This document shows, one piece after another, positions 1 through 64,000 of a stretch of DNA of 64,000 nt. How positions within the stretch are numbered: position 1 is the first letter of the stretch; each line of letters begins with the position of its first letter. Both the position numbers and the translations under genes were made by a program. Source of the DNA: Clostridia bacterium. Its GTDB lineage: Bacteria; Bacillota; Clostridia; Oscillospirales; Acutalibacteraceae. Location of the stretch: assembly GCA_017937865.1 (NCBI GenBank), contig JAGBCU010000018.1, positions 1 to 64,000 on the forward strand, written 5' to 3'. Below the pieces are notes generated by a model, which searched no databases, was not told the origin of the DNA, and saw only the letters and a program-made list of their open reading frames with translations.

Positions 1-79
1 CATTGGCTTTGTTGTGTTGTTCAAAACTCTACTTTTTTCTTCTTTTTTTACTAATTTTTAAAACTCATCGCACAAAAAT

Positions 80-150
80 ATCCGAGACCCACTACTTTCT
101 GTGAATCTCGGATTTTTTAGGCTGTTTTTTTACAGCCCCTTTTTTTGTGC
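80..150 (+). terminator. two adjacent terminator-like hairpins
   Basis: Stem 80-87 pairs with 106-113 (8 bp) and is followed by a T run. A second stem, 120-125 with 132-137, follows at once and is also followed by C/T-rich sequence. They probably end transcription of a gene left of the window. No gene was seen in 1-229. Confidence 0.6.
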
Positions 151-170
151 TTTTACGTTAATATTAAAAG

Positions 171-199
171 TTGAAAAGTTTATATTGGTATGATATACT
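171..199 (+). promoter_or_regulatory. sigma-A-type promoter for the membrane protein gene at 230
   Basis: TTGAAA at 171-176 and TATACT at 194-199, separated by 17 bp, lie 30 bp before the start codon at 230. Both hexamers are close to the vegetative consensus. Confidence 0.5.
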
Positions 200-229
200 T
201 TTTCATATCAAAAAACGATAGGTGAAAAA

Positions 230-1012
230 ATGACTAAATCAAACTATTTATCAAGCGCTGCAAAATATTTTGCTGTTGTTTCAGCTTTGATTCTATTACC
301 TAATTTGTTTTCTGTATTAGGTAGCTCTGAGCAGATGGCTTCTCTTACAGGTAGAATAACGACTCTTTCTTTTTATCTTATTATTGCCGTTACTTACGTT
401 GCTTTAAATGGCGAGGGAATAGCGTACAGAAAAAATAATATTCCCGAAAAATTGCGGAAAATTGTATATCTTAAAAGGTACTTACTTTTTTCGGTACTAG
501 TTAATTTTTCGAAAAACTTTATTGAAAGAAAAACTTTAAATTTTACGGGCAATGATTGGGTGAAAATGATTTTACAGTTTTCATCAAGTATTCTTTTTTC
601 GTTAGCATCCTTCAGCTTTATGGTAACTGTTGTATGGTTATGGTATATAAAACGTGATAAAGGTATTTCGCAACTGTTCAGATTAGAAGCGGTTGCGGTA
701 GCTTTTGGCGTTTTATATAATATTTTTAAGGTTTTCAACCACACCGTTACCGTTTACGATATTAAAATTTTCGGTAGAGTGCTAACGGATTTATTGTCGA
801 ATCAAATTCTTTCGGGCATTTTCTGTGTTGCTTGTTGTACCGTTTTTATAATTGCTTTTATTGTTGTATCAAAGCAATATGATAAGCTTTCCTTTAAAGA
901 AGAGGAGGAAAGAAAGAATCTTTTATCATTAAGAAAATCGACGAAGGATATTTATAATGAGGTTGGTTTTGGTATAGATACTGTTGAGGACGATTTTATT
1001 CTTAAAGGCTGA
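230..1012 (+). CDS. hypothetical multi-pass membrane protein
   Basis: A 260-residue protein that I do not recognise. Hydrophobic stretches lie near residues 12-30, 44-60, 115-140, 150-170 and 190-215, so about five or six membrane spans are likely. The C-terminal ~45 residues are charged (an EEEERK run) and probably cytoplasmic. The start ATG at 230 follows an AGGTG-like ribosome site. The gene has its own promoter-like sequence upstream and a strong hairpin downstream, so it is probably monocistronic. No catalytic motif is visible and no function is proposed. Confidence 0.7.
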   Translation: MTKSNYLSSAAKYFAVVSALILLPNLFSVLGSSEQMASLTGRITTLSFYLIIAVTYVALNGEGIAYRKNNIPEKLRKIVYLKRYLLFSVLVNFSKNFIERKTLNFTGNDWVKMILQFSSSILFSLASFSFMVTVVWLWYIKRDKGISQLFRLEAVAVAFGVLYNIFKVFNHTVTVYDIKIFGRVLTDLLSNQILSGIFCVACCTVFIIAFIVVSKQYDKLSFKEEEERKNLLSLRKSTKDIYNEVGFGIDTVEDDFILKG

Positions 1013-1036
1013 TATGCTAATTGTTAAATATTTGGA

Positions 1037-1075
1037 AACAAGCTTTTATTTCTTATTTAGAAATAAAAGCTTGTT
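1037..1075 (+). terminator. terminator hairpin after the membrane protein gene
   Basis: A perfect 16-bp stem (1037-1052 with 1060-1075) with a 7-nt loop. It is AT-rich and followed by a mixed T/C tract. Confidence 0.6.
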
Positions 1076-1153
1076 CTATTATGATAAAATGTTAAAGAAT
1101 AGGGATTTATGTCTAAAATCTTATTATTATGAAAATTTTTTAAGGAGTAGTGT

Positions 1154-3640
1154 ATGAAACCGGTTTCTAAAATTATATCAATAACACTTACTTGCTTTAT
1201 ATTTATACATATGCTGCCACTTGCTTCTGCCGTTGATACGAAGAGTAGTCTGATGGGTGACGTAAACGGTGACGGAGTTGTAATGATAGAGGATGCTCTT
1301 TTTGTTTTAAGAGCTGCTTCGGGAATTGTACCTTATGACGAAGGTGACTTATACCTTTGCGATACTGACGGTGACGGAATTCTTACGTTGAAGGATGCAA
1401 GGCAAATTTTACGTTATGCGTGCGGTATTGACGGCTTTGAAGATGAGCTTTTAAATGCAGGCTTTCCGAAATCATATATAGAGCCTTTATCAAAGCTTCA
1501 TGATAAATATCCTGACTGGGTTTTTGTACCTATGTTAACAGGTCTTGATTGGCAAGCATCAATAGATGGTGAAAGAACACCTCATTCACAGCAGCTTATC
1601 GAAAAAATAGTTGATTCCTCAATGCAATGCTCTTGTGCGCAATGCTACGGTAAAACCTATGAAGGTGGCGGTTGGGTAAGTGCATCAGAGAATGCGGTTA
1701 AATATTATATGGATCCCCGTAATTTCTTGACGGAGGAATACATATTCCAGTTTGAAAACATCAGATTTGACGAAGCTCAAACTATAGAGGGTATTGAATC
1801 AATTTTAAGCTGGACCTGGATGTATAACGCTGATATTACTTATTACGATGCTTTTGGTAATCTTCTTACTTATTCTGAAAACGGTCAGAATATTAAATAT
1901 TCTGAAGCAATATTAAGAGCTGCCCGTGACAGCAACGTAAGCGCTTATTACCTCGCTTCAAAAATTGTTCAAGAGGTTGGTTCAAAAAATTCTGCAAACG
2001 TAACAACAGCTTGCGGTACAAGCTATCCATATAACGGTATTTACAATTACTACAACATCGGCGCGTATACGGGTGCTGCGGACGGTTTGAGATGGGCAAA
2101 CGGCTATATGAAAACCGTAAGAAGTACAGTTATGTATTCTGAAGCTAATATTGAGTCTGCTCAGGTTGTAACAATACCCGCTTCAACAACAATTTATTTT
2201 GCATATGATTTGGGCGATTTTTATGGCGTAAGAGCCGAGGTAGGCGGAGTTATGTATGCAGGCTTCGTTGTTAAAGACAATATCAGCGTTTCAACGGAAT
2301 ACGGAAGACCATGGAATAATCCGTATCAATCAATTTATTACGGTGCTCGATGGATTTATAATAGCTTTGTTGATACTCAGTACACAGGATATCTTCAAAA
2401 ATTTAATGTAAATCCTGAAAGCGATACTCTTTACGAATACGAATATATGGCTAACGTAAGAGCTGCGGCGTCTGAATCTTATTATACTTATTCTGCGTAT
2501 AAAGCAAACGGTACGCTTGAAAGCAGAAAAGTATTTTCAATACCCGTATTTGTAAATATGTCTTACGCCGATTATAGCAAAGAGGATATATTCAGAAATA
2601 CCGTGCCTGAAATGTCAATAGTTTCAAATACAAATGATACAGTTACAGTACAATGGACTGCTGTAGACGGTGCCGAAGGCTACGAGATATATAAATATGA
2701 CGAAACGACAAATGAGTATTATTATCTTGATAAGGTAACCTCAACATCTTATACCGCCTACACCAATACCGACTGGGCATATCTTAGCGTTAGAGGCTAC
2801 AAACAGAAAACTGATTATGAGCTTGAATATACTCTTTTCAGTAACGGTGTTCAAATTCTTAAAGCTCCGAATGCGCCCTCAGGCTTAGTGACAACGGGCT
2901 ATGATACGAATTATATAAATCTTGCTTGGGGTAATGTTGGGGCTGATGGTTACGAGATATACCGTTACGACGGCATTAGTCAGACATCAACGTATCTTAC
3001 AACCGTTACCGCAAATTACTATACAGATAGTTCTGTTTTCGGAGGCGTTTATTATCACTATAATGTAAGAGCATTCAGATTAGGTGAAAACGGTAAATTT
3101 TATTCATCATGGTCTAACGATCTGCAATTGACAACTCCGGGTCAAACACCTGTTACCGGTGTTGTTAAGGTTTCCGATTATCTTAATATAAGACAGTCGC
3201 CTGATTCTACGGCTACAATTGTTGCAAAGGCTTATAATAATCAAAATGTTATAATACTTGAAACCGTAGGTGTTTGGTATAAAGTTCAGTTTGTCTATAA
3301 TGGCGTAACGTATGTAGGTTACGGTCATTCTGATTATATTGTGACAGATAATTCAACTGTAACACCTCCCACTCCCGAAACACCTGCTCTTGAAGCCTGT
3401 CCGTATGCAGAGCCCACGGCGACCTTAGGGCAGGGAAGAAATAATGAAATTACCTCTGTTAAATGGCTTCAATGGTATCTTTATAAATTGGGTTATTTAA
3501 CCGAAAATGATATAGATGGTGATTTCGGTCCGACTACAAATAATGCAGTAATCCGTTTTCAAACGGATAAAGGACTTGATGTTGACGGTCTTGTCGGTAG
3601 TGGCACAAGAGCTGCACTGAAAACCGCTTATGGAATATAA
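1154..3640 (+). CDS. secreted dockerin-glucosaminidase-FN3-SH3-peptidoglycan-binding cell wall hydrolase
   Basis: An 828-residue exported protein. A signal peptide (about residues 1-26) is followed by a type I dockerin-like module at about 33-95, with two calcium-loop repeats (DVNGDG and DTDGDG). A domain at about 100-460 resembles clostridial endo-beta-N-acetylglucosaminidases that cut the peptidoglycan glycan strand. Two fibronectin type III-like domains (about 490-575 and 577-672), an SH3-like domain (about 675-735) and a C-terminal peptidoglycan-binding domain (about 760-828) complete it. The start ATG follows TAAGGAG at 1141-1147. The next gene also carries a dockerin and is a wall amidase, so the two probably act together on the wall. 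The dockerin is unusual in this setting because no cohesin or scaffoldin is seen in the window. The glycosidase assignment is by overall resemblance; I could not fix a catalytic residue. Confidence 0.8.
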   Translation: MKPVSKIISITLTCFIFIHMLPLASAVDTKSSLMGDVNGDGVVMIEDALFVLRAASGIVPYDEGDLYLCDTDGDGILTLKDARQILRYACGIDGFEDELLNAGFPKSYIEPLSKLHDKYPDWVFVPMLTGLDWQASIDGERTPHSQQLIEKIVDSSMQCSCAQCYGKTYEGGGWVSASENAVKYYMDPRNFLTEEYIFQFENIRFDEAQTIEGIESILSWTWMYNADITYYDAFGNLLTYSENGQNIKYSEAILRAARDSNVSAYYLASKIVQEVGSKNSANVTTACGTSYPYNGIYNYYNIGAYTGAADGLRWANGYMKTVRSTVMYSEANIESAQVVTIPASTTIYFAYDLGDFYGVRAEVGGVMYAGFVVKDNISVSTEYGRPWNNPYQSIYYGARWIYNSFVDTQYTGYLQKFNVNPESDTLYEYEYMANVRAAASESYYTYSAYKANGTLESRKVFSIPVFVNMSYADYSKEDIFRNTVPEMSIVSNTNDTVTVQWTAVDGAEGYEIYKYDETTNEYYYLDKVTSTSYTAYTNTDWAYLSVRGYKQKTDYELEYTLFSNGVQILKAPNAPSGLVTTGYDTNYINLAWGNVGADGYEIYRYDGISQTSTYLTTVTANYYTDSSVFGGVYYHYNVRAFRLGENGKFYSSWSNDLQLTTPGQTPVTGVVKVSDYLNIRQSPDSTATIVAKAYNNQNVIILETVGVWYKVQFVYNGVTYVGYGHSDYIVTDNSTVTPPTPETPALEACPYAEPTATLGQGRNNEITSVKWLQWYLYKLGYLTENDIDGDFGPTTNNAVIRFQTDKGLDVDGLVGSGTRAALKTAYGI

Positions 3641-3667
3641 ATAGAATTCTGGTGTGAAAATAATAAT

Positions 3668-5155
3668 ATGAAAAACAGAATAATAGCAGTTGTGCTTGTT
3701 TCGGTGATTACTTTATCTGCTTTTACTGTTAGAGGTTTTGCTTTTTTAAAAGGGGATTTAAATGGCAACGGAGTATTAGAGGTTGCCGATGCTCTTGAAG
3801 TGTTGAGAATTTCGTCAGGAATAATTCCCGGAGATTGGTATAAGAAAATGATAGCGGATATGGATTCTGATGAAGTTGTTACTATAAAGGATGCGCGTAG
3901 TATCTTAAGTCAAAGTGTGGATCTGACAGATATAAACGATTATCACGAACAGTTAACCCCTTACACCGACCACGGTTTTGGTACTTCAACATTTTGTGTT
4001 GTTAATAGTTATTATAGTGAGGTGCTTCCTGCTTCACCTATTGACAACAAGTCGAATCCGTTATATTCTGCAATTCCTTACGGTACCTTTGATATTGTAA
4101 CGTCTGAACTTATTCACCATAGTGAGAGTGGAAACGATTTTTATGTTTTAGCATCGGGCAGACGTTTGTACGCTAATGAAATTCAAGTTTTTAACGGTTA
4201 TAATATGCCTTATAATAAGGCTGTTTTAAAGAAAACTGTAACAAAAAATTCAGGTAGTACGCAATTTTATCTCGCTCTTGATTGGCGTGTTCCGTTTAAT
4301 GTAACCGTAAATCCTCAAGAATACGTTACGGGTTTTAACAGTCGTTCTTTTAATATAAAAGACGGTGTATTTACCGGTAACTATATTGATATAACTTTCA
4401 ATTATACTACACATACGGAAGGGGAGTTAAGCTTCCCTGAAAGCAACGTTATAAGCCATACTCAATGGATTACTGACGGTAACAATGCAACCTTGAGAGT
4501 TTATTTGAAAAATGCCGGTTGCTTTTTCGGTTATACCGCTTATTATGACAGTAACAACTATCTTGTTATTTCGGTAAAAGAAAAGATGAATACTCTTTCG
4601 GGTAAGGTTATAGAGATTGACCCCGGTCACGGCGGTAAGGAGCCGGGTGCAGGCTCCGGCACCGGTGTTTACGAAAGAGATGTTACATATAATATTGCTA
4701 CATATTTAAAAGCATATCTTGAATCAGCAGGTGCAACTGTCGTTTTTTCAAGAGATAATTCAGCATCTGTACCGGAAATTGAAGAACGAAGGTTCAACAC
4801 TCTGAAAAACAATCCTGATATGTTTGTTTCTGTTCATTGTGATTCTTCTGCTGATTCGTCGGTGAATGGCTCGTCAGCTTATTATTATAAAAACTATTCA
4901 GGGCCTTTAGCCTTTGCTATTTCGAGAAATTTACCATCAGCTGTAAAAAAAGATTTGAATTATGCTATGTTTGATAAAGGTGCACATTTTTATCCGTTTA
5001 TGGTAACAAGAGTTGAAAATTGTCCTGCTGTTTTAGTTGAATGCGGATTTATATCTAATTCTCAGGATTTTGCAATTATAAATTCACCTGCAGGGCAGAA
5101 TAGTATTGCAAGAGGTATTTATAACGGAATAGTTGAATATTGCAGTTGGTATTAA
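3668..5155 (+). CDS. dockerin-bearing N-acetylmuramoyl-L-alanine amidase (Amidase_3)
   Basis: A 495-residue secreted protein. It has a signal peptide (about 1-26), a dockerin-like module at about 28-85 (DLNGNG and DMDSDE loops, the second degenerate), a central beta-rich region of unknown role (about 100-305), and a C-terminal zinc amidase domain at about 313-490. Zinc-ligand motifs are IDPGHGG, the Glu in YERD, and SVHCDSS; the catalytic Glu is in LVECGF. It should cleave the bond between muramic acid and the stem peptide. The gene lies 27 bp after the dockerin-glucosaminidase gene and ends in a strong terminator, so the pair probably forms a two-gene operon. The central region resembles the AMIN-type modules found before such domains, but that is weak. 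Confidence 0.85.
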   Translation: MKNRIIAVVLVSVITLSAFTVRGFAFLKGDLNGNGVLEVADALEVLRISSGIIPGDWYKKMIADMDSDEVVTIKDARSILSQSVDLTDINDYHEQLTPYTDHGFGTSTFCVVNSYYSEVLPASPIDNKSNPLYSAIPYGTFDIVTSELIHHSESGNDFYVLASGRRLYANEIQVFNGYNMPYNKAVLKKTVTKNSGSTQFYLALDWRVPFNVTVNPQEYVTGFNSRSFNIKDGVFTGNYIDITFNYTTHTEGELSFPESNVISHTQWITDGNNATLRVYLKNAGCFFGYTAYYDSNNYLVISVKEKMNTLSGKVIEIDPGHGGKEPGAGSGTGVYERDVTYNIATYLKAYLESAGATVVFSRDNSASVPEIEERRFNTLKNNPDMFVSVHCDSSADSSVNGSSAYYYKNYSGPLAFAISRNLPSAVKKDLNYAMFDKGAHFYPFMVTRVENCPAVLVECGFISNSQDFAIINSPAGQNSIARGIYNGIVEYCSWY

Positions 5156-5160
5156 AAAAA

Positions 5161-5193
5161 GCTTGTTGAACAAACCGTTCAACAAGCTTTTTT
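5161..5193 (+). terminator. rho-independent terminator after the amidase gene
   Basis: An 11-bp perfect stem (5161-5171 with 5177-5187), 5-nt loop, then TTTTTTC. An A run on the left lets it also serve the minus-strand nagA. Confidence 0.85.
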
Positions 5194-5209
5194 CTTTGTA
5201 TTGATTTAA

Positions 5210-6373
5210 TTATATTCTTTTTACACCGTTTGTGAAAACTGATTTAATGTTTATATTATCGTCAAAAATCAAAAGGTCCTCGTCGTAGCCTTTTTCAATT
5301 TTACCCTTTGATTTACCGAAGCCTAAAATCTCGGCGGGGGTAAGCGATGCCATTTTTACTGCACTGTAAAGAGGTACGCCAACCTCCTTGTACATATTTC
5401 TTACGCAGTCGGAAAGCACTGCGGCGCTACCCGCTAAAGCGGAGCGGTCGCTTAATTTCATAACCTTATCTTCATAGATAACGCTCATACCGTTTTCCTG
5501 TGTGTAAACGGTGTTTTCTTTTATATCACTTGCGGAAAACTCAAGTCCGTCAGTAATAAGATACATTTTACTGTCGCCCTTGCACTTATAAATAAGCTGT
5601 AAAACACCCTTTGGTAAATGCCTTAAATCTGCAATAGTCTGAGTTGAGATTTCGTCAATTACAAGACCTGCTTCAACAACTCCTGCAGTTCTGAAAACGC
5701 CCGTTTTGAAGCAAGAGGTACAAGCGTTGTAAATATGAGTAACATCACAAAATCCGTGCTTTACCGCTTCTTCAACTTCCTCAAAGCTTGCGGCGGAATG
5801 AGCAACAGAGGGAACAATTCCTCTTGCTTTTAATTTGTCACCTAATTCAAGGCAACCCTCAACCTCGGGTGCGGCACCCATAATAAGAATTTTATCCCAT
5901 GCTTCAAGCAATTCTTCGGGTGGGTTTTCGTTTGGGTTTAAAATGTTCTCGGGGCTTTGAGCACCTTTATATTTTAGATTGAGATAAGGTCCTTCAAGAT
6001 GCACGCCTAAAATATTAGCCTTTTCGCTTTTTTCGCTTGCTTCCTTTATTGATAAAACTGCTTTTTTAAGCTGATTTATAGGTGCGGCAAGAGTTGTAGG
6101 AACAATTGAGGTTGTGCCGTATTTCAAATGTGCTTCAGCCATTGTGATAATATCATTGTAATCCTCACTCATAGCGCTTTTGTTACCGCCACCGTGAACA
6201 TGACCGTCAATAAAACCGGGGGAGAGATAATTGCCACAGCAATCTATAACGGTATCGCCGTTCTTTATCTCAAATCTGTCGCATATATCTAAAATTTTAC
6301 CGTTGTCGGCTATTACGTTGCATTCTCTTATTTTATCAGGAAAAATAACCTTTGCGTTAATATAAATATTCAT
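5210..6373 (-). CDS. nagA: N-acetylglucosamine-6-phosphate deacetylase
   Basis: A 387-residue amidohydrolase-superfamily enzyme. It removes acetate from GlcNAc-6-phosphate to give glucosamine-6-phosphate, in amino-sugar catabolism and cell-wall recycling. Visible motifs are GFIDGHVHGG (metal-binding HxH), HLEGPYLN (metal-ligand Glu), the HIYNACT segment after the central histidine, and LITDGLE with the catalytic Asp. The C-terminal composite beta-domain ends with the usual KGKIEKGYDEDLLIFD. The start codon is preceded by GAGGTG. It stands alone, divergent from spoIIGA and convergent with the wall hydrolases, with no nagB beside it. Confidence 0.92.
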   Translation of the reverse strand: MNIYINAKVIFPDKIRECNVIADNGKILDICDRFEIKNGDTVIDCCGNYLSPGFIDGHVHGGGNKSAMSEDYNDIITMAEAHLKYGTTSIVPTTLAAPINQLKKAVLSIKEASEKSEKANILGVHLEGPYLNLKYKGAQSPENILNPNENPPEELLEAWDKILIMGAAPEVEGCLELGDKLKARGIVPSVAHSAASFEEVEEAVKHGFCDVTHIYNACTSCFKTGVFRTAGVVEAGLVIDEISTQTIADLRHLPKGVLQLIYKCKGDSKMYLITDGLEFSASDIKENTVYTQENGMSVIYEDKVMKLSDRSALAGSAAVLSDCVRNMYKEVGVPLYSAVKMASLTPAEILGFGKSKGKIEKGYDEDLLIFDDNINIKSVFTNGVKRI

Positions 6374-6500
6374 AAAAACACCTCACTTTTAATTTTAAAT
6401 ATATTCACTCTCATTGTCAATGAAAAGTTTTTTTACCGACTTAAAATGACAAGTATTTTAAACTTAATAATTTAAAATGTATTTGTCAGGGGGTGGTGTG

Positions 6501-7400
6501 TTGACGGTGTATGCAGACGTGCTTGTAAGCTTGAATATATTAATTACTTATATTTTTCTTGTGTGTACCCGTGTGATTTGCAAAATGGCTACCAATAGAT
6601 TTCTTGTAGCTGTAGGGAGCTTTATTGGCGGTTTCAGTGCTCTTATAATATTTTTTGATATTAAATATCCGGCGTTATCGATTCTTATTAAGCTATTAAC
6701 GGCGGCGGTTATAGTAGGGGTATCATTTCTGCCTCGTAGCATACGGGGATTTATAAAGCTGTATTCAGGTTTTTTAACTGTAAGTGTAATCTTCGGCGGT
6801 GTTATGTATTTTTTAGAAATTACAATAAATCCCGAAAAAATTATGTATTACAACGGCACCGTTTATTTTGATATGAGTCTTGCTTATCTTGTAGGCAGTG
6901 TGCTTGTGATTTACGGTTTGTTTCTTCTTGTACAGTACCTTTTAGATAAAAAAGTAAGTAACGAAAATCTATGCGAATTGAAAATATTCTTTAGAAATAC
7001 TGCGGTTTCGCTTCCTTCCGTTATTGATACCGGGAACAATTTAACAGACGGCTTAACGGGGCGACCCGTAGCCGTTGCAGAGCTTTCGGAGGTAGCACCG
7101 CTTTTTGATTTTAAAGAACTTGATTTTCTTAAAAAAGGTAATTACGAAAGCATTCCCGAAGCACTAAAAAAATATATAAGAGTGGTGCCTTGCGGTGCGG
7201 TGACGGGAGAGGGGATTTTGTTAGGCTTTATCCCCGAAAAAGTAGAGGTTAAAACAAAAACAAGGGTTTACATAAACGATTATTGCGTTATAGCGGTTTT
7301 AAATAAACAGCTTTCAGAGGGAGAATACAGAGCCTTATTAAACGAAAAAATATTACAAAACAGCCGAGAGGAGAAACGTATTGAAAGCAATGTTTTTTGA
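6501..7400 (+). CDS. spoIIGA: sigma-E processing peptidase SpoIIGA
   Basis: A membrane aspartic protease that cleaves pro-sigma-E in the mother cell during sporulation. About five hydrophobic segments in the first ~155 residues are followed by a soluble protease domain. The catalytic motif is DTGN with D176 (codon at 7026). The reading frame is open to an ATG at 6477, but a strong ribosome site (CAGGGGG, 6488-6494) places the start at TTG 6501. This gives the family-typical N-terminus MTVYADVL; GTG at 6498 is an alternative. It overlaps sigE by 20 bp, the classical two-gene order. The upstream 127 bp hold imperfect Spo0A-like words (TTGTCAAT near 6415, ATGACAAG near 6446) that I would not call as sites. 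Confidence 0.9.
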
Positions 7401-8106
7401 ATTTATAAATAAATTAAAATTGAAGCTTTTCATAAAATTAGGTCTTAAAAAAATCTATTATATAAATAGTCCGCAAACGTTACCGCCACCGCTTTCAAAG
7501 GAAAGAGAACAAGAGCTTACAGAAAAATTATGCGACGGCGATAAAAAGGCGAGAGATATTCTTGTTGAGCATAATTTAAGGCTTGTAGTTTATATTGCGA
7601 AAAAATTTGAAAACTCGGGGGTTAATATTGAGGATTTGATTTCAATAGGCACAATCGGTCTTATAAAAGCTGTAAATACCTTCAGACCCGATAAAAATAT
7701 AAAGCTTGCAACCTACGCTTCAAGATGCATAGAAAATGAAATTTTAATGTATTTGAGAAAGGTTAATCAGCAGAGGGGAGATATTTCCCTTGATGAGCCC
7801 TTAAACGTTGATTGGGACGGTAACGAGCTTTTATTATCCGACGTTTTAGGTTCTGACGGACTCGAAATAAACGACAATATCGAGCAAGAGGATGAAAAAA
7901 GAATTCTTCATATGTGTATGAATGATTTATCTGAGCGTGAAAGGCTCATAATGAATATGCGATTTGGTATGGACGGACAAAAGGAGCACACTCAAAAAGA
8001 GGTAGCCGATATTTTAGGCATATCTCAAAGCTATATATCCCGCCTTGAAAAAAGAATTATTGTTAAACTGAAAAGGGATATAGAACGTCAAACGGTGGAA
8101 AGATAA
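7381..8106 (+). CDS. sigE: sporulation sigma factor sigma-E (pro-form)
   Basis: A 241-residue sigma-70-family factor for early mother-cell gene expression. It starts with an amphipathic pro-sequence of about 25-30 residues ahead of [15 protein letters not shown], the expected processing region. Region 2 contains [13 protein letters not shown] and the highly conserved [15 protein letters not shown] and [19 protein letters not shown]. Region 4 has the helix-turn-helix [20 protein letters not shown]. The start is TTG at 7381 inside the end of spoIIGA, with GAGAGGAG just upstream, so translation is coupled. sigG does not follow, unlike the Bacillus and many clostridial clusters; a surface toxin gene lies there instead. 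Confidence 0.95.
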
Positions 8107-8128
8107 ACAAAAACAGAAATAATAACCT

Positions 8129-8159
8129 AAACCACTGCCTCAATAACGGTAGTGGTTTT
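8129..8159 (+). terminator. hairpin after sigE
   Basis: An 11-bp stem with one G-U pair (8129-8139 with 8148-8158), an 8-nt loop and a short T tract. Confidence 0.5.
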
Positions 8160-8303
8160 GTACAAACAATAGAAATTTCCTTTGGATAAAATTCACAAAC
8201 TTTAAAAAACGGCAAAATATTTTTGAAGTTTTTCGGAATTTTTGTCATATATAGATGAAAGCAAAAAAATTTGTTTTCGATAAAATATATAGGAGGAATT
8301 CTG

Positions 8304-11300
8304 ATGAAGACAATGTTAAAAGTAATATCAATGATGTTAACGGTGCTTCTTGTTTTCGGACTATTTTCCGTAGCAACACCTGTAGTTGCGGCGGATATAC
8401 AGGAAAAAGAAGCAACACAAGAGAATTTGCAAAACATTGTAAGTGAAATTTCAGAAAACAACAATCAAAAATATACTGAAATTGTAAGTGAACGTGACAG
8501 ATTCACAAAAGTTTTTTCGGATGAAACAGGTGCATTAACCGCAGTTGTTTCAACTTCCCCTATTCATTATGAAAAAAACAAAGAATGGGTGGATATTGAT
8601 AACACGTTAGTTTCTTCCAAAGATTCTTTGATAAATAAAAGCAATAGCTTTTCTGTGGCATTGCCTGACGAATTAGGTGTAAGCGAAAGTATTGAATTAA
8701 AAAACAGTGATTATTCTATAAGTTTCACGTTGCAAGGCACGGATTTGTTTGAAAACAACAAAAAGGTTACGGCGCAGAAAAAAGAGAAATCAAACAAAAA
8801 CGAAAGTAAATCTAAAAATAAAATTGATACGGATTTTTTGGATAAAAATGTTGCAGTATCTTATAGTGAAGTCGGCGAAAATACTGATATAGAGTATACG
8901 GTTACTTCAACCGGTATAAAAGAAAATATCGTATTAAACAAAAAGCCGAAAAGCGAAGTCGAATACATTTATGCAATAAAAGCAGATGGGTTAACAGCGG
9001 TTAAAAATGATGACAATTCCATTAGTTTCTTAAATAACGACGGAGAAACTATTTTTTATATACCTGCACCCGTTATGTATGATAATAAAAATCAAATTTC
9101 TACAGATATTTCTGTTACTCTTTCGGGTGAAAACGGCTTATATGAAATGAAATATATTCCGTCATATGAGTGGTTAAAGAAGACTGCAAAATATCCCGTT
9201 ATAATTGACCCGATTATCGAATACAGTCCAACAAATGTATCAATATCAGATACGTTCGCCACAAACGAATATCCTAACGACAACCAAGGTACATACCCGT
9301 ATTTATTAGTAGGAACTGCAGACGGCTATGAATATGTTTCTTATATTACTATGGATTACGATGTTTTGATGGAGCGTTATGGTGTAAATGTTAAAAACGT
9401 TTCGTTAGTTGTTCCTGTCAACACCTCTGTTTCTGAGCCGTCAAGGAATTATGAAATAGGAGCATTTCCAATTATAGATTGGTGGAGCGAAACAACCTTA
9501 ACATATACTAATAAACCCTCACTGGGTAATCAGATTGATGTTAAAACTATATACTCTTGGGATAATAGTCCGACTTTATACTTCGACGTGACTAAGGCAT
9601 ATACACCGGGAAGCAATTACTGTGGAATTGCTTTAAAGCATAGCGACCCCTCTTTAGGAGATGCTATAGCTTATTTAGGTTCAAAAGAAGGAACTGAATA
9701 TTACGAACCGTCTTATTTCATAGTCGAATACTACGAAACAAGAGGTGTTGAAGAGCAATTTGATTATCACACCCAAGATTTAGGTAGAGCCGGTACTGTA
9801 TATATAAATGATTTCAGCAATCTTTTGTTTGTTGAAAGAGAAGATATCGGACTTCCCGGCAACGTAATGCCCGTAACAATAAAAAGCTATCTTCAAAGCA
9901 GTTACGGTGGAACTTATAGCTTCTTACCTGCATATGAAACGCGAGATTACCCTCATTTCGGCGTAGGCTGGTTAACAAACTTCAACCAGTGTCTTGAATA
10001 TTACCCGGATATTGACGGGGAAGAAACAATTATCTATATGAGCGGTGACGGTCAGGCTGTTTATTTTCAGCCTTCGGGTACCGAAACTGACGGAAAAGCC
10101 GTATGGAATGAAAAAGCAGATAAGTTTTCAAGCAGTAAAGGATATACCCTGTATATCCCGACCCAAAACTTGTCAAATATAACGGGAAATTGGGCTTCGG
10201 TTACAGTAAAAGGACCTGACGAAAATACATATGAATTTAATCAGTTTGGCTTTCTTTCCCGTATAGTTTCAGGTGATGAAAGCTTCCCCGGTGCAATAAC
10301 GGTTTCATATATGGATAACCGATGTGTTATGCTTGACAAGATTATAGACGGTGTTGGCAGAGAATTCCGTTTCAGTTATAACAATTATTATTGTCTTGAT
10401 TCTATCAACGTGTATAATGCGGACGGTACACCTGTTACAGTGAACGACAATAACGGTAATACTGTTAATTACAAAATCAGCTACGGTTATACTTTTGTTC
10501 CTATTCAGGAATTTGGTGGAAACAACTATTCTGTATTAAGCTCAATAACTTATCCTGACGGCGAAAAAGTATATTATAACTACGGTGATTATTATTTCTC
10601 AATGCACAACGTTGACGGACGTTCGTTCATTTGCAACAGAACGTCAACAGGAGCATTTGAATATTACGAAACAGCCGTTGATTCTAACGGACAAACCGTA
10701 ATGGGTGCAAAAATGACCGTTGTTAATGACAACGCTTATCAAAAAACCTTTACCGATTCAAATAACGTTACCGTTACAAAGCAGTTTGATTTATACGGCA
10801 GAGTTACCAACACAATAAACTCAGACGGAACCAGTTCTTTGAGAACCTACAGCGAGGAAAATAATGCCTTAGGTCAAATTTCAAACTCATTGTATAATTC
10901 TTACGAATATCCAACTACTCATACTGAAACAAATCTCATAAGCAACAGTAGCTTTAATCAAAATACAAGCGACTGGGTTTTAAGTGATTGGGCAACAATA
11001 GGAAGTGGCTCGGACAGACTTGTTAATAACAGTAACCCGGGTGCTTTGGCTGTGTTTAACGGAAATGATTGGTTTAACTATGCTTCTCAGGTTGTTTCGT
11101 TTGCTAACGGCAAAAGCGGTGATGAATTCCAACTTGATTTTTATTCCTATACGATTAATACAAATTCAAGCTATAATCCAAGTTATGGCTTACTGTATTT
11201 CTCATTTGCTACCGTTGAAGCAAGAAATAATATTAACGGCAATGAAGAATGGAAAACCGTTAAAATTATTGAAATGTGCCCGTATAATATGACATGGCAG

Positions 11301-14255
11301 GGTTATAGCCACCGTTTTGATATTGATTTTGATTACAATGAACTTCAAATAACTCTGGGAAGTTTTTTAGAATACGGAACAGTTATGTTTGACGATGTTG
11401 AGCTTTATAACACATATAAAGTTCCGTTAAGTAGCAACAGCAGTACCGATTCCGAGGGTAGCTCTTCCGATACGGAAACCGACGAAACAGGATGTACCTG
11501 TAACGGTTGTGAGAAGGCTGACTGCCCCTGCAGAGATTGCTCGGACAACTGCACAAGAGTATGCTGTAACCAAAATTACGACTACGGCACGAACTCAAAC
11601 GGTTGGTGGTTCGTAATGAACAACGGCGACGAATACTTAGCAATGTGTCAGGAGGTCTACGGTAATTATTACGGTCATAACTGGGATATTAACGGTCTTT
11701 ATACGTGGAATAACTATAACCAGAGTAACGGTCAGCTCGTTTCTTCAACGAAAGGCAACTCAGTAACAACAAATTATACCTATGATGCAATGAGCCGTTT
11801 GAACGGAGTTAAAAACGTTGTAAGCAACTTGAGTAACGGCAGTGAGATGACTACATCGTATCTTTACGAAAAAGACCGAATCAAAAGCGTAACTCATAAC
11901 GGCTTTTCATATAATTATGAGTATGATGCCTGGGGAAACCCAACTGCAGTTAAAGTAGGCGAGCAACCTCTTGTAAGCTACTCTTATGACTCAGGTCAAA
12001 ACAGAAGCAGAGTTAACCGTATAACCTACGGTAACGGTGATTATACTGATTATTCGTATTCTACAGACGGAAACATTTCTGTTATAAAGAGTTATTCCTC
12101 TGATAACACGTTAAATGCTGAATATCAGTATACTTATAACTCTTCAGGTATACTTTCAAAAATATATGATGTCTTACAGAATACCGAAACTCGATATACC
12201 AACGGTAAAACAGAAATATATATTCTCAACGGTAGCGGTGAAGCCGATGACGAGCTTATATATTCAACCGAAATTAACGATAATGAAGAAACAGTTGAAT
12301 TTTTCGGCGGAAGCGTGTATACTCAAAGTAGAGATATACCATCTGAAAATTTGGAAACAGGCGAAACAACAACTAAATCTGTTTATTCATCACAGTATAA
12401 AACCTTCTCTTCCGAAACAACAACCGATTATTACGGAAGACTAAAATCCCGTTATTCAGAAGATTCATTTGTTCAGGATGATGGCTGGGACGTAAAAATG
12501 TATCAAAATACCGAATACGGATATTTACCGTTATCGGAAGACCAGACCTCAACCCTTGTCAACTCATATAAAACCGAAATAGGTGCAAGGGCAGATATAG
12601 TTGACGAATCTCTTGTGGAAGAAATACCCGAAGAAACCGTTACGGTTATAAAAGAAATTGAATATCTTTACGACTATAATTTGCTTAAAAACATAACGAG
12701 AGTAAGAAAGGTTGAAAACGGCGTTACTTCTACTCTTTACAGCTACGTTTACGATGAAGCGGAGCAAATAGTAAGAGAAAACAATTTCGAGTTAGGTAAA
12801 ACCTACGTTTACGTTTACGATATAGGTGGAAACATTGTTCAGAAAATTGAATATGCTGTTACTGAGGAAACTCTAGGCACGCCTCTTTCAACCACAAATT
12901 ACGGTTATGATAACGTCTGGAAGGATAAGCTTGTATCATATAACGGAACGGCTATCACAAGCGATGCTATGGGTAATCCTTTAAATGCGGTAAGCCTTAA
13001 CGTAATCGGTGGCTTAGAAGAACTTGAGCTTGAATGGAGCGGCAGGCAGTTAAGTGCCGTTACAAGAAATACTCAAAGATATGAATACAGCTACGGTTCA
13101 AACGGTATGCGAACGGAAATTAGAGAATATAAAAACGGTAGCTTAGAAACCGTTTGTCACTATGCTTGGCAAAACGGTAAGCTTGTAGGTCTTGATATCC
13201 GTGACGGCTCAGGTGAGGTTCGCTACGTTGTTAAAATGATTTACGATGATGCAGGTGAATCAACAGGCTACATAATTTTCGACGAAGAAAACTCCAAGCA
13301 AGACGTTATGCATTTCCAGAAGAATTTGCAGGGAGATATAACCGGTGTGTTCTGCGAAAGCTACGGTAGTGAGGTTTTAACCTACAAATACGATGCTTGG
13401 GGGAATATAACTCCTCAGGTTACAGGCGGCGGCTTATCAATGCTTTATTGGGGCGAAATCGCTTTGCTTCTCACGCCAATCACTTACCGAGGATATATGT
13501 ACGACCCTTATATTGGTATGTATTATCTTCAGTCGAGATATTATAACCCGGCTTACGGTAGGTTTTTGAATGTTGACGATACGGACATTCTCGAAGCTTC
13601 CCAAGGTACAACCCACGGTGCAAATCTGTTTGCTTATTGTAATAATAATCCGGTTATGAATGTGGATTGTACAGGAGAGAGTTCTTTGTTATTTGCTTTT
13701 GTTGGCGGATTAAGTACATTTATACCATTTGCTATCGCTTTAATTGGCATACTTATAATTTTGGTTATATATTATTTAAATCCTAACTTATACTCAGATT
13801 TGGTTGGAAATATAGATATTAATACAACTTTGAATAACTATAAAACTTTAGTTGTAGTTAACGCTTTTCAGTTGGTAGATGTTAATTTCCGTTCACTTAT
13901 GAAGGATATTTCTGACAGAATATCCGATTATAAATTCAGAAATGGTAAGCAGAAGCACCATATTGCACCACGCAAAGTATTCTTTTATAAAGGTACTACT
14001 AATGAAATTTATTGTTCAACGTATTTAGAACTGGCCGGAATACATATAGATTCACCTATAAATACAATTTGGCTTAATGCTTCTTTTCATAGTGCATTAA
14101 ATACAAATATGTATTATAGTTATGTTTATAATATAACTAAAACAAGCTATGAAAGTATGAAGAGTGTTGGCGTTTTTTTGTCTTTAGTTTTATTGCAAGC
14201 AACATTAGGTACATTTAACTACATATACGTAATGTTCAACGGAGGTTCAGCATGA
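8304..14255 (+). CDS. secreted DNRLRE/RHS-repeat polymorphic toxin with candidate AHH-type nuclease tip
   Basis: About 1,983 residues. The start is ATG 8304 after AGGAGG (8291-8296) rather than the open TTG at 8271. A signal peptide (about 1-32) precedes a region of unknown role. A DNRLRE-like beta-domain lies at about 305-480, and a long YD/RHS repeat shell at about 500-1720 is interrupted near 1064-1088 by a nine-cysteine insert. The RHS core end (DPYIGMYYLQSRYY, about 1735-1748) is followed from about residue 1790 by a variable tip: a hydrophobic segment (about 1791-1815), then KQKHHIAP (H1885, H1886) and a FHSALNT motif (H1929). The spacing of the HH pair and the distal His resembles the AHH family of HNH/ENDO VII nucleases in bacterial polymorphic toxins. 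The lead residue is Lys rather than Ala. The tip class is an inference; the RHS architecture is clear. The next gene overlaps by 4 bp. Confidence 0.85.
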   Translation: MKTMLKVISMMLTVLLVFGLFSVATPVVAADIQEKEATQENLQNIVSEISENNNQKYTEIVSERDRFTKVFSDETGALTAVVSTSPIHYEKNKEWVDIDNTLVSSKDSLINKSNSFSVALPDELGVSESIELKNSDYSISFTLQGTDLFENNKKVTAQKKEKSNKNESKSKNKIDTDFLDKNVAVSYSEVGENTDIEYTVTSTGIKENIVLNKKPKSEVEYIYAIKADGLTAVKNDDNSISFLNNDGETIFYIPAPVMYDNKNQISTDISVTLSGENGLYEMKYIPSYEWLKKTAKYPVIIDPIIEYSPTNVSISDTFATNEYPNDNQGTYPYLLVGTADGYEYVSYITMDYDVLMERYGVNVKNVSLVVPVNTSVSEPSRNYEIGAFPIIDWWSETTLTYTNKPSLGNQIDVKTIYSWDNSPTLYFDVTKAYTPGSNYCGIALKHSDPSLGDAIAYLGSKEGTEYYEPSYFIVEYYETRGVEEQFDYHTQDLGRAGTVYINDFSNLLFVEREDIGLPGNVMPVTIKSYLQSSYGGTYSFLPAYETRDYPHFGVGWLTNFNQCLEYYPDIDGEETIIYMSGDGQAVYFQPSGTETDGKAVWNEKADKFSSSKGYTLYIPTQNLSNITGNWASVTVKGPDENTYEFNQFGFLSRIVSGDESFPGAITVSYMDNRCVMLDKIIDGVGREFRFSYNNYYCLDSINVYNADGTPVTVNDNNGNTVNYKISYGYTFVPIQEFGGNNYSVLSSITYPDGEKVYYNYGDYYFSMHNVDGRSFICNRTSTGAFEYYETAVDSNGQTVMGAKMTVVNDNAYQKTFTDSNNVTVTKQFDLYGRVTNTINSDGTSSLRTYSEENNALGQISNSLYNSYEYPTTHTETNLISNSSFNQNTSDWVLSDWATIGSGSDRLVNNSNPGALAVFNGNDWFNYASQVVSFANGKSGDEFQLDFYSYTINTNSSYNPSYGLLYFSFATVEARNNINGNEEWKTVKIIEMCPYNMTWQGYSHRFDIDFDYNELQITLGSFLEYGTVMFDDVELYNTYKVPLSSNSSTDSEGSSSDTETDETGCTCNGCEKADCPCRDCSDNCTRVCCNQNYDYGTNSNGWWFVMNNGDEYLAMCQEVYGNYYGHNWDINGLYTWNNYNQSNGQLVSSTKGNSVTTNYTYDAMSRLNGVKNVVSNLSNGSEMTTSYLYEKDRIKSVTHNGFSYNYEYDAWGNPTAVKVGEQPLVSYSYDSGQNRSRVNRITYGNGDYTDYSYSTDGNISVIKSYSSDNTLNAEYQYTYNSSGILSKIYDVLQNTETRYTNGKTEIYILNGSGEADDELIYSTEINDNEETVEFFGGSVYTQSRDIPSENLETGETTTKSVYSSQYKTFSSETTTDYYGRLKSRYSEDSFVQDDGWDVKMYQNTEYGYLPLSEDQTSTLVNSYKTEIGARADIVDESLVEEIPEETVTVIKEIEYLYDYNLLKNITRVRKVENGVTSTLYSYVYDEAEQIVRENNFELGKTYVYVYDIGGNIVQKIEYAVTEETLGTPLSTTNYGYDNVWKDKLVSYNGTAITSDAMGNPLNAVSLNVIGGLEELELEWSGRQLSAVTRNTQRYEYSYGSNGMRTEIREYKNGSLETVCHYAWQNGKLVGLDIRDGSGEVRYVVKMIYDDAGESTGYIIFDEENSKQDVMHFQKNLQGDITGVFCESYGSEVLTYKYDAWGNITPQVTGGGLSMLYWGEIALLLTPITYRGYMYDPYIGMYYLQSRYYNPAYGRFLNVDDTDILEASQGTTHGANLFAYCNNNPVMNVDCTGESSLLFAFVGGLSTFIPFAIALIGILIILVIYYLNPNLYSDLVGNIDINTTLNNYKTLVVVNAFQLVDVNFRSLMKDISDRISDYKFRNGKQKHHIAPRKVFFYKGTTNEIYCSTYLELAGIHIDSPINTIWLNASFHSALNTNMYYSYVYNITKTSYESMKSVGVFLSLVLLQATLGTFNYIYVMFNGGSA

Positions 14256-15379
14256 GTTTTGAATTGATAGACTCAACAAATTGTATGGTAAATTTCTCGC
14301 AGGATGATAATATAGTTTTTGTTGCTAATAATTCAAAGAAAAAATACTATTTATATGATTTGGTTTCAAAAAACAAATGTGAACTAACCATGCTTGAAGA
14401 GCCAGTATTTTCTTCTGCTTTTTCCAATGACAACAATAAATTAGCTATTCTTACATACAACAAAAAGGATTACAACTTAACCCAAATTATTATCATTGAC
14501 ACCAAAAGCGGTAATTTTTTAAAAGAAATAGATTTAGAAGAATACATTACAGATGATTTTGTTTCAATTACAAAAATTTGTTGGTGTAAAGACCGTGTTG
14601 TGCTTTCTTTTCATAGCAGTAAAGAGAAAAAATCAGTAATTGTTGTTGTTGATACTGATAACAATTATAAGATTAATACAAAAGATTTACACAACTATGT
14701 GATAGAGAATCTTTTTTGTAATGAAATGAATATAATTTTTATGTGTTCTGATTTTTCTGCAAAAGGATTTAAGGGTTATATTAAATCTTTGAATTGTACG
14801 GATTTGGACAAGGATGCAAAATTATTATATAAAACAAAAAATTTAGGGAATAATTTTCGTTTTACTACGGAAGATCAATTCGCAAGTAATATTTCTTTAG
14901 CTATTGCATATAAAAAAGGTTTAACTCATGTCTTGCTTCGTCCAATAAAACGTCAATTGGTTTACAAATTTGATATAAGTAGTGAAACTATAATTTCTTT
15001 AACAAAAAAACCACTGCTAAAGAAAAAATTAATCGAGCCACAACAGATTTTCGGTGACACCAAAAATTTTTGTGGTGTTGAAAAAAAACATGGCTTTTTC
15101 TCTTGTGTTTTTTTTGGTGATGAGAATAAAACTTTGGGAATATATTCTTTTTCTAATTGTAAAAAAATATGCGATTTTACAATTGATAGCCAACTTTTAT
15201 CTTTCCACACAAAAGATAAAAATATAAATCTTGCTCCCCAAAACTACAAATTCATGAAAAGTGAAGTTTTCGATAGCTTTGTATTTTCTGCAACAGGAAA
15301 ATATATTCTTCTACATACAAATAAAAAAACCTATATTTACAACACACCAAAGGATTTGTTAGAATTTCTTGAAAACTAA
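14252..15379 (+). CDS. beta-propeller-like protein, candidate immunity protein to the RHS toxin
   Basis: A 375-residue protein with no signal peptide, so it is expected in the cytoplasm. It is built of repeated four-strand-like blades with patterns such as VFSSAFSNDNNKLAIL and FVFSATGKYILLHT, which suggests a WD40/TolB-like propeller. No enzyme motif was seen. Its ATG overlaps the stop of the RHS toxin gene (ATGA at 14252-14255) and GGAGG lies 7 bp upstream, so the two are translationally coupled. Position and coupling suggest it protects the producer from the toxin tip. It is AT-richer and more Lys/Asn-rich than its neighbours, as is usual for exchanged toxin-immunity cassettes. The function is inferred from position only. 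Confidence 0.6.
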   Translation: MSFELIDSTNCMVNFSQDDNIVFVANNSKKKYYLYDLVSKNKCELTMLEEPVFSSAFSNDNNKLAILTYNKKDYNLTQIIIIDTKSGNFLKEIDLEEYITDDFVSITKICWCKDRVVLSFHSSKEKKSVIVVVDTDNNYKINTKDLHNYVIENLFCNEMNIIFMCSDFSAKGFKGYIKSLNCTDLDKDAKLLYKTKNLGNNFRFTTEDQFASNISLAIAYKKGLTHVLLRPIKRQLVYKFDISSETIISLTKKPLLKKKLIEPQQIFGDTKNFCGVEKKHGFFSCVFFGDENKTLGIYSFSNCKKICDFTIDSQLLSFHTKDKNINLAPQNYKFMKSEVFDSFVFSATGKYILLHTNKKTYIYNTPKDLLEFLEN

Positions 15380-15385
15380 CTACCA

Positions 15386-15422
15386 AGGGCGGTTTTGCCT
15401 GTGAATCTTTCAAAATCGCCCT
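15386..15422 (+). terminator. hairpin after the candidate immunity gene
   Basis: A 12-bp stem with one G-U pair (15386-15397 with 15411-15422), a 13-nt loop and a weak T-rich tail. Confidence 0.45.
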
Positions 15423-15433
15423 ATCTTTCCTAT

Positions 15434-15792
15434 GCACGCCTCTTTCAACAATCAATTACGGTTATGACAACGTCTGGAAGGATAAGCTTGTATCGTATAA
15501 CGGAACGGCTATCACAAGCGATGCTATGGGTAATCCCTTAAATGCGGTAAGCCTAAACGCAATCGGTGGCTTGGAAAATCTTGAGCTTGAATGGAACGGA
15601 AGGCAGTTAAGCGCCGTTACAAGAAATACTCAAAGATATGAATACAGCTACGATTCAAACGGTATGCGAACGGAAATTAGAGAATATAAAAACGGTAGCT
15701 TAGAAACCGTTTGTCACTATGCTTGGCAAAACGGTAAGCTTGTAGGTCTTGATATCCGCGACGGCTCAGGCGAGGTTTGCTATGTGATAAAA
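15434..15792 (+). pseudogene. orphan RHS fragment, duplicate of 12877-13235
   Basis: This 359-bp tract is a near-identical copy of an internal part of the RHS toxin gene (12877-13235). It matches from the codons for TPLSTTNYGYDN to GSGEV(C/R)YV with few substitutions and no indel that I can see. It has no start site of its own, and its frame runs out into the downstream terminator, so it is not a functional gene. Orphan RHS pieces next to toxin-immunity pairs are typical remnants of tip exchange. Homologous recombination between the two copies would delete 2,557 bp, that is, the toxin tip and the candidate immunity gene. Confidence 0.85.
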
Positions 15793-15819
15793 CGAGAGCA
15801 ATTAAAAATTTTTAAATTA

Positions 15820-15857
15820 AAGACAAGTATAAATCTGTTTTTATACTTGTCTTTTTT
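15820..15857 (+). terminator. rho-independent terminator after the RHS remnant
   Basis: A 14-bp perfect stem (15820-15833 with 15840-15853), a 6-nt loop, then a T run. Confidence 0.85.
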
Positions 15858-15922
15858 CTTTTTTTGTATTAAAATGGTAAAAAATAGTAGTTCTTCTAAA
15901 TTTTTCTATGGGAGGAAATGTT

Positions 15923-16864
15923 ATGAAGAAAATGAATAAAGCTCAGATAGCTTTTAAAATTGTTGACGTAGTGGGTTACCTTATTCAGAATGACTACCAT
16001 TATGAAAACGTGCAAACGGTAGTTGATATAGCTTACGGTGACCACGAGTTAACAAAAGGCGATTTGTATTACACACCCGAAATCTTAACCGACGGTAAAA
16101 AACACCCCGTTATAGTTTATTTCCACGGTGGCGGTTTTCTTATGGGCGATAAGAAATACCGCAAAAGCATCAGTGAATATTATGCTAAAGAGGGATACTT
16201 TGTTTTTTGTGTTAACTACCGCATGCCCCCTGAAAGAAAGTATCCCGAAATGGTTTATGACTGCGTTGATGCACTCAACTTTTTACCGAAGCTTGCTGAA
16301 AAATATAATATAGATTTAGATAATATCGTTCTTACGGGTGACTCTGCAGGTGGCTATATGTGTGCTTATGCCGCTGCTCTTAAATATGATGAGCATTTAA
16401 AAGAAAGAGTAGGTTGTGATGCTATCAGCGTTGATTTTAAAGGTCTTATGCTTATGTGCGGTATTTATGACCTTGACGTGCTTTTACAGGGCGGTAAGCT
16501 TTTCGGCGTTATTCCTACAACTGCACAAACTCTTTTCGATTTCCCGTTGAAAAAAGATATGTCTAATTTTAAAGACTACGAATATTTTGACTGCCTTTCA
16601 CCCTCTGCATTTGTTAACGAAAAATGGTGCTCAACCTTTATTTGCTGGGCGGATGACGATTCAGTATGTCAGGGTCAGGGCGAGCCTATGGCGGAAAAAT
16701 TAAAAGCGGTTGTGCCGTATTATGATTATTATCATGTAAGCGGAATTACAAACAACCATTGCTTCCACCTTACACCCACAATCAATAAATACGCAAAAGA
16801 ATGTTTGCAGAAATCAGTAGACTTTTTAGCAAAGCTCTTCGCAGAAGAAGAGGTTACTGTATAA
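15923..16864 (+). CDS. alpha/beta-hydrolase fold esterase (hormone-sensitive lipase-like)
   Basis: A 313-residue cytoplasmic hydrolase. The oxyanion-hole motif HGGGF (H68), the nucleophile elbow GDSAGG (S141), a candidate Asp in the WADDDS segment, and a candidate His in NNHCFHL define a Ser-Asp-His triad of the HSL/carboxylesterase type. The open frame begins at ATG 15908, but GGAGG at 15911-15915 shows that the real start is ATG 15923. The substrate cannot be read from sequence; deacylation of small esters or acylated sugars is typical of the family. The stop codon is followed at once by the repeat element at 16865-17997. Confidence 0.85.
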   Translation: MKKMNKAQIAFKIVDVVGYLIQNDYHYENVQTVVDIAYGDHELTKGDLYYTPEILTDGKKHPVIVYFHGGGFLMGDKKYRKSISEYYAKEGYFVFCVNYRMPPERKYPEMVYDCVDALNFLPKLAEKYNIDLDNIVLTGDSAGGYMCAYAAALKYDEHLKERVGCDAISVDFKGLMLMCGIYDLDVLLQGGKLFGVIPTTAQTLFDFPLKKDMSNFKDYEYFDCLSPSAFVNEKWCSTFICWADDDSVCQGQGEPMAEKLKAVVPYYDYYHVSGITNNHCFHLTPTINKYAKECLQKSVDFLAKLFAEEEVTV

Positions 16865-16995
16865 ATGCGAATTGCGGAATGAAGTCACAAGTCGTCGGTC
16901 ACCAGAGCTCGCTACGCTCACAGTTTAATAAGGAGTTAGGAGTGTCGGGGCTTCGCCTGTTATAAGCTTGGCAATGACTAATAAATTAAAAATTT

Positions 16996-17045
16996 GCGAT
17001 AGCCTTACCTCCCTGTGCGAAGCATAGGGAGGGGGACCGTTCTTT
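16996..17045 (+). repeat. left copy of the ~50-bp terminal inverted repeat
   Basis: It begins GCGATAGCCTTACCTCCCT and ends AGGGAGGGGGACCGTTCTTT. It is the reverse complement, with a variable centre, of 17828-17882. Confidence 0.85.
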
Positions 17046-17184
17046 GATGCAACTGTTGTTTACTTTTTATTTATTTCGAGTGATAAAGATGTTTATTCCA
17101 AACATTCTAACGGAACGGTGGTGGGTAGTTCTCTTACTTCTTAGGTTTACTAAACCAGAACATAAACACAGAAAGCAGATATCT

Positions 17185-17580
17185 ATGAAACACAAAGATA
17201 TAACCCACGAAATAGTTGACCAAGCAAACAAATTAAGGAAGCAACAAACTCAAGAAGAAGGTAAGCTTTGGCATTTATATTTGAAGAAAATTAATCCGCG
17301 ATTTACCCGACAAAAAATAATCGGATTATACATTGTGGATTTTTATTGTGCAAAACTGAAACTTATTATCGAAATAGATGGCGAACAGCATTACTTAGAT
17401 GAAAATAAAGAATACGAAAAACGTCGAGAAGAATATTTGCAAGGCTTAGGCTATAAGCTATTAAGATTTTATAACAGTGATATAAATAAAAGTCTTAAAA
17501 ATACTGAAACAACAATTTATCACAGTTGTATAAACAGAGCTGAAGAATTATGTATTGATGTTGAAATAAGCTTTAAATGA
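17185..17580 (+). CDS. DUF559 (Vsr-like, PD-(D/E)XK fold) endonuclease-domain protein
   Basis: A 131-residue protein starting at ATG 17185. The open frame extends back to 17044, but that part runs through the inverted repeat and is unlikely to be translated. It matches the DUF559 pattern: an N-terminal Arg/Lys helix with an EEGKLWHLY-like segment, FTRQKIIGLYIVDFYC, then LIIEIDGEQH with acidic residues E63 and D65 and H69, and a C-terminal GYKLLRFYNSDI strand. The fold is that of very-short-patch-repair-type nucleases. It is the only gene inside a set of nested inverted repeats, so it may help move the element or may be cargo. The ribosome site is weak. Confidence 0.8.
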   Translation: MKHKDITHEIVDQANKLRKQQTQEEGKLWHLYLKKINPRFTRQKIIGLYIVDFYCAKLKLIIEIDGEQHYLDENKEYEKRREEYLQGLGYKLLRFYNSDINKSLKNTETTIYHSCINRAEELCIDVEISFK

Positions 17581-17586
17581 TATGAT

Positions 17587-17630
17587 AAACGGATAGTATA
17601 TTTGATTTAATATACTATCCGTTTTCTTTT
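17587..17630 (+). terminator. hairpin of the GGATAGTATAT family after the DUF559 gene
   Basis: Stem 17587-17602 with 17609-17624 (16 bp), then TTTCTTTTT. The core GGATAGTATATT/AATATACTATCC recurs at 26407-26437 in an otherwise unrelated spacer. A shorter version, AGTATAT...ATATACT, is at 17784-17805. Confidence 0.7.
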
Positions 17631-17827
17631 TACCGTCTTATCGTAATAAATCTAAAAAGTAAGAGAACTACCCACACAATTTGAGGTAATAGGTAGTAGT
17701 GAAAAGTGTTATTTTATCTTAGTAAACTTAAGAGGGAAGTGAACTACCCACCACCGTTCCGATTCAATAAACAAATAACAGACAGTATATCGCACGGAAT
17801 ATACTATTTGTTAAGTTTTAGTTTATT

Positions 17828-17882
17828 AAAGAACGGTCCCCCTCCCTATCCGCCAAAGCGGACAGGGAGGTAAGGCTACCGC
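17828..17882 (-). repeat. right copy of the terminal inverted repeat
   Basis: The inverted partner of 16996-17045. The two differ mainly in the hairpin loop (ATCCGCCAAAGCGGAC here). Confidence 0.85.
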
Positions 17883-17952
17883 TACTTCTCAATTTGTTGC
17901 TCACCGCGAAGCTGCTGGAGACCGGCAACTGATGACTGGAGGCTTTTAAGTT

Positions 17953-17996
17953 GTCGCAGACCCTTAATTTGCCACTTGCCACTTGCCATTTGCCAT
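17953..17996 (+). repeat. GTCGCAGACCC motif plus four TTGCCAY heptamers
   Basis: GTCGCAGACCC at 17953-17963 is followed by TTGCCAC, TTGCCAC, TTGCCAT, TTGCCAT (17969-17996). The same 11-mer also precedes a heptamer array at 61216-61226, where the heptamer is a different one. Confidence 0.85.
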
Positions 17997-18000
17997 TAAA

Positions 18001-18027
18001 AAAGACGGTCTATCGAAGACCGTCTTT
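18001..18027 (-). terminator. terminator of guaB
   Basis: An 11-bp perfect stem (18001-18011 with 18017-18027). On the minus strand it is followed by a T run, seen as A's at 17998-18003. Confidence 0.85.
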
Positions 18028-18032
18028 AAAAT

Positions 18033-19538
18033 TTATCTTATATTCCCTGTATTTGTTTTAAGTGTAACGTCGTGAGCGCCACCCTCAACAATACTTGTAG
18101 CACTAACGAGAGTGAGCTTTGCATCTCTCTGAAGGTCGGGGATAGTAACAACACCGCAGTTGCACATTGTTGATTTAACCTTGTAAAGGCTCTTTGTAAC
18201 GTTATCGTGAAGTGAACCTGCATAAGTTACGTATGAGTCAACGCCTTCCTCGAATGAAAGCTTGCTCTGACCGCCAAGGTCATATCTCTGCCAGTTACGA
18301 GCTCTGTTTGAGCCTTCGCCCCAATACTCTTTAACGTATGTGCCGTTGATGTTGAGCTTGGGTGTGGGGCTTTCGTCAAATCTTGCGAAGTATCTGCCGA
18401 GCATAAGGAAGTCAGCACCCATTGCAAGAGCGAGAGTCATATGATAATCGTGAACGATACCGCCGTCAGAGCAAATCGGAACGTAAACACCTGTTTCCTC
18501 AAAATATTCATCACGAGCTGCTGCAACCTCAATAAGAGCTGTAGCCTGTCCGCGACCGATACCCTTTGTTTCACGGGTGATACAAATAGAACCGCCACCG
18601 ATACCTACTTTAATAAAGTCTGCACCTGCTTCTGCAAGGAAACGGAAGCCGTCACGGTCAACAACGTTACCGGCACCAACCTTTACGGTATCACCGTATT
18701 TTTCTCTTATAAAAGCGATTGTACGTTTCTGCCATTCTGTATAGCCCTCGGAAGAGTCGATACAAAGAACGTCTGCACCTGCTTCAACGAGTGCAGGAAC
18801 TCTTTCGGCATAGTCTCTTGTGTTGATACCTGCGCCAACCATATATCTCTTCTGGTCGTCAAGAATTTCCTGGGGATTCTCTTTGTGCTGAGAATAGTCT
18901 TTACGGAAAACGAAGTACATAAGATTTCCGTTGTCATCAACGATGGGAAGAGAGTTAAGCTTGTTTTCCCAAATGATGTCGTTAGCCTCTTTAAGAGTTG
19001 TTGCTGCGGGAGCAGTAACAAGCTTTTCAAGGGGAGTCATAAACTCGCTTACTTTTAAATCCATAGGCATACGGCTGATTCTGTAGTCACGTGAAGTAAC
19101 AACGCCGAGAAGCTTACCTGTTGCAGTACCGTCTTCAGTAACAGCCATTGTTGAGTGACCTAATTTATCGTAAAGAGCAATAACGTCGTTTAATGTGTTA
19201 TCGGGGCAAAGGTTTGCATCACTTACAACAAAGCCTGCCTTGTAGCTTTTAACCCTTGCTACCATTGCAGCCTCGTCTTCAATAGACTGTGAGCCGTAAA
19301 TGAAAGACATACCACCTTCTTTTGCTAATGCAATAGCGAGAGTATCATTTGATACAGACTGCATAATAGCAGAAACAAGAGGAATGTTAAGAGTGATGGG
19401 GGCTTCCTCACCTTTCTTATATTTGCAAAGGGGGGTTCTTAAATCAACGTTGTTAGGAATACAGTCAGGACCGGTGTAACCGGGAATAAGCAAGTATTCG
19501 CTGAATGTTCTTGAGGGTTCTGTGCAATAATGTGCCAT
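18033..19538 (-). CDS. guaB: IMP dehydrogenase
   Basis: A 501-residue enzyme that oxidises IMP to XMP with NAD+, the committed step of guanine nucleotide synthesis. The TIM-barrel catalytic domain is split by two CBS domains (about residues 95-220). The catalytic-cysteine loop is [20 protein letters not shown], the IMPDH signature, with the loop Cys in SICITRE. The flap region with RARNWQRY follows nearer the C-terminus. The start ATG at 19538 is preceded by GGAGCGAT and gives MAHYCTEPS; a longer open frame to 19559 lacks a ribosome site. It is a single gene with its own near-consensus promoter and terminator, facing away from the mannosidase gene. Confidence 0.95.
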
Positions 19539-19573
19539 TCGTATCGCTCCTTGTAACAAAATTATTACATTAA

Positions 19574-19602
19574 ATTGTACTGCTATTTTTCTGAAATGTC
19601 AA
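19574..19602 (-). promoter_or_regulatory. consensus promoter of guaB
   Basis: On the minus strand: TTGACA (19602-19597), 17-bp spacer, TACAAT (19579-19574), about 35 bp before the start. Confidence 0.75.
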
Positions 19603-19647
19603 CTATAAATAATAACGATAATCAGCCGACTTTTTTCGATTAAATTA

Positions 19648-19676
19648 TTGTAAAATAACATATTCTATGGTATCAT
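19648..19676 (+). promoter_or_regulatory. promoter candidate for the alpha-mannosidase gene
   Basis: TTGTAA at 19648-19653 and TATCAT at 19671-19676, with a 17-bp spacer, 32 bp before the start codon. Confidence 0.45.
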
Positions 19677-19708
19677 CTTCTTACTTTTAACCGATAGGAT
19701 GGTAATTC

Positions 19709-22700
19709 ATGGCACATTTTGAAATTGACTTTCACGACAAAAACAGTGAAAGATTTATGATTAGCGGTCGTATCAACCAGATATTAAGGGATATGGAAGC
19801 AAAATTCCTTATTGCAGACAGCGTTGATACGGGCGATTTTTTATTCCGCGACGGTCAGTTTTCTATAGAAGAAAAGGATTCGGGTGAGTGGATTCCTTTT
19901 AAAGCTAATAAGGATTATTGGGGCTACAAAGAGTGTTATTGCTGGTTTAAACAAAACATCAAAATTCCTGAAAGCTTTAAGGGTCAGCACGTTATTTATA
20001 ATATAACACCTTATAGCGGTAGAGGCTGGAATAACGAGGTGAACCCCCAATTTATTATCTACGTTAACGGTAAGGTTATTCAGGGTGCAGACAGTAACCA
20101 CAGATACGTAACTCTTACCCCTTGTGCAGAGGGTGGCGAAGAGCTTGAAATCTGCATTAGTGCATACTCTGATGATTGGGAGTGGAGAGGCGAGATTCAG
20201 CTTGGTGCTCAGCTTCAGGTTTTTGACGATATCGCTTACGATACTTATTTTGATATTATTACACCCTTAAAGGTTGCAAAATACAAGGGTGAAGACAGTG
20301 ATGCAAGAGTTAACATTCTTAAAGCACTTAATGAAGCTTGCAACATTCTTGATATCGATACAAACGATAGAGAGGTTTTCCACGAATCCTGTATTGAAGC
20401 ATCAAAATATCTTGACGAAAATCTTTACGGCAAGTTTGAAGAGGCAACTGCTTGGTGCGTAGGTCATACCCATATTGACGTTGCTTGGTTATGGCGTCTT
20501 CGTCAGACAAGAGATAAAGCCTGCCGTTCATTCTCTACCGTGCTTAAATATATGGATGAATTCCCCGAGTATAAATTTATGTCTTCACAAGCTCAGCTTT
20601 ATGACTACGTGAAGCAGGATTATCCCGAGGTTTATGAAAGAATAAAGCAGAAAATCAAAGACGGTCAATGGGAGCCCGAGGGCAGTATGTGGGTTGAAGC
20701 TGATACAAACGTTGCATCAGGTGAAGCTCTTGTAAGACAGTTTATGGTTGGTAAACGCTTCTTCCGTGATGAATTCGGCGTTGATAATAAGGTTATGTGG
20801 TTGCCCGACGTATTCGGTTATTCTGCTGCAATTCCTCAGCTTATCAAAAAGTGCGGAATGAAGTATTTTATGACAACGAAAATCAGCTGGAATGAGTACA
20901 ATAAATTTCCTTACGATACTTTTAAATGGAGAGGTATTGACGGTACTGAAGTGCTTTCTCATTTCCCGCCCTCTTGCCACGTTACTGTTGATGAACGTCA
21001 GAATTGGCAGAGCACTTATAACGCAAAGCTTCGTCCTTTATATATTCTCGGCGGTTACAAGAGATATTCACAAAAGGATTTAGGCAAGGATTTCCTTTGC
21101 TCCTACGGCTTCGGTGACGGTGGCGGCGGACCTACTGTTGAAATGCTTCAATACGGCAGAAGAATGGCTAAGGGTATTGAAGGCTGTCCCGTTGTTAAGC
21201 AGGCTCATTCATTAGAATTCTTTGAAGACCTTGATAAAAAGGTTTCAAATAATAAACGTCTTCCTGTTTGGTGCGGTGAGCTTTATCTTGAATTCCACCG
21301 TGGCACGCTCACAAGTCAGGCAAGAAACAAGAAATATAACCGTAAGAGCGAATGCCTTTATCACGACGTTGAAACACTTTCTGCTATCGCAAATAAAGAG
21401 ATTGGATTAAGCTACCCGAGAGAAAAGCTTTTAGAAAATTGGAAGCTTATTCTTCTTAATCAGTTCCACGATATTCTTCCCGGCTCTTCAATTAAAGAAG
21501 TGTATGAGGATAGCAAAATTGATTACGAAAACGTTCTTAACGCAGGCTGCGAAATGGCAGGGGATGCTCAGGGTGCTCTTGTTTCGAATATTAATCTTGA
21601 GGAAAAGAGTATTGTTGTTTTCAATACAACGGGCTTTAACCGTAAGGATGCGGTTATTTGCGATACTCCCTGCGAAAGTGAGTTCGCAATTTTTGATAAA
21701 AACGGCAACGAGGTAGCATACCAGAAAACCTATGACGGAAAAATCGTATTTATTGCTGACGTTTGTGCAAAAGGCTACTCTTCTTTTGCAGTAAAAGCCG
21801 TTGCACCTAAAAAGGCTGAAAACGTAAATGCTACAATCAAAAATGCTGAAACACCCTTCTTCTCAGTTGAGTTTAATAACGAGGGTAATATTGCAAAGCT
21901 TATTCACAAAAAGAGTGGCAGAAGTGTTGCTCCCGACGGTGAAACTGTTGGTAAGGTTATCGCTTATCAGGATAGACCCCATAACCACGAGGCTTGGGAT
22001 ATCAAATGCTATTTTGATGAAAAATCATGGGACCTTGATTTCAAAAATGCTGAAATTATTGAGCAGGGTGCGGTAAGAGTAGTTTATAAGGTTGAAAGAA
22101 CCTTCAGAAAATCTACCTTTACTGAATTTTATTGCATTTATAATGACCTTGAAAGAATCGACGTTGACTACGAGGCAGATTGGCATGAGGACCACGTTGT
22201 TCTTAAGGCGGATTACCCCGTTGACGTTAACGCTACTAAAGCAACCTTTGATATTCAGTTTGGTAACGTTGAGCGTTCAACAACTACAAATACAACATGG
22301 GAATTTGCACAGTTTGAGGAATCAATGCATAAATGGGTTGACCTTTCCGATAACAGCTTCGGCCTTTCAATTCTCAACGATTGTAAATACGGTTGCGACG
22401 TTAAGCACGGTCGCATAAGACCTACTCTCTTCAGGAGTGCTACCCATCCCAATACAATTCAGGACAGAGAATTCCATTCCTTTACTTTTTCAATTTATCC
22501 TCATGAAAACAGAGTTAACGACAGTAATGTTGTTAAAGAAGCTTACAACGTAAACTATCCTCTTTACGCAGTAGTTTCAGAGGCTAATAACGGTGAACTT
22601 CCCTCAGATTATTCACTTGTCAGCTGTGACAAGGATAACGTTGTTATTGAAACGGTTAAGGTTGCGGAGGATAGCGATTGCATTATCGTTCGTGCTTACG

Positions 22701-22870
22701 AAACATGGAACTGCAAAACACCTGCAACGTTAACCTTTGCAGGTAAAATTAAAGAGGCTACCGAATGTAACCTTCTTGAAGAAGAGGATGAAAGCGTTGA
22801 ATATACAGAAAACACTGTATCTGCAACCTTCAAGCCCTTTGAAATAAAAACCTTTAAAATTAAATTTTAA
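19709..22870 (+). CDS. GH38 alpha-mannosidase
   Basis: A 1,053-residue cytoplasmic glycoside hydrolase that removes alpha-linked mannose from glycan fragments. A beta-rich N-terminal domain (about 1-240) precedes the catalytic barrel. GHTHIDVAWLWR supplies zinc ligands (H255, D257), and WLPDVFGY carries the nucleophile D367. LNQFHDILPGSS around residue 592 is the usual downstream family motif. The beta-sandwich C-terminal domains occupy the rest. There is no signal peptide, so the substrate would be imported oligosaccharides. A YfbR-like gene follows 18 bp later, probably on the same transcript. A GPH-type sugar transporter lies 1.4 kb downstream but is not in the operon. Confidence 0.93.
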   Translation: MAHFEIDFHDKNSERFMISGRINQILRDMEAKFLIADSVDTGDFLFRDGQFSIEEKDSGEWIPFKANKDYWGYKECYCWFKQNIKIPESFKGQHVIYNITPYSGRGWNNEVNPQFIIYVNGKVIQGADSNHRYVTLTPCAEGGEELEICISAYSDDWEWRGEIQLGAQLQVFDDIAYDTYFDIITPLKVAKYKGEDSDARVNILKALNEACNILDIDTNDREVFHESCIEASKYLDENLYGKFEEATAWCVGHTHIDVAWLWRLRQTRDKACRSFSTVLKYMDEFPEYKFMSSQAQLYDYVKQDYPEVYERIKQKIKDGQWEPEGSMWVEADTNVASGEALVRQFMVGKRFFRDEFGVDNKVMWLPDVFGYSAAIPQLIKKCGMKYFMTTKISWNEYNKFPYDTFKWRGIDGTEVLSHFPPSCHVTVDERQNWQSTYNAKLRPLYILGGYKRYSQKDLGKDFLCSYGFGDGGGGPTVEMLQYGRRMAKGIEGCPVVKQAHSLEFFEDLDKKVSNNKRLPVWCGELYLEFHRGTLTSQARNKKYNRKSECLYHDVETLSAIANKEIGLSYPREKLLENWKLILLNQFHDILPGSSIKEVYEDSKIDYENVLNAGCEMAGDAQGALVSNINLEEKSIVVFNTTGFNRKDAVICDTPCESEFAIFDKNGNEVAYQKTYDGKIVFIADVCAKGYSSFAVKAVAPKKAENVNATIKNAETPFFSVEFNNEGNIAKLIHKKSGRSVAPDGETVGKVIAYQDRPHNHEAWDIKCYFDEKSWDLDFKNAEIIEQGAVRVVYKVERTFRKSTFTEFYCIYNDLERIDVDYEADWHEDHVVLKADYPVDVNATKATFDIQFGNVERSTTTNTTWEFAQFEESMHKWVDLSDNSFGLSILNDCKYGCDVKHGRIRPTLFRSATHPNTIQDREFHSFTFSIYPHENRVNDSNVVKEAYNVNYPLYAVVSEANNGELPSDYSLVSCDKDNVVIETVKVAEDSDCIIVRAYETWNCKTPATLTFAGKIKEATECNLLEEEDESVEYTENTVSATFKPFEIKTFKIKF

Positions 22871-22888
22871 AAAGAGAGTTTATAAATT

Positions 22889-23461
22889 ATGAGCTACAGT
22901 TTTTTTGCTATGGTGTCGAGAATGAAATATATCGACCGCTGGGCACTTATGAGAAATACCGAAAAGGAAAGCCTTGACAGTCACTCAAAAGAGGTGGCTG
23001 TCATAGCCCACGCCCTTGCCGTTATTGGTAACAAGCGTTTCGGTAAAAATTATAACCCCGAAAAAGCGGCGGTTTTAGGTCTTTATCACGATACTCACGA
23101 AATTATAACGGGCGATATGCCAACCCCTGTAAAATATCAGAATGAAGATATTTTAGTTGCATTTAAAGCTGTTGAGGATGATGCAAACGAAAGGCTTTTA
23201 AATAAGCTTCCCGAGGATTTAAGGGATGAATTTAAAAATCTTCTCGATTGTGAGGATGACGAGTTACAGCCGTTGATTAAGGTTGCCGATAAAATCAGCG
23301 CCTTAATCAAATGCATAGAAGAAAGAAAAGCAGGCAATACGGAATTCAAAGAGGCGGAAGCAGCTACAAGAAAACGCATAGAGGAATGCAATATCCCCGA
23401 AGCAAAGGCCTTTATGGAAGAATTCCTTCCCGCCTACGAACAAACCCTTGATACACTTTAA
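22889..23461 (+). CDS. yfbR: YfbR-like HD-domain 5'-nucleotidase
   Basis: A 190-residue HD-superfamily phosphohydrolase. Metal-binding residues of the family are visible as His in the SHSKEVA segment, the HD pair in LYHDTHEI, and a distal Asp in VADKISA. E. coli YfbR dephosphorylates deoxyribonucleoside 5'-monophosphates; the N-terminal SYSFFAMVSRMKYIDRWALMRN closely fits that family. The start ATG at 22889 follows AGAGAG. It is cotranscribed with the alpha-mannosidase by position, with no obvious functional link, and ends in an unusually long terminator. Confidence 0.88.
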   Translation: MSYSFFAMVSRMKYIDRWALMRNTEKESLDSHSKEVAVIAHALAVIGNKRFGKNYNPEKAAVLGLYHDTHEIITGDMPTPVKYQNEDILVAFKAVEDDANERLLNKLPEDLRDEFKNLLDCEDDELQPLIKVADKISALIKCIEERKAGNTEFKEAEAATRKRIEECNIPEAKAFMEEFLPAYEQTLDTL

Positions 23462-23505
23462 AAACAAAAAGATTGCAAGCTTCGTGCTTGCAATCTTTTT
23501 GTTTT
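23461..23505 (+). terminator. 20-bp terminator hairpin after yfbR
   Basis: A perfect 20-bp stem (23461-23480 with 23486-23505) with loop TTCGT. The A- and T-rich bases let it work in both directions. Confidence 0.85.
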
Positions 23506-23549
23506 ATTATCTATTCTATATTATCTTTTATCTATTATCTTGCGAAGCT
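23506..23549 (+). repeat. five-copy ATTATCT heptamer array with AGCTTCGCAA word
   Basis: ATTATCT, ATTCTAT, ATTATCT, TTTATCT, ATTATCT occupy 23506-23540 without gaps. TTGCGAAGCT (23540-23549) is the reverse complement of the AGCTTCGCAA seen at 26376-26385 and 60708-60717, also beside heptamer arrays. Confidence 0.8.
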
Positions 23550-23560
23550 TTTGGAATCTT

Positions 23561-23764
23561 GCATCTTTATAATTGCGATATACAAGCGGGGCTTGTGCGA
23601 TATATTTTGTTACACAAAATGCGATATATTTCGCTACGCTCAATGCGATATGATATAAATCCTTACTGTTCTCGTGCCGCAGGCACATATCGCACCGTAG
23701 GTATATCGCGTACAAAGTACATATCGCAAATCCGTCAGGATTTATATCGCGGTGCGACAGCACC
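23561..23764. repeat. hairpin array with four GCGATAT and four ATATCGC linkers
   Basis: GCGATAT occurs at 23575, 23597, 23621 and 23645; ATATCGC at 23687, 23703, 23721 and 23744. Nearly every interval is a small hairpin: ACAAGC/GCTTGT, ATTTTGT/ACAAAAT, GTGCC/GGCAC, ACC/GGT, GTAC/GTAC, AAATCC/GGATTT and finally GGTGC/GCACC. The two halves also pair: 23652-23662 is an exact 11-bp inverted match to 23738-23748. It fills the space between two convergent gene ends. No gene is present. It could be a repeat element or a structured RNA. Confidence 0.85.
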
Positions 23765-23772
23765 ATTATACC

Positions 23773-24123
23773 TTACTTATTCATAACTCCTGCCCACCAA
23801 TAGTAGATGGGGATGAATAAAAACATTATCCACGTGTATTTCCAAAGACCTATTGTAAGACCGATAGTAAGAAAAGCGGTAACTATAACAAGAGGAATAG
23901 GTAAAGCTAAAAGAAAGCCTCTTTTAGTTTTAGCGCCAACGGCACCGCAAAGCTGATAGTAAATCGGTATAAATAAAAATGCAATCCAGGTAGGGTGCCA
24001 GATATGAGTAAGCATACCGAAAGCAACGTATGCGATAGGAATTATAAGAAAAACGGGAACTTTAAGCATTTTGCTTTTTGCACCGGGGAAAATACCGTCA
24101 GGAAATTGAACGTTTTTAGCCAT
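23773..24123 (-). CDS. hypothetical small membrane protein with internal duplication
   Basis: A 116-residue protein with about four membrane spans. Two halves repeat each other: WHPTWIAFLFIPIYY near residue 45 and WKYTWIMFLFIPIYYWW near residue 97, so it probably arose by duplication of a two-span unit. The N-terminal ~20 residues are polar. GGAGTTC lies just before the ATG. It is a single gene on the minus strand between the hairpin array and the divergent sugar transporter. Function unknown. Confidence 0.75.
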   Translation of the reverse strand: MAKNVQFPDGIFPGAKSKMLKVPVFLIIPIAYVAFGMLTHIWHPTWIAFLFIPIYYQLCGAVGAKTKRGFLLALPIPLVIVTAFLTIGLTIGLWKYTWIMFLFIPIYYWWAGVMNK

Positions 24124-24274
24124 AGTTGAACTCCTTTAAAGCTTGTTTTAATCTATGATAACATAATAATATAAATAAAAGCTTTTTACAACAGTAATTT
24201 TAAAAGGCGTAGCTATAATTATATTGCATTATAAGAACTTAATTGATATAATCCATATGAAAGCAGGTGTTAGT

Positions 24275-25654
24275 ATGAAAAAATTGAAAGATAAATTGGC
24301 TTACGGTGTAGGTGCGGTGGGGCTTGATTTAAGCTACGGGCTTTTTTATTCCTTCCTTGCAAAATATCTTACAGATATTCTTCATCTTAACAAAAAATTC
24401 CTTTTGTTTTTAACTCCCGTTGCAAGAATATGGGACGGTATCAACGACCCGTTAATGGGTACTATTGTTGATAATACTAATACAAAAATGGGTAAATATC
24501 GCCCGTGGATACTTATAGGTTCAACCTGTAATGCAGTTGTTTTATCACTTCTTTTTACAAATCCGGGGCTTGAGTTGGGCGGTCTTCCGCTTTACATATA
24601 CGTTGCTTTTCTTTACGTCGGTTGGGGTATGACAAATACAATGGCAGATATATCTTATTGGTCGATGGTGCCGTCTTTTACAAGTGACCCTGCCGAAAGA
24701 AGTATAATTGCAACTATTGCCCGTGCCTTTTCGGGTATCGGTCAAGGTATAATTTCGATTTTTACACCTATGGTTTTACCGATTTTAAGTGAAACGGTTA
24801 TGAACGGAGAGAAAATTGCGGATGCGCGAAGCTATAGCCTTTGGGCAATAATTTGTGCGGTGTGCCTTGTAGGCTTTTCTGCACTTTCTGTTGCAAATAC
24901 AAAGGAAAGACATATTACAACACCTAAAGAAAAATTCACCTTTAAAAAGATGTTTTTAATAGCCAAAAACAACGACCAGCTTTTAGTTTTTATGCTCTTT
25001 GCTATGCTTTCAAATGCAGGATGGTATATGGTTTCGGGTGTTGGCGTTTATTATTTCGACGTTGTTATAGGTGACCCCTCTAAGCAAAGTGCTTTTAACC
25101 TTTTAGGTGCGGTAGGCTCTGTTTTAGGTCTTGTGGTTGTTCCTGCTTTAACAAAAATCACAACAAGACGAAGAACTTATCAGATTTCTTTACTTCTTGC
25201 GATTTTCGGCTTTATAGGAATGTCGGTTGCAATTAAAACAACGGGCTCATTCCTTTTAATGAATTTATGCTATCTTGTAGCCTCAATCGGTGTTGCTTCA
25301 ATGTTTGTTCAGCAAACAGTTTTCCTTGCAGATATAGTTGACTACGGCGAGGTTAAGCAGGGCTTCCGTTCAGAGTCTATAACCTTCTCAATGAAGGGCT
25401 TTTTGCAGAAAATGGCATACACAATTCAGACGATTATTCTTTTTGCAGGTCTTGAAATTTCTCATTATAATGAGAATCTTCACTATGAAAATGCGGATGA
25501 AGTAAAAACGGCAATCAGTTTTATGATGCTTGTTGCTCCTGCAATTCTTATAATACTTTCTCTTATCGTTTATACAACAAAATTCAAGCTTCACGGTAAA
25601 TTTATGGAAGAAATAACAGCTCAGATTTCGAAAAAACAGGAAGAGAATATTTAA
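24275..25654 (+). CDS. GPH-family (MelB-like) sugar-cation symporter
   Basis: A 459-residue, 12-span major facilitator protein of the glycoside-pentoside-hexuronide:cation symporter family. The family motif in the loop after helix 2 is visible as DGINDPLMGTIVDNT followed by KMGKYRPW. The start at ATG 24275 is supported by GCAGGTG at 24263-24269; an open frame runs back to 24224, and ATG 24257 is a weaker choice. It probably imports a glycoside or oligosaccharide. The GH38 enzyme nearby is a candidate partner but is separated by two other genes. The substrate is not readable from sequence. Confidence 0.87.
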   Translation: MKKLKDKLAYGVGAVGLDLSYGLFYSFLAKYLTDILHLNKKFLLFLTPVARIWDGINDPLMGTIVDNTNTKMGKYRPWILIGSTCNAVVLSLLFTNPGLELGGLPLYIYVAFLYVGWGMTNTMADISYWSMVPSFTSDPAERSIIATIARAFSGIGQGIISIFTPMVLPILSETVMNGEKIADARSYSLWAIICAVCLVGFSALSVANTKERHITTPKEKFTFKKMFLIAKNNDQLLVFMLFAMLSNAGWYMVSGVGVYYFDVVIGDPSKQSAFNLLGAVGSVLGLVVVPALTKITTRRRTYQISLLLAIFGFIGMSVAIKTTGSFLLMNLCYLVASIGVASMFVQQTVFLADIVDYGEVKQGFRSESITFSMKGFLQKMAYTIQTIILFAGLEISHYNENLHYENADEVKTAISFMMLVAPAILIILSLIVYTTKFKLHGKFMEEITAQISKKQEENI

Positions 25655-25719
25655 ATTTCATTAATAATTTTGTTAATATATGTTAAGTTTTTTCGGTTAA
25701 ATTATATTTGGTGATGAAA

Positions 25720-26307
25720 ATGAAGGATATCATTAAAAAAATAAAAAATAAGCTAACGGATAGGGGAATGGGTTTAGCAGTAGGCATTTTACTTGCTGTT
25801 ATGGGTGTCGCTCTTCTTCTCTTCCCGGGTGAATCCTTAACAACGGCTTGTGCCGTGTTGGGGGCCGGAGTGCTTGTTTTATCAGTAATAAGATTCGTGA
25901 AATATTTTAACGATAAAAAAGATAGCAAGGAAACCTCTAAAACACTGTTTTCAGGAATATTCTTTTTAATTATTGCATTTGTTCTTTTAATGCATCCGAA
26001 GTTTCTTCTTTCTGTTTTTCCGTTTTTAATTGGTCTTGGGGTAGTTTGCTACGGCATAGCCTCTTTCTTCGGAAAGCCCGGACTTTTCGGTAAGATTTTT
26101 GCAGTAATAACAGTTTTGTTGGGTGTATCTCTTATAATAAACCCGTTTAACGGCGCAACAAAAATAACCTCTATGGTAGGCTTCGTTATTGCCGTAGTAG
26201 GTATAGCTAAGGTTATTTCTGAAATAATGAATAAGGATAAGCCCTTGCTTTCAGACGGCACAGACGAAGATGGGTATAGAGAAGTTGAGTTTAAGGACGT
26301 AGAATAA
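25720..26307 (+). CDS. DUF308/HdeD-like membrane protein
   Basis: About 195 residues with six hydrophobic segments in pairs, the pattern of DUF308 (HdeD-like) proteins, and a charged tail (DEDGYREVEFKDVE). The frame is open from TTG 25708. ATG 25720, with GGTGA just upstream, is preferred, and ATG 25714 is possible. HdeD in E. coli is linked to acid resistance, but most DUF308 proteins have no known role. The stop codon is followed at once by a heptamer array. Confidence 0.7.
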   Translation: MKDIIKKIKNKLTDRGMGLAVGILLAVMGVALLLFPGESLTTACAVLGAGVLVLSVIRFVKYFNDKKDSKETSKTLFSGIFFLIIAFVLLMHPKFLLSVFPFLIGLGVVCYGIASFFGKPGLFGKIFAVITVLLGVSLIINPFNGATKITSMVGFVIAVVGIAKVISEIMNKDKPLLSDGTDEDGYREVEFKDVE

Positions 26308-26507
26308 AAAATTGCAAATTGCAAATGGTAAGTGGCAAATTTCGGAACTGCGTTAGCATTATAAAGATGCCAACGAGCTTCGCAAAAAATAATATATATA
26401 AGCAAAGGATAGTATATTTACACGAAATATACTATCCTTTATTTTTTTATTTTATAATCGGCACGCAGTGCCCCTTAATTTGCCATTTGCCATTTGCCAC
26501 TTGCAAT
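26308..26507. mobile_element. MITE-like heptamer-flanked element without a gene
   Basis: Exactly 200 bp between the stop codons of two convergent genes. Left arm: 26311-26340 in TTGCAAA/TGGCAAA-type heptamers. Right arm: 26477-26509, the inverted counterpart (TTGCCAT, TTGCCAT, TTGCCAC, TTGCAAT), which runs into the minus-strand stop codon. Between them are AGCTTCGCAA (26376-26385), ATTATAAAGATGC (26358-26370; reverse complement at 23561-23573), and a terminator-like hairpin. Confidence 0.75.
26404..26448 (+). terminator. GGATAGTATATT hairpin with T run
   Basis: A perfect 15-bp stem (26404-26418 with 26426-26440), a 7-nt loop, then ATTTTTTTA. It shares the stem core with the hairpin at 17587-17624. 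Confidence 0.8.
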
Positions 26508-27581
26508 TTATAAGCTTTTAAACACATACCCTTGTGCTCTTGCGTAGTCTATAATATCGCCTAAAGCGTCTGCGTTGTCGTACGATACGGCGTGTAAAAG
26601 AAGCACGCAACCGGGATGAAGTCTTGAGGTTACCGTATCAAAAGCATATTGCTTTCCTTTAGGGTTATTAACGTCCCAGTCGGCGTAGGCGGTTGACCAG
26701 AAAACAGATTTGAAGCCGATGCTTTGTACAAGTTCAAGTGAATTTTCTGAGCAAGCACCCTCGGGAAATCTGAAGTAAGGTGCTGAATAACCGAATTTTG
26801 TTCTCAAATAATTATCAAGATTCTGAATTTCTTCGACCATTCTTGTTCTTGAAATAGTTGAAAAATTAGGGTGCGTATCAGAATGATTTCCTACAATATG
26901 GCCCTCGTTAATCATTCGTGCAATTAAATCGGGGTTGGATTTTACGTGAGATAAAGTAACAAAAAATGCGGCAGGAACGTTTTTCTCTTTAAGAGTGTCT
27001 AAAATTCTGCCTGTACAACCGTTTTCGTATCCGCAGTCAAAGGTCAGATAGATTACCTTTTCACCGCTTGTATCAAGGCATAAACCGCCGTATTTTTCAT
27101 AAAATTTCTGATTGTTTACAGATATTTCGTGTGGCACACCGCCCTTTGAAACGCCAAAGCTATGGTTATGGGCTGTAGTTGAAAGACCACGCAAATTATC
27201 GGGGTCGATAATAGGTAAGGTTTTTTCGGGCAAAGGCTCAAGACCTGTAAAGGTTGCTGAGGTGCCTGTCCGTTGTCCGTATTCTGCATTGCCTGTAAAT
27301 TGAATTCTGTCCATCGGCACGGGTACGGGTGTTGTTTCGGTAATCGGTGATGAGGTCGGTTGAGTGGATTGCACGGTGCTTTGGGTTTCTTTATTGCTTT
27401 CGTCCGACGTGCTTTCGGCTGAAGTTGATTCGTCTGCTTCTTCTGAAGTGGAGGGCGAGGTAGTAGTGGGTGCGGTTGTTGTCGCTTCGGTAGAGATAGT
27501 TGAGCTTTCGCTTTCGTTACCGCAAGCGGTAAAACAAATTATTAATGTTAATGTAAGTAAAATTGATACTGCTTTTTTCAT
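26508..27581 (-). CDS. lipoprotein polysaccharide deacetylase (PdaA-like)
   Basis: A 357-residue exported deacetylase. Start ATG 27581 follows AGGAAA; a longer frame to 27617 lacks support. A lipoprotein signal ends at CFTAC (lipobox). A Thr/Ser/Glu-rich linker of about 75 residues follows, then a NodB-type domain: TFDCGYENG (catalytic Asp), HSDTHPN (metal-binding His pair), RFPEGACSE, and LLHAVS. The text around TFDCGYENGCTGRILD matches the PdaA group that deacetylates muramic acid residues to make spore-cortex delta-lactam. The acidic catalytic motif here is DC rather than DD, as in PdaA. The exact substrate is inferred. Confidence 0.88.
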   Translation of the reverse strand: MKKAVSILLTLTLIICFTACGNESESSTISTEATTTAPTTTSPSTSEEADESTSAESTSDESNKETQSTVQSTQPTSSPITETTPVPVPMDRIQFTGNAEYGQRTGTSATFTGLEPLPEKTLPIIDPDNLRGLSTTAHNHSFGVSKGGVPHEISVNNQKFYEKYGGLCLDTSGEKVIYLTFDCGYENGCTGRILDTLKEKNVPAAFFVTLSHVKSNPDLIARMINEGHIVGNHSDTHPNFSTISRTRMVEEIQNLDNYLRTKFGYSAPYFRFPEGACSENSLELVQSIGFKSVFWSTAYADWDVNNPKGKQYAFDTVTSRLHPGCVLLLHAVSYDNADALGDIIDYARAQGYVFKSL

Positions 27582-27605
27582 AATTTTCCTTTCGACTTTG
27601 GTTTT

Positions 27606-27644
27606 AACAGACTGCAAAGAGTCTTGAGCTTTTTGCAGTCTGTT
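27606..27644. terminator. hairpin between the small protein gene and the deacetylase gene
   Basis: A perfect 13-bp stem (27606-27618 with 27632-27644) with a 13-nt loop. No good T run on either side, so it may attenuate rather than end transcription. Confidence 0.4.
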
Positions 27645-27660
27645 GTTTATTAATTGTTTT

Positions 27661-27849
27661 TTATTTCATCATACCTTGAATGTTGTCAAGCATACCATCC
27701 ATAACCTTGGCAGATTTCTTTGCTATTTTTTTCATTTTTGCTTTAGGACTTACGTTTGCTTTTGTGATACCCGCCGCTATTGCCGCAGCAGCACCAACAG
27801 CCATCATAGCACCGCCGATTTTCATGGCATTTTCAGTTTTTGAATTCAT
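27661..27849 (-). CDS. small hydrophobic-basic protein, unknown
   Basis: A 62-residue protein. A near-perfect ribosome site (GGAGGTGTAAAA) directly before the ATG makes it a real gene; longer plus-strand frames here are shadows. It has a glycine/alanine-rich hydrophobic segment (about residues 9-28) followed by a lysine-rich, probably helical tail ending in DNIQGMMK. Small proteins of this shape are common in clostridial genomes and have no assigned role. It may be cotranscribed with the PdaA-like gene 80 bp downstream. Confidence 0.65.
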   Translation of the reverse strand: MNSKTENAMKIGGAMMAVGAAAAIAAGITKANVSPKAKMKKIAKKSAKVMDGMLDNIQGMMK

Positions 27850-28034
27850 TTTTACACCTCCGAAATATTTTTAATATTTTCTCCCGAAAGTGTAGCTGTA
27901 AACAGAAAATAATGTTTAAAAAAATGCCATTAAAATTGTAAAAAATTCTTTAAGATACTTTAATCTTGCAAAAATGTGTGATATATTATTGGAATGATTA
28001 TATTATATTATTCTATCCCAATCAAGGTGATTTT

Positions 28035-28883
28035 ATGGAAAATCAAAAAAGACTTGTAGCAATTAACGATATTTCAGGCTTCGGTAAATGCTCTCTTACT
28101 GTAGCAATCCCGATAATTTCCGCTGCAGGTATAGAAACAGTTTGTCTTCCTACGGCGATTCTTTCTACCCATACAGGCGGTTTTACGGGCTATACTTATA
28201 GAGATTTAACATCCGATATCCCTGACGTTGCTGCTCATTGGAAATCAATAAATCTTAACCCCGATGCTATTTATTCAGGGTTTTTAGGCTCTTTTGACCA
28301 GATTGATATGGTTAAAAAATTTGCTGATGATTTTAAAACCGATGATAATTTATTTATAGCCGATCCTTGTATGGCTGACCATGGAAAAATGTATGCGGTT
28401 TTCAATATGGAATTTGCAAAAGCAATGACCGAGCTTTGCTCAAAGGCTGATATTATTTTACCTAATATTACCGAGGCTTGCTTTATGACAGGCGTTGAGT
28501 TTGAAGAGGGTGTTCAAACAGAGGAATATATTAATAATCTTCTTAACAAGCTTCTTGATATGGGTGCCAAAAACGTTGTTTTAACGGGGGTTACCTTTGA
28601 AGAGGATAAATTAGGTGCAGCTTATATTGGGCAGGATAGAAAAGCAGAATATTATTTTCAGCCTCGTCTTCCCGGTACCTATCACGGTACAGGTGACGTA
28701 TTTGCGTCATCCTTCTGCGGTGCGGTGCTTAACGGCTTCTCTCTTTATGATTCAATGGGCATAGCAGTTCGCTACGTTTGTGATTGCATAAAGAGAACAC
28801 AGTCTATGGATACCCCCATAACCTACGGTGTGGATTTCGAAAGAGGAATACCTTACTACATAAAGGAATTAGGAAAAATATGA
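28035..28883 (+). CDS. pdxK: pyridoxamine/pyridoxal kinase family protein
   Basis: A 282-residue ribokinase-superfamily kinase of the B6 salvage type, making pyridoxal or pyridoxamine 5'-phosphate. Start ATG 28035 follows AAGGTGA (28024-28030). Visible landmarks are the N-terminal DISGFGKCSLTVAIP, PTAILSTHTGGF, the substrate-side YSGFLGS, DPCMADHGKMY, PNITEACFMTG and the anion-hole GTGDVFAS with the catalytic Asp. The HMP-kinase (ThiD) group is related, but the N-terminus fits pyridoxine kinases better. It overlaps trmL by 4 bp. Confidence 0.87.
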   Translation: MENQKRLVAINDISGFGKCSLTVAIPIISAAGIETVCLPTAILSTHTGGFTGYTYRDLTSDIPDVAAHWKSINLNPDAIYSGFLGSFDQIDMVKKFADDFKTDDNLFIADPCMADHGKMYAVFNMEFAKAMTELCSKADIILPNITEACFMTGVEFEEGVQTEEYINNLLNKLLDMGAKNVVLTGVTFEEDKLGAAYIGQDRKAEYYFQPRLPGTYHGTGDVFASSFCGAVLNGFSLYDSMGIAVRYVCDCIKRTQSMDTPITYGVDFERGIPYYIKELGKI

Positions 28884-29377
28884 GTGAATTAAATATTGTT
28901 CTTGTTGAGCCCGAAATACCACAAAATACAGGTAATATTGCAAGAACCTGTGCGGCAACGGGGGCAAGGCTTCATATTGTTAAGCCTATGGGCTTTTCAA
29001 TTGACGATAAAAAATTAAAAAGAGCAGGGCTTGATTATTGGTATTTGCTCGATTTAACCTATTATGAAAATCTTGATGATTTTTTTGAAAAAAACAAAGG
29101 CGGTAAATTCTTCTTTTTTACAACTAAAGCAAGAAAAGCCCATTCAGACGTTGATTATCCCGACAAAGCCTATCTTATATTCGGTAAAGAAACAAAGGGT
29201 CTTCCCGAGGAGCTCCTTTTGGAGCACCCCGACGAATGTGTAAGAATACCTATGATAGATGATGCAAGAAGCCTTAATCTTTCAAATTCAGTTGCAATTG
29301 GTGTTTATGAAGCTTTGCGTCAATTGGGATACCCCAAGCTTTCAAACAAGGGTCAGCTACATAATTATAAGTGGTGA
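28880..29377 (+). CDS. trmL: tRNA (cytidine(34)-2'-O)-methyltransferase
   Basis: A 165-residue SPOUT-class (trefoil-knot) methyltransferase. It 2'-O-methylates the wobble base of tRNA-Leu isoacceptors. Motifs are the N-terminal NIVLVEPEIPQNTGNIART, the central LIFGKETKGLPEELL, and the knot segment RIPMIDDARSLNLSNSVAIGVYE. Its ATG overlaps the stop of the upstream kinase gene (ATGA), so the longer open frame from 28784 is not used. A terminator follows. Confidence 0.93.
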   Translation: MSELNIVLVEPEIPQNTGNIARTCAATGARLHIVKPMGFSIDDKKLKRAGLDYWYLLDLTYYENLDDFFEKNKGGKFFFFTTKARKAHSDVDYPDKAYLIFGKETKGLPEELLLEHPDECVRIPMIDDARSLNLSNSVAIGVYEALRQLGYPKLSNKGQLHNYKW

Positions 29378-29396
29378 TATTTGAATAATAAGAGAA

Positions 29397-29442
29397 CAGA
29401 CTGAAAGCGATTTTTGAAAATCGGTTTCAGTCTGCTTTTTAT
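29397..29442. terminator. terminator shared by trmL and the minus-strand MFS gene
   Basis: A long near-perfect stem, 29397-29413 with 29418-29434, with one mismatch and a small loop; CTTTTTATTTG follows. Confidence 0.75.
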
Positions 29443-30674
29443 TTGTTTTTTTGTTTTCTGAAATAGTTCTTCATATAAAGAAGCACTATAATACCTAAAA
29501 TGGGGAATATTGATGCTATAAGCATACCTGTTTTCAGACCTATTTGCTCAGGTGTAAGATTTACAGAGTTGCTTAACTCTAAAGCAAAGCTACTTACTGA
29601 AACCTTGTCAACTACTATACCTAAAAGCTGTGGTGAAACAGAGCCACCGAAATCACCGCCTGCAGCCATTAAGGCATATGCGGTAACACCGGGGTTAGGG
29701 AATTTTTCTTCCATAAGAATTAAAGTGCCGGGCCAGAGCATTGATGTACAAAGACCCGTGAAAATACAAGCGAGCATACAAACGAGCGGATTGGAAACCG
29801 TGCCTGAAATGATATAACAAGCAGTAGCACCAATCATACCTGAAAGAAGTACGTTTGCAATGTTTTTTCCGTATTTTGAATACAAGCTTCTGCCTAAACC
29901 TAAAAGTATACCGAAAAGTGCAAGACCTAAAACATCACCGATTGCTTTAGAAATACCTAAAGCGTTTTCCATATAGCTTGATATCCAGTTTGTCATTGTG
30001 TTTTCTGCGGCACTTCCAAAAAAGATACAAGCAACGCATAAAAGAATGCCTTTGCTTTTCTTGCCAACATCACTTTTTGCGTGATCGTGAGAAAAATTCA
30101 AATCAGGCAAAGGTGAAGTGCAATAAAGTATACAAGCAATAATAGGTAAAAATGCAAAAAAAAGCGTTAAATACATCCAGTTTTCAGTGCCGAAAAGCTT
30201 AAAAAACAACGAACTTAATAAAACGACACCAACAACGCCGTAAGCGTATAACGAGTGTAATTTACTCATATCTCTTTCGGGGTTATCAGAGGGTAAAGCC
30301 GCAATAGTAGGACTTACAAGTACCTCACAAAGACCTGCTGAAACAGAGAATACAACCGTTCCGATAAATAGCCCTGAAAATGCTTTTTCGGGGAAAAAAG
30401 TAGGTGCGAGAGCATAAATAGCCAATCCGATTGATGTGAGTAACGGCATTAATTTTAATGTCTTGTGAATGTTGAAATGCTTTGCAAAGAAAGTAAATAC
30501 TAAATCAATTATTAACTGAGTGCAAAAGTTTGTAAGTACAAGCGTTCCTAAAAGTGTGTAAGAAATACCGTAAGTGTTATGGAAGGTTAAGAATAAAATA
30601 GGGGGAAGGCTGAATGCCGATGACATAGCAAGATTTGTGTAATAGCAAGTGTATTTTGTTTTTTTATAGTTCAT
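29439..30674 (-). CDS. major facilitator superfamily transporter
   Basis: About 411 residues with 12 predicted spans. It starts at the second ATG (30674), which has GAGGT at proper spacing; the first ATG at 30680 lies too close to it. The layout resembles the FucP/sugar-type MFS branch, with a GGDFGGSVSPQ segment in the C-half. The substrate cannot be assigned. It is the last gene of a minus-strand run with azlD, 10 bp after that gene. MFS genes next to azlCD have no established link. Confidence 0.8.
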   Translation of the reverse strand: MNYKKTKYTCYYTNLAMSSAFSLPPILFLTFHNTYGISYTLLGTLVLTNFCTQLIIDLVFTFFAKHFNIHKTLKLMPLLTSIGLAIYALAPTFFPEKAFSGLFIGTVVFSVSAGLCEVLVSPTIAALPSDNPERDMSKLHSLYAYGVVGVVLLSSLFFKLFGTENWMYLTLFFAFLPIIACILYCTSPLPDLNFSHDHAKSDVGKKSKGILLCVACIFFGSAAENTMTNWISSYMENALGISKAIGDVLGLALFGILLGLGRSLYSKYGKNIANVLLSGMIGATACYIISGTVSNPLVCMLACIFTGLCTSMLWPGTLILMEEKFPNPGVTAYALMAAGGDFGGSVSPQLLGIVVDKVSVSSFALELSNSVNLTPEQIGLKTGMLIASIFPILGIIVLLYMKNYFRKQKNK

Positions 30675-30684
30675 AGGCATTACC

Positions 30685-31005
30685 TCAAAGAATGTAATTT
30701 ATTACTAATTCCGTAGCTAAAACGCCCAAGCAGGAAAGTGCTGCAACCTGAACAAGGCTACGGTTGAATAATGCGGCAATTACTGCAATTACAAAGCCTA
30801 TGCAAGCAGAAAGCATATTGCCCGTTGCATAAAAAACACCGGGGACCGTCATGGCACTCAAGACGGTGTAAGGTATATAGTGCAGAAAAGATAAAACGAA
30901 TTTATTTTTGATTTTTTCTTTTATTGCAACTAAAGGTATCATTCTTACAAGGTAGGTAACCCCTGCCATAACCGCAAGGTATATACAAAACTTTGTGTTA
31001 TCCAT
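30685..31005 (-). CDS. azlD: AzlD small subunit, branched-chain amino acid exporter
   Basis: A 106-residue protein with three or four spans. The pattern VTYLVRMIPL near the N-terminus and LSAMTVPGVF in the middle is typical of AzlD. Together with AzlC it forms a membrane complex linked to branched-chain amino acid (and azaleucine) export. Its start overlaps the azlC stop by 8 bp, so the two are coupled. Confidence 0.9.
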   Translation of the reverse strand: MDNTKFCIYLAVMAGVTYLVRMIPLVAIKEKIKNKFVLSFLHYIPYTVLSAMTVPGVFYATGNMLSACIGFVIAVIAALFNRSLVQVAALSCLGVLATELVINYIL

Positions 31006-31735
31006 TGTTTTCTACCTCCTTATCAGGAGTGCTGTCGTCGGCTTTTACGGGAGCCAGAATTGCAAAAATAACACTTGAAGCTACCGCACAGATTATAACA
31101 ACAAAGCCCGAGGGCACGTTTTGTAAAAACGGAACATACTTAAAAGCACAGCTTAATGCGATTGAAAGAAGCACGCAAAGAGCCGTTGCTTTTTCTTTTT
31201 TTGCCACGGGTACAACGATAGCGATAAACATACCGTAAATAGCAACGCCGAGAGCGGCGGAGATGATAGGCGGTAAAACGTTACCTGCTATTGCTCCTAA
31301 AAGCGTACCGCTTGTCCAACCGAGTACGGGTAAAGCAATTACGCCGTACATATACTTACTTCCTAATTCACCGTTATTGGAAACGCTGACTGCAAAAATC
31401 TCATCTGTATTTCCGAAAGCAATTGCCATTCTTTCAAAAAGCTTTACTTTAGAGGATAGCTTTTGCCCCAAGGAAACAGACATAAGAGAGTATCTTGAAT
31501 TTATAACAAGCTGAGATACTGCAAGCTCAATAAGAGTACCGCCACCGGCAATAATAGGTACGGCGGCAAGCTGACCTGCAGAGGTTAAATTTGTAACGGA
31601 AATGAGAAAGGCTTGTAAAATTGTAAGACCGTTTTCAACTGCGAAAATGCCGAATGCAAAGGAAACGGGGAAATATCCGATGCAAATAGGTAAACCGTCT
31701 TTTAATCCTTTTTTGAAACTGTTGATTGTATACAT
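30998..31735 (-). CDS. azlC: AzlC large subunit, branched-chain amino acid exporter
   Basis: A 245-residue, multi-span permease. Family signatures are GLPICIGYFPVSFAFGI at the N-terminus, TSAGQLAA, and NSRYSLMSVSLG. It lies 17 bp downstream of the DHHW gene and overlaps azlD, so it is probably on one transcript with the MBOAT-DHHW pair, although the functions look unrelated. Confidence 0.92.
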   Translation of the reverse strand: MYTINSFKKGLKDGLPICIGYFPVSFAFGIFAVENGLTILQAFLISVTNLTSAGQLAAVPIIAGGGTLIELAVSQLVINSRYSLMSVSLGQKLSSKVKLFERMAIAFGNTDEIFAVSVSNNGELGSKYMYGVIALPVLGWTSGTLLGAIAGNVLPPIISAALGVAIYGMFIAIVVPVAKKEKATALCVLLSIALSCAFKYVPFLQNVPSGFVVIICAVASSVIFAILAPVKADDSTPDKEVENNG

Positions 31736-31752
31736 TTTTTATTCAAAACTTC

Positions 31753-33180
31753 TTATCTTATAAAATTCTTTAATTTGTCGATGTAAATTGAATTTCGGGT
31801 TGTTGAAATGTTAGCTACAAAAACAATATCATCTATTTGGTGGCTTGCAACAAATTCGCTTAAAGTACCATTATAGTGACGGGGGTCGATTACGTAAACG
31901 TTTTTGTAATGGGGAATAAGGAAGGGTACGAATGCATTACCGTAGCTTTCTTTTATTACAAGGCAATTCTGACCCTCTGCGATATCATAATTTTCAATAG
32001 TAACAAGAGGCTGGTCACCGCTTATAAAGGTGAGATACTTTAAGTTTTGAGCATAGGAAGAAACGTCGGTTATGACTGGTCTTTTGTGATATGCACCGTC
32101 TTTTTCAAGTACTGTGCAATTGATGTTGTTTTTAGGAAGGTAAGCAACAACTGTATCAGGCGTTTTGCTCAACGCCTCGCTTTTATTTGAGCTTGCATAA
32201 AAGCTTCCTAAAAATCCGTCAAATGAAACTGTAGCATATTCATTTATAGCTACGGGTTTGATACCCTTTGTGTATGCAAATTGCTCGTAGGCGTAGTAAG
32301 CACCCAAAGCGGTCCAATGGTGGTCTGTACGGAAATATGTGTACTCGTTTCTGTGAAGCCTTTGAGCATCATAAATTCCGCTTACTGCAGTAACATTTTG
32401 AATTGAAGAATTGAAGTAATCAAGAGCTTTTTTCTGGTCTGCCGAAGAAACGTCTTTTCTCAAATTATCAGCAAGAGTAATATCAATGCTTGTTGGTATA
32501 AGTAAAGAATAAACGTTAGCAGTATTACCTGAAACAGGCTTTATAGAGCTTACTGCGTTTATGAATTCAGGAGCAAGCTTGCTTGAGAAATGGTAGTATT
32601 CATAAGCACTGTTACCTGCGACGAGAATAGCACCTAACGATTGGGTTGAGGGAGCATCAGGGCTTGAAGTGGCGGTAGTATCCGAAATAGCTTCTGTAGA
32701 CTCGGGAATTGTTGTTTCAGGGGCTTGATTATCTGTAACAGCGGGAAAGGTAGTTCCTTCCGTTACGGGAACCTGTAAGGGTGAATCAGGAATTTCGTCA
32801 CCGCTTTCAATGTCACCGTGAATAGCAATTGAATCAAAGCCTGAAAGCTTTTTTATATAAGAGTTTGCTAAAGTGAGCTTTTCTCTGAAGGGGAAGGTGT
32901 CGGAAAACCAAAGAGAAATGTCAGAAAAATAACTGCCGTCAGCAAAAGTACTTAACGTGAATTCAGGGAATTTATGTAAATCACGTTTTTCACTTTCTGA
33001 ATACGTAGGTCTTAAGGGAATTATAAATGCAACCATTGTGCCTAAGTAAACGAGCATAAAAAACGATACGGTTTTTACAAGAACTGTTTTATTAACTTTT
33101 TCTTTAATCTTTTTATCTTTTCTCTTTTTTGAGAAAGGTAAAAGAGCGATGCTTATATCGCGTGGTTTGTTATAAATCAT
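31753..33180 (-). CDS. DHHW-motif protein (AlgX/AlgJ-like), partner of the MBOAT acyltransferase
   Basis: A 475-residue protein with a basic cytoplasmic start, one membrane span (about residues 34-56), a Thr/Pro-rich stretch (about 140-180) and an extracellular SGNH-like domain. The family motif TDHHWT is clear near residue 285. DHHW proteins work with MBOAT acyltransferases to put O-acetyl groups on extracellular polysaccharide, as AlgX/AlgJ do in alginate acetylation. The MBOAT gene lies 17 bp upstream, which supports this. GGAGG is present 11 bp before the start. The target polymer is unknown. Confidence 0.88.
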   Translation of the reverse strand: MIYNKPRDISIALLPFSKKRKDKKIKEKVNKTVLVKTVSFFMLVYLGTMVAFIIPLRPTYSESEKRDLHKFPEFTLSTFADGSYFSDISLWFSDTFPFREKLTLANSYIKKLSGFDSIAIHGDIESGDEIPDSPLQVPVTEGTTFPAVTDNQAPETTIPESTEAISDTTATSSPDAPSTQSLGAILVAGNSAYEYYHFSSKLAPEFINAVSSIKPVSGNTANVYSLLIPTSIDITLADNLRKDVSSADQKKALDYFNSSIQNVTAVSGIYDAQRLHRNEYTYFRTDHHWTALGAYYAYEQFAYTKGIKPVAINEYATVSFDGFLGSFYASSNKSEALSKTPDTVVAYLPKNNINCTVLEKDGAYHKRPVITDVSSYAQNLKYLTFISGDQPLVTIENYDIAEGQNCLVIKESYGNAFVPFLIPHYKNVYVIDPRHYNGTLSEFVASHQIDDIVFVANISTTRNSIYIDKLKNFIR

Positions 33181-33197
33181 TTAAAGAAAAGCCTCCG

Positions 33198-34658
33198 TTA
33201 AAATTGGAAATAAAGGAAAGGATTATAGCTGTCGCCTATAAGAGCAAGAGTTGAAAGTAACAATAAGACTATAGGCGCAAGTATATTCGTAACGGCATAA
33301 ATAAATCTGCCGAAGGACATACTTTCACTGTCTTTTGCTTTTGCTGCAATTCTTTTAACAAGGGGAGTAACCGAGAAAAGAGCAACGATTATAAAAATAA
33401 CGTTTGAAATTAAAAGTGTTCTTGTTTCGAAATCTATTATCGGGTTTCCGTTAAGACCGAAAAGACCTTTTATAACAACAGGGATAAATCTGAAGTCTGA
33501 AAAACGGAAAAGAATCCAACCGAAATAAACTACTACGAGAAGATAAGCGTGACTGAAAAACGCAGGGATTTTGTCAAGAAGCTTTGAGAAGCCAAGCTTT
33601 TCTATAACAAGGAATATGAAGAAGAACAATCCCCATAATATAAAGTTCCACGACGCACCGTGCCAAAGACCCGTAAGAAACCATACGATAAGAAGATTTC
33701 TGTAGGTGTTGAATTTACCTTTGCGGTTACCGCCTAAGGGAATGTAAACGTAATCTCTGAAGAACGTACTTAAAGAAATATGCCATCTGCGCCAGAAATC
33801 AGTAACTGATTTTGCGGTGTAGGGATATAAGAAGTTCTCTTTGAAATGGAAACCAACCATTCGCCCCATACCTATAGCCATATCTGAATATGCAGAGAAA
33901 TCGAGATATATCTGAAGCATATAGAAAAGTACGCCGAAGAATATACCTGCAACTGAGCGTGAGGAAAGCTCTGCTAATGCAACGTCGGGTGAAGAGGCAA
34001 TAAGCGAATCGGCAACAAGAAGATTATCCGAAAGTGAACCGCAGGTATTAGCAAGTAAGGCCTTTTTGCCGAGGCCTACGGTGAAACGTGTAATACCTTC
34101 ACTTACGTCATTGAAGCCCGATTTTCTTTCGGTAATTTCTCTTTGAACGTCACTGTATCTTACAATAGGACCTGCTATGCATTGGTAAAACAGACTTGAA
34201 TAAAGCAACAACCAAAAGAAGTTCTTTTGAGCCTTTACTTCGTTTCTGTAAACATCAACAACGTATGACAATAATTGGAAGGTATAAAATGAAATACCGA
34301 TGGGAAGAGCTATTTGGGGTATAACCTCGGGAATACCGAAGAGAGATTGAACGTTTGTAAGGATGAAGCCTGTGTACTTGAAATAACCGATAAGCCCTAT
34401 ATTTACAAGACAGGCAAAGAAAAGAAATAATCTCTTGATTGTTTTCGTTTGGGCTTTTTCAATCAGAATACCGAAAAACCAATCAAAAAACGTCATCAGT
34501 AGAAGAAGCAAAACGTATATGGGCTCGCCCCAAGTATAAAAAATTAAAGAGAAAACAAGAAGTGTAATGTTTTTAGCAGTTATGCTTTTAGGCAATATGT
34601 AAAAAAGCATGCATAACGGTAAAAATGCGTATATAAACAAAAGATTGGAAAAGACCAT
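33198..34658 (-). CDS. MBOAT-family O-acyltransferase (AlgI/DltB-like)
   Basis: A 486-residue membrane acyltransferase with about ten or more spans. Family landmarks are the FWRRWHISLSTFFRDYVYIPLGGNR segment and the catalytic-type His in LTGLWHGASWNFILWG. Start ATG 34658 follows GAGGG; the frame is open to 34718. It should move acetyl groups across the membrane to the DHHW partner for polysaccharide modification. It heads a five-gene minus-strand run (MBOAT, DHHW, azlC, azlD, MFS). Confidence 0.92.
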   Translation of the reverse strand: MVFSNLLFIYAFLPLCMLFYILPKSITAKNITLLVFSLIFYTWGEPIYVLLLLLMTFFDWFFGILIEKAQTKTIKRLFLFFACLVNIGLIGYFKYTGFILTNVQSLFGIPEVIPQIALPIGISFYTFQLLSYVVDVYRNEVKAQKNFFWLLLYSSLFYQCIAGPIVRYSDVQREITERKSGFNDVSEGITRFTVGLGKKALLANTCGSLSDNLLVADSLIASSPDVALAELSSRSVAGIFFGVLFYMLQIYLDFSAYSDMAIGMGRMVGFHFKENFLYPYTAKSVTDFWRRWHISLSTFFRDYVYIPLGGNRKGKFNTYRNLLIVWFLTGLWHGASWNFILWGLFFFIFLVIEKLGFSKLLDKIPAFFSHAYLLVVVYFGWILFRFSDFRFIPVVIKGLFGLNGNPIIDFETRTLLISNVIFIIVALFSVTPLVKRIAAKAKDSESMSFGRFIYAVTNILAPIVLLLLSTLALIGDSYNPFLYFQF

Positions 34659-34836
34659 TTTAACCCTCGCAGAAAGTAATTTTATTAAAATATATTCATT
34701 ACATATAGAAATAAACAAAAAATAACCAATATATTATTATATAATCAAAGTCGAAAATTGCAAGAGCTTTATATAAAATTAATAAATTTGTCAATATTTG
34801 TATGTGTATTTTGTTAATTCGATGTCAATCTTTTAC

Positions 34837-34865
34837 TTGACTTAGCGTTCATTATGTAATAAAAT
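34837..34865 (+). promoter_or_regulatory. near-consensus promoter of the NifU-like/GGGtGRT operon
   Basis: TTGACT (34837-34842), 17-bp spacer, TAAAAT (34860-34865), 41 bp before the start codon. Confidence 0.7.
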
Positions 34866-34906
34866 AATATGCGGTAAAAATAACATTCCGAAAGGAGTCA
34901 AAATTA

Positions 34907-35599
34907 ATGAAGTATTCACATGAAGTTGAAACAATGTGCCCTATCGCACAGGGTGCTGCTCACGGTGCTGCTCCTATTCCTGAGGAGGCAAAGTGGGTTA
35001 AGGCAAAAGAAATCAAAGATATTTCAGGCTTTACTCACGGTATCGGTTGGTGTGCTCCCCAGCAGGGTACTTGCAAACTTACTCTTAACGTTAAAGAGGG
35101 TGTTATTCAAGAAGCTCTCGTTGAAACAATCGGTTGTTCAGGTATGACTCATTCAGCTGCTATGGCATCTGAAATTCTCCCCGGCAGAACAATCCTTGAA
35201 GCTCTTAACACAGACCTTGTTTGTGACGCTATTAATACAGCTATGAGAGAGCTTTTCCTTCAGATCGTTTACGGTCGTACACAGAGTGCTTTCTCTGAAG
35301 ACGGTCTTGTAGTTGGTGCAGGTCTTGAAGACCTCGGTAAAGGCCTTCGTTCACAGGTTGGTACAATGTACGGTACACTTGCAAAAGGTCCTCGTTACCT
35401 TGAAATGACAGACGGTTACGTTACAGGTCTTGCTCTTAATGAAGATAATGAAATCATCGGTTACCAGTTCGTAAACTTCGGTAAAATGATGGATTTCATC
35501 AAAGCAGGCGACGATGCTAACACTGCATTTGAAAAAGCAAAAGGCCAGTACGGCAGAGTTGCTGATGCAGTTAAAATCGTAGATCCCAGAAAGGAATAA
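34907..35599 (+). CDS. NifU/IscU-like iron-sulfur scaffold family protein
   Basis: A 230-residue protein. The middle part, QGTCKLTLNV then LVETIGCSGMTHSAAMASEIL, is the pattern of NifU/IscU scaffold proteins with candidate cluster-binding cysteines; others are C11 and one in GIGWCAPQ. It is longer than IscU (about 130 residues), with an extra C-terminal domain (about 140-230). It is paired with a GGGtGRT protein, a conserved neighbour pair of unknown function in Clostridia. Codon use is biased toward C-ending codons, as in highly expressed genes. AAAGGAG precedes the start. Confidence 0.8.
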   Translation: MKYSHEVETMCPIAQGAAHGAAPIPEEAKWVKAKEIKDISGFTHGIGWCAPQQGTCKLTLNVKEGVIQEALVETIGCSGMTHSAAMASEILPGRTILEALNTDLVCDAINTAMRELFLQIVYGRTQSAFSEDGLVVGAGLEDLGKGLRSQVGTMYGTLAKGPRYLEMTDGYVTGLALNEDNEIIGYQFVNFGKMMDFIKAGDDANTAFEKAKGQYGRVADAVKIVDPRKE

Positions 35600-35612
35600 G
35601 GAGGATTTTACA

Positions 35613-36614
35613 ATGGCTTTATTTGAATCATATAACAGAAGAGAAAAACAGATTCTCGAAGTTATCAATAAATACGGCATCAACTCAATTGAGGAATGTG
35701 CTGAAATCTGTAAAGCAAAAGGCTTTGACCCCTACAAAATCGTTGAGGGTATTCAGCCTATCTGCTTTGAAAACGCAAAATGGGCTTACACAGTAGGCTG
35801 TGCTATCGCAATCAAAAAGGGTTGCACAAGAGCTGCTGATGCTGCTGCTGCAATCGGTGAAGGTCTTCAGTCCTTCTGCATTCCCGGTTCTGTTGCTGAC
35901 CAGAGAAAAGTTGGTCTTGGCCACGGTAACCTTGGTAAAATGCTTCTTGAAGAAGAAACAGAGTGCTTTGCTTTCCTTGCAGGTCACGAATCTTTTGCAG
36001 CTGCTGAAGGTGCTATCGGTATTGCTGAAAAAGCAAACAAGGTTAGAAAGAATCCCTTAAGAGTTATCCTTAACGGTCTTGGTAAAGACGCTGCTCAGAT
36101 TATCGCAAGAATCAACGGCTTCACATACGTTGAAACAGAAATGGATTACTACACAGGCGAAGTTAAAGAAGTTTTCCGTAAAGCATATTCTGACGGTCTT
36201 CGTTCAAAGGTTAACTGCTACGGTGCAAACGACGTTACAGAAGGCGTTGCTATCATGTGGAAGGAAGGCGTTGACGTTTCTATCACAGGTAACTCAACTA
36301 ACCCCACTCGTTTCCAGCACCCCGTTGCAGGCACATACAAAAAAGAATGTGTTGAAAAGGGTAAAAAATACTTCTCAGTTGCTTCAGGTGGCGGTACAGG
36401 ACGTACACTTCACCCCGATAATATGGCTGCAGGTCCCGCTTCTTACGGTATGACAGATACTATGGGCCGTATGCACTCAGATGCTCAGTTTGCAGGTTCT
36501 TCTTCAGTTCCCGCTCACGTTGAGATGATGGGTCTTATCGGTGCAGGTAACAACCCCATGGTTGGTATGACAGTTGCTTGCGCAGTTGCTATTGAAGAGG
36601 CAATGAACAAATAA
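35613..36614 (+). CDS. GGGtGRT protein, function unknown
   Basis: A 333-residue protein belonging to the family named for its motif, seen here as SVASGGGTGRTLHPDN near residue 258. It is rich in glycine and alanine and has no signal peptide. Several conserved-looking cysteines occur, for example in SIEECAEICKAKG and WAYTVGCAIAIKKGC. It lies 13 bp after the NifU-like gene with AAGGAGG before its ATG. The pairing suggests a shared role, perhaps an iron-sulfur enzyme or its assembly. The family has no published function known to me. Strong codon bias implies high expression. Confidence 0.85.
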   Translation: MALFESYNRREKQILEVINKYGINSIEECAEICKAKGFDPYKIVEGIQPICFENAKWAYTVGCAIAIKKGCTRAADAAAAIGEGLQSFCIPGSVADQRKVGLGHGNLGKMLLEEETECFAFLAGHESFAAAEGAIGIAEKANKVRKNPLRVILNGLGKDAAQIIARINGFTYVETEMDYYTGEVKEVFRKAYSDGLRSKVNCYGANDVTEGVAIMWKEGVDVSITGNSTNPTRFQHPVAGTYKKECVEKGKKYFSVASGGGTGRTLHPDNMAAGPASYGMTDTMGRMHSDAQFAGSSSVPAHVEMMGLIGAGNNPMVGMTVACAVAIEEAMNK

Positions 36615-36626
36615 TTAAACTAAATG

Positions 36627-36658
36627 AGCCTGTCCGTCGGACAGGCTTGTGGTTTTTT
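36627..36658 (+). terminator. terminator after the GGGtGRT gene
   Basis: A 9-bp perfect stem (36627-36635 with 36639-36647), 3-nt loop; TTTTTT at 36653-36658. It lies just before pduL, so read-through may set PduL level. Confidence 0.7.
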
Positions 36659-36675
36659 GAAAGAAGGAAGTTATT

Positions 36676-37251
36676 ATGTCAAAAGTACTTGTTGAAACAT
36701 CAGCCCGTCACGTTCACGTTTCAAGAGAAGACCTTGATATTCTTTTCGGTGAAGGCTACGAGCTTACAAATAAAAAAGATCTTTCACAGCCCGGTCAGTT
36801 CGCTTGCGAAGAGAGAGTTGCTGTTGTAGGTCCTAAAAGTCAGTTTGCAGCAGTTTCAATTCTCGGTCCTACAAGACCCTCTTCTCAGGTTGAGCTTTCT
36901 GCATCCGATGCTCGTTCAATCGGCGTTGCAGCACCCGTAAGAGAAAGCGGTGACATCGCAGGTAGCGGTGCTTGTAAGCTTGTTGGTCCTAAAGGTGAGG
37001 TTGAGCTTAAAGAAGGCGTTATCGTTGCAAAACGTCATATTCACCTTACACCTGATGCAGCTGCTGAATTCGGCGTTGAAGATAAAGAAATCGTTAACGT
37101 AAAAATCGAATCTGACGGCCGTTCACTTATCTTCGGTGACGTTGTTTGCCGTGTTAACCCCAACTTCGCACCTGCAATGCATATCGATACTGACGAAAGC
37201 AATGCTGCTTTTGCAACACCCGGTATGATGGGCGAAATTATCAAAAACTAA
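36676..37251 (+). CDS. pduL: phosphate propanoyltransferase / phosphotransacetylase, PduL type
   Basis: A 191-residue enzyme converting acyl-CoA and phosphate to acyl-phosphate. Two zinc-binding histidine motifs, RHVHVS near the N-terminus and KRHIHLTP at about residue 118, are the PduL signature, each in one of the two beta-barrel halves. There is no encapsulation peptide at the N-terminus and no microcompartment gene in the window, so it probably serves as the housekeeping phosphotransacetylase that feeds AckA (57-58 kb). AGAAGGAAG lies upstream. Codon use is like the highly expressed genes before it. Confidence 0.9.
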   Translation: MSKVLVETSARHVHVSREDLDILFGEGYELTNKKDLSQPGQFACEERVAVVGPKSQFAAVSILGPTRPSSQVELSASDARSIGVAAPVRESGDIAGSGACKLVGPKGEVELKEGVIVAKRHIHLTPDAAAEFGVEDKEIVNVKIESDGRSLIFGDVVCRVNPNFAPAMHIDTDESNAAFATPGMMGEIIKN

Positions 37252-37268
37252 TTTTTGATATACATAAA

Positions 37269-37309
37269 AAATCTTCGAAGCACCTTAAGTGTTTCGAAGA
37301 TTTATTTTT
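37269..37309. terminator. bidirectional terminator between pduL and an XRE gene
   Basis: A 15-bp stem with one G-U pair (37269-37283 with 37289-37303), a 5-nt loop, T run on the right and A run on the left. Confidence 0.85.
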
Positions 37310-37676
37310 TATCCTGTTCATTTATTATATTCTTTATTATTTCCTCTTTGTTATCAGAATTTCGGTAGTGCAATAAAACCTGAATTTCATCCCAAGATAA
37401 TTGAGAAAGCTTCAAAATGCTTTCGTCTACAATATCATTATCTGTTTCAGGTCTTTCCGGTTGTGAGTTAAGAGTGAGTCGGGGAGTAAAACCGTAAAAC
37501 TCATCAACGGTTACGTTATAGAAAAAAGCGAGTCTTTCTATTTGAAGAATGCTTGGTGAAGTAGTGTCGTTTTCAAAATTAATATAGTCAGTTTCTGTTA
37601 TTCCGAGAAGCTTTGCGAGAATTTCACAAGAGATTTTGTTATATTCACGAAATTGCTTTAATCTGTTGCCTAACAC
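37302..37676 (-). CDS. XRE-family helix-turn-helix regulator
   Basis: A 124-residue protein with an N-terminal HTH_XRE domain (about residues 4-62: LKQFREYNKISCEILAKLLG, then a recognition helix near TDYINFEN) and a short C-terminal helical part with no ligand motif. Monocistronic on the minus strand. Targets unknown; a second small XRE gene lies 190 bp away in the same direction. The ribosome site (GAGGTGAAG) supports the start at 37676. Confidence 0.82.
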   Translation of the reverse strand: MLGNRLKQFREYNKISCEILAKLLGITETDYINFENDTTSPSILQIERLAFFYNVTVDEFYGFTPRLTLNSQPERPETDNDIVDESILKLSQLSWDEIQVLLHYRNSDNKEEIIKNIINEQDKK

Positions 37677-37836
37677 GTCTTCACCTCATTTCTCTCATTT
37701 TTATAAATAGTAGCATACTTTTCCCCAAAAAGCAACAAATTTCGACAAACGCAATTCGCTTGTGAATTTAAGGGTTACTGATACTTTATCTATTATATCA
37801 AGAGGCAGTATATTAATTACTCGAAATAAAAGAAAA

Positions 37837-37859
37837 ACCGTCTGTAAACTACAGACGGT
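37837..37859 (-). terminator. terminator of the second XRE gene
   Basis: A 9-bp perfect stem (37837-37845 with 37851-37859); a T run on the minus strand (A's at 37832-37836). Confidence 0.75.
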
Positions 37860-37865
37860 AAAAGC

Positions 37866-38111
37866 TTATTCCAAACCTAATAACCAGTTAACAGAAACTC
37901 CTAAAACTTCTGATAAAGCAACGAGCTCTGTGTCGCATACTGAACGGATTTGACCCTCGAGCTTTGAAAGACCTGAAGAATTAAGGTCGATTCCTCTGAT
38001 TTGAAGCTGTGTGAGCAGGTCTTTTTGCTTCATGCCTATTTCTTTTCTTCGTTCTTCAACTCTTGCTCCACAGATATTTCTGTCGCCCATAGGTTGCTTT
38101 CTGATTCGCAT
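37866..38111 (-). CDS. small XRE-family helix-turn-helix regulator
   Basis: An 81-residue, single-domain HTH protein: RVEERRKEIGMKQKDLLTQL for the first helices, NSSGLSKLEGQ for the recognition helix, and VALSEVLGVSVNWLLG at the end. This is the usual size of a stand-alone XRE domain. AAGGAGGT precedes the ATG. It has its own terminator. Targets unknown. Confidence 0.85.
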   Translation of the reverse strand: MRIRKQPMGDRNICGARVEERRKEIGMKQKDLLTQLQIRGIDLNSSGLSKLEGQIRSVCDTELVALSEVLGVSVNWLLGLE

Positions 38112-38244
38112 AAATAGAAGACCTCCTTGAATTTAATAAAGTAAATATACCACAAAAAAACGCGAGTTTCAATACTTTTTTAAATTAATTGTGTGATTTG
38201 CAACAAAAACGGTGAATTTGTTACTTATTTTGCGTATAAATCAA

Positions 38245-38273
38245 TTGCCATAGTTGTTTTGATGTGTTAAAAT
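38245..38273 (+). promoter_or_regulatory. promoter of the pncB operon
   Basis: TTGCCA (38245-38250), 17-bp spacer, TAAAAT (38268-38273), 32 bp before the start. Confidence 0.6.
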
Positions 38274-38305
38274 AAAAGCATAATAGATTTATTTGGAGGC
38301 TTACA

Positions 38306-39757
38306 ATGAATTTCGTTAAGAGCTTTTTTGCTGATTACAATTGCTTTACAACTGCAGAGGGGTTGCTTTCTTCAGGTATGGCTGATGTTACCGTAACGTA
38401 TGATATGTTTTTCAGAGAAATACCCGATAACGGTGGCTTTGCAATTATGGCAGGGTTAGAACAGCTTATTTCTCAACTTTCAACTATCTCATTTTCAGAA
38501 GATACTCTTGAAATGTTAACAAAAGACGGCTTTTCTGAAAAGCTGATAGATTACTTACGTAATTTCAAATTTTCTTGCGATGTTTTTGCAATGCCAGAGG
38601 GTACACCGGTCTTCCCTAATGAACCCATAGTAAAGGTTAAAGGCCCTGCAATACAAGCTCAATTAATCGAAACCATTCTTCTTAACACAATAAACCACCA
38701 GACCCTTATTGCAACAAAAGCTAACCGAGTGGTAAGAGCGGCTTCCGGCAGAAGAGTTATTGAAATGGGTGCTCGTCGTGCTCACGGTAAGGATGCAGCA
38801 ATTGACGGTGCAAGAGCTGCTTATATCGGCGGAGTGAATGCAACCACTCTTTACTCGGCAAATAAAGAATACTCAGTTCCCGTTTGTGAAATGATGGGAC
38901 ACGGCTGGGTACAGCTTTTTGACAGTGAGCTTGAAGCATTTAAAGCTTATCTTTCAGAGCACGGTGACGAGGGTACTCTTGTTGTTGATACTTATGATAC
39001 ACTTGACAGCGGTGTTAAAAATGCGGTAGAAGCCTTTAATTCTGTGCTTGTGCCTAAGGGACTTCGCCCTGCAGGTATAATTATTGACAGTGGCGATATG
39101 ACATATCTTTCAAAAAGGGCAAGACGTTGTCTTGACGAAGCAGGCTTTCCTGATTGCGATATTTATGCTTCGAATTCTCTTGATGAAACTCTTATAAAGG
39201 ATATGCTTAACCAAGGAGCAAAAATAGATGGCTTTATTATAGGTGAAAAGCTTATAACTTCGTCTTCTTCACCTGTTTTTGACGGTGTATATAAATTAGC
39301 CCAAACCGAAAGAAACGGTGTTAAAAGCCCTGCTATTATGGTAAGTGATAACGTTCATAAAATAACAACACCTTGCTCAAAGCGTGTGTGGCGTCTTTTT
39401 GATATGGAAAGCGGTAAGGCTGTTGCCGACGTGCTTACCCTTGACGATGAGGATTTAAGTAACGAAAAAACCTATTCTCTTTTCGACCCTGATTTTACAT
39501 GGAAAAGAAAAACGGTTGACAATTTCGTTGCAAGAGAAATGCTTGTTAAGATTTTCGATAACGGAGTATGTGTCTATAGCAACCCGTCACTTGAGGAGAT
39601 ACGCGAGTATTGTACCGAGCAGGTTTCAACTCTTTGGGAAGAGGTTACGAGATTCGAAAATCCCCATAAATATTACGTTGATTTTTCAGGTAAGCTTTGG
39701 GGGGTTAAGCAAGCCTTGATTGAAAAGGTAATAAAAGCCGGTGAAGAGGTACAGTGA
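38306..39757 (+). CDS. pncB: nicotinate phosphoribosyltransferase
   Basis: A 483-residue enzyme of NAD salvage that couples nicotinate with PRPP to nicotinate mononucleotide. Landmarks are DYNCFTTAEG near the N-terminus, the GARRAHGKDAAIDGARAAYIGG segment with the active-site His, VDTYDTLDSGVKNA and the DSGDMTYLSKRAR segment. The ATG follows TTTGGAGGC. The stop codon overlaps the start of the next gene (TGATG). Confidence 0.93.
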   Translation: MNFVKSFFADYNCFTTAEGLLSSGMADVTVTYDMFFREIPDNGGFAIMAGLEQLISQLSTISFSEDTLEMLTKDGFSEKLIDYLRNFKFSCDVFAMPEGTPVFPNEPIVKVKGPAIQAQLIETILLNTINHQTLIATKANRVVRAASGRRVIEMGARRAHGKDAAIDGARAAYIGGVNATTLYSANKEYSVPVCEMMGHGWVQLFDSELEAFKAYLSEHGDEGTLVVDTYDTLDSGVKNAVEAFNSVLVPKGLRPAGIIIDSGDMTYLSKRARRCLDEAGFPDCDIYASNSLDETLIKDMLNQGAKIDGFIIGEKLITSSSSPVFDGVYKLAQTERNGVKSPAIMVSDNVHKITTPCSKRVWRLFDMESGKAVADVLTLDDEDLSNEKTYSLFDPDFTWKRKTVDNFVAREMLVKIFDNGVCVYSNPSLEEIREYCTEQVSTLWEEVTRFENPHKYYVDFSGKLWGVKQALIEKVIKAGEEVQ

Positions 39758-41061
39758 TGTCCGGTAGAATTAAACTTGGTCTTACAAGAAACAGACTTTT
39801 TGAGTTTTGTAACTGTGTTTCGTTTGTGGGTACGGTTGAAAGAGCTTTCAATAAAGAAGAGTTAGAGAAGGCTTTAAAAATGCTTTTTTCAAAATACCCT
39901 ATATTGAGCAGTAAAACTGAATTAACTGATAATAACAGCGAAGCTGACGTTGTATTGGATTCTGTAAATCCGGAAATCAGTTTTCTTGATGCTGACTGCG
40001 AAGCTTTTGTTTCGGGGAAAATTAACAGTGGTATTGATTTTAGTGAAAAAAACTTTGAATTTTACATTTTGAACGGCAACACGCTTTGCATATTTGCTCA
40101 TACAACAGTTGCTGACAATTACTTTTTGCTCACCTTAGCATCAGATTTATTGACGCTTTATAATAAAGAAACAATTTCTGTTGAAGAAAGTCCTATGTGC
40201 CTTTTTTCAGAGCTGTCAACAGTGCCTTTAAAGGCCTTTTCTCCCGTAACAGAAAAGCTTTCAGCTGAGCTTGAAATGAAATGGTTGAGTAAGCCTTTGT
40301 GCTTTGGCATTGACGATTATAAAGCAGCCAGAGAAAAATATTATGCCGACGAGGGTGAAGAGGCTTGTATAAAGCAGTCGGTTGATAAAGAGCTTGTTAA
40401 TAAACTAAAAGCTTTTTGCGAGAAGAATAAAACCGATTTATCTACCGCTGTTGCTTTTTGCTATTATGAGGCTCTCTGTAAAAATAACATAGGTAATAAA
40501 AAACATAAAAAGATTTATTTTCAAACTAACAGACGTTGCCTTTTAAATGAATCGGCGGATTATTTACAAGGTGCCCATAATGGCTTGTTAGAGCTTTTTA
40601 CCGATAAAAAGAAAAAAACAAGCTCGTTTAACGAAAGGCTGATAGCCTTTCATCAAAAGACCTATAAAGCATTTTGTAGCGTTAGTAATAATTTTGAAAA
40701 GGATTTCTTTTTGATGAAGCTTTCACCCTCATTTTGCGATTCTGCGTATATAAATAGGGGTGGGCTTAATAAAAATAAGATATCTCAGAAGCTTTCTGCA
40801 AATCATTTGTGCGGTATGGGTGAAGCAGGTGAGTTTGCTTTTGTAAACTTTTCGCAAGAGTATTACCAAGGCTTAAAATGCTTCAACGACGTTTTAGCAA
40901 CCGAGCCTTTAAAGCCCCGTACGGCAACCTTTTTACAGTTTGATTACAATGAAAACGGTGCAAGATTTATTTTGAAATACCGTAATAAATTAATTACTCG
41001 GGAAGATGCTGGAAAAATTCTTGCAGATTTAAAAAAATTTTCAGAAAAATTAAACGTTTAG
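39757..41061 (+). CDS. condensation/CoA-acyltransferase-fold protein, function unknown
   Basis: A 434-residue cytoplasmic protein. The N-terminal segment (NKEELEKALKMLFSKYPILSS) and a later HTTVADNYFLLTLASDLLTLY resemble the start and the HHxxxDG region of condensation-domain and alcohol O-acetyltransferase-like proteins. The active-site motif is degenerate here: a single His in AHTTVADN. The total length fits one such domain with no carrier domain. The start ATG at 39757 overlaps the pncB stop by one base, so the two are translationally coupled; a link to nicotinate salvage is not evident. It could be a catalytically altered acyltransferase. Confidence 0.55.
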   Translation: MSGRIKLGLTRNRLFEFCNCVSFVGTVERAFNKEELEKALKMLFSKYPILSSKTELTDNNSEADVVLDSVNPEISFLDADCEAFVSGKINSGIDFSEKNFEFYILNGNTLCIFAHTTVADNYFLLTLASDLLTLYNKETISVEESPMCLFSELSTVPLKAFSPVTEKLSAELEMKWLSKPLCFGIDDYKAAREKYYADEGEEACIKQSVDKELVNKLKAFCEKNKTDLSTAVAFCYYEALCKNNIGNKKHKKIYFQTNRRCLLNESADYLQGAHNGLLELFTDKKKKTSSFNERLIAFHQKTYKAFCSVSNNFEKDFFLMKLSPSFCDSAYINRGGLNKNKISQKLSANHLCGMGEAGEFAFVNFSQEYYQGLKCFNDVLATEPLKPRTATFLQFDYNENGARFILKYRNKLITREDAGKILADLKKFSEKLNV

Positions 41062-41075
41062 TACAACGAAGCTTT

Positions 41076-41121
41076 ATGACAGTTTCAACGATTTTTTTCG
41101 TTGGAACTGTCATTTTTTTTG
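41076..41121 (+). terminator. terminator before the dcw cluster
   Basis: A 15-bp stem with one G-U pair (41076-41090 with 41099-41113), then eight T's. Confidence 0.85.
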
Positions 41122-41130
41122 TAAAAACTA

Positions 41131-41159
41131 TTGACAATAAAGGGTCGTAAAATTATAAT
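41131..41159 (+). promoter_or_regulatory. perfect-consensus promoter of the dcw cluster
   Basis: TTGACA (41131-41136), 17-bp spacer, TATAAT (41154-41159). Both hexamers match the vegetative consensus exactly. mraZ starts 85 bp further on. Confidence 0.85.
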
Positions 41160-41194
41160 AGAGGAGCGAAGTGTTCTAAAAAGGGTCGAAGTGT
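41142..41194 (+). promoter_or_regulatory. candidate MraZ operator repeats
   Basis: CGAAGTGT occurs at 41167-41174 and 41187-41194, exactly 20 bp (two helical turns) apart. GGGTCG occurs at 41142-41147 and 41183-41188. MraZ is known to repress its own operon through short direct repeats (AAAGTG-type in mollicutes, TGGGN in E. coli) close to the promoter, so AAGTGT repeats are reasonable candidates. Confidence 0.45.
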
Positions 41195-41244
41195 CTCGTT
41201 TTTGGAGCATTTTTTGAACGAAATTGACGAAAGGAGTGTAGGTA

Positions 41245-41673
41245 ATGTTTTGCGGTCAGTTTGTTCATACCCTTGACGAAAAGAACCGTTTTAAAGTTCC
41301 TGCATCTCTTCGTTCAAAAATGGGCATTGAAACATATCTTATAAAATCACCCGACCCAAGTGCTAAATGTATATATATGTATTCTGAAGATGGCTGGAAT
41401 GAGCTTTACGAACAGTTTACAAAGGGTGACCATCACGACGAAACAACACGAAGAGTTTCAAGAAAAATTCTTTCAGGCGTTGTTTACGGTGAAATAGACA
41501 AAGGCGGAAGGCTTACCCTTAATTCTCAGCTTAAAGAGTTTGCAGGCATTGAGTCTGATATTTGTATCGTAGGTAATATACACCATATCGAGCTCTGGTC
41601 TCCTGAAGAGTGGGAGAAGGAAATGGCTGCTATGGAGGTTACTCCTACCGCTTCTCTTAATATTGATTTCTGA
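41245..41673 (+). CDS. mraZ: MraZ transcriptional regulator
   Basis: A 142-residue protein made of two AbrB-like halves. The first half begins FVHTLDEKNRFKVPASLR and the second has GEIDKGGRLTLNSQLKEFAGI, giving the DxKGR-type pattern in degenerate form (DEKNR, DKGGR). It forms a ring oligomer and autoregulates the dcw operon. GAAAGGAG precedes the ATG. It is the first gene of the cluster; the stop overlaps rsmH (TGATG). Confidence 0.93.
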   Translation: MFCGQFVHTLDEKNRFKVPASLRSKMGIETYLIKSPDPSAKCIYMYSEDGWNELYEQFTKGDHHDETTRRVSRKILSGVVYGEIDKGGRLTLNSQLKEFAGIESDICIVGNIHHIELWSPEEWEKEMAAMEVTPTASLNIDF

Positions 41674-42602
41674 TGGCTATGGATTTTAAACATATATCTG
41701 TTCTTCTTGAAGAATCAGTACAAGCCTTAAATATCAAACCCGACGGAATATACGTTGACTGTACTGCAGGCGGTGGAGGTCATTCAGCGGCAGTTCTCGA
41801 AAAACTGAACGAGAACGGAAGAATGATTCTTTTTGACCGTGACCCGGATGCAATTAAAACGGTGACCGAAAGATTTAAAGATGATAATAGAGTTACTGTT
41901 GTTCATAGTAACTTTTCCGAAATAAAGAAAGTATTAACTGATTTTGCTATCACAGGAGTTGATGGCATTATTGCCGATTTAGGTGTAAGCAGTCATCAGC
42001 TTGATACAGCCGAAAGAGGCTTTTCGTTTCATAAAGACGCCCCTCTTGATATGCGAATGAGTCAGCAGGGGACAAGCGCTGAGGATATTGTTAATACCTA
42101 TTCTCAAAAAGAGCTGTTTAACGTTATATCTAAATATGGCGAAGAAAAATTTGCAAGCTCAGTAGCTAATGCGATTGTAAGAGCGAGAGAGAAAGAAAGA
42201 ATTACAACAACTATTCAGCTTTCCGATATCGTCAGTTCTGCAATTCCTGCAAAGTTCAGAAGAAACGGTCATCCTGCGAGAAAAACGTTTCAGGCTATAA
42301 GAATTGAAGTTAATGCTGAGCTTACCGTTCTTGAAAATACACTTCCTGATATGTTTGAAATGTTGAATGCAGGCGGTGTAATGGCGATAATAACCTTCCA
42401 TTCTCTTGAAGATAGGATAGTTAAAGATTATTTTAAAACCCTTAAAGAGGGTTGTACCTGTCCGAAGGATTTTCCTGTTTGTGTTTGCGGTAAAACTCCG
42501 AAAGCAACGGTGAAATCTTCAGGCGTTACCGCGTCAGGCAAAGAGCTTGATGATAACAATAGAAGCCGTAGTGCAAAGCTTCGCACGGCAATAAAGCTAT
42601 AA
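41673..42602 (+). CDS. rsmH: 16S rRNA m4C1402 methyltransferase
   Basis: A 309-residue SAM-dependent methyltransferase modifying C1402 in the decoding centre. Motifs are HISVLLEE at the start, YVDCTAGGGGHS for SAM, GVSSHQLD, the FAGEKFA-like KYGEEKFA region, and ITFHSLEDRIVK. It overlaps the mraZ stop by one base; an in-frame ATG two codons on is possible. Confidence 0.95.
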   Translation: MAMDFKHISVLLEESVQALNIKPDGIYVDCTAGGGGHSAAVLEKLNENGRMILFDRDPDAIKTVTERFKDDNRVTVVHSNFSEIKKVLTDFAITGVDGIIADLGVSSHQLDTAERGFSFHKDAPLDMRMSQQGTSAEDIVNTYSQKELFNVISKYGEEKFASSVANAIVRAREKERITTTIQLSDIVSSAIPAKFRRNGHPARKTFQAIRIEVNAELTVLENTLPDMFEMLNAGGVMAIITFHSLEDRIVKDYFKTLKEGCTCPKDFPVCVCGKTPKATVKSSGVTASGKELDDNNRSRSAKLRTAIKL

Positions 42603-42641
42603 ATACAATTAGCAAATAAAGAAATTGAAAGGAGTGGTAAT

Positions 42642-43184
42642 ATGGCAGGTTATAATAATTCAGCAGCTTATGACCTTTCATTATTTGAGCCTCAGGTAAT
42701 AGAAAAACCTAAAACTAAAAATAATACAGCGCCTGTTACCAATCCTCAAAAGAAAACTGCTAATAAAGCTTCGGCAAAAACAAATACTCAGCAAAATAAA
42801 AATAGTAATCAGGTTGCTTTAAGCCCTGCTCTTTTTAAAGCTGTTATGTTGGGTGTTATGTTTTGTCTTTGTGTTGTTGCACTTTTGATTATGGAGTCGA
42901 AATGTAATGCTCTTGATAAACAGATTTCAAGTGTACAAAGTGAATTAAGTATTGCACAGGGCGAGTCAGTAAGGCTTAACGCAGAGCTGAACGGTATGAT
43001 ATCAACTGAAAAAATAGAAAATTATGCAGAGAACGTTCTCGGTATGGTTAAAGCCGAAAGCTATCAGATAAGCTATATCGATTTATCCGAGGGCGATAAG
43101 ATAGTTGTGTCCGGCGACAGAACTTTAGACGAAAATGGAAATATTACGAAGAAAATTAAAGAGTTGTTTGCATATATTTTCTGA
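42642..43184 (+). CDS. ftsL: FtsL-like division protein
   Basis: A 180-residue bitopic membrane protein. A polar, Asn/Lys-rich cytoplasmic part (about 1-62) is followed by one membrane span (about 64-86) and an extracellular coiled coil (about 88-135, LDKQISSVQSELSIAQGESVRLN). Size, position before the PBP gene and topology identify it as FtsL, a partner of DivIC and DivIB in the divisome; sequence alone is weakly conserved. AAAGGAGTGG precedes the ATG. Confidence 0.82.
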   Translation: MAGYNNSAAYDLSLFEPQVIEKPKTKNNTAPVTNPQKKTANKASAKTNTQQNKNSNQVALSPALFKAVMLGVMFCLCVVALLIMESKCNALDKQISSVQSELSIAQGESVRLNAELNGMISTEKIENYAENVLGMVKAESYQISYIDLSEGDKIVVSGDRTLDENGNITKKIKELFAYIF

Positions 43185-43266
43185 ATAAAAATATAGTTTT
43201 ATATGGGAGTTGAGTATCCTCGACTCTCATTTTGTAATTTTATCGGTAGTGTTTTTTGGAGGCGTT

Positions 43267-45492
43267 ATGGCACGAGCAAATCAAAATATTAAGAAAAGAT
43301 GCTTGAGTGCAGTAGCAATTTTGCTTGTTCTCGGCTTCGGAATGGATATATGCCGTCTTCTTTATTTTCAGGTTTTGAAGGCGGATGAATACAGAGTTCT
43401 TGCTGAATCGGGTCAGCTTAGCGATACTCAGATTCCTGCTGACAGAGGTGTGATTTACGATTCAAATATGGAGGTGCTTGCGGAAAGTGCTTCTGCTTGG
43501 CTTGTTTACGTAAATCCTTCAAAAATAAAAGACGATAAGCAAAGAAAAGTTATTTCAAAGGGACTTTCCAAGCTTCTTAAGGATGAAGATCTTGATGAAA
43601 AAACAATTTACAATAAAATCGGCAATAAAAAATACGGTTATGTTCGTATTAAAGGTAAAATAGAATACGAAACAAAAACCGCAGTTCAAAATTTTATTAA
43701 CGAAAACGATTTGTACGCAATCGTTTGTATAGACCCTGATACAAAAAGATATTACCCCTATGACAATTTTGCATCAACAATTATCGGTATGACGAATATT
43801 GATAGTGACGGTAGAGTTGGTTTAGAGTTGAAATATAACGATATTCTTACAGGCGTACCCGGCAGAATAATCACAGCACGTGACGGTCACAGCGATTTGA
43901 TGTCAACTAACTACGAAACAAAGTTTGATGCAAAGCAGGGCACAAGCCTTGTCTTAACAATTGATAAAACTATTCAGCATTATCTTGAAAAAGGGCTTTC
44001 TCAGGCGGTTATCGACGCCGAAGCTACCTCTGCTTACGGAATTGTTATGGAGGTTGATACGGGAGCTATTCTCGCAATGGCAACAATGCCCGATTACAAT
44101 TTGAATAAACCATGGGAAATCACAAGTGTTAAAACTCTTGAAAAGCTTGCTGAAATTAAAGATAAAGAAGAGTATTCAAGAGTTTATAACGAAGAGGTTT
44201 ATATGATGTGGCGAAACAAAGCTGTTAGCGACACGTATGAGCCCGGCTCAGTATTTAAGGTGTTCACAGCGGCCGCAGGTCTTGAAGAGGGTGTTGTGAC
44301 AGTTGATACAACCTATAATTGCGTAGGCGCAATTCAAGTTGCTGATAACAGAATTAACTGTCATAAGCATGAGGGTCACGGCGTTCAGACTCTTGAGCAA
44401 GGTCTTATGAACTCCTGCAACCCGTTCTATATTACGGTGGGTCAGAAATTAGGCACCGATAAATTCTATAAATATTTCGAAGCCTTCGGATTTACTGAGG
44501 ATACGGGAGTTGACCTTCCTGCAGAAGCATCGCCCGTTGGCGGTATAACCTACCATACAAAAGAGGGTATGGGTATTTCTCAGCTGTCATCAAGTGCTTT
44601 CGGTCAGACCTTCCAGGTAAGTGCAATTCAGATGATTACCGCAGTTTCTGCTATCGCAAACGGTGGTAAATTAATGGAGCCTTACGTTGTTGCAAAGCAA
44701 ATTGACCAAGAGGGTAACACGGTTTACGAAAAGAATCCTACAACCAAAAGGCAGGTAATATCAGAAAGTACTGCTCAAAAGGTTGTTTCAATGATGGAAT
44801 CTGTTGTTGAAAGAGGTACCGGTAAAAATGCCTATATTCCCGGTTACCGTGTTGCAGGTAAAACGGGTACGTCCGAAAAGCTTACTGTTGACGGTGAGTA
44901 TATTGCGTCCTTCGTAGGCTGTGCACCTGCAGACGACCCTCAGATAGCAGTTCTTATTGTTATTGATGAGCCTCAGGTTGCAAACCACGGTGGCGGTGCT
45001 ATAGCGGCTCCCGTTGCCGGTTCAGTTATAGAGCAAACTCTTAAATATATGAACGTTGAGCCTGTGTATACCGATGAGGAGCTTGCAAAGCTTAATGCAT
45101 CTGCTCCCGACGTTAGCGGTATGACCGTATCAGCGGCAAAAACTACACTTACAAATCAGAATTTCAATGCAAGAGTAGTAGGTGACGGTGACAGAGTTAT
45201 TTCTCAGTATCCCGTTAAAGGCTCAAGCATCCCCTTGGGCGGTGTTGTAATTCTCTACACAAGTGCCGAGAATACAGATACTGTTTCAACAGTGCCCGAT
45301 TTAACAGGCTTGAGTATAAGCGAAGCAAATCAGCGAGCCGTTAATTCCGGTTATAATATAAAAATTTCAGGTGCAACTCTCGATAGTGAGGTTGTTTCCT
45401 ATCGACAAAGTGTTGAAGTGGGTATAAAAGCCGAGCTCGGTACAACAATTACGGTGTACTTCAAGACAACAAGCGGTGTCACAGATGGTTAA
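43267..45492 (+). CDS. class B penicillin-binding protein with two PASTA domains (FtsI/SpoVD type)
   Basis: A 741-residue transpeptidase. Start ATG 43267 follows GGAGG; the open frame back to 43210 is not supported. One N-terminal span (about 14-34), a dimerisation domain, then the transpeptidase with S328 (SVFK), S383 (SCN) and K532 (KTGT). Two PASTA domains (about 615-675 and 680-741) end the protein. Position after ftsL and before murE fits either FtsI/PBP2B (division) or its sporulation paralogue SpoVD. SpoVD usually has one PASTA domain and PBP2B two, and this is the only such gene in the cluster. Confidence 0.92.
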   Translation: MARANQNIKKRCLSAVAILLVLGFGMDICRLLYFQVLKADEYRVLAESGQLSDTQIPADRGVIYDSNMEVLAESASAWLVYVNPSKIKDDKQRKVISKGLSKLLKDEDLDEKTIYNKIGNKKYGYVRIKGKIEYETKTAVQNFINENDLYAIVCIDPDTKRYYPYDNFASTIIGMTNIDSDGRVGLELKYNDILTGVPGRIITARDGHSDLMSTNYETKFDAKQGTSLVLTIDKTIQHYLEKGLSQAVIDAEATSAYGIVMEVDTGAILAMATMPDYNLNKPWEITSVKTLEKLAEIKDKEEYSRVYNEEVYMMWRNKAVSDTYEPGSVFKVFTAAAGLEEGVVTVDTTYNCVGAIQVADNRINCHKHEGHGVQTLEQGLMNSCNPFYITVGQKLGTDKFYKYFEAFGFTEDTGVDLPAEASPVGGITYHTKEGMGISQLSSSAFGQTFQVSAIQMITAVSAIANGGKLMEPYVVAKQIDQEGNTVYEKNPTTKRQVISESTAQKVVSMMESVVERGTGKNAYIPGYRVAGKTGTSEKLTVDGEYIASFVGCAPADDPQIAVLIVIDEPQVANHGGGAIAAPVAGSVIEQTLKYMNVEPVYTDEELAKLNASAPDVSGMTVSAAKTTLTNQNFNARVVGDGDRVISQYPVKGSSIPLGGVVILYTSAENTDTVSTVPDLTGLSISEANQRAVNSGYNIKISGATLDSEVVSYRQSVEVGIKAELGTTITVYFKTTSGVTDG

Positions 45493-45518
45493 GTTTCCAC
45501 TAAAAAAAGGTGTTTATT

Positions 45519-46934
45519 ATGTTACTATCACAACTTTTAAAAGATATAAATGTTCTCAACTCTTACGAAGACAGAGAGATTTCTGACGTTACCGATAAAA
45601 GCGGTAATATAAAAGAGGGTTGTGCTTTTGTTTGCGTTGTTGGAGCACGCTTTGACGGGCATTCCGTTGCTGAAGACGTGCTTTCAAAAGGTGCTGCTGC
45701 AGTAATCGTTTCAAAGGATTTAGGTCTTAAGGAGCAGATTCTCGTTGAGAATACACGTGAAGCATATGCTATTATGTGTAAAAATCTTTTCGGCAGAGCA
45801 GTCGACAGCCTTACAATGATAGGTATCACCGGCACAAACGGTAAAACCACCACCGCTTTTGTAATAAAAGATATTCTTAAGGCTTTAGGTATTGAAAGCG
45901 GTCTTATCGGTACGGTTAAAAATATGGTCGGTGAAAAATCATTTAAAACAGAGCTTACCACTCCCGACCCTTACGATATGCACGGTCTTTTCAAAATGAT
46001 GGTTGACGATGGCATAGAATACTGTGTGATGGAAACATCTTCTCAGGCTTTTCATCAGATGCGTCTTGCAGGTATTCATTTTGATACGGGTGTATTTTCG
46101 AACCTCACACAAGACCACCTTGATTATCACGGCACAATTGATGAATATAAAAAATGCAAAAAAACACTTTTTATGAATTGCGATAAGGGCGTTTTCAATG
46201 CCGATGATGAAGCATCTTTCTATATGGCGGAAAACGTTCCTTGTACAAAACAGTTTTATTCAATAAATAATTCTTCAGATTTTAAAGCGGAAAACGTAGG
46301 GCTTTTCTTCGATAGGGTAGAATATACTTTAAACGGTGAAAAGGTTGTTTTCCATATCCCGGGTGATTTTTCTGTTTATAACTCTTTAGCCGCAATCAGT
46401 GCGGTTGTTCAATTGGGCTTTCCTTTAAAAGATGTTGTAAAGGCTATCTTTAATGCAGGTAGCGTAAGTGGTAGACTTGAGGTGTTAAAAACCAATACCG
46501 ATTTCAGTGTTATAATTGACTATGCTCATAGCCCCGACGGACTCGAAAAAGCAATATCTGCTGTAAGAGGCTTTACTGAAGGTAGAGTAATTACTCTTTT
46601 CGGTTGCGGTGGCGATCGTGATAAAACAAAACGCCCCAAGATGGGCAGAATTGCCGCAGAGCTTTCAGATATCGTTGTAGTTACAACCGATAACCCGAGA
46701 ACAGAGATTCCCGAGATGATTATCAACGATATTCTCGAGGGTACAAAAGAAGGTAATGCCGAGATTATAACGGTTGTTGACCGTAGCGAAGCTATTGCAA
46801 AGGCAATAAGCATTGCAAAAAAAGGTGACACAATACTTCTTGCAGGTAAGGGTCACGAAACTTATCAGGTAATTGGTAAAGAACGAGTTCATTATGATGA
46901 ACGCGAAGTAGTGTTTAGTGTGGTTAAAATATGA
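45519..46934 (+). CDS. murE: UDP-MurNAc-tripeptide synthetase, meso-DAP type
   Basis: A 471-residue Mur ligase adding the third stem-peptide residue. The ATP loop GITGTNGKTTTAF and the C-terminal DNPR motif (D391), diagnostic of meso-diaminopimelate as substrate, are present. ATG 45519 follows AAAAGG; upstream GTG at 45510 is less likely. It overlaps murF by 4 bp. Confidence 0.94.
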   Translation: MLLSQLLKDINVLNSYEDREISDVTDKSGNIKEGCAFVCVVGARFDGHSVAEDVLSKGAAAVIVSKDLGLKEQILVENTREAYAIMCKNLFGRAVDSLTMIGITGTNGKTTTAFVIKDILKALGIESGLIGTVKNMVGEKSFKTELTTPDPYDMHGLFKMMVDDGIEYCVMETSSQAFHQMRLAGIHFDTGVFSNLTQDHLDYHGTIDEYKKCKKTLFMNCDKGVFNADDEASFYMAENVPCTKQFYSINNSSDFKAENVGLFFDRVEYTLNGEKVVFHIPGDFSVYNSLAAISAVVQLGFPLKDVVKAIFNAGSVSGRLEVLKTNTDFSVIIDYAHSPDGLEKAISAVRGFTEGRVITLFGCGGDRDKTKRPKMGRIAAELSDIVVVTTDNPRTEIPEMIINDILEGTKEGNAEIITVVDRSEAIAKAISIAKKGDTILLAGKGHETYQVIGKERVHYDEREVVFSVVKI

Positions 46935-48280
46935 AGCTTTCAATAAAAGAAATCGCTGGTTTTTGCGGTATAGAAGCAAATTTGAACGGCGATATTTACA
47001 AAATATCAACCGATAGCCGTGATATAGATGAAAACACTCTTTTCGTTGCCCTTATCGGTGAACGCTTTGACGGTAACGATTTCGTTTCTGACGTGCTTTC
47101 AAAGGGTGCAAAAGCTGTGGTTTGCAGTCGTTATGACGGTGACGATGAAAGAGTTCTTCTCGTAAAGGATACGGGAGAGGCACTTCTCAAAATAGCAAAC
47201 GGCTACCGCAAAAAATTTAATATTCCATTTATTGCCTTAACGGGTAGCGTAGGTAAGACTACCAGCAAGGGTATGGTTTATTCGGTAGTCAGTCAGAAAT
47301 ATAATACTTTACGTACTGCGGGTAATCTTAATAATGAAATAGGCGTACCGAAAACACTTTTCTGTCTTGATGAGAGTCATCAGGCGGCGGTTATAGAAAT
47401 GGGAATGAATCATTTTGATGAGATTTCAAGATTATCGCAAACTGTTCTTCCCGATATCGGCGTTATAACAAACGTCGGAACTGCTCATATTGAAAACCTC
47501 GGCTCAAGAGAGGGTATTCTCAAGGCTAAATGTGAAATTCTTCACGGTATGAAAAAAGGCTCACCGCTTATTATTAACGGTGATAATGATATGCTTAAAA
47601 CCGTTGCAACAGAGGATTATAAAATTATAAAATTCGGTCTTGAAAAAGATAATGACATATATGCAGAAAATATTATTCCCCAACAAGACGGAAGCCACTT
47701 TGACGTTATTTACGGTAACGAAAAAGCAAAATGCTTTGTTCCTGCGGTAGGTATGCATAACATCTATAACGCACTTTGTGCTATATGCGTTGGTATTCAA
47801 TTAGGCTATACTTTAGATGAAGCCTCGAAAGGCGTTGCAGCCTTTGAGCCTGAGGGTATGAGGCAAAAAGTAACCGAGATAAACGGTATGACCTTTATTG
47901 AGGATTGCTATAACGCAAACCCCGACAGTATGTGTGCTGCGTTAGAAACCTTAAAAACCTTGAAAAAAGAAAGGATAATTGCCGTTTTAGGTGATATGCT
48001 TGAATTAGGTGATTATAGCGAAAAGGCACATTCTCTTGTAGGTGAAAAATCCGCAGAGGTAGGTTGTGATTACGTTCTTACCTTTGGTGAAGAAAGTAAA
48101 TATATTGCCGAAAACGCAGAAAAAGGCGGAGTTAAAGCGATCTCGTTTACTGACAAGGAAGCGTTAACAAATTACCTTAAATCAATTCTTTGTGAGGGCG
48201 ATACGGTGCTTTTCAAGGGTAGTCGCGGTATGAAAATGGAAGAAATTTTTATAACACTTTATAAGGAGTGGGAAGTATGA
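46931..48280 (+). CDS. murF: UDP-MurNAc-tripeptide-D-alanyl-D-alanine ligase
   Basis: A 449-residue Mur ligase adding D-Ala-D-Ala. Motifs are ALTGSVGKTTSKG (ATP loop), EMGMNHFDEI, NVGTAHIENLGSREGI, and DCYNANPDSM. It starts by 4-bp overlap with murE and ends by overlap with mraY, so translation is coupled. Confidence 0.95.
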   Translation: MKLSIKEIAGFCGIEANLNGDIYKISTDSRDIDENTLFVALIGERFDGNDFVSDVLSKGAKAVVCSRYDGDDERVLLVKDTGEALLKIANGYRKKFNIPFIALTGSVGKTTSKGMVYSVVSQKYNTLRTAGNLNNEIGVPKTLFCLDESHQAAVIEMGMNHFDEISRLSQTVLPDIGVITNVGTAHIENLGSREGILKAKCEILHGMKKGSPLIINGDNDMLKTVATEDYKIIKFGLEKDNDIYAENIIPQQDGSHFDVIYGNEKAKCFVPAVGMHNIYNALCAICVGIQLGYTLDEASKGVAAFEPEGMRQKVTEINGMTFIEDCYNANPDSMCAALETLKTLKKERIIAVLGDMLELGDYSEKAHSLVGEKSAEVGCDYVLTFGEESKYIAENAEKGGVKAISFTDKEALTNYLKSILCEGDTVLFKGSRGMKMEEIFITLYKEWEV

Positions 48281-49308
48281 AAATTATAATTGCTTGCATA
48301 GTTGCAGCGATAATCGCATTTGGCATTTCTTTTGGTCTTGGTTACATAGTTATACCGTTTTTACATAAGATTAAATTCGGTCAGACTATTCTTGATATCG
48401 GACCTAAATGGCACAAAAACAAGCAAGGCACACCAACAATGGGCGGTATACTTTTTATAGTAGGTACGGTTGTTGCTTTTGGTGTTGTTCTTGTAATAGA
48501 TAAGCTTTTAGGCGGTAACATAATTGAAATGAATGATATTGTTGCCGATTCAATGAGAGTTAAAATTTACGGCGGTCTTATAATGGCTCTCGGCTTTGCC
48601 TTTATCGGCTTCCTTGATGACTATATTAAGGTTGTAAAAAAGAGAAATAAAGGCTTAAGCATTATTCAAAAAACAGTTTTACAGATAGTTTTAATGGTAG
48701 GCTATCTTCTTACTCTTTATATGAATGACCCGACGGGGAGTATGTTTATACCCTTTGTTGGTATGGTGGAAACAAAGATTTTTTTCTGGGTTATCGGTAT
48801 CGGCGTTATTTACTGCACGACAAATGCAGTAAACTTTACTGACGGTATTGACGGTCTTTGTGGCTCTGTTACGTTTACTGCGGCTTTAAGCTTTATTGCA
48901 ATAGCTGCTCTTCGCAATTGCTTCGGTATAAGCCTTTTAGCTTCGGCTCTTGCAGGCGGTCTTATAGGCTATCTTGTTTGGAACTGGCATCCTGCAAAGG
49001 TTATGATGGGTGACTTGGGCTCAATGTTCCTTGGCGGTATGATAGTTGCATTCTCTTATGCCGTTGACTGTCCTTTTATAATTTTACTTACAGGTATTAT
49101 TTACGTTGCTGAATTCGGTTCAGACGTACTTCAGATAGGTTATTTTAAGTTGACTCACGGAAAACGTATTTTCAAAATGGCGCCTATTCATCATCATTTT
49201 GAAATGTGCGGTTGGAAAGAGGTTAAAATAGTAAAAATATTCTCTATCGTTAATCTTATTGGCGGAATAATCGCAGTGCTTCTTGTTTATTTCGGCAATT
49301 TAAAATAA
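48277..49308 (+). CDS. mraY: phospho-MurNAc-pentapeptide transferase
   Basis: A 343-residue integral membrane enzyme making lipid I. Landmarks are GTPTMGGILF, FLDDYIKV, NAVNFTDGIDGL and the MAPIHHHFEMCGW histidine motif. ATG 48277 overlaps the murF stop. In most Firmicute clusters murD follows; here ftsW follows after 19 bp. Confidence 0.96.
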   Translation: MKIIIACIVAAIIAFGISFGLGYIVIPFLHKIKFGQTILDIGPKWHKNKQGTPTMGGILFIVGTVVAFGVVLVIDKLLGGNIIEMNDIVADSMRVKIYGGLIMALGFAFIGFLDDYIKVVKKRNKGLSIIQKTVLQIVLMVGYLLTLYMNDPTGSMFIPFVGMVETKIFFWVIGIGVIYCTTNAVNFTDGIDGLCGSVTFTAALSFIAIAALRNCFGISLLASALAGGLIGYLVWNWHPAKVMMGDLGSMFLGGMIVAFSYAVDCPFIILLTGIIYVAEFGSDVLQIGYFKLTHGKRIFKMAPIHHHFEMCGWKEVKIVKIFSIVNLIGGIIAVLLVYFGNLK

Positions 49309-49327
49309 AATTTTCAGGGAGTAAGCA

Positions 49328-50599
49328 ATGGAAAAGAAGAATAATAAATTAACTTCTAATTTGTGGGTAAAAGACGGCTTGGATGTTCCGTTTCTTTGTA
49401 TAATGCTGGTGCTTATGGCATTCGGCTTAATTATGCTTTTGTCTGCAAGCTACGCTTATTCATATTACGAAACCGACGGTGACTCAAGCCTCCACTTTTT
49501 CTTCCGACAGCTGATATTTATGGGTGGCGGCTCGGTTGTTGTTGGAATTGTTTCTCATATTGATTATAAGAAATATGTTTATTTATCAAATTTTGCATTG
49601 CTTGTTGCTTGTGTTCTCGTTGCAATAACTATTATGATTGGTAAAAAAGAAGGCGGAGAAATTAACCGTTGGTTAAGCTTTGGATTTTTTGACATACAGC
49701 CCTCAGAAATTGCAAAGTTTGCAATTGTTGTTTTTTGTGCGGCAGGTCTTGATAAAAATCATAAAAAGATGATAAGCTCAAAGCCTTCAAAAAATATTGT
49801 CGCTCAGAAAATTGCGGATTTTACAAGCAACAAAATTGTCATAACCGAGGGAACAGTTACACTTTTTTTCTATTTCTTCTGGGTTGTTTTTACTGCAGGT
49901 CTTGTTTTCCTCGGAAGCCATCTTTCAGGTGCAATTCTTATAATGCTTTTCGGTGTTGCAATGCTCTGGATAGGTGAGGGTAGAGCAAGATGGTTTGCAA
50001 TAGGTGTTGTAGCCGTTGCGGTTGTGCTCTTTATAGCAATTAACTTTTATGAGGATTTACCCATAAAGGATTATATGAAGGAACGTATTGCATCATGGCT
50101 TGTAAAAGACCTTACCGATACAGATAAGAGATGGCAGATCAATCACTCTCTCTTTGCTTTAGGTTCAGGTGGATTTTTCGGTGCAGGCTTAGGTAACTCA
50201 AAGCAAAAATATTTCTACGTTTCTGAAGCTCATACAGACTTTATCTTCTCTATTATCGGTGAAGAATTGGGCTTTGTAGGATGCTGTCTTGTTTTAGCTC
50301 TTTTTAGTGTTTTGATTTTAAGAGGCATATATATCGGTATGCATGCAAAAGACCGCTTCGGTGCTCTTCTTGTATTCGGTATAATGATGCAGATTGGCTT
50401 GCAGGTTGTTTTAAACGTTGCCGTTGTAACCGATACTCTTCCTAATACAGGTATAAGCTTACCGTTCTTTAGCTACGGTGGCTCTTCAACGCTTGTAACC
50501 TTGGGCGAAATGGGTATTGTTTTGGGTGTTTCGCGACAGGCAAATTTACCTAAATATTCATTTTCGGCTAAACCTCAAAAGAAACCTAACACTAAATAA
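49328..50599 (+). CDS. ftsW: FtsW/SpoVE-type SEDS peptidoglycan glycosyltransferase
   Basis: A 423-residue SEDS protein with about ten spans. Landmarks are the N-terminal LLSASYAYSYYE, the INRWLSFGFFDIQPSEIAKF segment, and the C-terminal TGISLPFFSYGGSS. SEDS proteins polymerise glycan strands with a cognate class B PBP, here probably the PASTA protein upstream. An insert of about 45 residues follows the AKFAIVVFCA segment. CAGGGAG precedes the ATG. Confidence 0.92.
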   Translation: MEKKNNKLTSNLWVKDGLDVPFLCIMLVLMAFGLIMLLSASYAYSYYETDGDSSLHFFFRQLIFMGGGSVVVGIVSHIDYKKYVYLSNFALLVACVLVAITIMIGKKEGGEINRWLSFGFFDIQPSEIAKFAIVVFCAAGLDKNHKKMISSKPSKNIVAQKIADFTSNKIVITEGTVTLFFYFFWVVFTAGLVFLGSHLSGAILIMLFGVAMLWIGEGRARWFAIGVVAVAVVLFIAINFYEDLPIKDYMKERIASWLVKDLTDTDKRWQINHSLFALGSGGFFGAGLGNSKQKYFYVSEAHTDFIFSIIGEELGFVGCCLVLALFSVLILRGIYIGMHAKDRFGALLVFGIMMQIGLQVVLNVAVVTDTLPNTGISLPFFSYGGSSTLVTLGEMGIVLGVSRQANLPKYSFSAKPQKKPNTK

Positions 50600-50640
50600 T
50601 TTTTTAGATTTATAACAGCATTATAGAAAGGGCTGGGTGT

Positions 50641-51756
50641 ATGAAAGTATTAATAGCCGCAGGCGGAACAGGTGGTCACGTTAACCCTGCACTTGCAGTA
50701 GCGGGAGAAATAAAGAAAAGACATCCCGATTGGGAAATCTGCTTTGTAGGTACACCTGACAGAATTGAATCAAAAATCGTTCCCGAGGCAGGCTTTCCTT
50801 TAAAAACAATTGAAATGTCAGGCTTTAAAAGAGGGTTTTCACCTGCTGAAATTAAAGCTAATATAAAAACAGTTACCCGACTTTTAAAAAGCTCAGGTGC
50901 AGTTAAAAAGATAATCAATGATTTTCAACCCGACGTTGCAGTTGGCTTCGGCGGTTATGTCAGCGGTCCTGTAATAAGAATGGCGGCAAAAATGGGTGTT
51001 CCTACGGCTATTCACGAGCAGAATGCTTACCCCGGCGTTACTAATAAAGCACTTGCCGAAAAGGTTGATGCGGTAATGCTTACCGTGGAGGATGCAAAAA
51101 AACACCTTAAATGTAAAAACGAGCCTATTATTACCGGTCTTCCCGTAAGAGGTGAGCTTTTAGAGGCAGACGGTGAGATTTCAAGGGTTGAATTAGGCTT
51201 CGATGAAAGACCGATCGTTCTTTGTATGGGTGGCTCATTGGGTGCAAGAGCCATTAATGAAGCTATAATTGATGCTATAGCTTACGATAAAAGACGTGAA
51301 AAATATAATTTTCTTATTGCAACCGGTCAATATGGCTTATGGGTACCGGACAAGATGCGTGAAAAAGGCGTTGAACCCGATAATTATAAGAATATAGAAA
51401 TAAGAACGTACATCAGTGATATGGCGAGATGTCTTTCTGCTGCAGACGTTGTTGTTTGCAGAGCGGGTGCATCTTCACTTTCAGAGTTTGAGGCTTTAGG
51501 TAAACCCTCAATTCTTATTCCTTCACCTAATGTTACTGAAAACCATCAGTTTCATAATGCAATGGCGCTTGTTAATAACAATGCCGCAGTTATTATTGAA
51601 GAAAAGGATTTAGACGGTAAAAAATTAGGTGAAGCTATAGATAATCTTCTTGCAGATAAAAATCGTCTTAAAGAAATAGGCGAAAATGCACGTAAGATGG
51701 CAGTAACTGATTCAGCATCAAGAATCTGCGATATCGTAGAGGGCTTGGTTAAATAA
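50641..51756 (+). CDS. murG: lipid II synthase (UDP-GlcNAc transferase)
   Basis: A 371-residue GT28 glycosyltransferase adding GlcNAc to lipid I. Landmarks are the N-terminal AAGGTGGHVNPALAVA, HEQNAYPGVTNK, GGSLGARAIN and the donor-binding RAGASSLSEFEALGKPSILIPSP. Length is normal. Confidence 0.96.
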   Translation: MKVLIAAGGTGGHVNPALAVAGEIKKRHPDWEICFVGTPDRIESKIVPEAGFPLKTIEMSGFKRGFSPAEIKANIKTVTRLLKSSGAVKKIINDFQPDVAVGFGGYVSGPVIRMAAKMGVPTAIHEQNAYPGVTNKALAEKVDAVMLTVEDAKKHLKCKNEPIITGLPVRGELLEADGEISRVELGFDERPIVLCMGGSLGARAINEAIIDAIAYDKRREKYNFLIATGQYGLWVPDKMREKGVEPDNYKNIEIRTYISDMARCLSAADVVVCRAGASSLSEFEALGKPSILIPSPNVTENHQFHNAMALVNNNAAVIIEEKDLDGKKLGEAIDNLLADKNRLKEIGENARKMAVTDSASRICDIVEGLVK

Positions 51757-51845
51757 AAATGATTAATTAACACTTTACAAAAAGCAGCATATTATACAAC
51801 GTACGAATATTTAAATTCGCTATTCCTTGTGAAAGGGGAAAAGGT

Positions 51846-53102
51846 ATGTCTGCTTTTGTTATTAACGGTGGTCGTCGAATAAGCGGTAGCTTGCGTGTTC
51901 AAGGGTCTAAAAACAGTGTGCTTCCTATACTTGCCGCAACGTTTCTTGTATGCGGTAAATCAATAATACATAATTGCCCCACTCTTTCGGATACCAACAG
52001 CACAATAAGGATTTTAAAAAATCTTGGTTGCAGTGTCATTCGTGAGGGTAGCACTGTTATAATTGACAGCTCAACAGCACAGGGCTACGAAATCCCCGAT
52101 GATTTAATGAGAGAAATGAGGTCATCGGTTGTTTTTCTCGGTGCAATAATCGGCAGAATGAAAAAAGCGGTGATTTCTTCACCGGGCGGTTGCGAAATAG
52201 GTTTAAGACCAATTGATTTACATCTTTATTCAATGAGGCAGTTGGGTGTAAACGTGAATGAGGATTACGGGAAATTAGTGTGTGATGTCCCCAAAAAGCT
52301 TGAGGGCAATAGGATTACATTTTCCTTTCCGAGCGTAGGTGCAACCGAAAATGCAATTCTCGCATCCGTAACCGCAAATGGCACAACGGTCATCGTTAAT
52401 GCTGCCCGTGAACCTGAAATTATTGATTTGTGCAACTTTCTTAATAAATGCGGTGCAAAAATAAGCGGTGCAGGAGAAAGTGTTATAACTGTTGAGGGTG
52501 TAGAAACCCTGAAGCCCTGCGAGCATTCCGTTATTTGCGACAGAATAGTAACCGCAACCTATCTTATAGCGGGTGCCGTAACGGGTGGGGACGTATCTCT
52601 CGAAAATACAAATCCCGTTCATTTACAAGCGGTTTTACCTCTTTTAGAAGAGGCAGGGTGTAACGTTAGCGTAAGGTGTAAAACAATACGTCTTAAAGCA
52701 CCCTTAAGGCTTAATAGGATTGATAAAATAATTACCCAGCCTTATCCCGGCTTTCCTACAGATGCTCAGGCACCTTTTACAGCTTTAGCTTGTGTTGCAA
52801 AGGGTACGGGCGTTATAGTTGAAAATATTTTTGAAAGCCGATTCAAGCATATCCCCGAGCTTATAAGAATGGGTGCATCTATAAAAACAGAGGGCAGAGT
52901 AGCCGTCGTTGAGGGTGTAGAAAGGCTTTACGGAGCCGAGGTCGTTTCACCCGATTTAAGAGGCGGTGCAGCCCTTGTGCTTGCAGGTCTTACTGCTATG
53001 GGTACTACAGTCGTAAATAACACAAAATTCATCGACAGAGGCTATGAGGATTTAGAAAATAACCTTTGTATGCTTAATGCAGATATTAAAAGAAGAGGAT
53101 AA
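51846..53102 (+). CDS. murA: UDP-N-acetylglucosamine 1-carboxyvinyltransferase
   Basis: A 418-residue enolpyruvyl transferase for the first committed step of peptidoglycan synthesis. The catalytic cysteine C116 lies in SPGGCEIGLRPIDLHL; KNSVLPILAAT and the PGFPTDAQAPFTAL segment are also present. C116 is the residue alkylated by fosfomycin in the family. GAAAGGGG precedes the ATG. It is cotranscribed with divIB 5 bp later. Confidence 0.95.
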   Translation: MSAFVINGGRRISGSLRVQGSKNSVLPILAATFLVCGKSIIHNCPTLSDTNSTIRILKNLGCSVIREGSTVIIDSSTAQGYEIPDDLMREMRSSVVFLGAIIGRMKKAVISSPGGCEIGLRPIDLHLYSMRQLGVNVNEDYGKLVCDVPKKLEGNRITFSFPSVGATENAILASVTANGTTVIVNAAREPEIIDLCNFLNKCGAKISGAGESVITVEGVETLKPCEHSVICDRIVTATYLIAGAVTGGDVSLENTNPVHLQAVLPLLEEAGCNVSVRCKTIRLKAPLRLNRIDKIITQPYPGFPTDAQAPFTALACVAKGTGVIVENIFESRFKHIPELIRMGASIKTEGRVAVVEGVERLYGAEVVSPDLRGGAALVLAGLTAMGTTVVNNTKFIDRGYEDLENNLCMLNADIKRRG

Positions 53103-53107
53103 TATAA

Positions 53108-54055
53108 ATGGAAGAAAAAAGACGTACTACAAAAAAGAAGTCTAAAACGGTTATAAAACCGCCAAAACCTAAAAAAAGTCAACAAGGCTTATCAAGGGAT
53201 GAGGTGCGTTCAATAAATAAAAAGAAAATGCGTCGCAAGAGAAAAATACAAAAAGCAATTATGACTCTTGTATTAGCGGTTGCGGTGCTTTGTGTCGGTA
53301 TTGTACTCGTCTTTTCTCTTTTCTTTAAAATTAATACGGTAACCGTTACGGGTCAATCTGTTTATTCACAAAAGCAGATTGTTGAAAAAAGCGGAATAAC
53401 AGTAGGAGAAAACTTGTTCAGAGTTAATGAGGAAGAATTGTCTCAATTGCTCTCAAAAGAATTGCCGTATATAAAAAGTGCTACAATAAAAAGAGAATTA
53501 CCTGATACAATTGTTATTGAAATCGAAGAAACAACAGGTGTCGCTTGTATTAAAAATAATAAATCATACATAATTCTTGATAGCACAGGTAAGGTGTTAG
53601 ATAAAGCGGCGGCTAAATTAAAAGAGCCACTTCCCGTAATTAAAAGTGTTACGGCAAAGACTGTTGAAGAAGGTAGTATCATTGAATTGAATAACCAAAA
53701 AAGAAATGATACCTTACCGCAAATTCTTTCAGCAATAGAAAATGCAGAATTAGAAAGCCTTACGGAAATAGATTTAAAAAACGTTAACGATATTAAAATC
53801 AAATACGATAACAGAATTACCTTGAAAATAGGTAACCTTACTAATATCGAAAAGAAATTAGCAAGAGGTAAAAAGGCAATAGAAAACGAAAATGAAATTA
53901 ATGCCTATGCTGAGGGTACGCTTGATTTGAAAACTGACCCCTATGCATTTTTTAAAGCCGGGGCAGAGGAAACAACAGCGCCTGCTACAACAGAAAAGGC
54001 AGGAAAAGATAAAAACACAAATAAACCGGTAGAAACTACCGCAAAAACAGACTAA
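53108..54055 (+). CDS. divIB: FtsQ/DivIB cell division protein
   Basis: A 315-residue bitopic protein. A Lys/Arg-rich cytoplasmic part (about 1-52), one span (about 55-78), a POTRA domain (about 79-147, starting INTVTVTGQSVYSQKQIVEKSGI), a beta domain (about 148-255) and a Thr/Lys-rich tail (about 285-315). It links with FtsL and DivIC at the septum. AGAAGAGGAT precedes the ATG. Confidence 0.9.
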   Translation: MEEKRRTTKKKSKTVIKPPKPKKSQQGLSRDEVRSINKKKMRRKRKIQKAIMTLVLAVAVLCVGIVLVFSLFFKINTVTVTGQSVYSQKQIVEKSGITVGENLFRVNEEELSQLLSKELPYIKSATIKRELPDTIVIEIEETTGVACIKNNKSYIILDSTGKVLDKAAAKLKEPLPVIKSVTAKTVEEGSIIELNNQKRNDTLPQILSAIENAELESLTEIDLKNVNDIKIKYDNRITLKIGNLTNIEKKLARGKKAIENENEINAYAEGTLDLKTDPYAFFKAGAEETTAPATTEKAGKDKNTNKPVETTAKTD

Positions 54056-54129
54056 AAAGTTAAAAATATCAAAAATTTTTTAAAAATAACTTGCTATTGC
54101 ACAATTTATGTGGTAACATTTAAAAGATG

Positions 54130-54135
54130 TATAAT
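54130..54135 (+). promoter_or_regulatory. possible ftsZ promoter -10 box
   Basis: TATAAT 36 bp before the ftsZ start; no good -35 hexamer at the right distance. A separate ftsZ promoter would fit the 115-bp gap after divIB. Confidence 0.3.
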
Positions 54136-54170
54136 AGTTATATGTATGTATAATTTTAGGAGGAAGAAAA

Positions 54171-55241
54171 ATGAACTTTGAAATTTCAAACGATTTTGAA
54201 GACGTTACTCAGATAAAGGTTATCGGTGTCGGCGGTGGCGGCGGTAACGCAATCAACCGTATGGTAAGCTCAGGCGTTCAGGGCGTAGAGTTTATCGCTA
54301 TCAATACTGATAAGCAGGTACTTACATTCTCAAAGGCTACTCATAAAATCCAGATCGGTGAAAAGGTTACCGGTGGCCGTGGCGCAGGTGCTCGTCCCGA
54401 AATGGGTCTTAAAGCTGCTGAGGAAAGCAGAGATGCAATCGTTGATGCTCTTAACGGTGCTAATATGGTATTTATCACTGCAGGTATGGGCGGTGGCACA
54501 GGTACAGGTGCTGCTCCTGCTATTGCAGAAATTGCAAAGAGCAACGGTATCCTTACAGTTGGTATCGTTACAAAGCCCTTCGCATTTGAAGGTAAAAGAA
54601 GAATGCAGCAGGCGGAGGCAGGTATTGCAGAGCTTGCTCAGCATGTAGATAGCCTTATCGTTATCCCCAACGAAAGACTCAAACTCGTTTCTGACCAGAA
54701 GATTACATTTGCTAACGCATTCGACGTTGCTGATGACGTTCTCCGTCAGGGTGTTAAGAGCATTTCAGATCTTATTAAGGTTCCCGGTCTTATCAACCTT
54801 GACTTTGCAGACGTTACTGCAGTTATGAAGGATGCAGGTCATGCTCATATGGGCGTTGGCCGTGCAACAGGTAAAGAAAAGGCAGAAGCAGCAGCTAATG
54901 CAGCAGTTTCCAGCCCTCTTCTTGAAACAACAATTCAGGGTGCAAAGGGTGTTATTATCAGCATCACATCTTCTGCAGATATCACTCTTGATGATGTTGA
55001 CGTTGCAGCAAGCATTATCGCTGATGCAGCTGATGCAGATGCAAACATCATCTTCGGTGTTGCTTTCGATGAAAAGCTTGAGGATGAAATGGTTGTTACT
55101 GTTATCGCAACCGGCTTCGGCACAGATATTAACGGCCTTGCTAACAAATCCGGTGCAGCAGCATCTGCTGTGGATTCATCATCTGCAAATGATGACGAAG
55201 ACGGCGATATCGTTGATATTCTCGGTCTTTTCAAGAAATAA
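54171..55241 (+). CDS. ftsZ: cell division GTPase FtsZ
   Basis: A 356-residue tubulin homologue. Motifs are [19 protein letters not shown], and the GTP signature [12 protein letters not shown]. The short acidic linker and the C-terminal peptide ([11 protein letters not shown]) for membrane tethers are present. TTAGGAGG precedes the ATG. ftsA is absent here, so the tether is probably elsewhere (for example SepF). Codon use is that of a highly expressed gene. Confidence 0.97.
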
Positions 55242-55256
55242 TTTTTGAAACAAATT

Positions 55257-55286
55257 AACCGACCGAATTATTCGGTCGGTTTTTTA
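55257..55286 (+). terminator. terminator of the dcw cluster
   Basis: An 11-bp perfect stem (55257-55267 with 55271-55281), 3-nt loop, T run. Confidence 0.9.
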
Positions 55287-55372
55287 ATATTCAGTAAAAA
55301 GATTATTACATTTTTATTAAATCCGGAACTTTCCTGAAAAAGTATGATATATTCTTTTCGGAAGGTGTTCAG

Positions 55373-56053
55373 ATGGATATTGGTAAAATAATTACAACTG
55401 TTAAAAAGAATAAAAACAAGTGGTTTCTACGTGGTTTTGTAATAGTGCTTTTCGTGTGCGTTGTCCTTTCTCTTTATTCTGATTTTAAAAAAGACGATTT
55501 TGTTGTGTGCATTGATGCAGGTCACGGTGGCAGTAGCATAGGTGCCGTATACGGTAACGATGAAAGATTAGAAAAAGACGATAACCTGAAGCTCTCGCTT
55601 TTGGTAAAGGATGAGCTTGAAAAACAAGGGGCAAGCGTAATTCTGACGCGGCAAAGCGACAAGGATGTATCCTTAGAAAAAAGATGCAGAATTGCAAATT
55701 TCGGTCGAGCAGATTACTTTTTATGCATTCACCGTAACAGCTCTGAGAATTCGGATGCCAACGGTATAGAAATATGGGTGAGTAACACTGCCACTGACGA
55801 TGAGCTTAATACCGCACAAAAGCTTCTCGAAAACCTTTCCGGCAAAGGTTTATCCGTTGAAAGAGGTATAAAGAAAGGCTTCAGAAGCGGTAGCGGTGAT
55901 TATTACATAAATTCAAAAACAAATATGCCAAGCTGTTTGTTGGAAATCGGTTTTATTTCAAACCACGAAGATAACGTTGCTTTTGATGATAATATAGAGG
56001 AGTATGCAAAAGCAATAGCTGATGCAATCATTGATTCCTATGAGCAAAAATAA
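55373..56053 (+). CDS. membrane-anchored N-acetylmuramoyl-L-alanine amidase (CwlD-like)
   Basis: A 226-residue Amidase_3 protein. One N-terminal span (about 20-38) anchors it; the zinc amidase domain follows: IDAGHGG (His), the Glu of the ERLEKDDNLKL segment, CIHRNSS (His) and LLEIGFISN (catalytic Glu). Size and single-domain layout resemble CwlD, which with PdaA makes muramic delta-lactam in the spore cortex. The next gene is a polysaccharide deacetylase, which fits. The two overlap by 14 bp. Confidence 0.85.
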   Translation: MDIGKIITTVKKNKNKWFLRGFVIVLFVCVVLSLYSDFKKDDFVVCIDAGHGGSSIGAVYGNDERLEKDDNLKLSLLVKDELEKQGASVILTRQSDKDVSLEKRCRIANFGRADYFLCIHRNSSENSDANGIEIWVSNTATDDELNTAQKLLENLSGKGLSVERGIKKGFRSGSGDYYINSKTNMPSCLLEIGFISNHEDNVAFDDNIEEYAKAIADAIIDSYEQK

Positions 56054-56810
56054 AAACAATAATAGAAAAAGGGCGAAGCTTTTAAATACTTTGTTTACCG
56101 TTGTGCCGTTGCTATTGATTATCGCTTTTCTTTCAAGATGTATTCCCGACGGAACTGTAAGGCTTAATATCGGTAAAAGCGGAATAGGTGAAAAAGCAAT
56201 TGCTTTGACATTTGATGACGGTCCCAGTGATTACACCGAGGAGTTGCTTGACGGTCTTTTAGAATATGAGGTCACCGTAACCTTTTTTGTTATAGGTAAT
56301 AAGGCTGAAAAAAGACCTGAAATAGTAAAGCGTGCCTACGATGAAGGACATTTAATCGGTAATCACACCTATAATCACCTTGATTTCTTTGAATCTGATA
56401 TTGATGAAATAAAAGAAAGTATTGAAAAAGGTGAAACGGCAATAGAAGAGATTACAGGTAAAAAGCCTTTGTTTTTAAGAGCACCCTACGGTCACGTAGG
56501 TATCTTTCAATTGAAAAAGCTTGATTCGTTTTTTATCCATTGGTCAGCCTCTACTTACGATTGGTATAAAGAGGACGCCGATTTCGTATATAATCGGATA
56601 ATGGATGAAGCTAAAGACGGTGCAATTATTCTTTTGCACGATACCAAGAAAACAACCGTTGAAGCCGTTTTGAGAGCAATCCCCGAGCTTCTCGACCAAG
56701 GCTATGAGTTTGTAAGAGTAGACGACCTACTTTCACGAAACGGTGACAGAATAAGAATGGGAACACCGTATAGAAGTTGTAAATACAATAGAGGAGCTAT
56801 ATCTTTCTAA
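56040..56810 (+). CDS. membrane-anchored polysaccharide deacetylase
   Basis: A 256-residue NodB-domain enzyme. The start at ATG 56040 lies inside the amidase gene. One N-terminal span (about 16-34) is followed by the deacetylase domain: LTFDDGPS (catalytic Asp pair), HTYNH (zinc His pair), RAPYG and ILLHD. It probably de-N-acetylates peptidoglycan or another exported glycan. Coupling with a CwlD-like amidase suggests joint action on the wall, possibly in the spore. Confidence 0.88.
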   Translation: MSKNKNNNRKRAKLLNTLFTVVPLLLIIAFLSRCIPDGTVRLNIGKSGIGEKAIALTFDDGPSDYTEELLDGLLEYEVTVTFFVIGNKAEKRPEIVKRAYDEGHLIGNHTYNHLDFFESDIDEIKESIEKGETAIEEITGKKPLFLRAPYGHVGIFQLKKLDSFFIHWSASTYDWYKEDADFVYNRIMDEAKDGAIILLHDTKKTTVEAVLRAIPELLDQGYEFVRVDDLLSRNGDRIRMGTPYRSCKYNRGAISF

Positions 56811-56816
56811 ATGAAC

Positions 56817-56855
56817 AAACCCCTCTGTGAGAATGAATTTCTCACAGAGGGGTTT
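56817..56855. terminator. bidirectional terminator between the deacetylase gene and ackA
   Basis: A 17-bp perfect stem (56817-56833 with 56839-56855), 5-nt loop; no long T run. Confidence 0.7.
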
Positions 56856-56866
56856 GGTGTTGTTAA

Positions 56867-58069
56867 TTAAAGCTTTTCAACGATTTCTTTTGTATCTCTT
56901 GCAATTGCAAGCTCTTCGTTAGTAGGAACGCAGAAAGCTCTTACGGGGCAACCGGGAAGAGTAAGCTCAATTTCCTCGCCGCGAACTTCATTAGCCTTTT
57001 CATCAAGCTTAATGCCGAGGTATGAGAGGTTGTTAAGAATGTCTTCTCTAAGGTCTGTGCAGTTTTCACCGATACCGCCTGTGAATGCGATAACGTCAAC
57101 ACCGTCCATAGCAGCGATGTATGAGCCGATGCATTTACGAATCTGATACCACTGCATATCACGGGCAAGCTTAGCTCTCTTGTTTCCTTCTACAGCAGCA
57201 GCTTTAACAGCTCTGTCGTCAGAATGAACGCCTGAAATACCGAGAACACCGCTCTGCTTGTTCATAATCTTATCCATCTCTTCGGGTGAGATGTTGTGCT
57301 TCTGCATAATGTATGTAATAGCAGAAGGGTCAACAGCACCGCAACGAGTACCCATCATAAAGCCGTCAAGGGGAGTAAGACCCATACTTGTATCAAGAAC
57401 CTTACCGTCTTTAATTGCTGTAATTGAGCAACCGTTACCTAAATGGCAAGTGATAAGCTTGATATCCTTAAGGTCTTTGCCTACGATTTCAGCAGTTCTG
57501 TATGCTACGAATCTGTGAGATGTACCGTGAGCACCGTAACGGCGGATATGGTCTTCTTCATAATATTTGTAAGGAAGACCGAACATGTAAGATGTTTCGG
57601 GCATTGTGCTGTGGAATGCGTTATCAAAAACTGCAACCTGAGGAACAGAAGCGCCGAAAACCTCGTTACAACATTCAATACCTACAACGTGTGCGGGGTT
57701 GTGGAGAGGTGCAAGAGCACTGAGCTCGTCAATTGCTTTGAGAACACTGTCATCAACAAGCACGCTTTCTGTGAAAATATCGCCACCCTGAACAACTCTG
57801 TGACCGATAGCACCTATTTCTGAAAGGTCGTCAATAACCTTGCAATCACCTGTTGTAAGAGCATCCTTAACAATGTTAAATGCAACCTTGTGGTCAGGGA
57901 TATCTACGTATTTGTCAAAGCTTCTTCCGTCAAACGTTGAGCCTTTTGTATGGCTCATGTCAGTTGCGATTGATTCGCAGATACCTTTTGCGAGAACTTT
58001 TTCGCCTTCCATATCAAAAAGCTGATACTTAAGAGAAGAGCTTCCGCAGTTAATTACGAGAATTTTCAT
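56867..58069 (-). CDS. ackA: acetate kinase
   Basis: A 400-residue ASKHA-fold kinase converting acetyl-phosphate and ADP to acetate and ATP. Landmarks are the N-terminal ILVINCGSSSLKY, HRVVQGG, GAHGTSHRFVA, CHLGNGCSI and FTGGIGENC. Start ATG 58069 follows GAGGTTT; the open frame to 58120 is not supported. It completes the PduL-AckA route for acetate fermentation. tmcAL, whose product is expected to use acetate, lies divergently. Confidence 0.96.
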   Translation of the reverse strand: MKILVINCGSSSLKYQLFDMEGEKVLAKGICESIATDMSHTKGSTFDGRSFDKYVDIPDHKVAFNIVKDALTTGDCKVIDDLSEIGAIGHRVVQGGDIFTESVLVDDSVLKAIDELSALAPLHNPAHVVGIECCNEVFGASVPQVAVFDNAFHSTMPETSYMFGLPYKYYEEDHIRRYGAHGTSHRFVAYRTAEIVGKDLKDIKLITCHLGNGCSITAIKDGKVLDTSMGLTPLDGFMMGTRCGAVDPSAITYIMQKHNISPEEMDKIMNKQSGVLGISGVHSDDRAVKAAAVEGNKRAKLARDMQWYQIRKCIGSYIAAMDGVDVIAFTGGIGENCTDLREDILNNLSYLGIKLDEKANEVRGEEIELTLPGCPVRAFCVPTNEELAIARDTKEIVEKL

Positions 58070-58153
58070 CAATAAACCTCCATTAAAAATGTGTATTTTC
58101 CAAAAAAGAAAATAAAACACAATATAATTGTGTAAAATATTTACCGAATATTA

Positions 58154-58181
58154 ATTATACCACTCTTTTAATTATTTTCAA
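58154..58181 (-). promoter_or_regulatory. promoter of ackA
   Basis: Minus strand: TTGAAA (58181-58176), 16-bp spacer, TATAAT (58159-58154), about 85 bp before the start. Confidence 0.6.
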
Positions 58182-58217
58182 GAGTAAAACGAAAAAAGTA
58201 GGTAAAGAGGTGATTTT

Positions 58218-59402
58218 TTGAATTACGGTATTGTTGCTGAGTTTAACCCCTTTCACAACGGTCATAAATTTTTGATTGATTCAGTAAAAGGTGAGGGTGA
58301 TACTGTCACCGTTGTAATGAGCGAAAGCTTTGTCCAAAGAGGCGAGTGTGCTTGTGTATCACCTTATGCAAGGACGCAGATGGCTCTTAAATGCGGTGCT
58401 GATTTAGTGCTTTCTCTTCCGGTGCCTTATGCAACTGCAAGTGCAGAGCGTTTTGCTTTAGGCGGTGTTTCGGTTTTAGGTGGCTTAGGCTGTGTTGATG
58501 CATTAGCCTTCGGTAGCGAAAGCGGTAATGCCGAAAAGCTCAAAAAATGTGCCGATGCTTTAGTTAGTGATGAATTTTCCGATATACTCGAAAAATATCT
58601 GAATGACGGCGTTTCTTTCCCTGTTGCAAGGCAAAAAGCCGTTGAAGAAATAAGCGGTAGTGAATTTTCCGAAATCCTTTCTTCGCCTAATAATATTTTA
58701 GGTGTTGAATATATTAAAGCTATTAATAAATTGGGCTTGAATATAGGTGTTAAGCCCATTACCCGAATAGGCGTTGACCACGACAGTAAAACTTCAAACG
58801 GCGAGTTTTGTTCAGCTTCAGCAATTCGCGAGAATTTAACAGCAGGGAAATTTACCGGTGAATATTTACCTGAAGATGCCCGTGAAATAATGGGTAAGGA
58901 AATTGAAAACTACAAAGCACCTGCTGCTATTAGTAATTTAGAAACGGCTATTATTTATAAATTACGTTCAATGAGCGTGGAGAATTTCAAAGAATTACCC
59001 GATGTGAGCGAGGGTCTTGAATATAGACTTTTTGATGCTGTGAAAAATTCTTCCTATCTGGAGGAGATACTTGAAAAAGTTAAAACAAAAAGGTATACTC
59101 ATTCAAGGATAAGAAGAATAATTATTTGTGCATTTTTAGGTATAAAAAAGTCAGATGTTTCAGCTCCCGTTCCGTTTATAAGGGTTCTTGGCTTTAATGA
59201 GAACGGTGCTAAAATTCTAAAAAAAGCAAAAGAAACTGCAACTCTTCCCATAATAACGAAAGCTTCTGAGGCTTTCGCTTTAGACGAGAGTGCGAAACGG
59301 GTCTTTGAGTTGGAATGCTTTGCAAGAGATATGCTTTCTTTGGCTCTTCCCGTCAGAGATGAATTCGGGAAAGAAATGACAGACAAGCTTATCGTTTTAT
59401 AA
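58218..59402 (+). CDS. tmcAL: tRNA(Met) cytidine acetate ligase
   Basis: A 394-residue nucleotidyltransferase-fold enzyme of the YlbM/TmcAL family, which makes N4-acetylcytidine at the wobble position of elongator tRNA-Met from acetate and ATP. The adenylation motif FNPFHNGH is at the N-terminus; SESFVQRGE and GSESGN follow. The start is TTG 58218 after AAGAGGTGA. Its position opposite ackA is worth noting because both products act on acetate. Confidence 0.9.
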   Translation: MNYGIVAEFNPFHNGHKFLIDSVKGEGDTVTVVMSESFVQRGECACVSPYARTQMALKCGADLVLSLPVPYATASAERFALGGVSVLGGLGCVDALAFGSESGNAEKLKKCADALVSDEFSDILEKYLNDGVSFPVARQKAVEEISGSEFSEILSSPNNILGVEYIKAINKLGLNIGVKPITRIGVDHDSKTSNGEFCSASAIRENLTAGKFTGEYLPEDAREIMGKEIENYKAPAAISNLETAIIYKLRSMSVENFKELPDVSEGLEYRLFDAVKNSSYLEEILEKVKTKRYTHSRIRRIIICAFLGIKKSDVSAPVPFIRVLGFNENGAKILKKAKETATLPIITKASEAFALDESAKRVFELECFARDMLSLALPVRDEFGKEMTDKLIVL

Positions 59403-59423
59403 ATTTTTATAATTGGAGATAAT

Positions 59424-60656
59424 ATGGATTTAATTGTTATAGGTGGCGGTGCCGCAGGTCTTATGGCTGCAGGCACGGCGGCACAAAGAGGCTTAAGTGT
59501 AACGCTTATTGAGAGAAATGACAAATTGGCAAGAAAGGTTGCTATAACCGGTAAGGGCAGATGTAACGTAACTAACTCTTGCCCTCTTTTAAATGAGTTA
59601 ATATCAAACGTACCTGTTAACGGCAGATTTCTTTACGGTGCGTTTTCAAGATTCAGTACAGATGATACAATAGACTTTTTTGAAGAAATGGGCGTACCTC
59701 TTAAAATAGAAAGAGGGAACAGAGTTTTCCCCGTTTCCGATAAAGCTCTTGATATCGTTGATGCCCTCAATAAATTTATTACCGTGAACGGTGTAAAACG
59801 CAAGCAGGGTAGGGTAACTGAGCTTATAATTGAAAACGGTGCTCTCAAGGGTTGCATAACTGAGGACGGAAGAAGGTTTTATGCCGATAACGTGCTTATA
59901 GCAACGGGCGGTCTTTCTTATCCTGCAACGGGCTCAACGGGTGACGGCTATACCTTAGCCCGTCAGGCAGGTCATACAATTACTGATTTAAAGCCTTCTC
60001 TTGTATCGCTTGAATGTCACGAGGGTTGGTGTACTGATGCTCAAGGGCTCTCTCTTCGTAACGTTGAAATAAGAGTAGAAGACACGAAAACTTATAAAGA
60101 AATTTACAAGGATTTCGGTGAAATGCTCTTTACCCATTACGGCGTTTCAGGTCCTATGATTCTTTCTGCATCCTCTCATATGAGAAATATGGAAAAGGGT
60201 AGATACGTAATTCATATAGATTTTAAGCCTGCATTAACCTACGAACAGCTTGACAAAAGAATTCAAAGAGATTTGCTTGAATGCTCAAATAAAAACCTTT
60301 TCAATACGCTTTCTCTTATGTTACCGCGAAAAATGATACCGATTGCGGTTAAGCTTTCAGGTCTTAACGGTAATATAAAATCTAATCAGGTAACGAAGGA
60401 TATGAGAGCTTCACTTGTTGATTTACTTAAGGATATACGCCTTACAGTAACTGATTTCAGACCTATAGACGAAGCGGTTATAACCTCAGGCGGTGTAAGC
60501 GTTTCTGAAATTGACCCTAAAACAATGGAAAGCAAAATTCTTAAAGGACTTTACTTTGCAGGCGAGGTTATAGATGTTGATGCCTATACAGGCGGCTTTA
60601 ATCTTCAAATTGCATTTTCTACAGGCAGACTTGTTGGAAACTCTGTTTCCAAGTGA
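59424..60656 (+). CDS. FAD-dependent oxidoreductase, BaiN/HI0933 family
   Basis: A 410-residue flavoprotein. The dinucleotide loop is IVIGGGAAGLMAAGTA, followed by ARKVAITGKGRCNVTN, a family hallmark, and the C-terminal FAGEVIDVDAYTGGFNLQIAFSTGR. One member (BaiN) reduces bile-acid intermediates, but most members have no known substrate, so no such claim is made. GGAGAT precedes the ATG. Its stop codon lies within the first heptamer of a repeat array. Confidence 0.88.
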   Translation: MDLIVIGGGAAGLMAAGTAAQRGLSVTLIERNDKLARKVAITGKGRCNVTNSCPLLNELISNVPVNGRFLYGAFSRFSTDDTIDFFEEMGVPLKIERGNRVFPVSDKALDIVDALNKFITVNGVKRKQGRVTELIIENGALKGCITEDGRRFYADNVLIATGGLSYPATGSTGDGYTLARQAGHTITDLKPSLVSLECHEGWCTDAQGLSLRNVEIRVEDTKTYKEIYKDFGEMLFTHYGVSGPMILSASSHMRNMEKGRYVIHIDFKPALTYEQLDKRIQRDLLECSNKNLFNTLSLMLPRKMIPIAVKLSGLNGNIKSNQVTKDMRASLVDLLKDIRLTVTDFRPIDEAVITSGGVSVSEIDPKTMESKILKGLYFAGEVIDVDAYTGGFNLQIAFSTGRLVGNSVSK

Positions 60657-61255
60657 GGAGTTAGGAGTGGGAAGTGAGGAGTGTCGGGACCTGCGGTCGG
60701 CACTGTAAGCTTCGCAAAAGAGAAGATAAGACTGTGTGATTATTTTGGAATATAAAGAGGTGCGTTATGGCATCGATAGTATATGATAAAAGTAAAGTTT
60801 TCGCTTTGCGGATAGTTAAATTATATAGACATTTGAATTCTCAATATAATGAAACTGTTATTTCAAAACAATTGTTGCGTTGCGGAACAAGCATTGGTGC
60901 AAACATAACAGAAGCTGAATATGCAATAAGCAAAAGAGAATTTGTTATGAAAATGTATATTGCATTAAAAGAGTGTGGCGAAACAATTTATTGGTTAGAT
61001 TTGCTGTTTGACAGTGAATATATAACAGAAAAGCAGTATCGTTCTATAAAGAGTGATTGTGAGGAACTGATGAGATTATTATCATCAATAACTAAAACCG
61101 CACGTGAAAGATTAAACAAAACTAAATATGAAGGTTTTTAAAACGTTCATTTGATTAGTGAGTGAATGATAAAGAGGAAAAAGAGTAGTTGTCAGATATA
61201 AATGGATATAATAGCGTCGCAGACCCGACACTCCTCACTCCTCACTCCTCACTCC
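60655..61255. mobile_element. heptamer/inverted-repeat element carrying a four-helix-bundle gene
   Basis: Left side: GAGGAGT, TAGGAGT, GGGAAGT, GAGGAGT (60655-60682), GTCGGG, then AGCTTCGCAA (60708-60717). Right side: GTCGCAGACCC (61216-61226), then CACTCCT three times plus CACTCC (61229-61255). GTGAGGAGTGTCGGG (60674-60688) and 61224-61238 are exact 15-bp inverted copies. The only gene inside is the 124-residue one at 60767. Confidence 0.7.
60767..61141 (+). CDS. four-helix-bundle protein (23S rRNA IVS-protein family)
   Basis: A 124-residue, all-helical protein. The pattern VFALRIVKLYRHL near residue 9, LLRCGTSIGANITEAEYA, and the ALKECGETIYWLDLL segment match the TIGR02436-type four-helix-bundle family first seen inside intervening sequences of 23S rRNA genes; Avd proteins of diversity-generating retroelements are related. 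Members may bind nucleic acid. Here it sits in a protein-gene spacer, flanked by inverted repeats and heptamers, with AAAGAGGTG before the ATG. No reverse transcriptase is seen. Confidence 0.85.
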   Translation: MASIVYDKSKVFALRIVKLYRHLNSQYNETVISKQLLRCGTSIGANITEAEYAISKREFVMKMYIALKECGETIYWLDLLFDSEYITEKQYRSIKSDCEELMRLLSSITKTARERLNKTKYEGF

Positions 61256-61290
61256 AAACTTATACAACAAGCATCAAAGGAGAAATAATT

Positions 61291-61956
61291 ATGATAACTA
61301 ATATCGCAATAGACGGTCCTGCAGGTGCAGGTAAAAGCACGATAGCAAAAACAGCTTCAAAGGAATTGGGGTTTATCTACGTTGATACAGGTGCACTTTA
61401 CAGAACCGTAGGTCTTAATGCTTTAAGACTCGGTAAGGATACAAAAAGTGCGGATGAGGTAGTACCTACTCTTGAAGGACTCAATGTTTCATTAAGATTT
61501 GTAGACGGTGAACAAAGAGTTTTCTTAGGCGAAGAAGATGTTTCAACAGCAATAAGACAAAATGAAGTTTCAATGGCGGCTTCTAATGTATCTGCAATTC
61601 CTAAAGTCAGAGAATTTCTTTTTGACCTTCAGCGAGATATTGCTAAAAAGAATAACTGCATTATGGACGGCAGAGATATCGGCACAGTAGTTCTTCCCGA
61701 TGCACAGATTAAAATTTATCTTACCGCATCCGCAGAGGCAAGAGCCGACCGTCGTTTTAAAGAGCTTACCGAAAAGGGTCAGCAGGTAGAGTATGATGTT
61801 ATTTTAAAAGAAATTAAAGAGCGTGACTATCAGGATATGAACAGAGAAATTGCACCCTTAAAACAGGCTGACGATGCAGTTCTTGTTGATACAACTGAGC
61901 TTACTCTTCCGCAGTCAATTGAATATATGCTTAAGGTTATAAAGGAGCGTCTTTAA
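61291..61956 (+). CDS. cmk: cytidylate kinase
   Basis: A 221-residue NMP kinase phosphorylating CMP and dCMP. The P-loop IDGPAGAGKST, VDTGALYR and MDGRDIGTVVLPDA are clear. ATG 61291 follows AAAGGAG; the longer open frame runs back through the repeat array. It overlaps the next gene by one base (TAATG). Confidence 0.95.
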   Translation: MITNIAIDGPAGAGKSTIAKTASKELGFIYVDTGALYRTVGLNALRLGKDTKSADEVVPTLEGLNVSLRFVDGEQRVFLGEEDVSTAIRQNEVSMAASNVSAIPKVREFLFDLQRDIAKKNNCIMDGRDIGTVVLPDAQIKIYLTASAEARADRRFKELTEKGQQVEYDVILKEIKERDYQDMNREIAPLKQADDAVLVDTTELTLPQSIEYMLKVIKERL

Positions 61957-63983
61957 TGACTGAAATAACTCTTGCTAAAAAAGCAGGTTTTTGCTTTGGT
62001 GTGAACAGAGCGATTAATATAATTGAAGAGCTTGTTGAAAAGGGTGAAAGGGTCGCAACTCTCGGACCTATTATCCACAACCAACAAGTAATAGATGACC
62101 TTTCGAAAAAGGGCGTAATTGTAGTTGATGAGCCGTCGCAGGTGCCTGAAGGAACAACACTCGTTTTACGTACACACGGCGTTACTCAAGAGGTATTAAA
62201 AGAGGTTGAAAAATGCGGTTGTAATTATATAGATGCCGCGTGCCCGTTCGTTAAAAAAATTCATAAAATAGTTCTTGATAATTCGTCTGAGGATACGGTT
62301 ACTCTTATAGCGGGTGATGAAAATCATCCCGAGGTAAAGGGGATAAAAAGCTGTGCAAAGGGCGAAGCCTTTGTAATAAATTCCGAAGAAAAGCTGACGG
62401 AATTGTTCCAACAATATCCTGATTTGCCACAAAAGCCCATAATTTTCGTTTCTCAGACAACTTTTAGCGTAAAAGAATGGGAAAAAAGTTTAAAAAAAGT
62501 AAATTTACTATGTACAAATGCAAAAATATTTGGTACAATATGCAGTGCGACCGATGAAAGACAAAGTGAAGCGGCTCAGCTTTCAAAAGTCAACGATGCA
62601 ATGGTTATCGTTGGCGGAAGGCACAGCTCAAACACTCAAAAGCTGTTAGGCGTTTGCCAAAGCAACTGCCCGTCTTTCCTTGTTGAAACTGCTGATGAAT
62701 TAAGTGGTATCGATTTCAGTCAGTATAAAACAATCGGTCTCACTGCGGGTGCATCTACTCCCGCCGGTATTATAAAGGAGGTACTTCAAACCATGTCCGA
62801 AATTGTCAAAGACCCAACTATGATTGAGGAGGAAAAAGTGCTGGACTCTGCAGCAGCTGAAGATTTTGATTTTGCAGCAGCATTAGAGGAATCACTCAGT
62901 AATATGAGCGACCAGAAAGTTACTGGTACAGTATTGAGTGTTAGTCCTACAGAGATACAGGTTGATATCGGCAGGAAGCAAACAGGCTATATTCCCTACA
63001 GTGAATACAGCAACGATCCGTCCGCAGACCCCAGAGCTGAACTTAAAATCGGCGATACACTTAACCTTATAATCATGAAAACAAACGATCAGGAAGGCTT
63101 AATTATGCTTTCCAAGAAACGCTACGATGCTATCGCAGCATGGGACACAGTTGTTGCAGCTGAGGGAACAGATACCATTCTTGAAGGTGTTGTAACAGAA
63201 GTTGTTCGCGGCGGTGTTATCGTTGTTTCAAATAACGCACGTCTTTTCATCCCTGCATCTCTTGCAACTGCAAGCAGAAACGATAAGCTTGAAGATCTTG
63301 TTAAAAAGACAGTTAAATTCAAGGTTATCGAAGTTAATAAGCAGAGAAGAAGAGCTGTTGGCTCTATCCGTGCAGTACTTAAAGAAGAAAGAAAAGCAGC
63401 AGAAGAAAAATTCTGGGCAGAAGTTAAGGAAGGCGAAGTTCGTAAGGGCGTAGTTAAATCTCTTATGAAATTCGGTGCTTTTGTTGACATCGGCGGCGTT
63501 GACGGTATGATTCACGTTTCCGAGCTTTCATGGAACAGAATTAAAGACCCTTCAGAGGTTGTTAGCGTAGGCGACGAGGTTGAGGTTACAATTAAATCTC
63601 TCAACCCCGAAAAGAAGCAGATTGCTCTCGGCTACAAAAAGCTTGAGGATAATCCTTGGGAAATCTTCAAATCAAAGTATGCAGTTGATTCTGTAGCAGA
63701 AGTTGAAATTGCAAACTTTACAGATTTAGGTGCTTTCGCACACATCGTTCCCGGTGTTGACGGTCTTATCCATATTTCACAGATTGCTAACAAGCACGTT
63801 GCAAAACCTGCAGACGTTCTTAAAATCGGTGAAAAGGTTGAAGCAAAGATCACTGAAATTGATGAGGAAAGAAAGAGAGTTAGTCTTTCAATCCGTGCTC
63901 TTCTTCCCGTTGAAGAAGCTGCTGAGGAAGCTGTTGCTGAAGAAGCTCCTGCTGAAGCAGAAGAGGTTGCAACAGAAGAATAA
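61956..63983 (+). CDS. ispH: HMBPP reductase fused to ribosomal protein S1 domains
   Basis: A 675-residue fusion. Residues 1-285 are IspH, the last enzyme of the MEP isoprenoid pathway, with [4Fe-4S] ligands C13, C96 and C196, and the AHGVTQ-like RTHGVTQE segment. Residues about 325-650 hold four S1 RNA-binding domains (around 327-395, 410-475, 490-560 and 577-648), followed by an acidic Glu/Ala tail. Such fusions are common in Clostridia, where the second half acts as the S1-type protein. A GGAGG and an ATG near 62775-62795 could give separate internal translation of the S1 part. It is coupled to cmk. Confidence 0.94.
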   Translation: MTEITLAKKAGFCFGVNRAINIIEELVEKGERVATLGPIIHNQQVIDDLSKKGVIVVDEPSQVPEGTTLVLRTHGVTQEVLKEVEKCGCNYIDAACPFVKKIHKIVLDNSSEDTVTLIAGDENHPEVKGIKSCAKGEAFVINSEEKLTELFQQYPDLPQKPIIFVSQTTFSVKEWEKSLKKVNLLCTNAKIFGTICSATDERQSEAAQLSKVNDAMVIVGGRHSSNTQKLLGVCQSNCPSFLVETADELSGIDFSQYKTIGLTAGASTPAGIIKEVLQTMSEIVKDPTMIEEEKVLDSAAAEDFDFAAALEESLSNMSDQKVTGTVLSVSPTEIQVDIGRKQTGYIPYSEYSNDPSADPRAELKIGDTLNLIIMKTNDQEGLIMLSKKRYDAIAAWDTVVAAEGTDTILEGVVTEVVRGGVIVVSNNARLFIPASLATASRNDKLEDLVKKTVKFKVIEVNKQRRRAVGSIRAVLKEERKAAEEKFWAEVKEGEVRKGVVKSLMKFGAFVDIGGVDGMIHVSELSWNRIKDPSEVVSVGDEVEVTIKSLNPEKKQIALGYKKLEDNPWEIFKSKYAVDSVAEVEIANFTDLGAFAHIVPGVDGLIHISQIANKHVAKPADVLKIGEKVEAKITEIDEERKRVSLSIRALLPVEEAAEEAVAEEAPAEAEEVATEE

Positions 63984-64000
63984 TCAAATCGTCCGTCCCT

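Follow-up and report, generated by a model that had tools for sequence, protein, structure and literature searches.

Why would one small nuclease-like gene stand alone inside a set of nested inverted repeats? In the window (the whole 64,000-nt stretch of DNA analysed here), the only gene within these repeats is a plus-strand open reading frame at 17185-17580, whose 131-aa product matches DUF559 in a Pfam scan (PF04480; E = 6e-30; 103.7 bits against a curated cut-off of 20.6). A first-pass annotation of this DNA had described nested inverted repeats around the gene, and three pairs bear the description out: 17024-17048/17825-17849 (96% complementary), 17104-17153/17719-17768 (86%) and 16965-17019/17859-17913 (78%). 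The third inner copy that it listed is also present, as an extra partial copy of the inner block on the minus strand (17644-17675), 91% complementary to 17121-17152 and a direct copy of 17714-17751 at 79%. At this locus (L098) the bracketing alignment score was 81, compared with a maximum of 28 over 146 slid positions of the window; the bracketing of the gene by repeats is beyond chance. The reported absence of a transposase also held among the four neighbourhood proteins scanned with Pfam.

Architecture of the element and its enzyme

Two nested repeats had been described on each side of the gene. The repeats are real, but each side forms one composite unit, and the two units are inverted relative to each other. 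Their order is a pyrimidine/purine hairpin, GGG, a second stem and a G-rich third block that mirrors the purine arm of the hairpin. The left unit, on the plus strand, combines an outer hairpin (17008-17032; pyrimidine arm CCTCCCT.., block Y; purine arm ..AGGGAGG, block R) with an inner block (17113-17131). A long-range stem, ACCGTTC (17036-17042)/GAACGGT (17113-17119), encloses a spacer (17036-17119 overall) and is followed by the unpaired third block GGTGGGTAG (17120-17128; block R2). On the minus strand, the right unit consists of an inner block with the inverted third block and a stem half (17741-17759) and an outer hairpin (17841-17870), the latter lying with the stem half GAACGGT within 17831-17870 and again reading CCTCCCT../..AGGGAGG; an inner hairpin within its long-range stem (17775-17813, minus strand) is common to gene-less copies. 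The second stem occupies the 86-87 nt between the starts of GGGGACC and GGTGG in the window unit. Compared with shuffles, DNA folding gave z = -7.9 for the right unit and z = -3.0 for the left. Directly 3' of the gene, a perfect 16-bp hairpin precedes a T-rich run in a terminator-like arrangement (17587-17624, plus strand). Rfam and tRNA scans of the window gave no match, and the element had no DNA match in plasmids.

The proposed Vsr/PD-(D/E)XK fold of the DUF559 protein is confirmed by its sequence and by a structure model built from 38 sequences (pLDDT 93.8, versus 52 for a one-sequence model). Foldseek with this model places NGO0050 (3hrl; 4e-5), the homing endonuclease I-Bth0305I (3r3p; 5e-4) and Vsr (1vsr; 0.06) as the predicted nearest solved relatives of DUF559. 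Residues T22, E25, D52, E63, D65, H69 and R94 are invariant in 70/70 DUF559 proteins, as would be expected of an active nuclease. The window protein thus resembles Vsr and I-Bth0305I in fold and conserved acidic/His residues, but unlike them it is framed by repeats, and no association with a methyltransferase or an intron was noticed. NGO0050, E. coli YcjD and VsrA belong to the same Pfam family, and similar units flank the Neisseria and E. coli genes. According to the available passages of PMC12907096, an SOS response that Caulobacter mounts in the absence of a methyltransferase requires the DUF559 protein VsrA, and VSP repair is the role that its authors propose. By analogy, this requirement is consistent with DUF559 acting as a DNA-cutting enzyme in vivo. 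Pfam returned additional weak matches of the window protein to MTES_1575 and RAP. PADLOC gave weak matches, the best of them (1e-7) to a model of a methyl-directed restriction enzyme and another, at 0.003, to the homing model, and we therefore set a defence reading aside.

Between the third block and the purine arm we observed a mirror rule, G over G and A or T over A, which reads as the pairing rule of a purine-motif intrastrand triplex. Within the genus, hairpin and third block covary (a score of 130 over 22 distinct pairs, versus 103.7 ± 5.2 when shuffled; 0/5000), and where the two ends of one element differ (L075, L089), each end matches itself. In loci from across the phyla, the third block was found within 45 nt in 84/87, versus a mean of 44 and a maximum of 57 with flanks swapped (the 87 being those with a stem of at least 7, out of 96 loci given). 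DUF559-associated units contain the three blocks Y, R and mirror R2 of BoxC/PIT/TM repeats, in which a mirror G-rich third block likewise comes after a Y-R hairpin and which are multicopy and often form inverted dimers. Judged by these features, the ends flanking DUF559 genes are assignable to the BoxC/PIT/TM class of predicted intrastrand-triplex repeats, with the difference that in the window a second stem of about 80 nt separates hairpin from third block and the unit lacks the short loops of that class (1-6 nt in the published search). Short loops between blocks occur in units of many other phyla. An intrastrand triplex has been demonstrated for the E. coli motif as a single strand (PMC4666352, available passages).

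Repeat units beside DUF559 genes

The window's own 2.15-Mb genome contains 106 matches to the element, nearly all to its two ends and not to the gene, and dozens lie beyond the window locus. DUF559 occurs at five places in this genome, one of them truncated, and by eye we observed units of one plan, with differing letters, at all five. The stem halves change together among these copies (ACCGTTC/GAACGGT, ACCGCC/GGCGGT and ACCGCCC/GGGCGGT, by eye). Across the genus, PF04480 is present in 14/22 genomes, and the bracketing score exceeded the window maximum in 24/30 loci. Among the other six, L076, L078 and L082 each have a complete unit without a gene a short way upstream, L079 and L089 have degenerate enclosing ends, and the ends of L080 belong to a different family with an equal plan. 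The bracketing test was negative for the more distant relative L105, and L106 was left out of it, its contig end being too near. A pyrimidine/purine hairpin was detected in 23/30 genus loci; all seven others, the window's locus among them, were positive in the bracketing test.

Using 14 diverse DUF559 proteins as queries, we took the best 80 of 538 confirmed loci, which include Clostridia, Cyanobacteria, Proteobacteria, Chloroflexi, Patescibacteria and Bacteroidota and are not all independent (L179 and L183, for example, come from one MAG). A pyrimidine/purine hairpin with a perfect stem of at least 6 was present within 400 nt of the gene in 74/78 usable loci from this set, compared with 74/1178 control positions of the same geometry in the same loci (6%), and on both sides in 39/78; the four misses were L191, L200, L219 and L227. 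DUF559 loci on plasmids and phages gave a similar result (14/15, versus 16/105 controls), while weak PF04480 matches, many within large proteins, had the hairpin in 1/27. By a stricter left-right similarity, 32/76 loci from the same best 80 (L199 excluded) were above the 99% control level and 35/76 above the 95% level; in 31 negatives that were inspected, units mostly lay on one side only or overlapped the end of the open reading frame. The third strand of the nearest unit was directed at the gene in 84 cases versus 36 directed away. Units also adjoin E. coli ycjD (L147) and the Neisseria homologue (L229) of the gene of structure 3hrl.

The association of DUF559 with these repeats across phyla is near-universal, and the first-pass annotation's own counter-case, that DUF559 homologues never accompany such repeats, does not apply: they almost always do. 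With nearly every DUF559 gene beside such repeats, the nuclease may be what spreads this long-known repeat, whose source was unexplained. As a separate observation, in L141, L145, L147, L150, L177, L179, L183 and L186 the DUF559 open reading frame extends into the repeat, which in this way encodes C-terminal tails (proline-rich in L145 and L147, for instance).

Copy number, dispersal and site occupancy

Unit similarity tracks DUF559 protein similarity between species (Mantel r = 0.61; 0/2000; 25 loci, 13 species), and in 15/25 loci the unit that matches best goes with a protein ranking among the three most similar. In the 22 genus genomes, which are drafts of 76-98% completeness, unit-motif count correlates with DUF559 number (Spearman 0.77; p = 3e-5), with medians of 31 versus 1 in genomes with and without DUF559 and of 1 in all for a reversed-pattern control. 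Among 143 Gammaproteobacteria genomes, at least three TMs were found in 20/31 with a strong DUF559 match versus 13/112 others. The search pattern covered one TM type only, so misses are expected: some genomes have a strong DUF559 match without the TM type searched (e.g. G240, G291). Units are also kept in genomes without a DUF559 match (e.g. 42 in G224 and 48 in G226). In E. coli (60 records picked at even steps down the ranking), BoxC places had a median of 14 in the 38 ycjD-positive records (range 8-21) versus 2.5 in the 22 negative ones (range 1-11), a comparison confounded by phylogroup. In phylogroups A, B1 and C, ycjD occupies the position of the eef operon, according to the available passages of PMC12817139.

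In G008, one gene-bearing element of ~630 nt lies at three unrelated loci on three contigs, with copies 88-92% identical. The similarity extends from one outer hairpin to the other (GCCTTCCTTCGAAGGAAGG... to ...CCTTCGAAGGAAGGCACA) and no further, with different genes on the outside. By eye, no target duplication was evident at the three copies, and no base-precise empty site was found. When one of these sites was compared in 11 species, DUF559 was present in three (G008, G009, G018) and missing from eight, several of which have just a short plain intergenic stretch; the DUF559 of G009 and G018 belongs to a different clade from that of G008. The possibility that the repeats are fixed at one locus in all relatives is likewise contradicted at the window's own junction, where no unit is present in G009, G014, G019 and G020, and those of G007, G008 and G017 are gene-less (the neighbouring gene is not visible in the loci from G012 and G018). 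Gene-bearing copies are thus dispersed, with presence and absence at orthologous sites.

A search for clean empty sites at three BoxC loci in E. coli, with a fourth region (L241) left out, found none. Where strains lack a unit, the cases inspected are explained by internal deletion or by exchange of the intergenic stretch: one deletion joins two CCCTCTCCC copies, in another case different intergenic DNA has taken the place, and a third has lost 60 nt between short repeats. In the last case (L242; E. coli EC2, tauD-hemB), one short repeat lies in tauD and the other in the BoxC unit; the deletion removes the tauD stop codon, and the flanks are otherwise identical to MG1655. We also observed DUF559 genes of different clades at apparently the same intergenic sites in different species (L079/L099 and L076/L078/L083), and such sharing suggests either that certain sites are hotspots or that one element has replaced another.

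Explanations for the association and known systems

We consider the element probably (about 0.62) an autonomous member of a transposase-less family of mobile repeats, with a DUF559 enzyme and with triplex units as ends. Each end would be an intrastrand-triplex unit made of the Y-R hairpin, an optional second stem and the mirror third strand R2. The DUF559 protein would recognise the folded unit, probably when it is single-stranded during replication, or its duplex form, and would cut at or near it; host repair could then place the element in the break by copying or fusion, in many cases at a second unit. The units without a gene would be non-autonomous copies, and E. coli YcjD may be the present or past enzyme of BoxC. 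A PD-(D/E)XK nuclease is not known to form a covalent intermediate, so movement would need host repair. At somewhat better than even odds, DUF559 and triplex repeats would make up one bacteria-wide, transposase-free mobile class that includes YcjD/BoxC and is analogous to, but independent of, RAYT/REP. The interpretation in the first-pass annotation is partly supported, and its suggestion that the protein could nick the hairpin-rich ends is plausible; it had recognised neither the BoxC/PIT/TM likeness of the ends nor the bacteria-wide pattern.

If homing alone were at work, something else would spread the repeats, and a selfish DUF559 gene would land where its nuclease cuts triplex units, much as homing endonucleases insert at their target. 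This would fit I-Bth0305I being among the closest solved folds, elements often lying within unit arrays and different DUF559 clades using one orthologous intergenic site (G008 versus G009/G018). It is nevertheless unlikely, given that unit copy number tracks DUF559, that unit sequence tracks DUF559 clade between species and that homology of the moved element stops at its outer hairpins. A housekeeping role, in which DUF559 would be retained beside triplex structures to remove or repair them, without mobilising anything, faces the patchy presence of the gene (14/22 genus genomes), its several copies per genome, the dispersal of similar elements in G008 and the fact that units are few, not abundant, in most genomes without DUF559. 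We judge it quite improbable despite the Vsr-like fold, the VsrA requirement for an SOS response (PMC12907096) and the local genome instability reported with triplex repeats (PMC4666352).

Insertion sequences and classical MITEs share the multicopy inverted ends seen here, and the units could be ordinary MITEs of an unrelated transposase with DUF559 as a passenger: gene-less copies look MITE-like, and the transposase need not be local. We give this very little credence, as many phyla have this one gene family with ends that vary yet are alike in structure, the hairpin occurs at just 6% of control positions and, in the available passages of PMC4666352, neither transposase nor integrase is found near E. 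coli units. The same control frequency argues against terminators or regulatory hairpins that flank small genes by chance; the repeats are indeed mostly intergenic and hairpin-forming, but terminators need neither a third block nor covariation, and work cited in the same passages found no promoter or terminator activity, making this account scarcely credible.

The element preferred here, a mobile repeat with a DUF559 enzyme, may be likened in organisation to RAYT/TnpA-REP, in which one small enzyme gene is framed by palindromic repeats (PMC3733652, available passages) and the framing repeats of RAYT/REP/REPIN also occur in many gene-less copies, often as inverted dimers. The two appear unrelated in enzyme and end: the RAYT enzyme is an HUH tyrosine transposase and the present one a PD-(D/E)XK fold nuclease, and the REP tags GTAG or CGTC were not seen in the window element, whose ends are of triplex type. 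RAYT membership was rejected since Pfam finds no HUH domain in the window protein. CGTC REPs (dRS3 etc.) were also rejected as partner repeats, since the 3.3 kb surrounding the Neisseria NGO0050 homologue contained nothing of dRS3 type, and by eye CGTC-tagged palindromes were not seen in other DUF559 flanks.

BoxC/PIT/TM repeats number 23 copies in MG1655 and occur in more than 260 genomes without a known source of mobility, and the authors report that mobility genes were never found near the motif (PMC4666352, available passages). DUF559 (YcjD) is a widespread family whose name still stands for a domain of unknown function. A link between them would explain both and is testable in laboratory E. 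coli, where MG1655 BoxC copy 9 (1,351,204-1,351,239; Table 1 of PMC4666352) adjoins ycjD/fabI; the words "endonuclease", "ycjD" and "DUF" are absent from the available text of that paper. We found no DUF559-repeat link in the literature searched, in which subscription journals and bioRxiv preprints were thinly covered. If the link is true, bacteria would have a second, independent way to make interspersed palindromic repeats, resting on a restriction/homing-type nuclease and a triplex end.

Two further observations concern the surroundings of the element. Short near-repeats (TTGCCACTTGCCATT, CTCCTAACTCC, CATCTGGCATCTGG) form runs at 16931-16942 and 17900-17999 of the window and in L003, L031, L036 and others, and many intergenic regions of the window's genus have such runs together with units, arranged as a mosaic. 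Upstream, a large RHS-repeat/AHH-nuclease protein (8271-14255) precedes a near-copy, itself truncated, of the protein's C-terminal core (15526-15800), an arrangement that resembles RHS tip exchange.

Follow-up and report, generated by a model that had tools for sequence, protein, structure and literature searches.

What is the cluster of small hairpins and recurring 7-base words that occupies a 190-base stretch (23575..23764) of the window, i.e., of the whole 64,000-nt piece of DNA analyzed here? Its neighbors are an HD-type gene on one side and a membrane-protein gene on the other, and it carries no gene itself. An earlier note on this DNA had left three possibilities, namely, a structured RNA, a protein-binding array, or a replicating repeat; the last two proved best supported, while small RNA stands only as a rival. 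We favor, with a probability of roughly 60%, the reading that the array is a non-autonomous copy of a mobile hairpin-array element associated with the 23S-rRNA intervening-sequence protein (IVP), which would recognize the linker word. Membership of the array in such a family and the association of this family with IVP are very probable; the mechanism of recognition and mobilization by IVP is plausible at slightly under even odds.

Anatomy and folding of the window array

The array is on the minus strand when arm A is read first. Its features are as follows.

23575..23764, minus strand: whole A-B hairpin-array element, arm A first, probably a non-autonomous copy (~17 copies in its own genome; 11-copy alignment)
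23674..23764, minus strand: arm A, hp0-L-hp1-L-hp2-L-hp3-L-hp4, with four GCGATAT linkers (L) (sequence; solo A copies elsewhere)
23682..23752, minus strand: sub-threshold match to Rfam Gut-1 (RF01706), 32.2 bits, E-value 4e-4, gathering cut-off 50 (sister loci exceed the cut-off)
23575..23651, minus strand: arm B, three hairpins and four opposite-sense linkers, ATATCGC on the minus strand (sequence)
23751..23764, minus strand: hp0, hairpin GGTGCGACAGCACC (sequence; 11-copy alignment)
23744..23750, minus strand: arm A linker 1 (linker search)
23728..23743, minus strand: hp1, AAATCC-loop-GGATTT (sequence; covariation)
23721..23727, minus strand: arm A linker 2 (linker search)
23710..23720, minus strand: hp2, GTAC-loop-GTAC (sequence; covariation)
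23703..23709, minus strand: arm A linker 3 (linker search)
23694..23702, minus strand: hp3, ACC-loop-GGT (sequence; covariation)
23687..23693, minus strand: arm A linker 4 (linker search)
23674..23686, minus strand: hp4, GTGCC-loop-GGCAC (sequence; covariation)
23652..23662, minus strand: inner closing arm, GGATTTATATC on the minus strand, pairing with GATATAAATCC at 23738-23748 (11-copy pairing)
23738..23748, minus strand: pairs with the inner closing arm, comprising part of linker 1 and the 5′ stem of hp1 (11-copy pairing)
23645..23651, minus strand: arm B linker 1 (linker search)
23628..23644, minus strand: B hairpin 1, imperfect (sequence)
23621..23627, minus strand: arm B linker 2 (linker search)
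23604..23620, minus strand: B hairpin 2 (sequence; covariation)
23597..23603, minus strand: arm B linker 3 (linker search)
23582..23596, minus strand: B hairpin 3, ACAAGC-loop-GCTTGT (sequence; covariation)
23575..23581, minus strand: arm B linker 4 (linker search)
23773..24123, minus strand: host gene directly upstream of arm A, 116-aa membrane-type protein (ORF list)

The four GCGATAT sites (23575, 23597, 23621, and 23645) and the four ATATCGC sites (23687, 23703, 23721, and 23744) reported in the earlier note all lie exactly there. Across the 64-kb window, 22 linker matches were found, compared to 6.6 in shuffles, and 8 of these 22 fall inside 176 bases. The description of nearly every interval as a self-complementary hairpin holds for all six linker-to-linker intervals, which have terminal stems of 6, 7, 3, 3, 4, and 6 bp (the shuffle probabilities multiply to ~1.7e-14), but not for 23652-23673, which is not a hairpin and contains GATATAAATCC (plus strand, 23652-23662), whose partner is GGATTTATATC at 23738-23748. 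Two extra hairpins, GTGCCGCAGGCAC (23674-23686) and GGTGCGACAGCACC (23751-23764), are also part of the array. Read from arm A on the minus strand of the window, hp0 to hp4 with their linkers are followed by a short spacer, GGATTTATATC, and arm B, in which three hairpins separate four reverse linkers. The most variable hairpin among copies is hp0, which at some loci is the host terminator itself; in the window, the stop codon of the host gene (23773..24123) lies 9 bases from hp0, on the same strand as arm A.

As a single strand, the array folds with z = −4.7 (RNA) and z = −5.6 (DNA) relative to shuffles, and the optimal fold pairs A linkers with B linkers, as anticipated by the suggestion that the halves can fold on each other. 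Two other explanations were discarded: a coding role, since the two array-crossing ORFs (112 and 81 aa) are mechanical and the array is the repeat itself, and CRISPR, since the intervals are short and self-complementary and the linkers have 7 bases.

The array is one copy of a dispersed, structure-conserved element

In pattern searches, which also supplied all other per-genome array counts, the genome that contains the window (G000; 2.15 Mb, 95% complete) yielded 47 forward and 38 reverse linker-interval-linker matches, with 0 for a reversed-pattern control. These matches group into ~17 places (13 A-B and 4 solo A), and most of the A-B copies are 88–97% identical, yet lie beside unrelated genes. 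In an alignment of 11 copies, standard pairs account for 94.5% of cells (23–47% for slid-partner controls), 14 of the 39 pairs show two-sided changes, and the inner closing helix is paired in 100% of cases, with one pair changed on both sides. Across the genus, in 133 distinct intervals, Watson-Crick pairs make up 92.5% of the outer three base pairs when each stem keeps its own arms, versus 41.6% when arms are swapped (1,000 swaps; swapped maximum, 49.1%). The proposal that structure is kept while sequence changes is therefore borne out by the 14 doubly changed pairs and by the arm swaps; the absence of compensatory stem changes or of any other copy had been set to count against selection for the structure, but compensatory changes and many other copies were both found. 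This compensatory pattern can be produced either by structural selection or by palindrome-correcting template switching.

A scan of GTDB genomes returned at least 119 stretches, and true-hairpin intervals occur in 72 among the matches listed. Among the 72, those with a title are all clostridial, most of them from rumen or gut, and in 5 of the 72 an IVP gene lies at most 700 bases away; the matches in other phyla, again among those listed, are chance matches without hairpins.

One seven-linker array (L242, 1401-1506, minus strand) consists of alternating duplicated hairpin units, ACCTACGGT and ATCTGCGAT, which suggests tandem growth of hairpin-linker units.

IVP genes adjoin the arrays

In two of the G000 copies (contigs C11 and C36), as well as in copies of G005, G006, G009, G014, and G017, an IVP gene follows directly after arm B. 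The gene encodes an S23-type 23S-rRNA intervening-sequence protein (PF05635, E-value 1e-22) that matches a solved five-chain protein (chain 2rld, E-value 3e-23); a Xanthomonas IVP homologue is a homopentameric torus (PMC4990558). A recognized nuclease or recombinase domain is absent from IVP, which weighs against the mobile reading. Most of the IVP-bearing copies are ordered A-B-IVP-A, with a second arm A past the gene, and these parent-like composites sit between ordinary genes or after tRNAs. In one of them (L024, 2688-2930), a small second gene (DUF7225, PF23870) separates the IVP gene from the second arm A.

Genes with PF05635 are present in 20 of 22 congeneric genomes (~108 matches). Of 98 extracted IVP genes, 46 within one clade adjoin hairpin-linker arrays, with adjacency judged by word counts and by reading of uncertain cases. 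In the open-access literature, on which the novelty of this real and unusual array is judged, nothing was found to connect IVP proteins with hairpin-linker arrays. IVP genes inside cas loci and associations with CRISPR adaptation have been reported (PMC3936711, PMC10910872); such cas-locus genes would fit stray insertions.

Linker words follow IVP clades

The linkers mostly fit roughly RYGAWRT, with one main word per array, and the words diversify with the IVP clade. In the IVP tree, nearly each word corresponds to one clade, that of GCGATAT comprising 9 genes (support 97), and the word labels require 9 changes (minimum 8), compared to a shuffled mean of 35.1, with 0 of 200 shuffles as low. 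Because array and IVP gene are adjacent, this match could come from co-inheritance alone. Gene-less copies elsewhere in the genome carry the same linker word, and, with species relatedness ignored, GCGATAT arrays are commoner in genomes with an IVP of the GCGATAT clade (p = 4.5e-4), as are GTGATAT arrays in genomes with the matching IVP (p = 1.9e-3). Moreover, in a TCGATAT version present in G007 and G012, the hairpins are nearly unchanged and almost all linkers of both arms have switched together. The word shared by gene-less copies, the array numbers, and the TCGATAT version go further than mere physical linkage. Against this, two draft genomes hold many arrays with no matching IVP: G018 (93% complete), with 18 GCGATAT and 37 TCGATAT matches, and G011, with 18 GTGATAT matches. 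A hybrid at L238 (~1414-1600), with arm A linkers mostly GCGATAT and arm B linkers ATATCGA, hints at arm exchange between linker families.

The match to IVP clades bears on the idea that the arrays are REPIN/RAYT-like elements moved in trans by a Y1 (IS200-type) transposase. The arrays share with REPINs a miniature size, dispersal as intergenic palindromic repeats, a conserved word, compensatory stems, and a partner protein that co-evolves (PMC3116915), and three Y1_Tnp genes exist in G000. However, whereas REPs flank RAYT genes, an array lies beside 0 of these 3 Y1 genes, and linker diversity tracks IVP instead, which makes the involvement of a Y1 transposase highly unlikely; assignment to REPIN-RAYT proper was likewise rejected for want of a repeat-flanked Y1 gene. 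The partner here is IVP rather than a Y1 transposase, and the repeat is a two-arm multi-hairpin array with a 7-base word rather than a REP doublet. By analogy, the array may nevertheless work as REPIN-RAYT does, as a miniature repeat moved in trans.

The elements prefer sites behind terminators and stop codons

The elements show a preference for positions immediately 3′ of a terminator, hairpin, or stop codon of the host. Where an aldo-keto reductase gene ends, its stop codon is followed by a GCGATAT A-B element in G000, a TCGATAT A-B element in G007, and GTGAAGT arrays in G014 and G018; at this site, a short-tandem-repeat element is present in G012 and G020, and no element in G009, G011, and G019. 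Behind the T-tract of one tRNA-Lys terminator, a single position holds an element of a different linker family in each of G000, G012, and G020, and the IVPs that these three elements carry come from different parts of the tree; here, G021 has an element without a gene, G009, G010, and G013 have an IVP element of another kind, and G011, G015, and G016 are empty. Different linker families at one tRNA-Lys or reductase spot are best explained by independent insertions into a preferred spot. Furthermore, a tRNA lies within 260 bases upstream at 17 of 44 hairpin-IVP loci, codirectional in 17 of 17. Orientation relative to terminators was uninformative (18 codirectional versus 19 reversed) because host terminators are symmetric.

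It counts against the favored reading that neither target-site duplications nor circles or excision scars were observed; between species, the sites are too diverged for the junction to be read. Similarly, when the elements are compared with MITEs, both the parent-like A-B-IVP-A form and filled and empty sites exist, with junctions too diverged for a duplication to be read. At the orthologous HD-gene site of the window copy, there is no clean empty site, the downstream gene not being conserved there.

Alternatively, the arrays could be passive: cruciform-forming hairpins that spread by slippage and template switching, with IVP genes hitchhiking to preferred sites. Tandem hairpin-linker growth, as in the seven-linker array of L242, the ability of template switching to give rise to perfect palindromes, and the quite different repeat context of other IVP clades are all in keeping with this. 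It leaves unexplained the constant A-B anatomy, linker words that are uniform across eight positions and matched to the IVP clade, and the occurrence of three linker families at the same base past one tRNA terminator; we therefore regard passive spread as improbable.

Arm A resembles the Gut-1 RNA

The earlier note knew of no RNA family with this design; in fact, arm A has the design of Rfam Gut-1 (RF01706), i.e., three hairpins joined by UGAAAU-type linkers. The window copy, which uses another linker, scores 32.2 bits, below the gathering cut-off of 50 bits. Sister arrays with UGAAAU linkers in the same genome reach up to 78 bits, sister arrays with other linkers score 50–78 bits, eight other G000 copies exceed the cut-off, and matches at or above it occur at eight IVP loci of the genus. 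Gut-1 and the arrays share the three hairpins, the UGAAAU-type linkers, and an origin in gut bacteria, several of the above-cut-off arrays adjoining IVP genes, whereas Rfam models only half of the element, and as an sRNA. Hence, Gut-1-type arms occur within a two-armed dispersed element. Gut-1 was known from gut metagenomes only and was rated "certainly" RNA by Weinberg and co-workers, whose main text assigns it no function (PMC2864571).

These data raise the possibility that the arrays are structured noncoding RNA, either a Gut-1-type sRNA or a 5′ leader of the IVP gene, bound by IVP for autoregulation, with the dispersed copies acting as sRNA genes or sponges. The listing of the related arm as an sRNA and its rating by the authors (PMC2864571), the strong RNA fold with compensatory changes, and the position of the arm B end, which in composites just precedes the Shine-Dalgarno sequence of the IVP gene, speak for it. 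On the other hand, arm B linkers are antisense, and complementarity between A and B linkers is maintained, which is needless for a sense-strand RNA-binding site; the ~17 nearly identical copies occupy unrelated loci, at sites that relatives have empty, as expected of a repeat and not of a gene, and they are frequently found behind terminators. On balance, a noncoding RNA appears unlikely.

How IVP may mobilize the arrays

Returning to the mobile element, the IVP ring would recognize the 7-base linker displayed between adjacent hairpins, either in a folded single strand or in cruciform DNA, where A and B linkers are able to pair. IVP would then bring the element ends close to each other, and host enzymes would copy the element, or move it, to another site immediately behind a hairpin resembling a terminator. 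The two IVP genes of the GCGATAT clade (C11 and C36) may act in trans to mobilize A-B copies like that of the window. Should IVP indeed move elements, it would count as a mobility factor that lacks any recognized transposase fold, and, since linker word and clade match so closely, its specificity is directly testable by binding of protein versus word.

Integron attC sites are folded, single-strand-type sites, to which the direct copy flanking the gene (A-B-gene-A) can be likened, by analogy only; the arrays here consist of many hairpins with a constant linker. Another comparison is with the 23S rRNA IVS, a small element with complementary ends and the same IVP/S23 protein family, the mobility of which was suspected by Ralph and McClelland in 1993, as cited in PMC4990558. 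The composites, unlike the window copy, contain an IVP/S23 ORF; neither lies inside a 23S rRNA gene, and the arrays differ from IVSs in lying between ordinary genes and ending in hairpin-linker arrays. A classical 23S IVS was therefore rejected. Avd, an accessory protein of diversity-generating retroelements, falls into the same conserved-domain family as PF05635 and is similar to it (PMC10053308). Mobilization in cis by such a retroelement or reverse transcriptase was rejected, since a search for PF00078 in G000 (95% complete) gave no match.

The mobile-family reading suggests an account of the orphan Gut-1 RNA of gut bacteria as well. It would tie together three orphans: an Rfam RNA left without a function since 2010; the widespread IVP family, suspected as a mobility factor of rRNA insertions since 1993, though with no demonstrated mode of action; and abundant unexplained repeats of gut and rumen Clostridia. 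More tentatively still, the arrays could form a mobile-element class of their own: an IVP/S23 ring that is itself catalytically silent would read the word and direct host-enzyme copying behind terminator hairpins, Gut-1 would be one arm, and IVPs, in 23S rRNA and elsewhere, would be diversified mobility factors.

Other repeat elements at IVP genes and shared sites

Most of the remaining IVP genes among the 98 lie between inverted short-tandem-repeat arrays, and many congeneric IVP genes are flanked by GGCAAATGGCAAGT, AATGCAGAATGCAG, GGAAACAGGAAACAG, and others. This second kind of IVP element is also present in the window (60640-61260), where an IVP gene (60767-61141, plus strand) is located between AGGAGTTAGGAGTGGGAAGTGAGGAGTGTCGGGACCTGCGG and inverted GACCCGACACTCCTCACTCCTCACTCC. 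In the same genome (L046, C3:7758-8075), an IVP gene of another clade with an in-frame stop codon lies between inverted repeats of the CAGATGCCAG type. IVP-less inverted short-tandem-repeat elements are found downstream of the HD-gene orthologue (L216, L217, L218, L221, L211, and L208), and some of the repeat elements of congeners at this site have a common core (ATTCTATCATTT...AAATGATAGGATAA). Past tRNA-Lys, L382, L383, L381, and L376 contain partial copies, in tandem, of the tRNA-Lys 3′ end, a terminator, and a "GGGCAGAGCCC" hairpin repeat.
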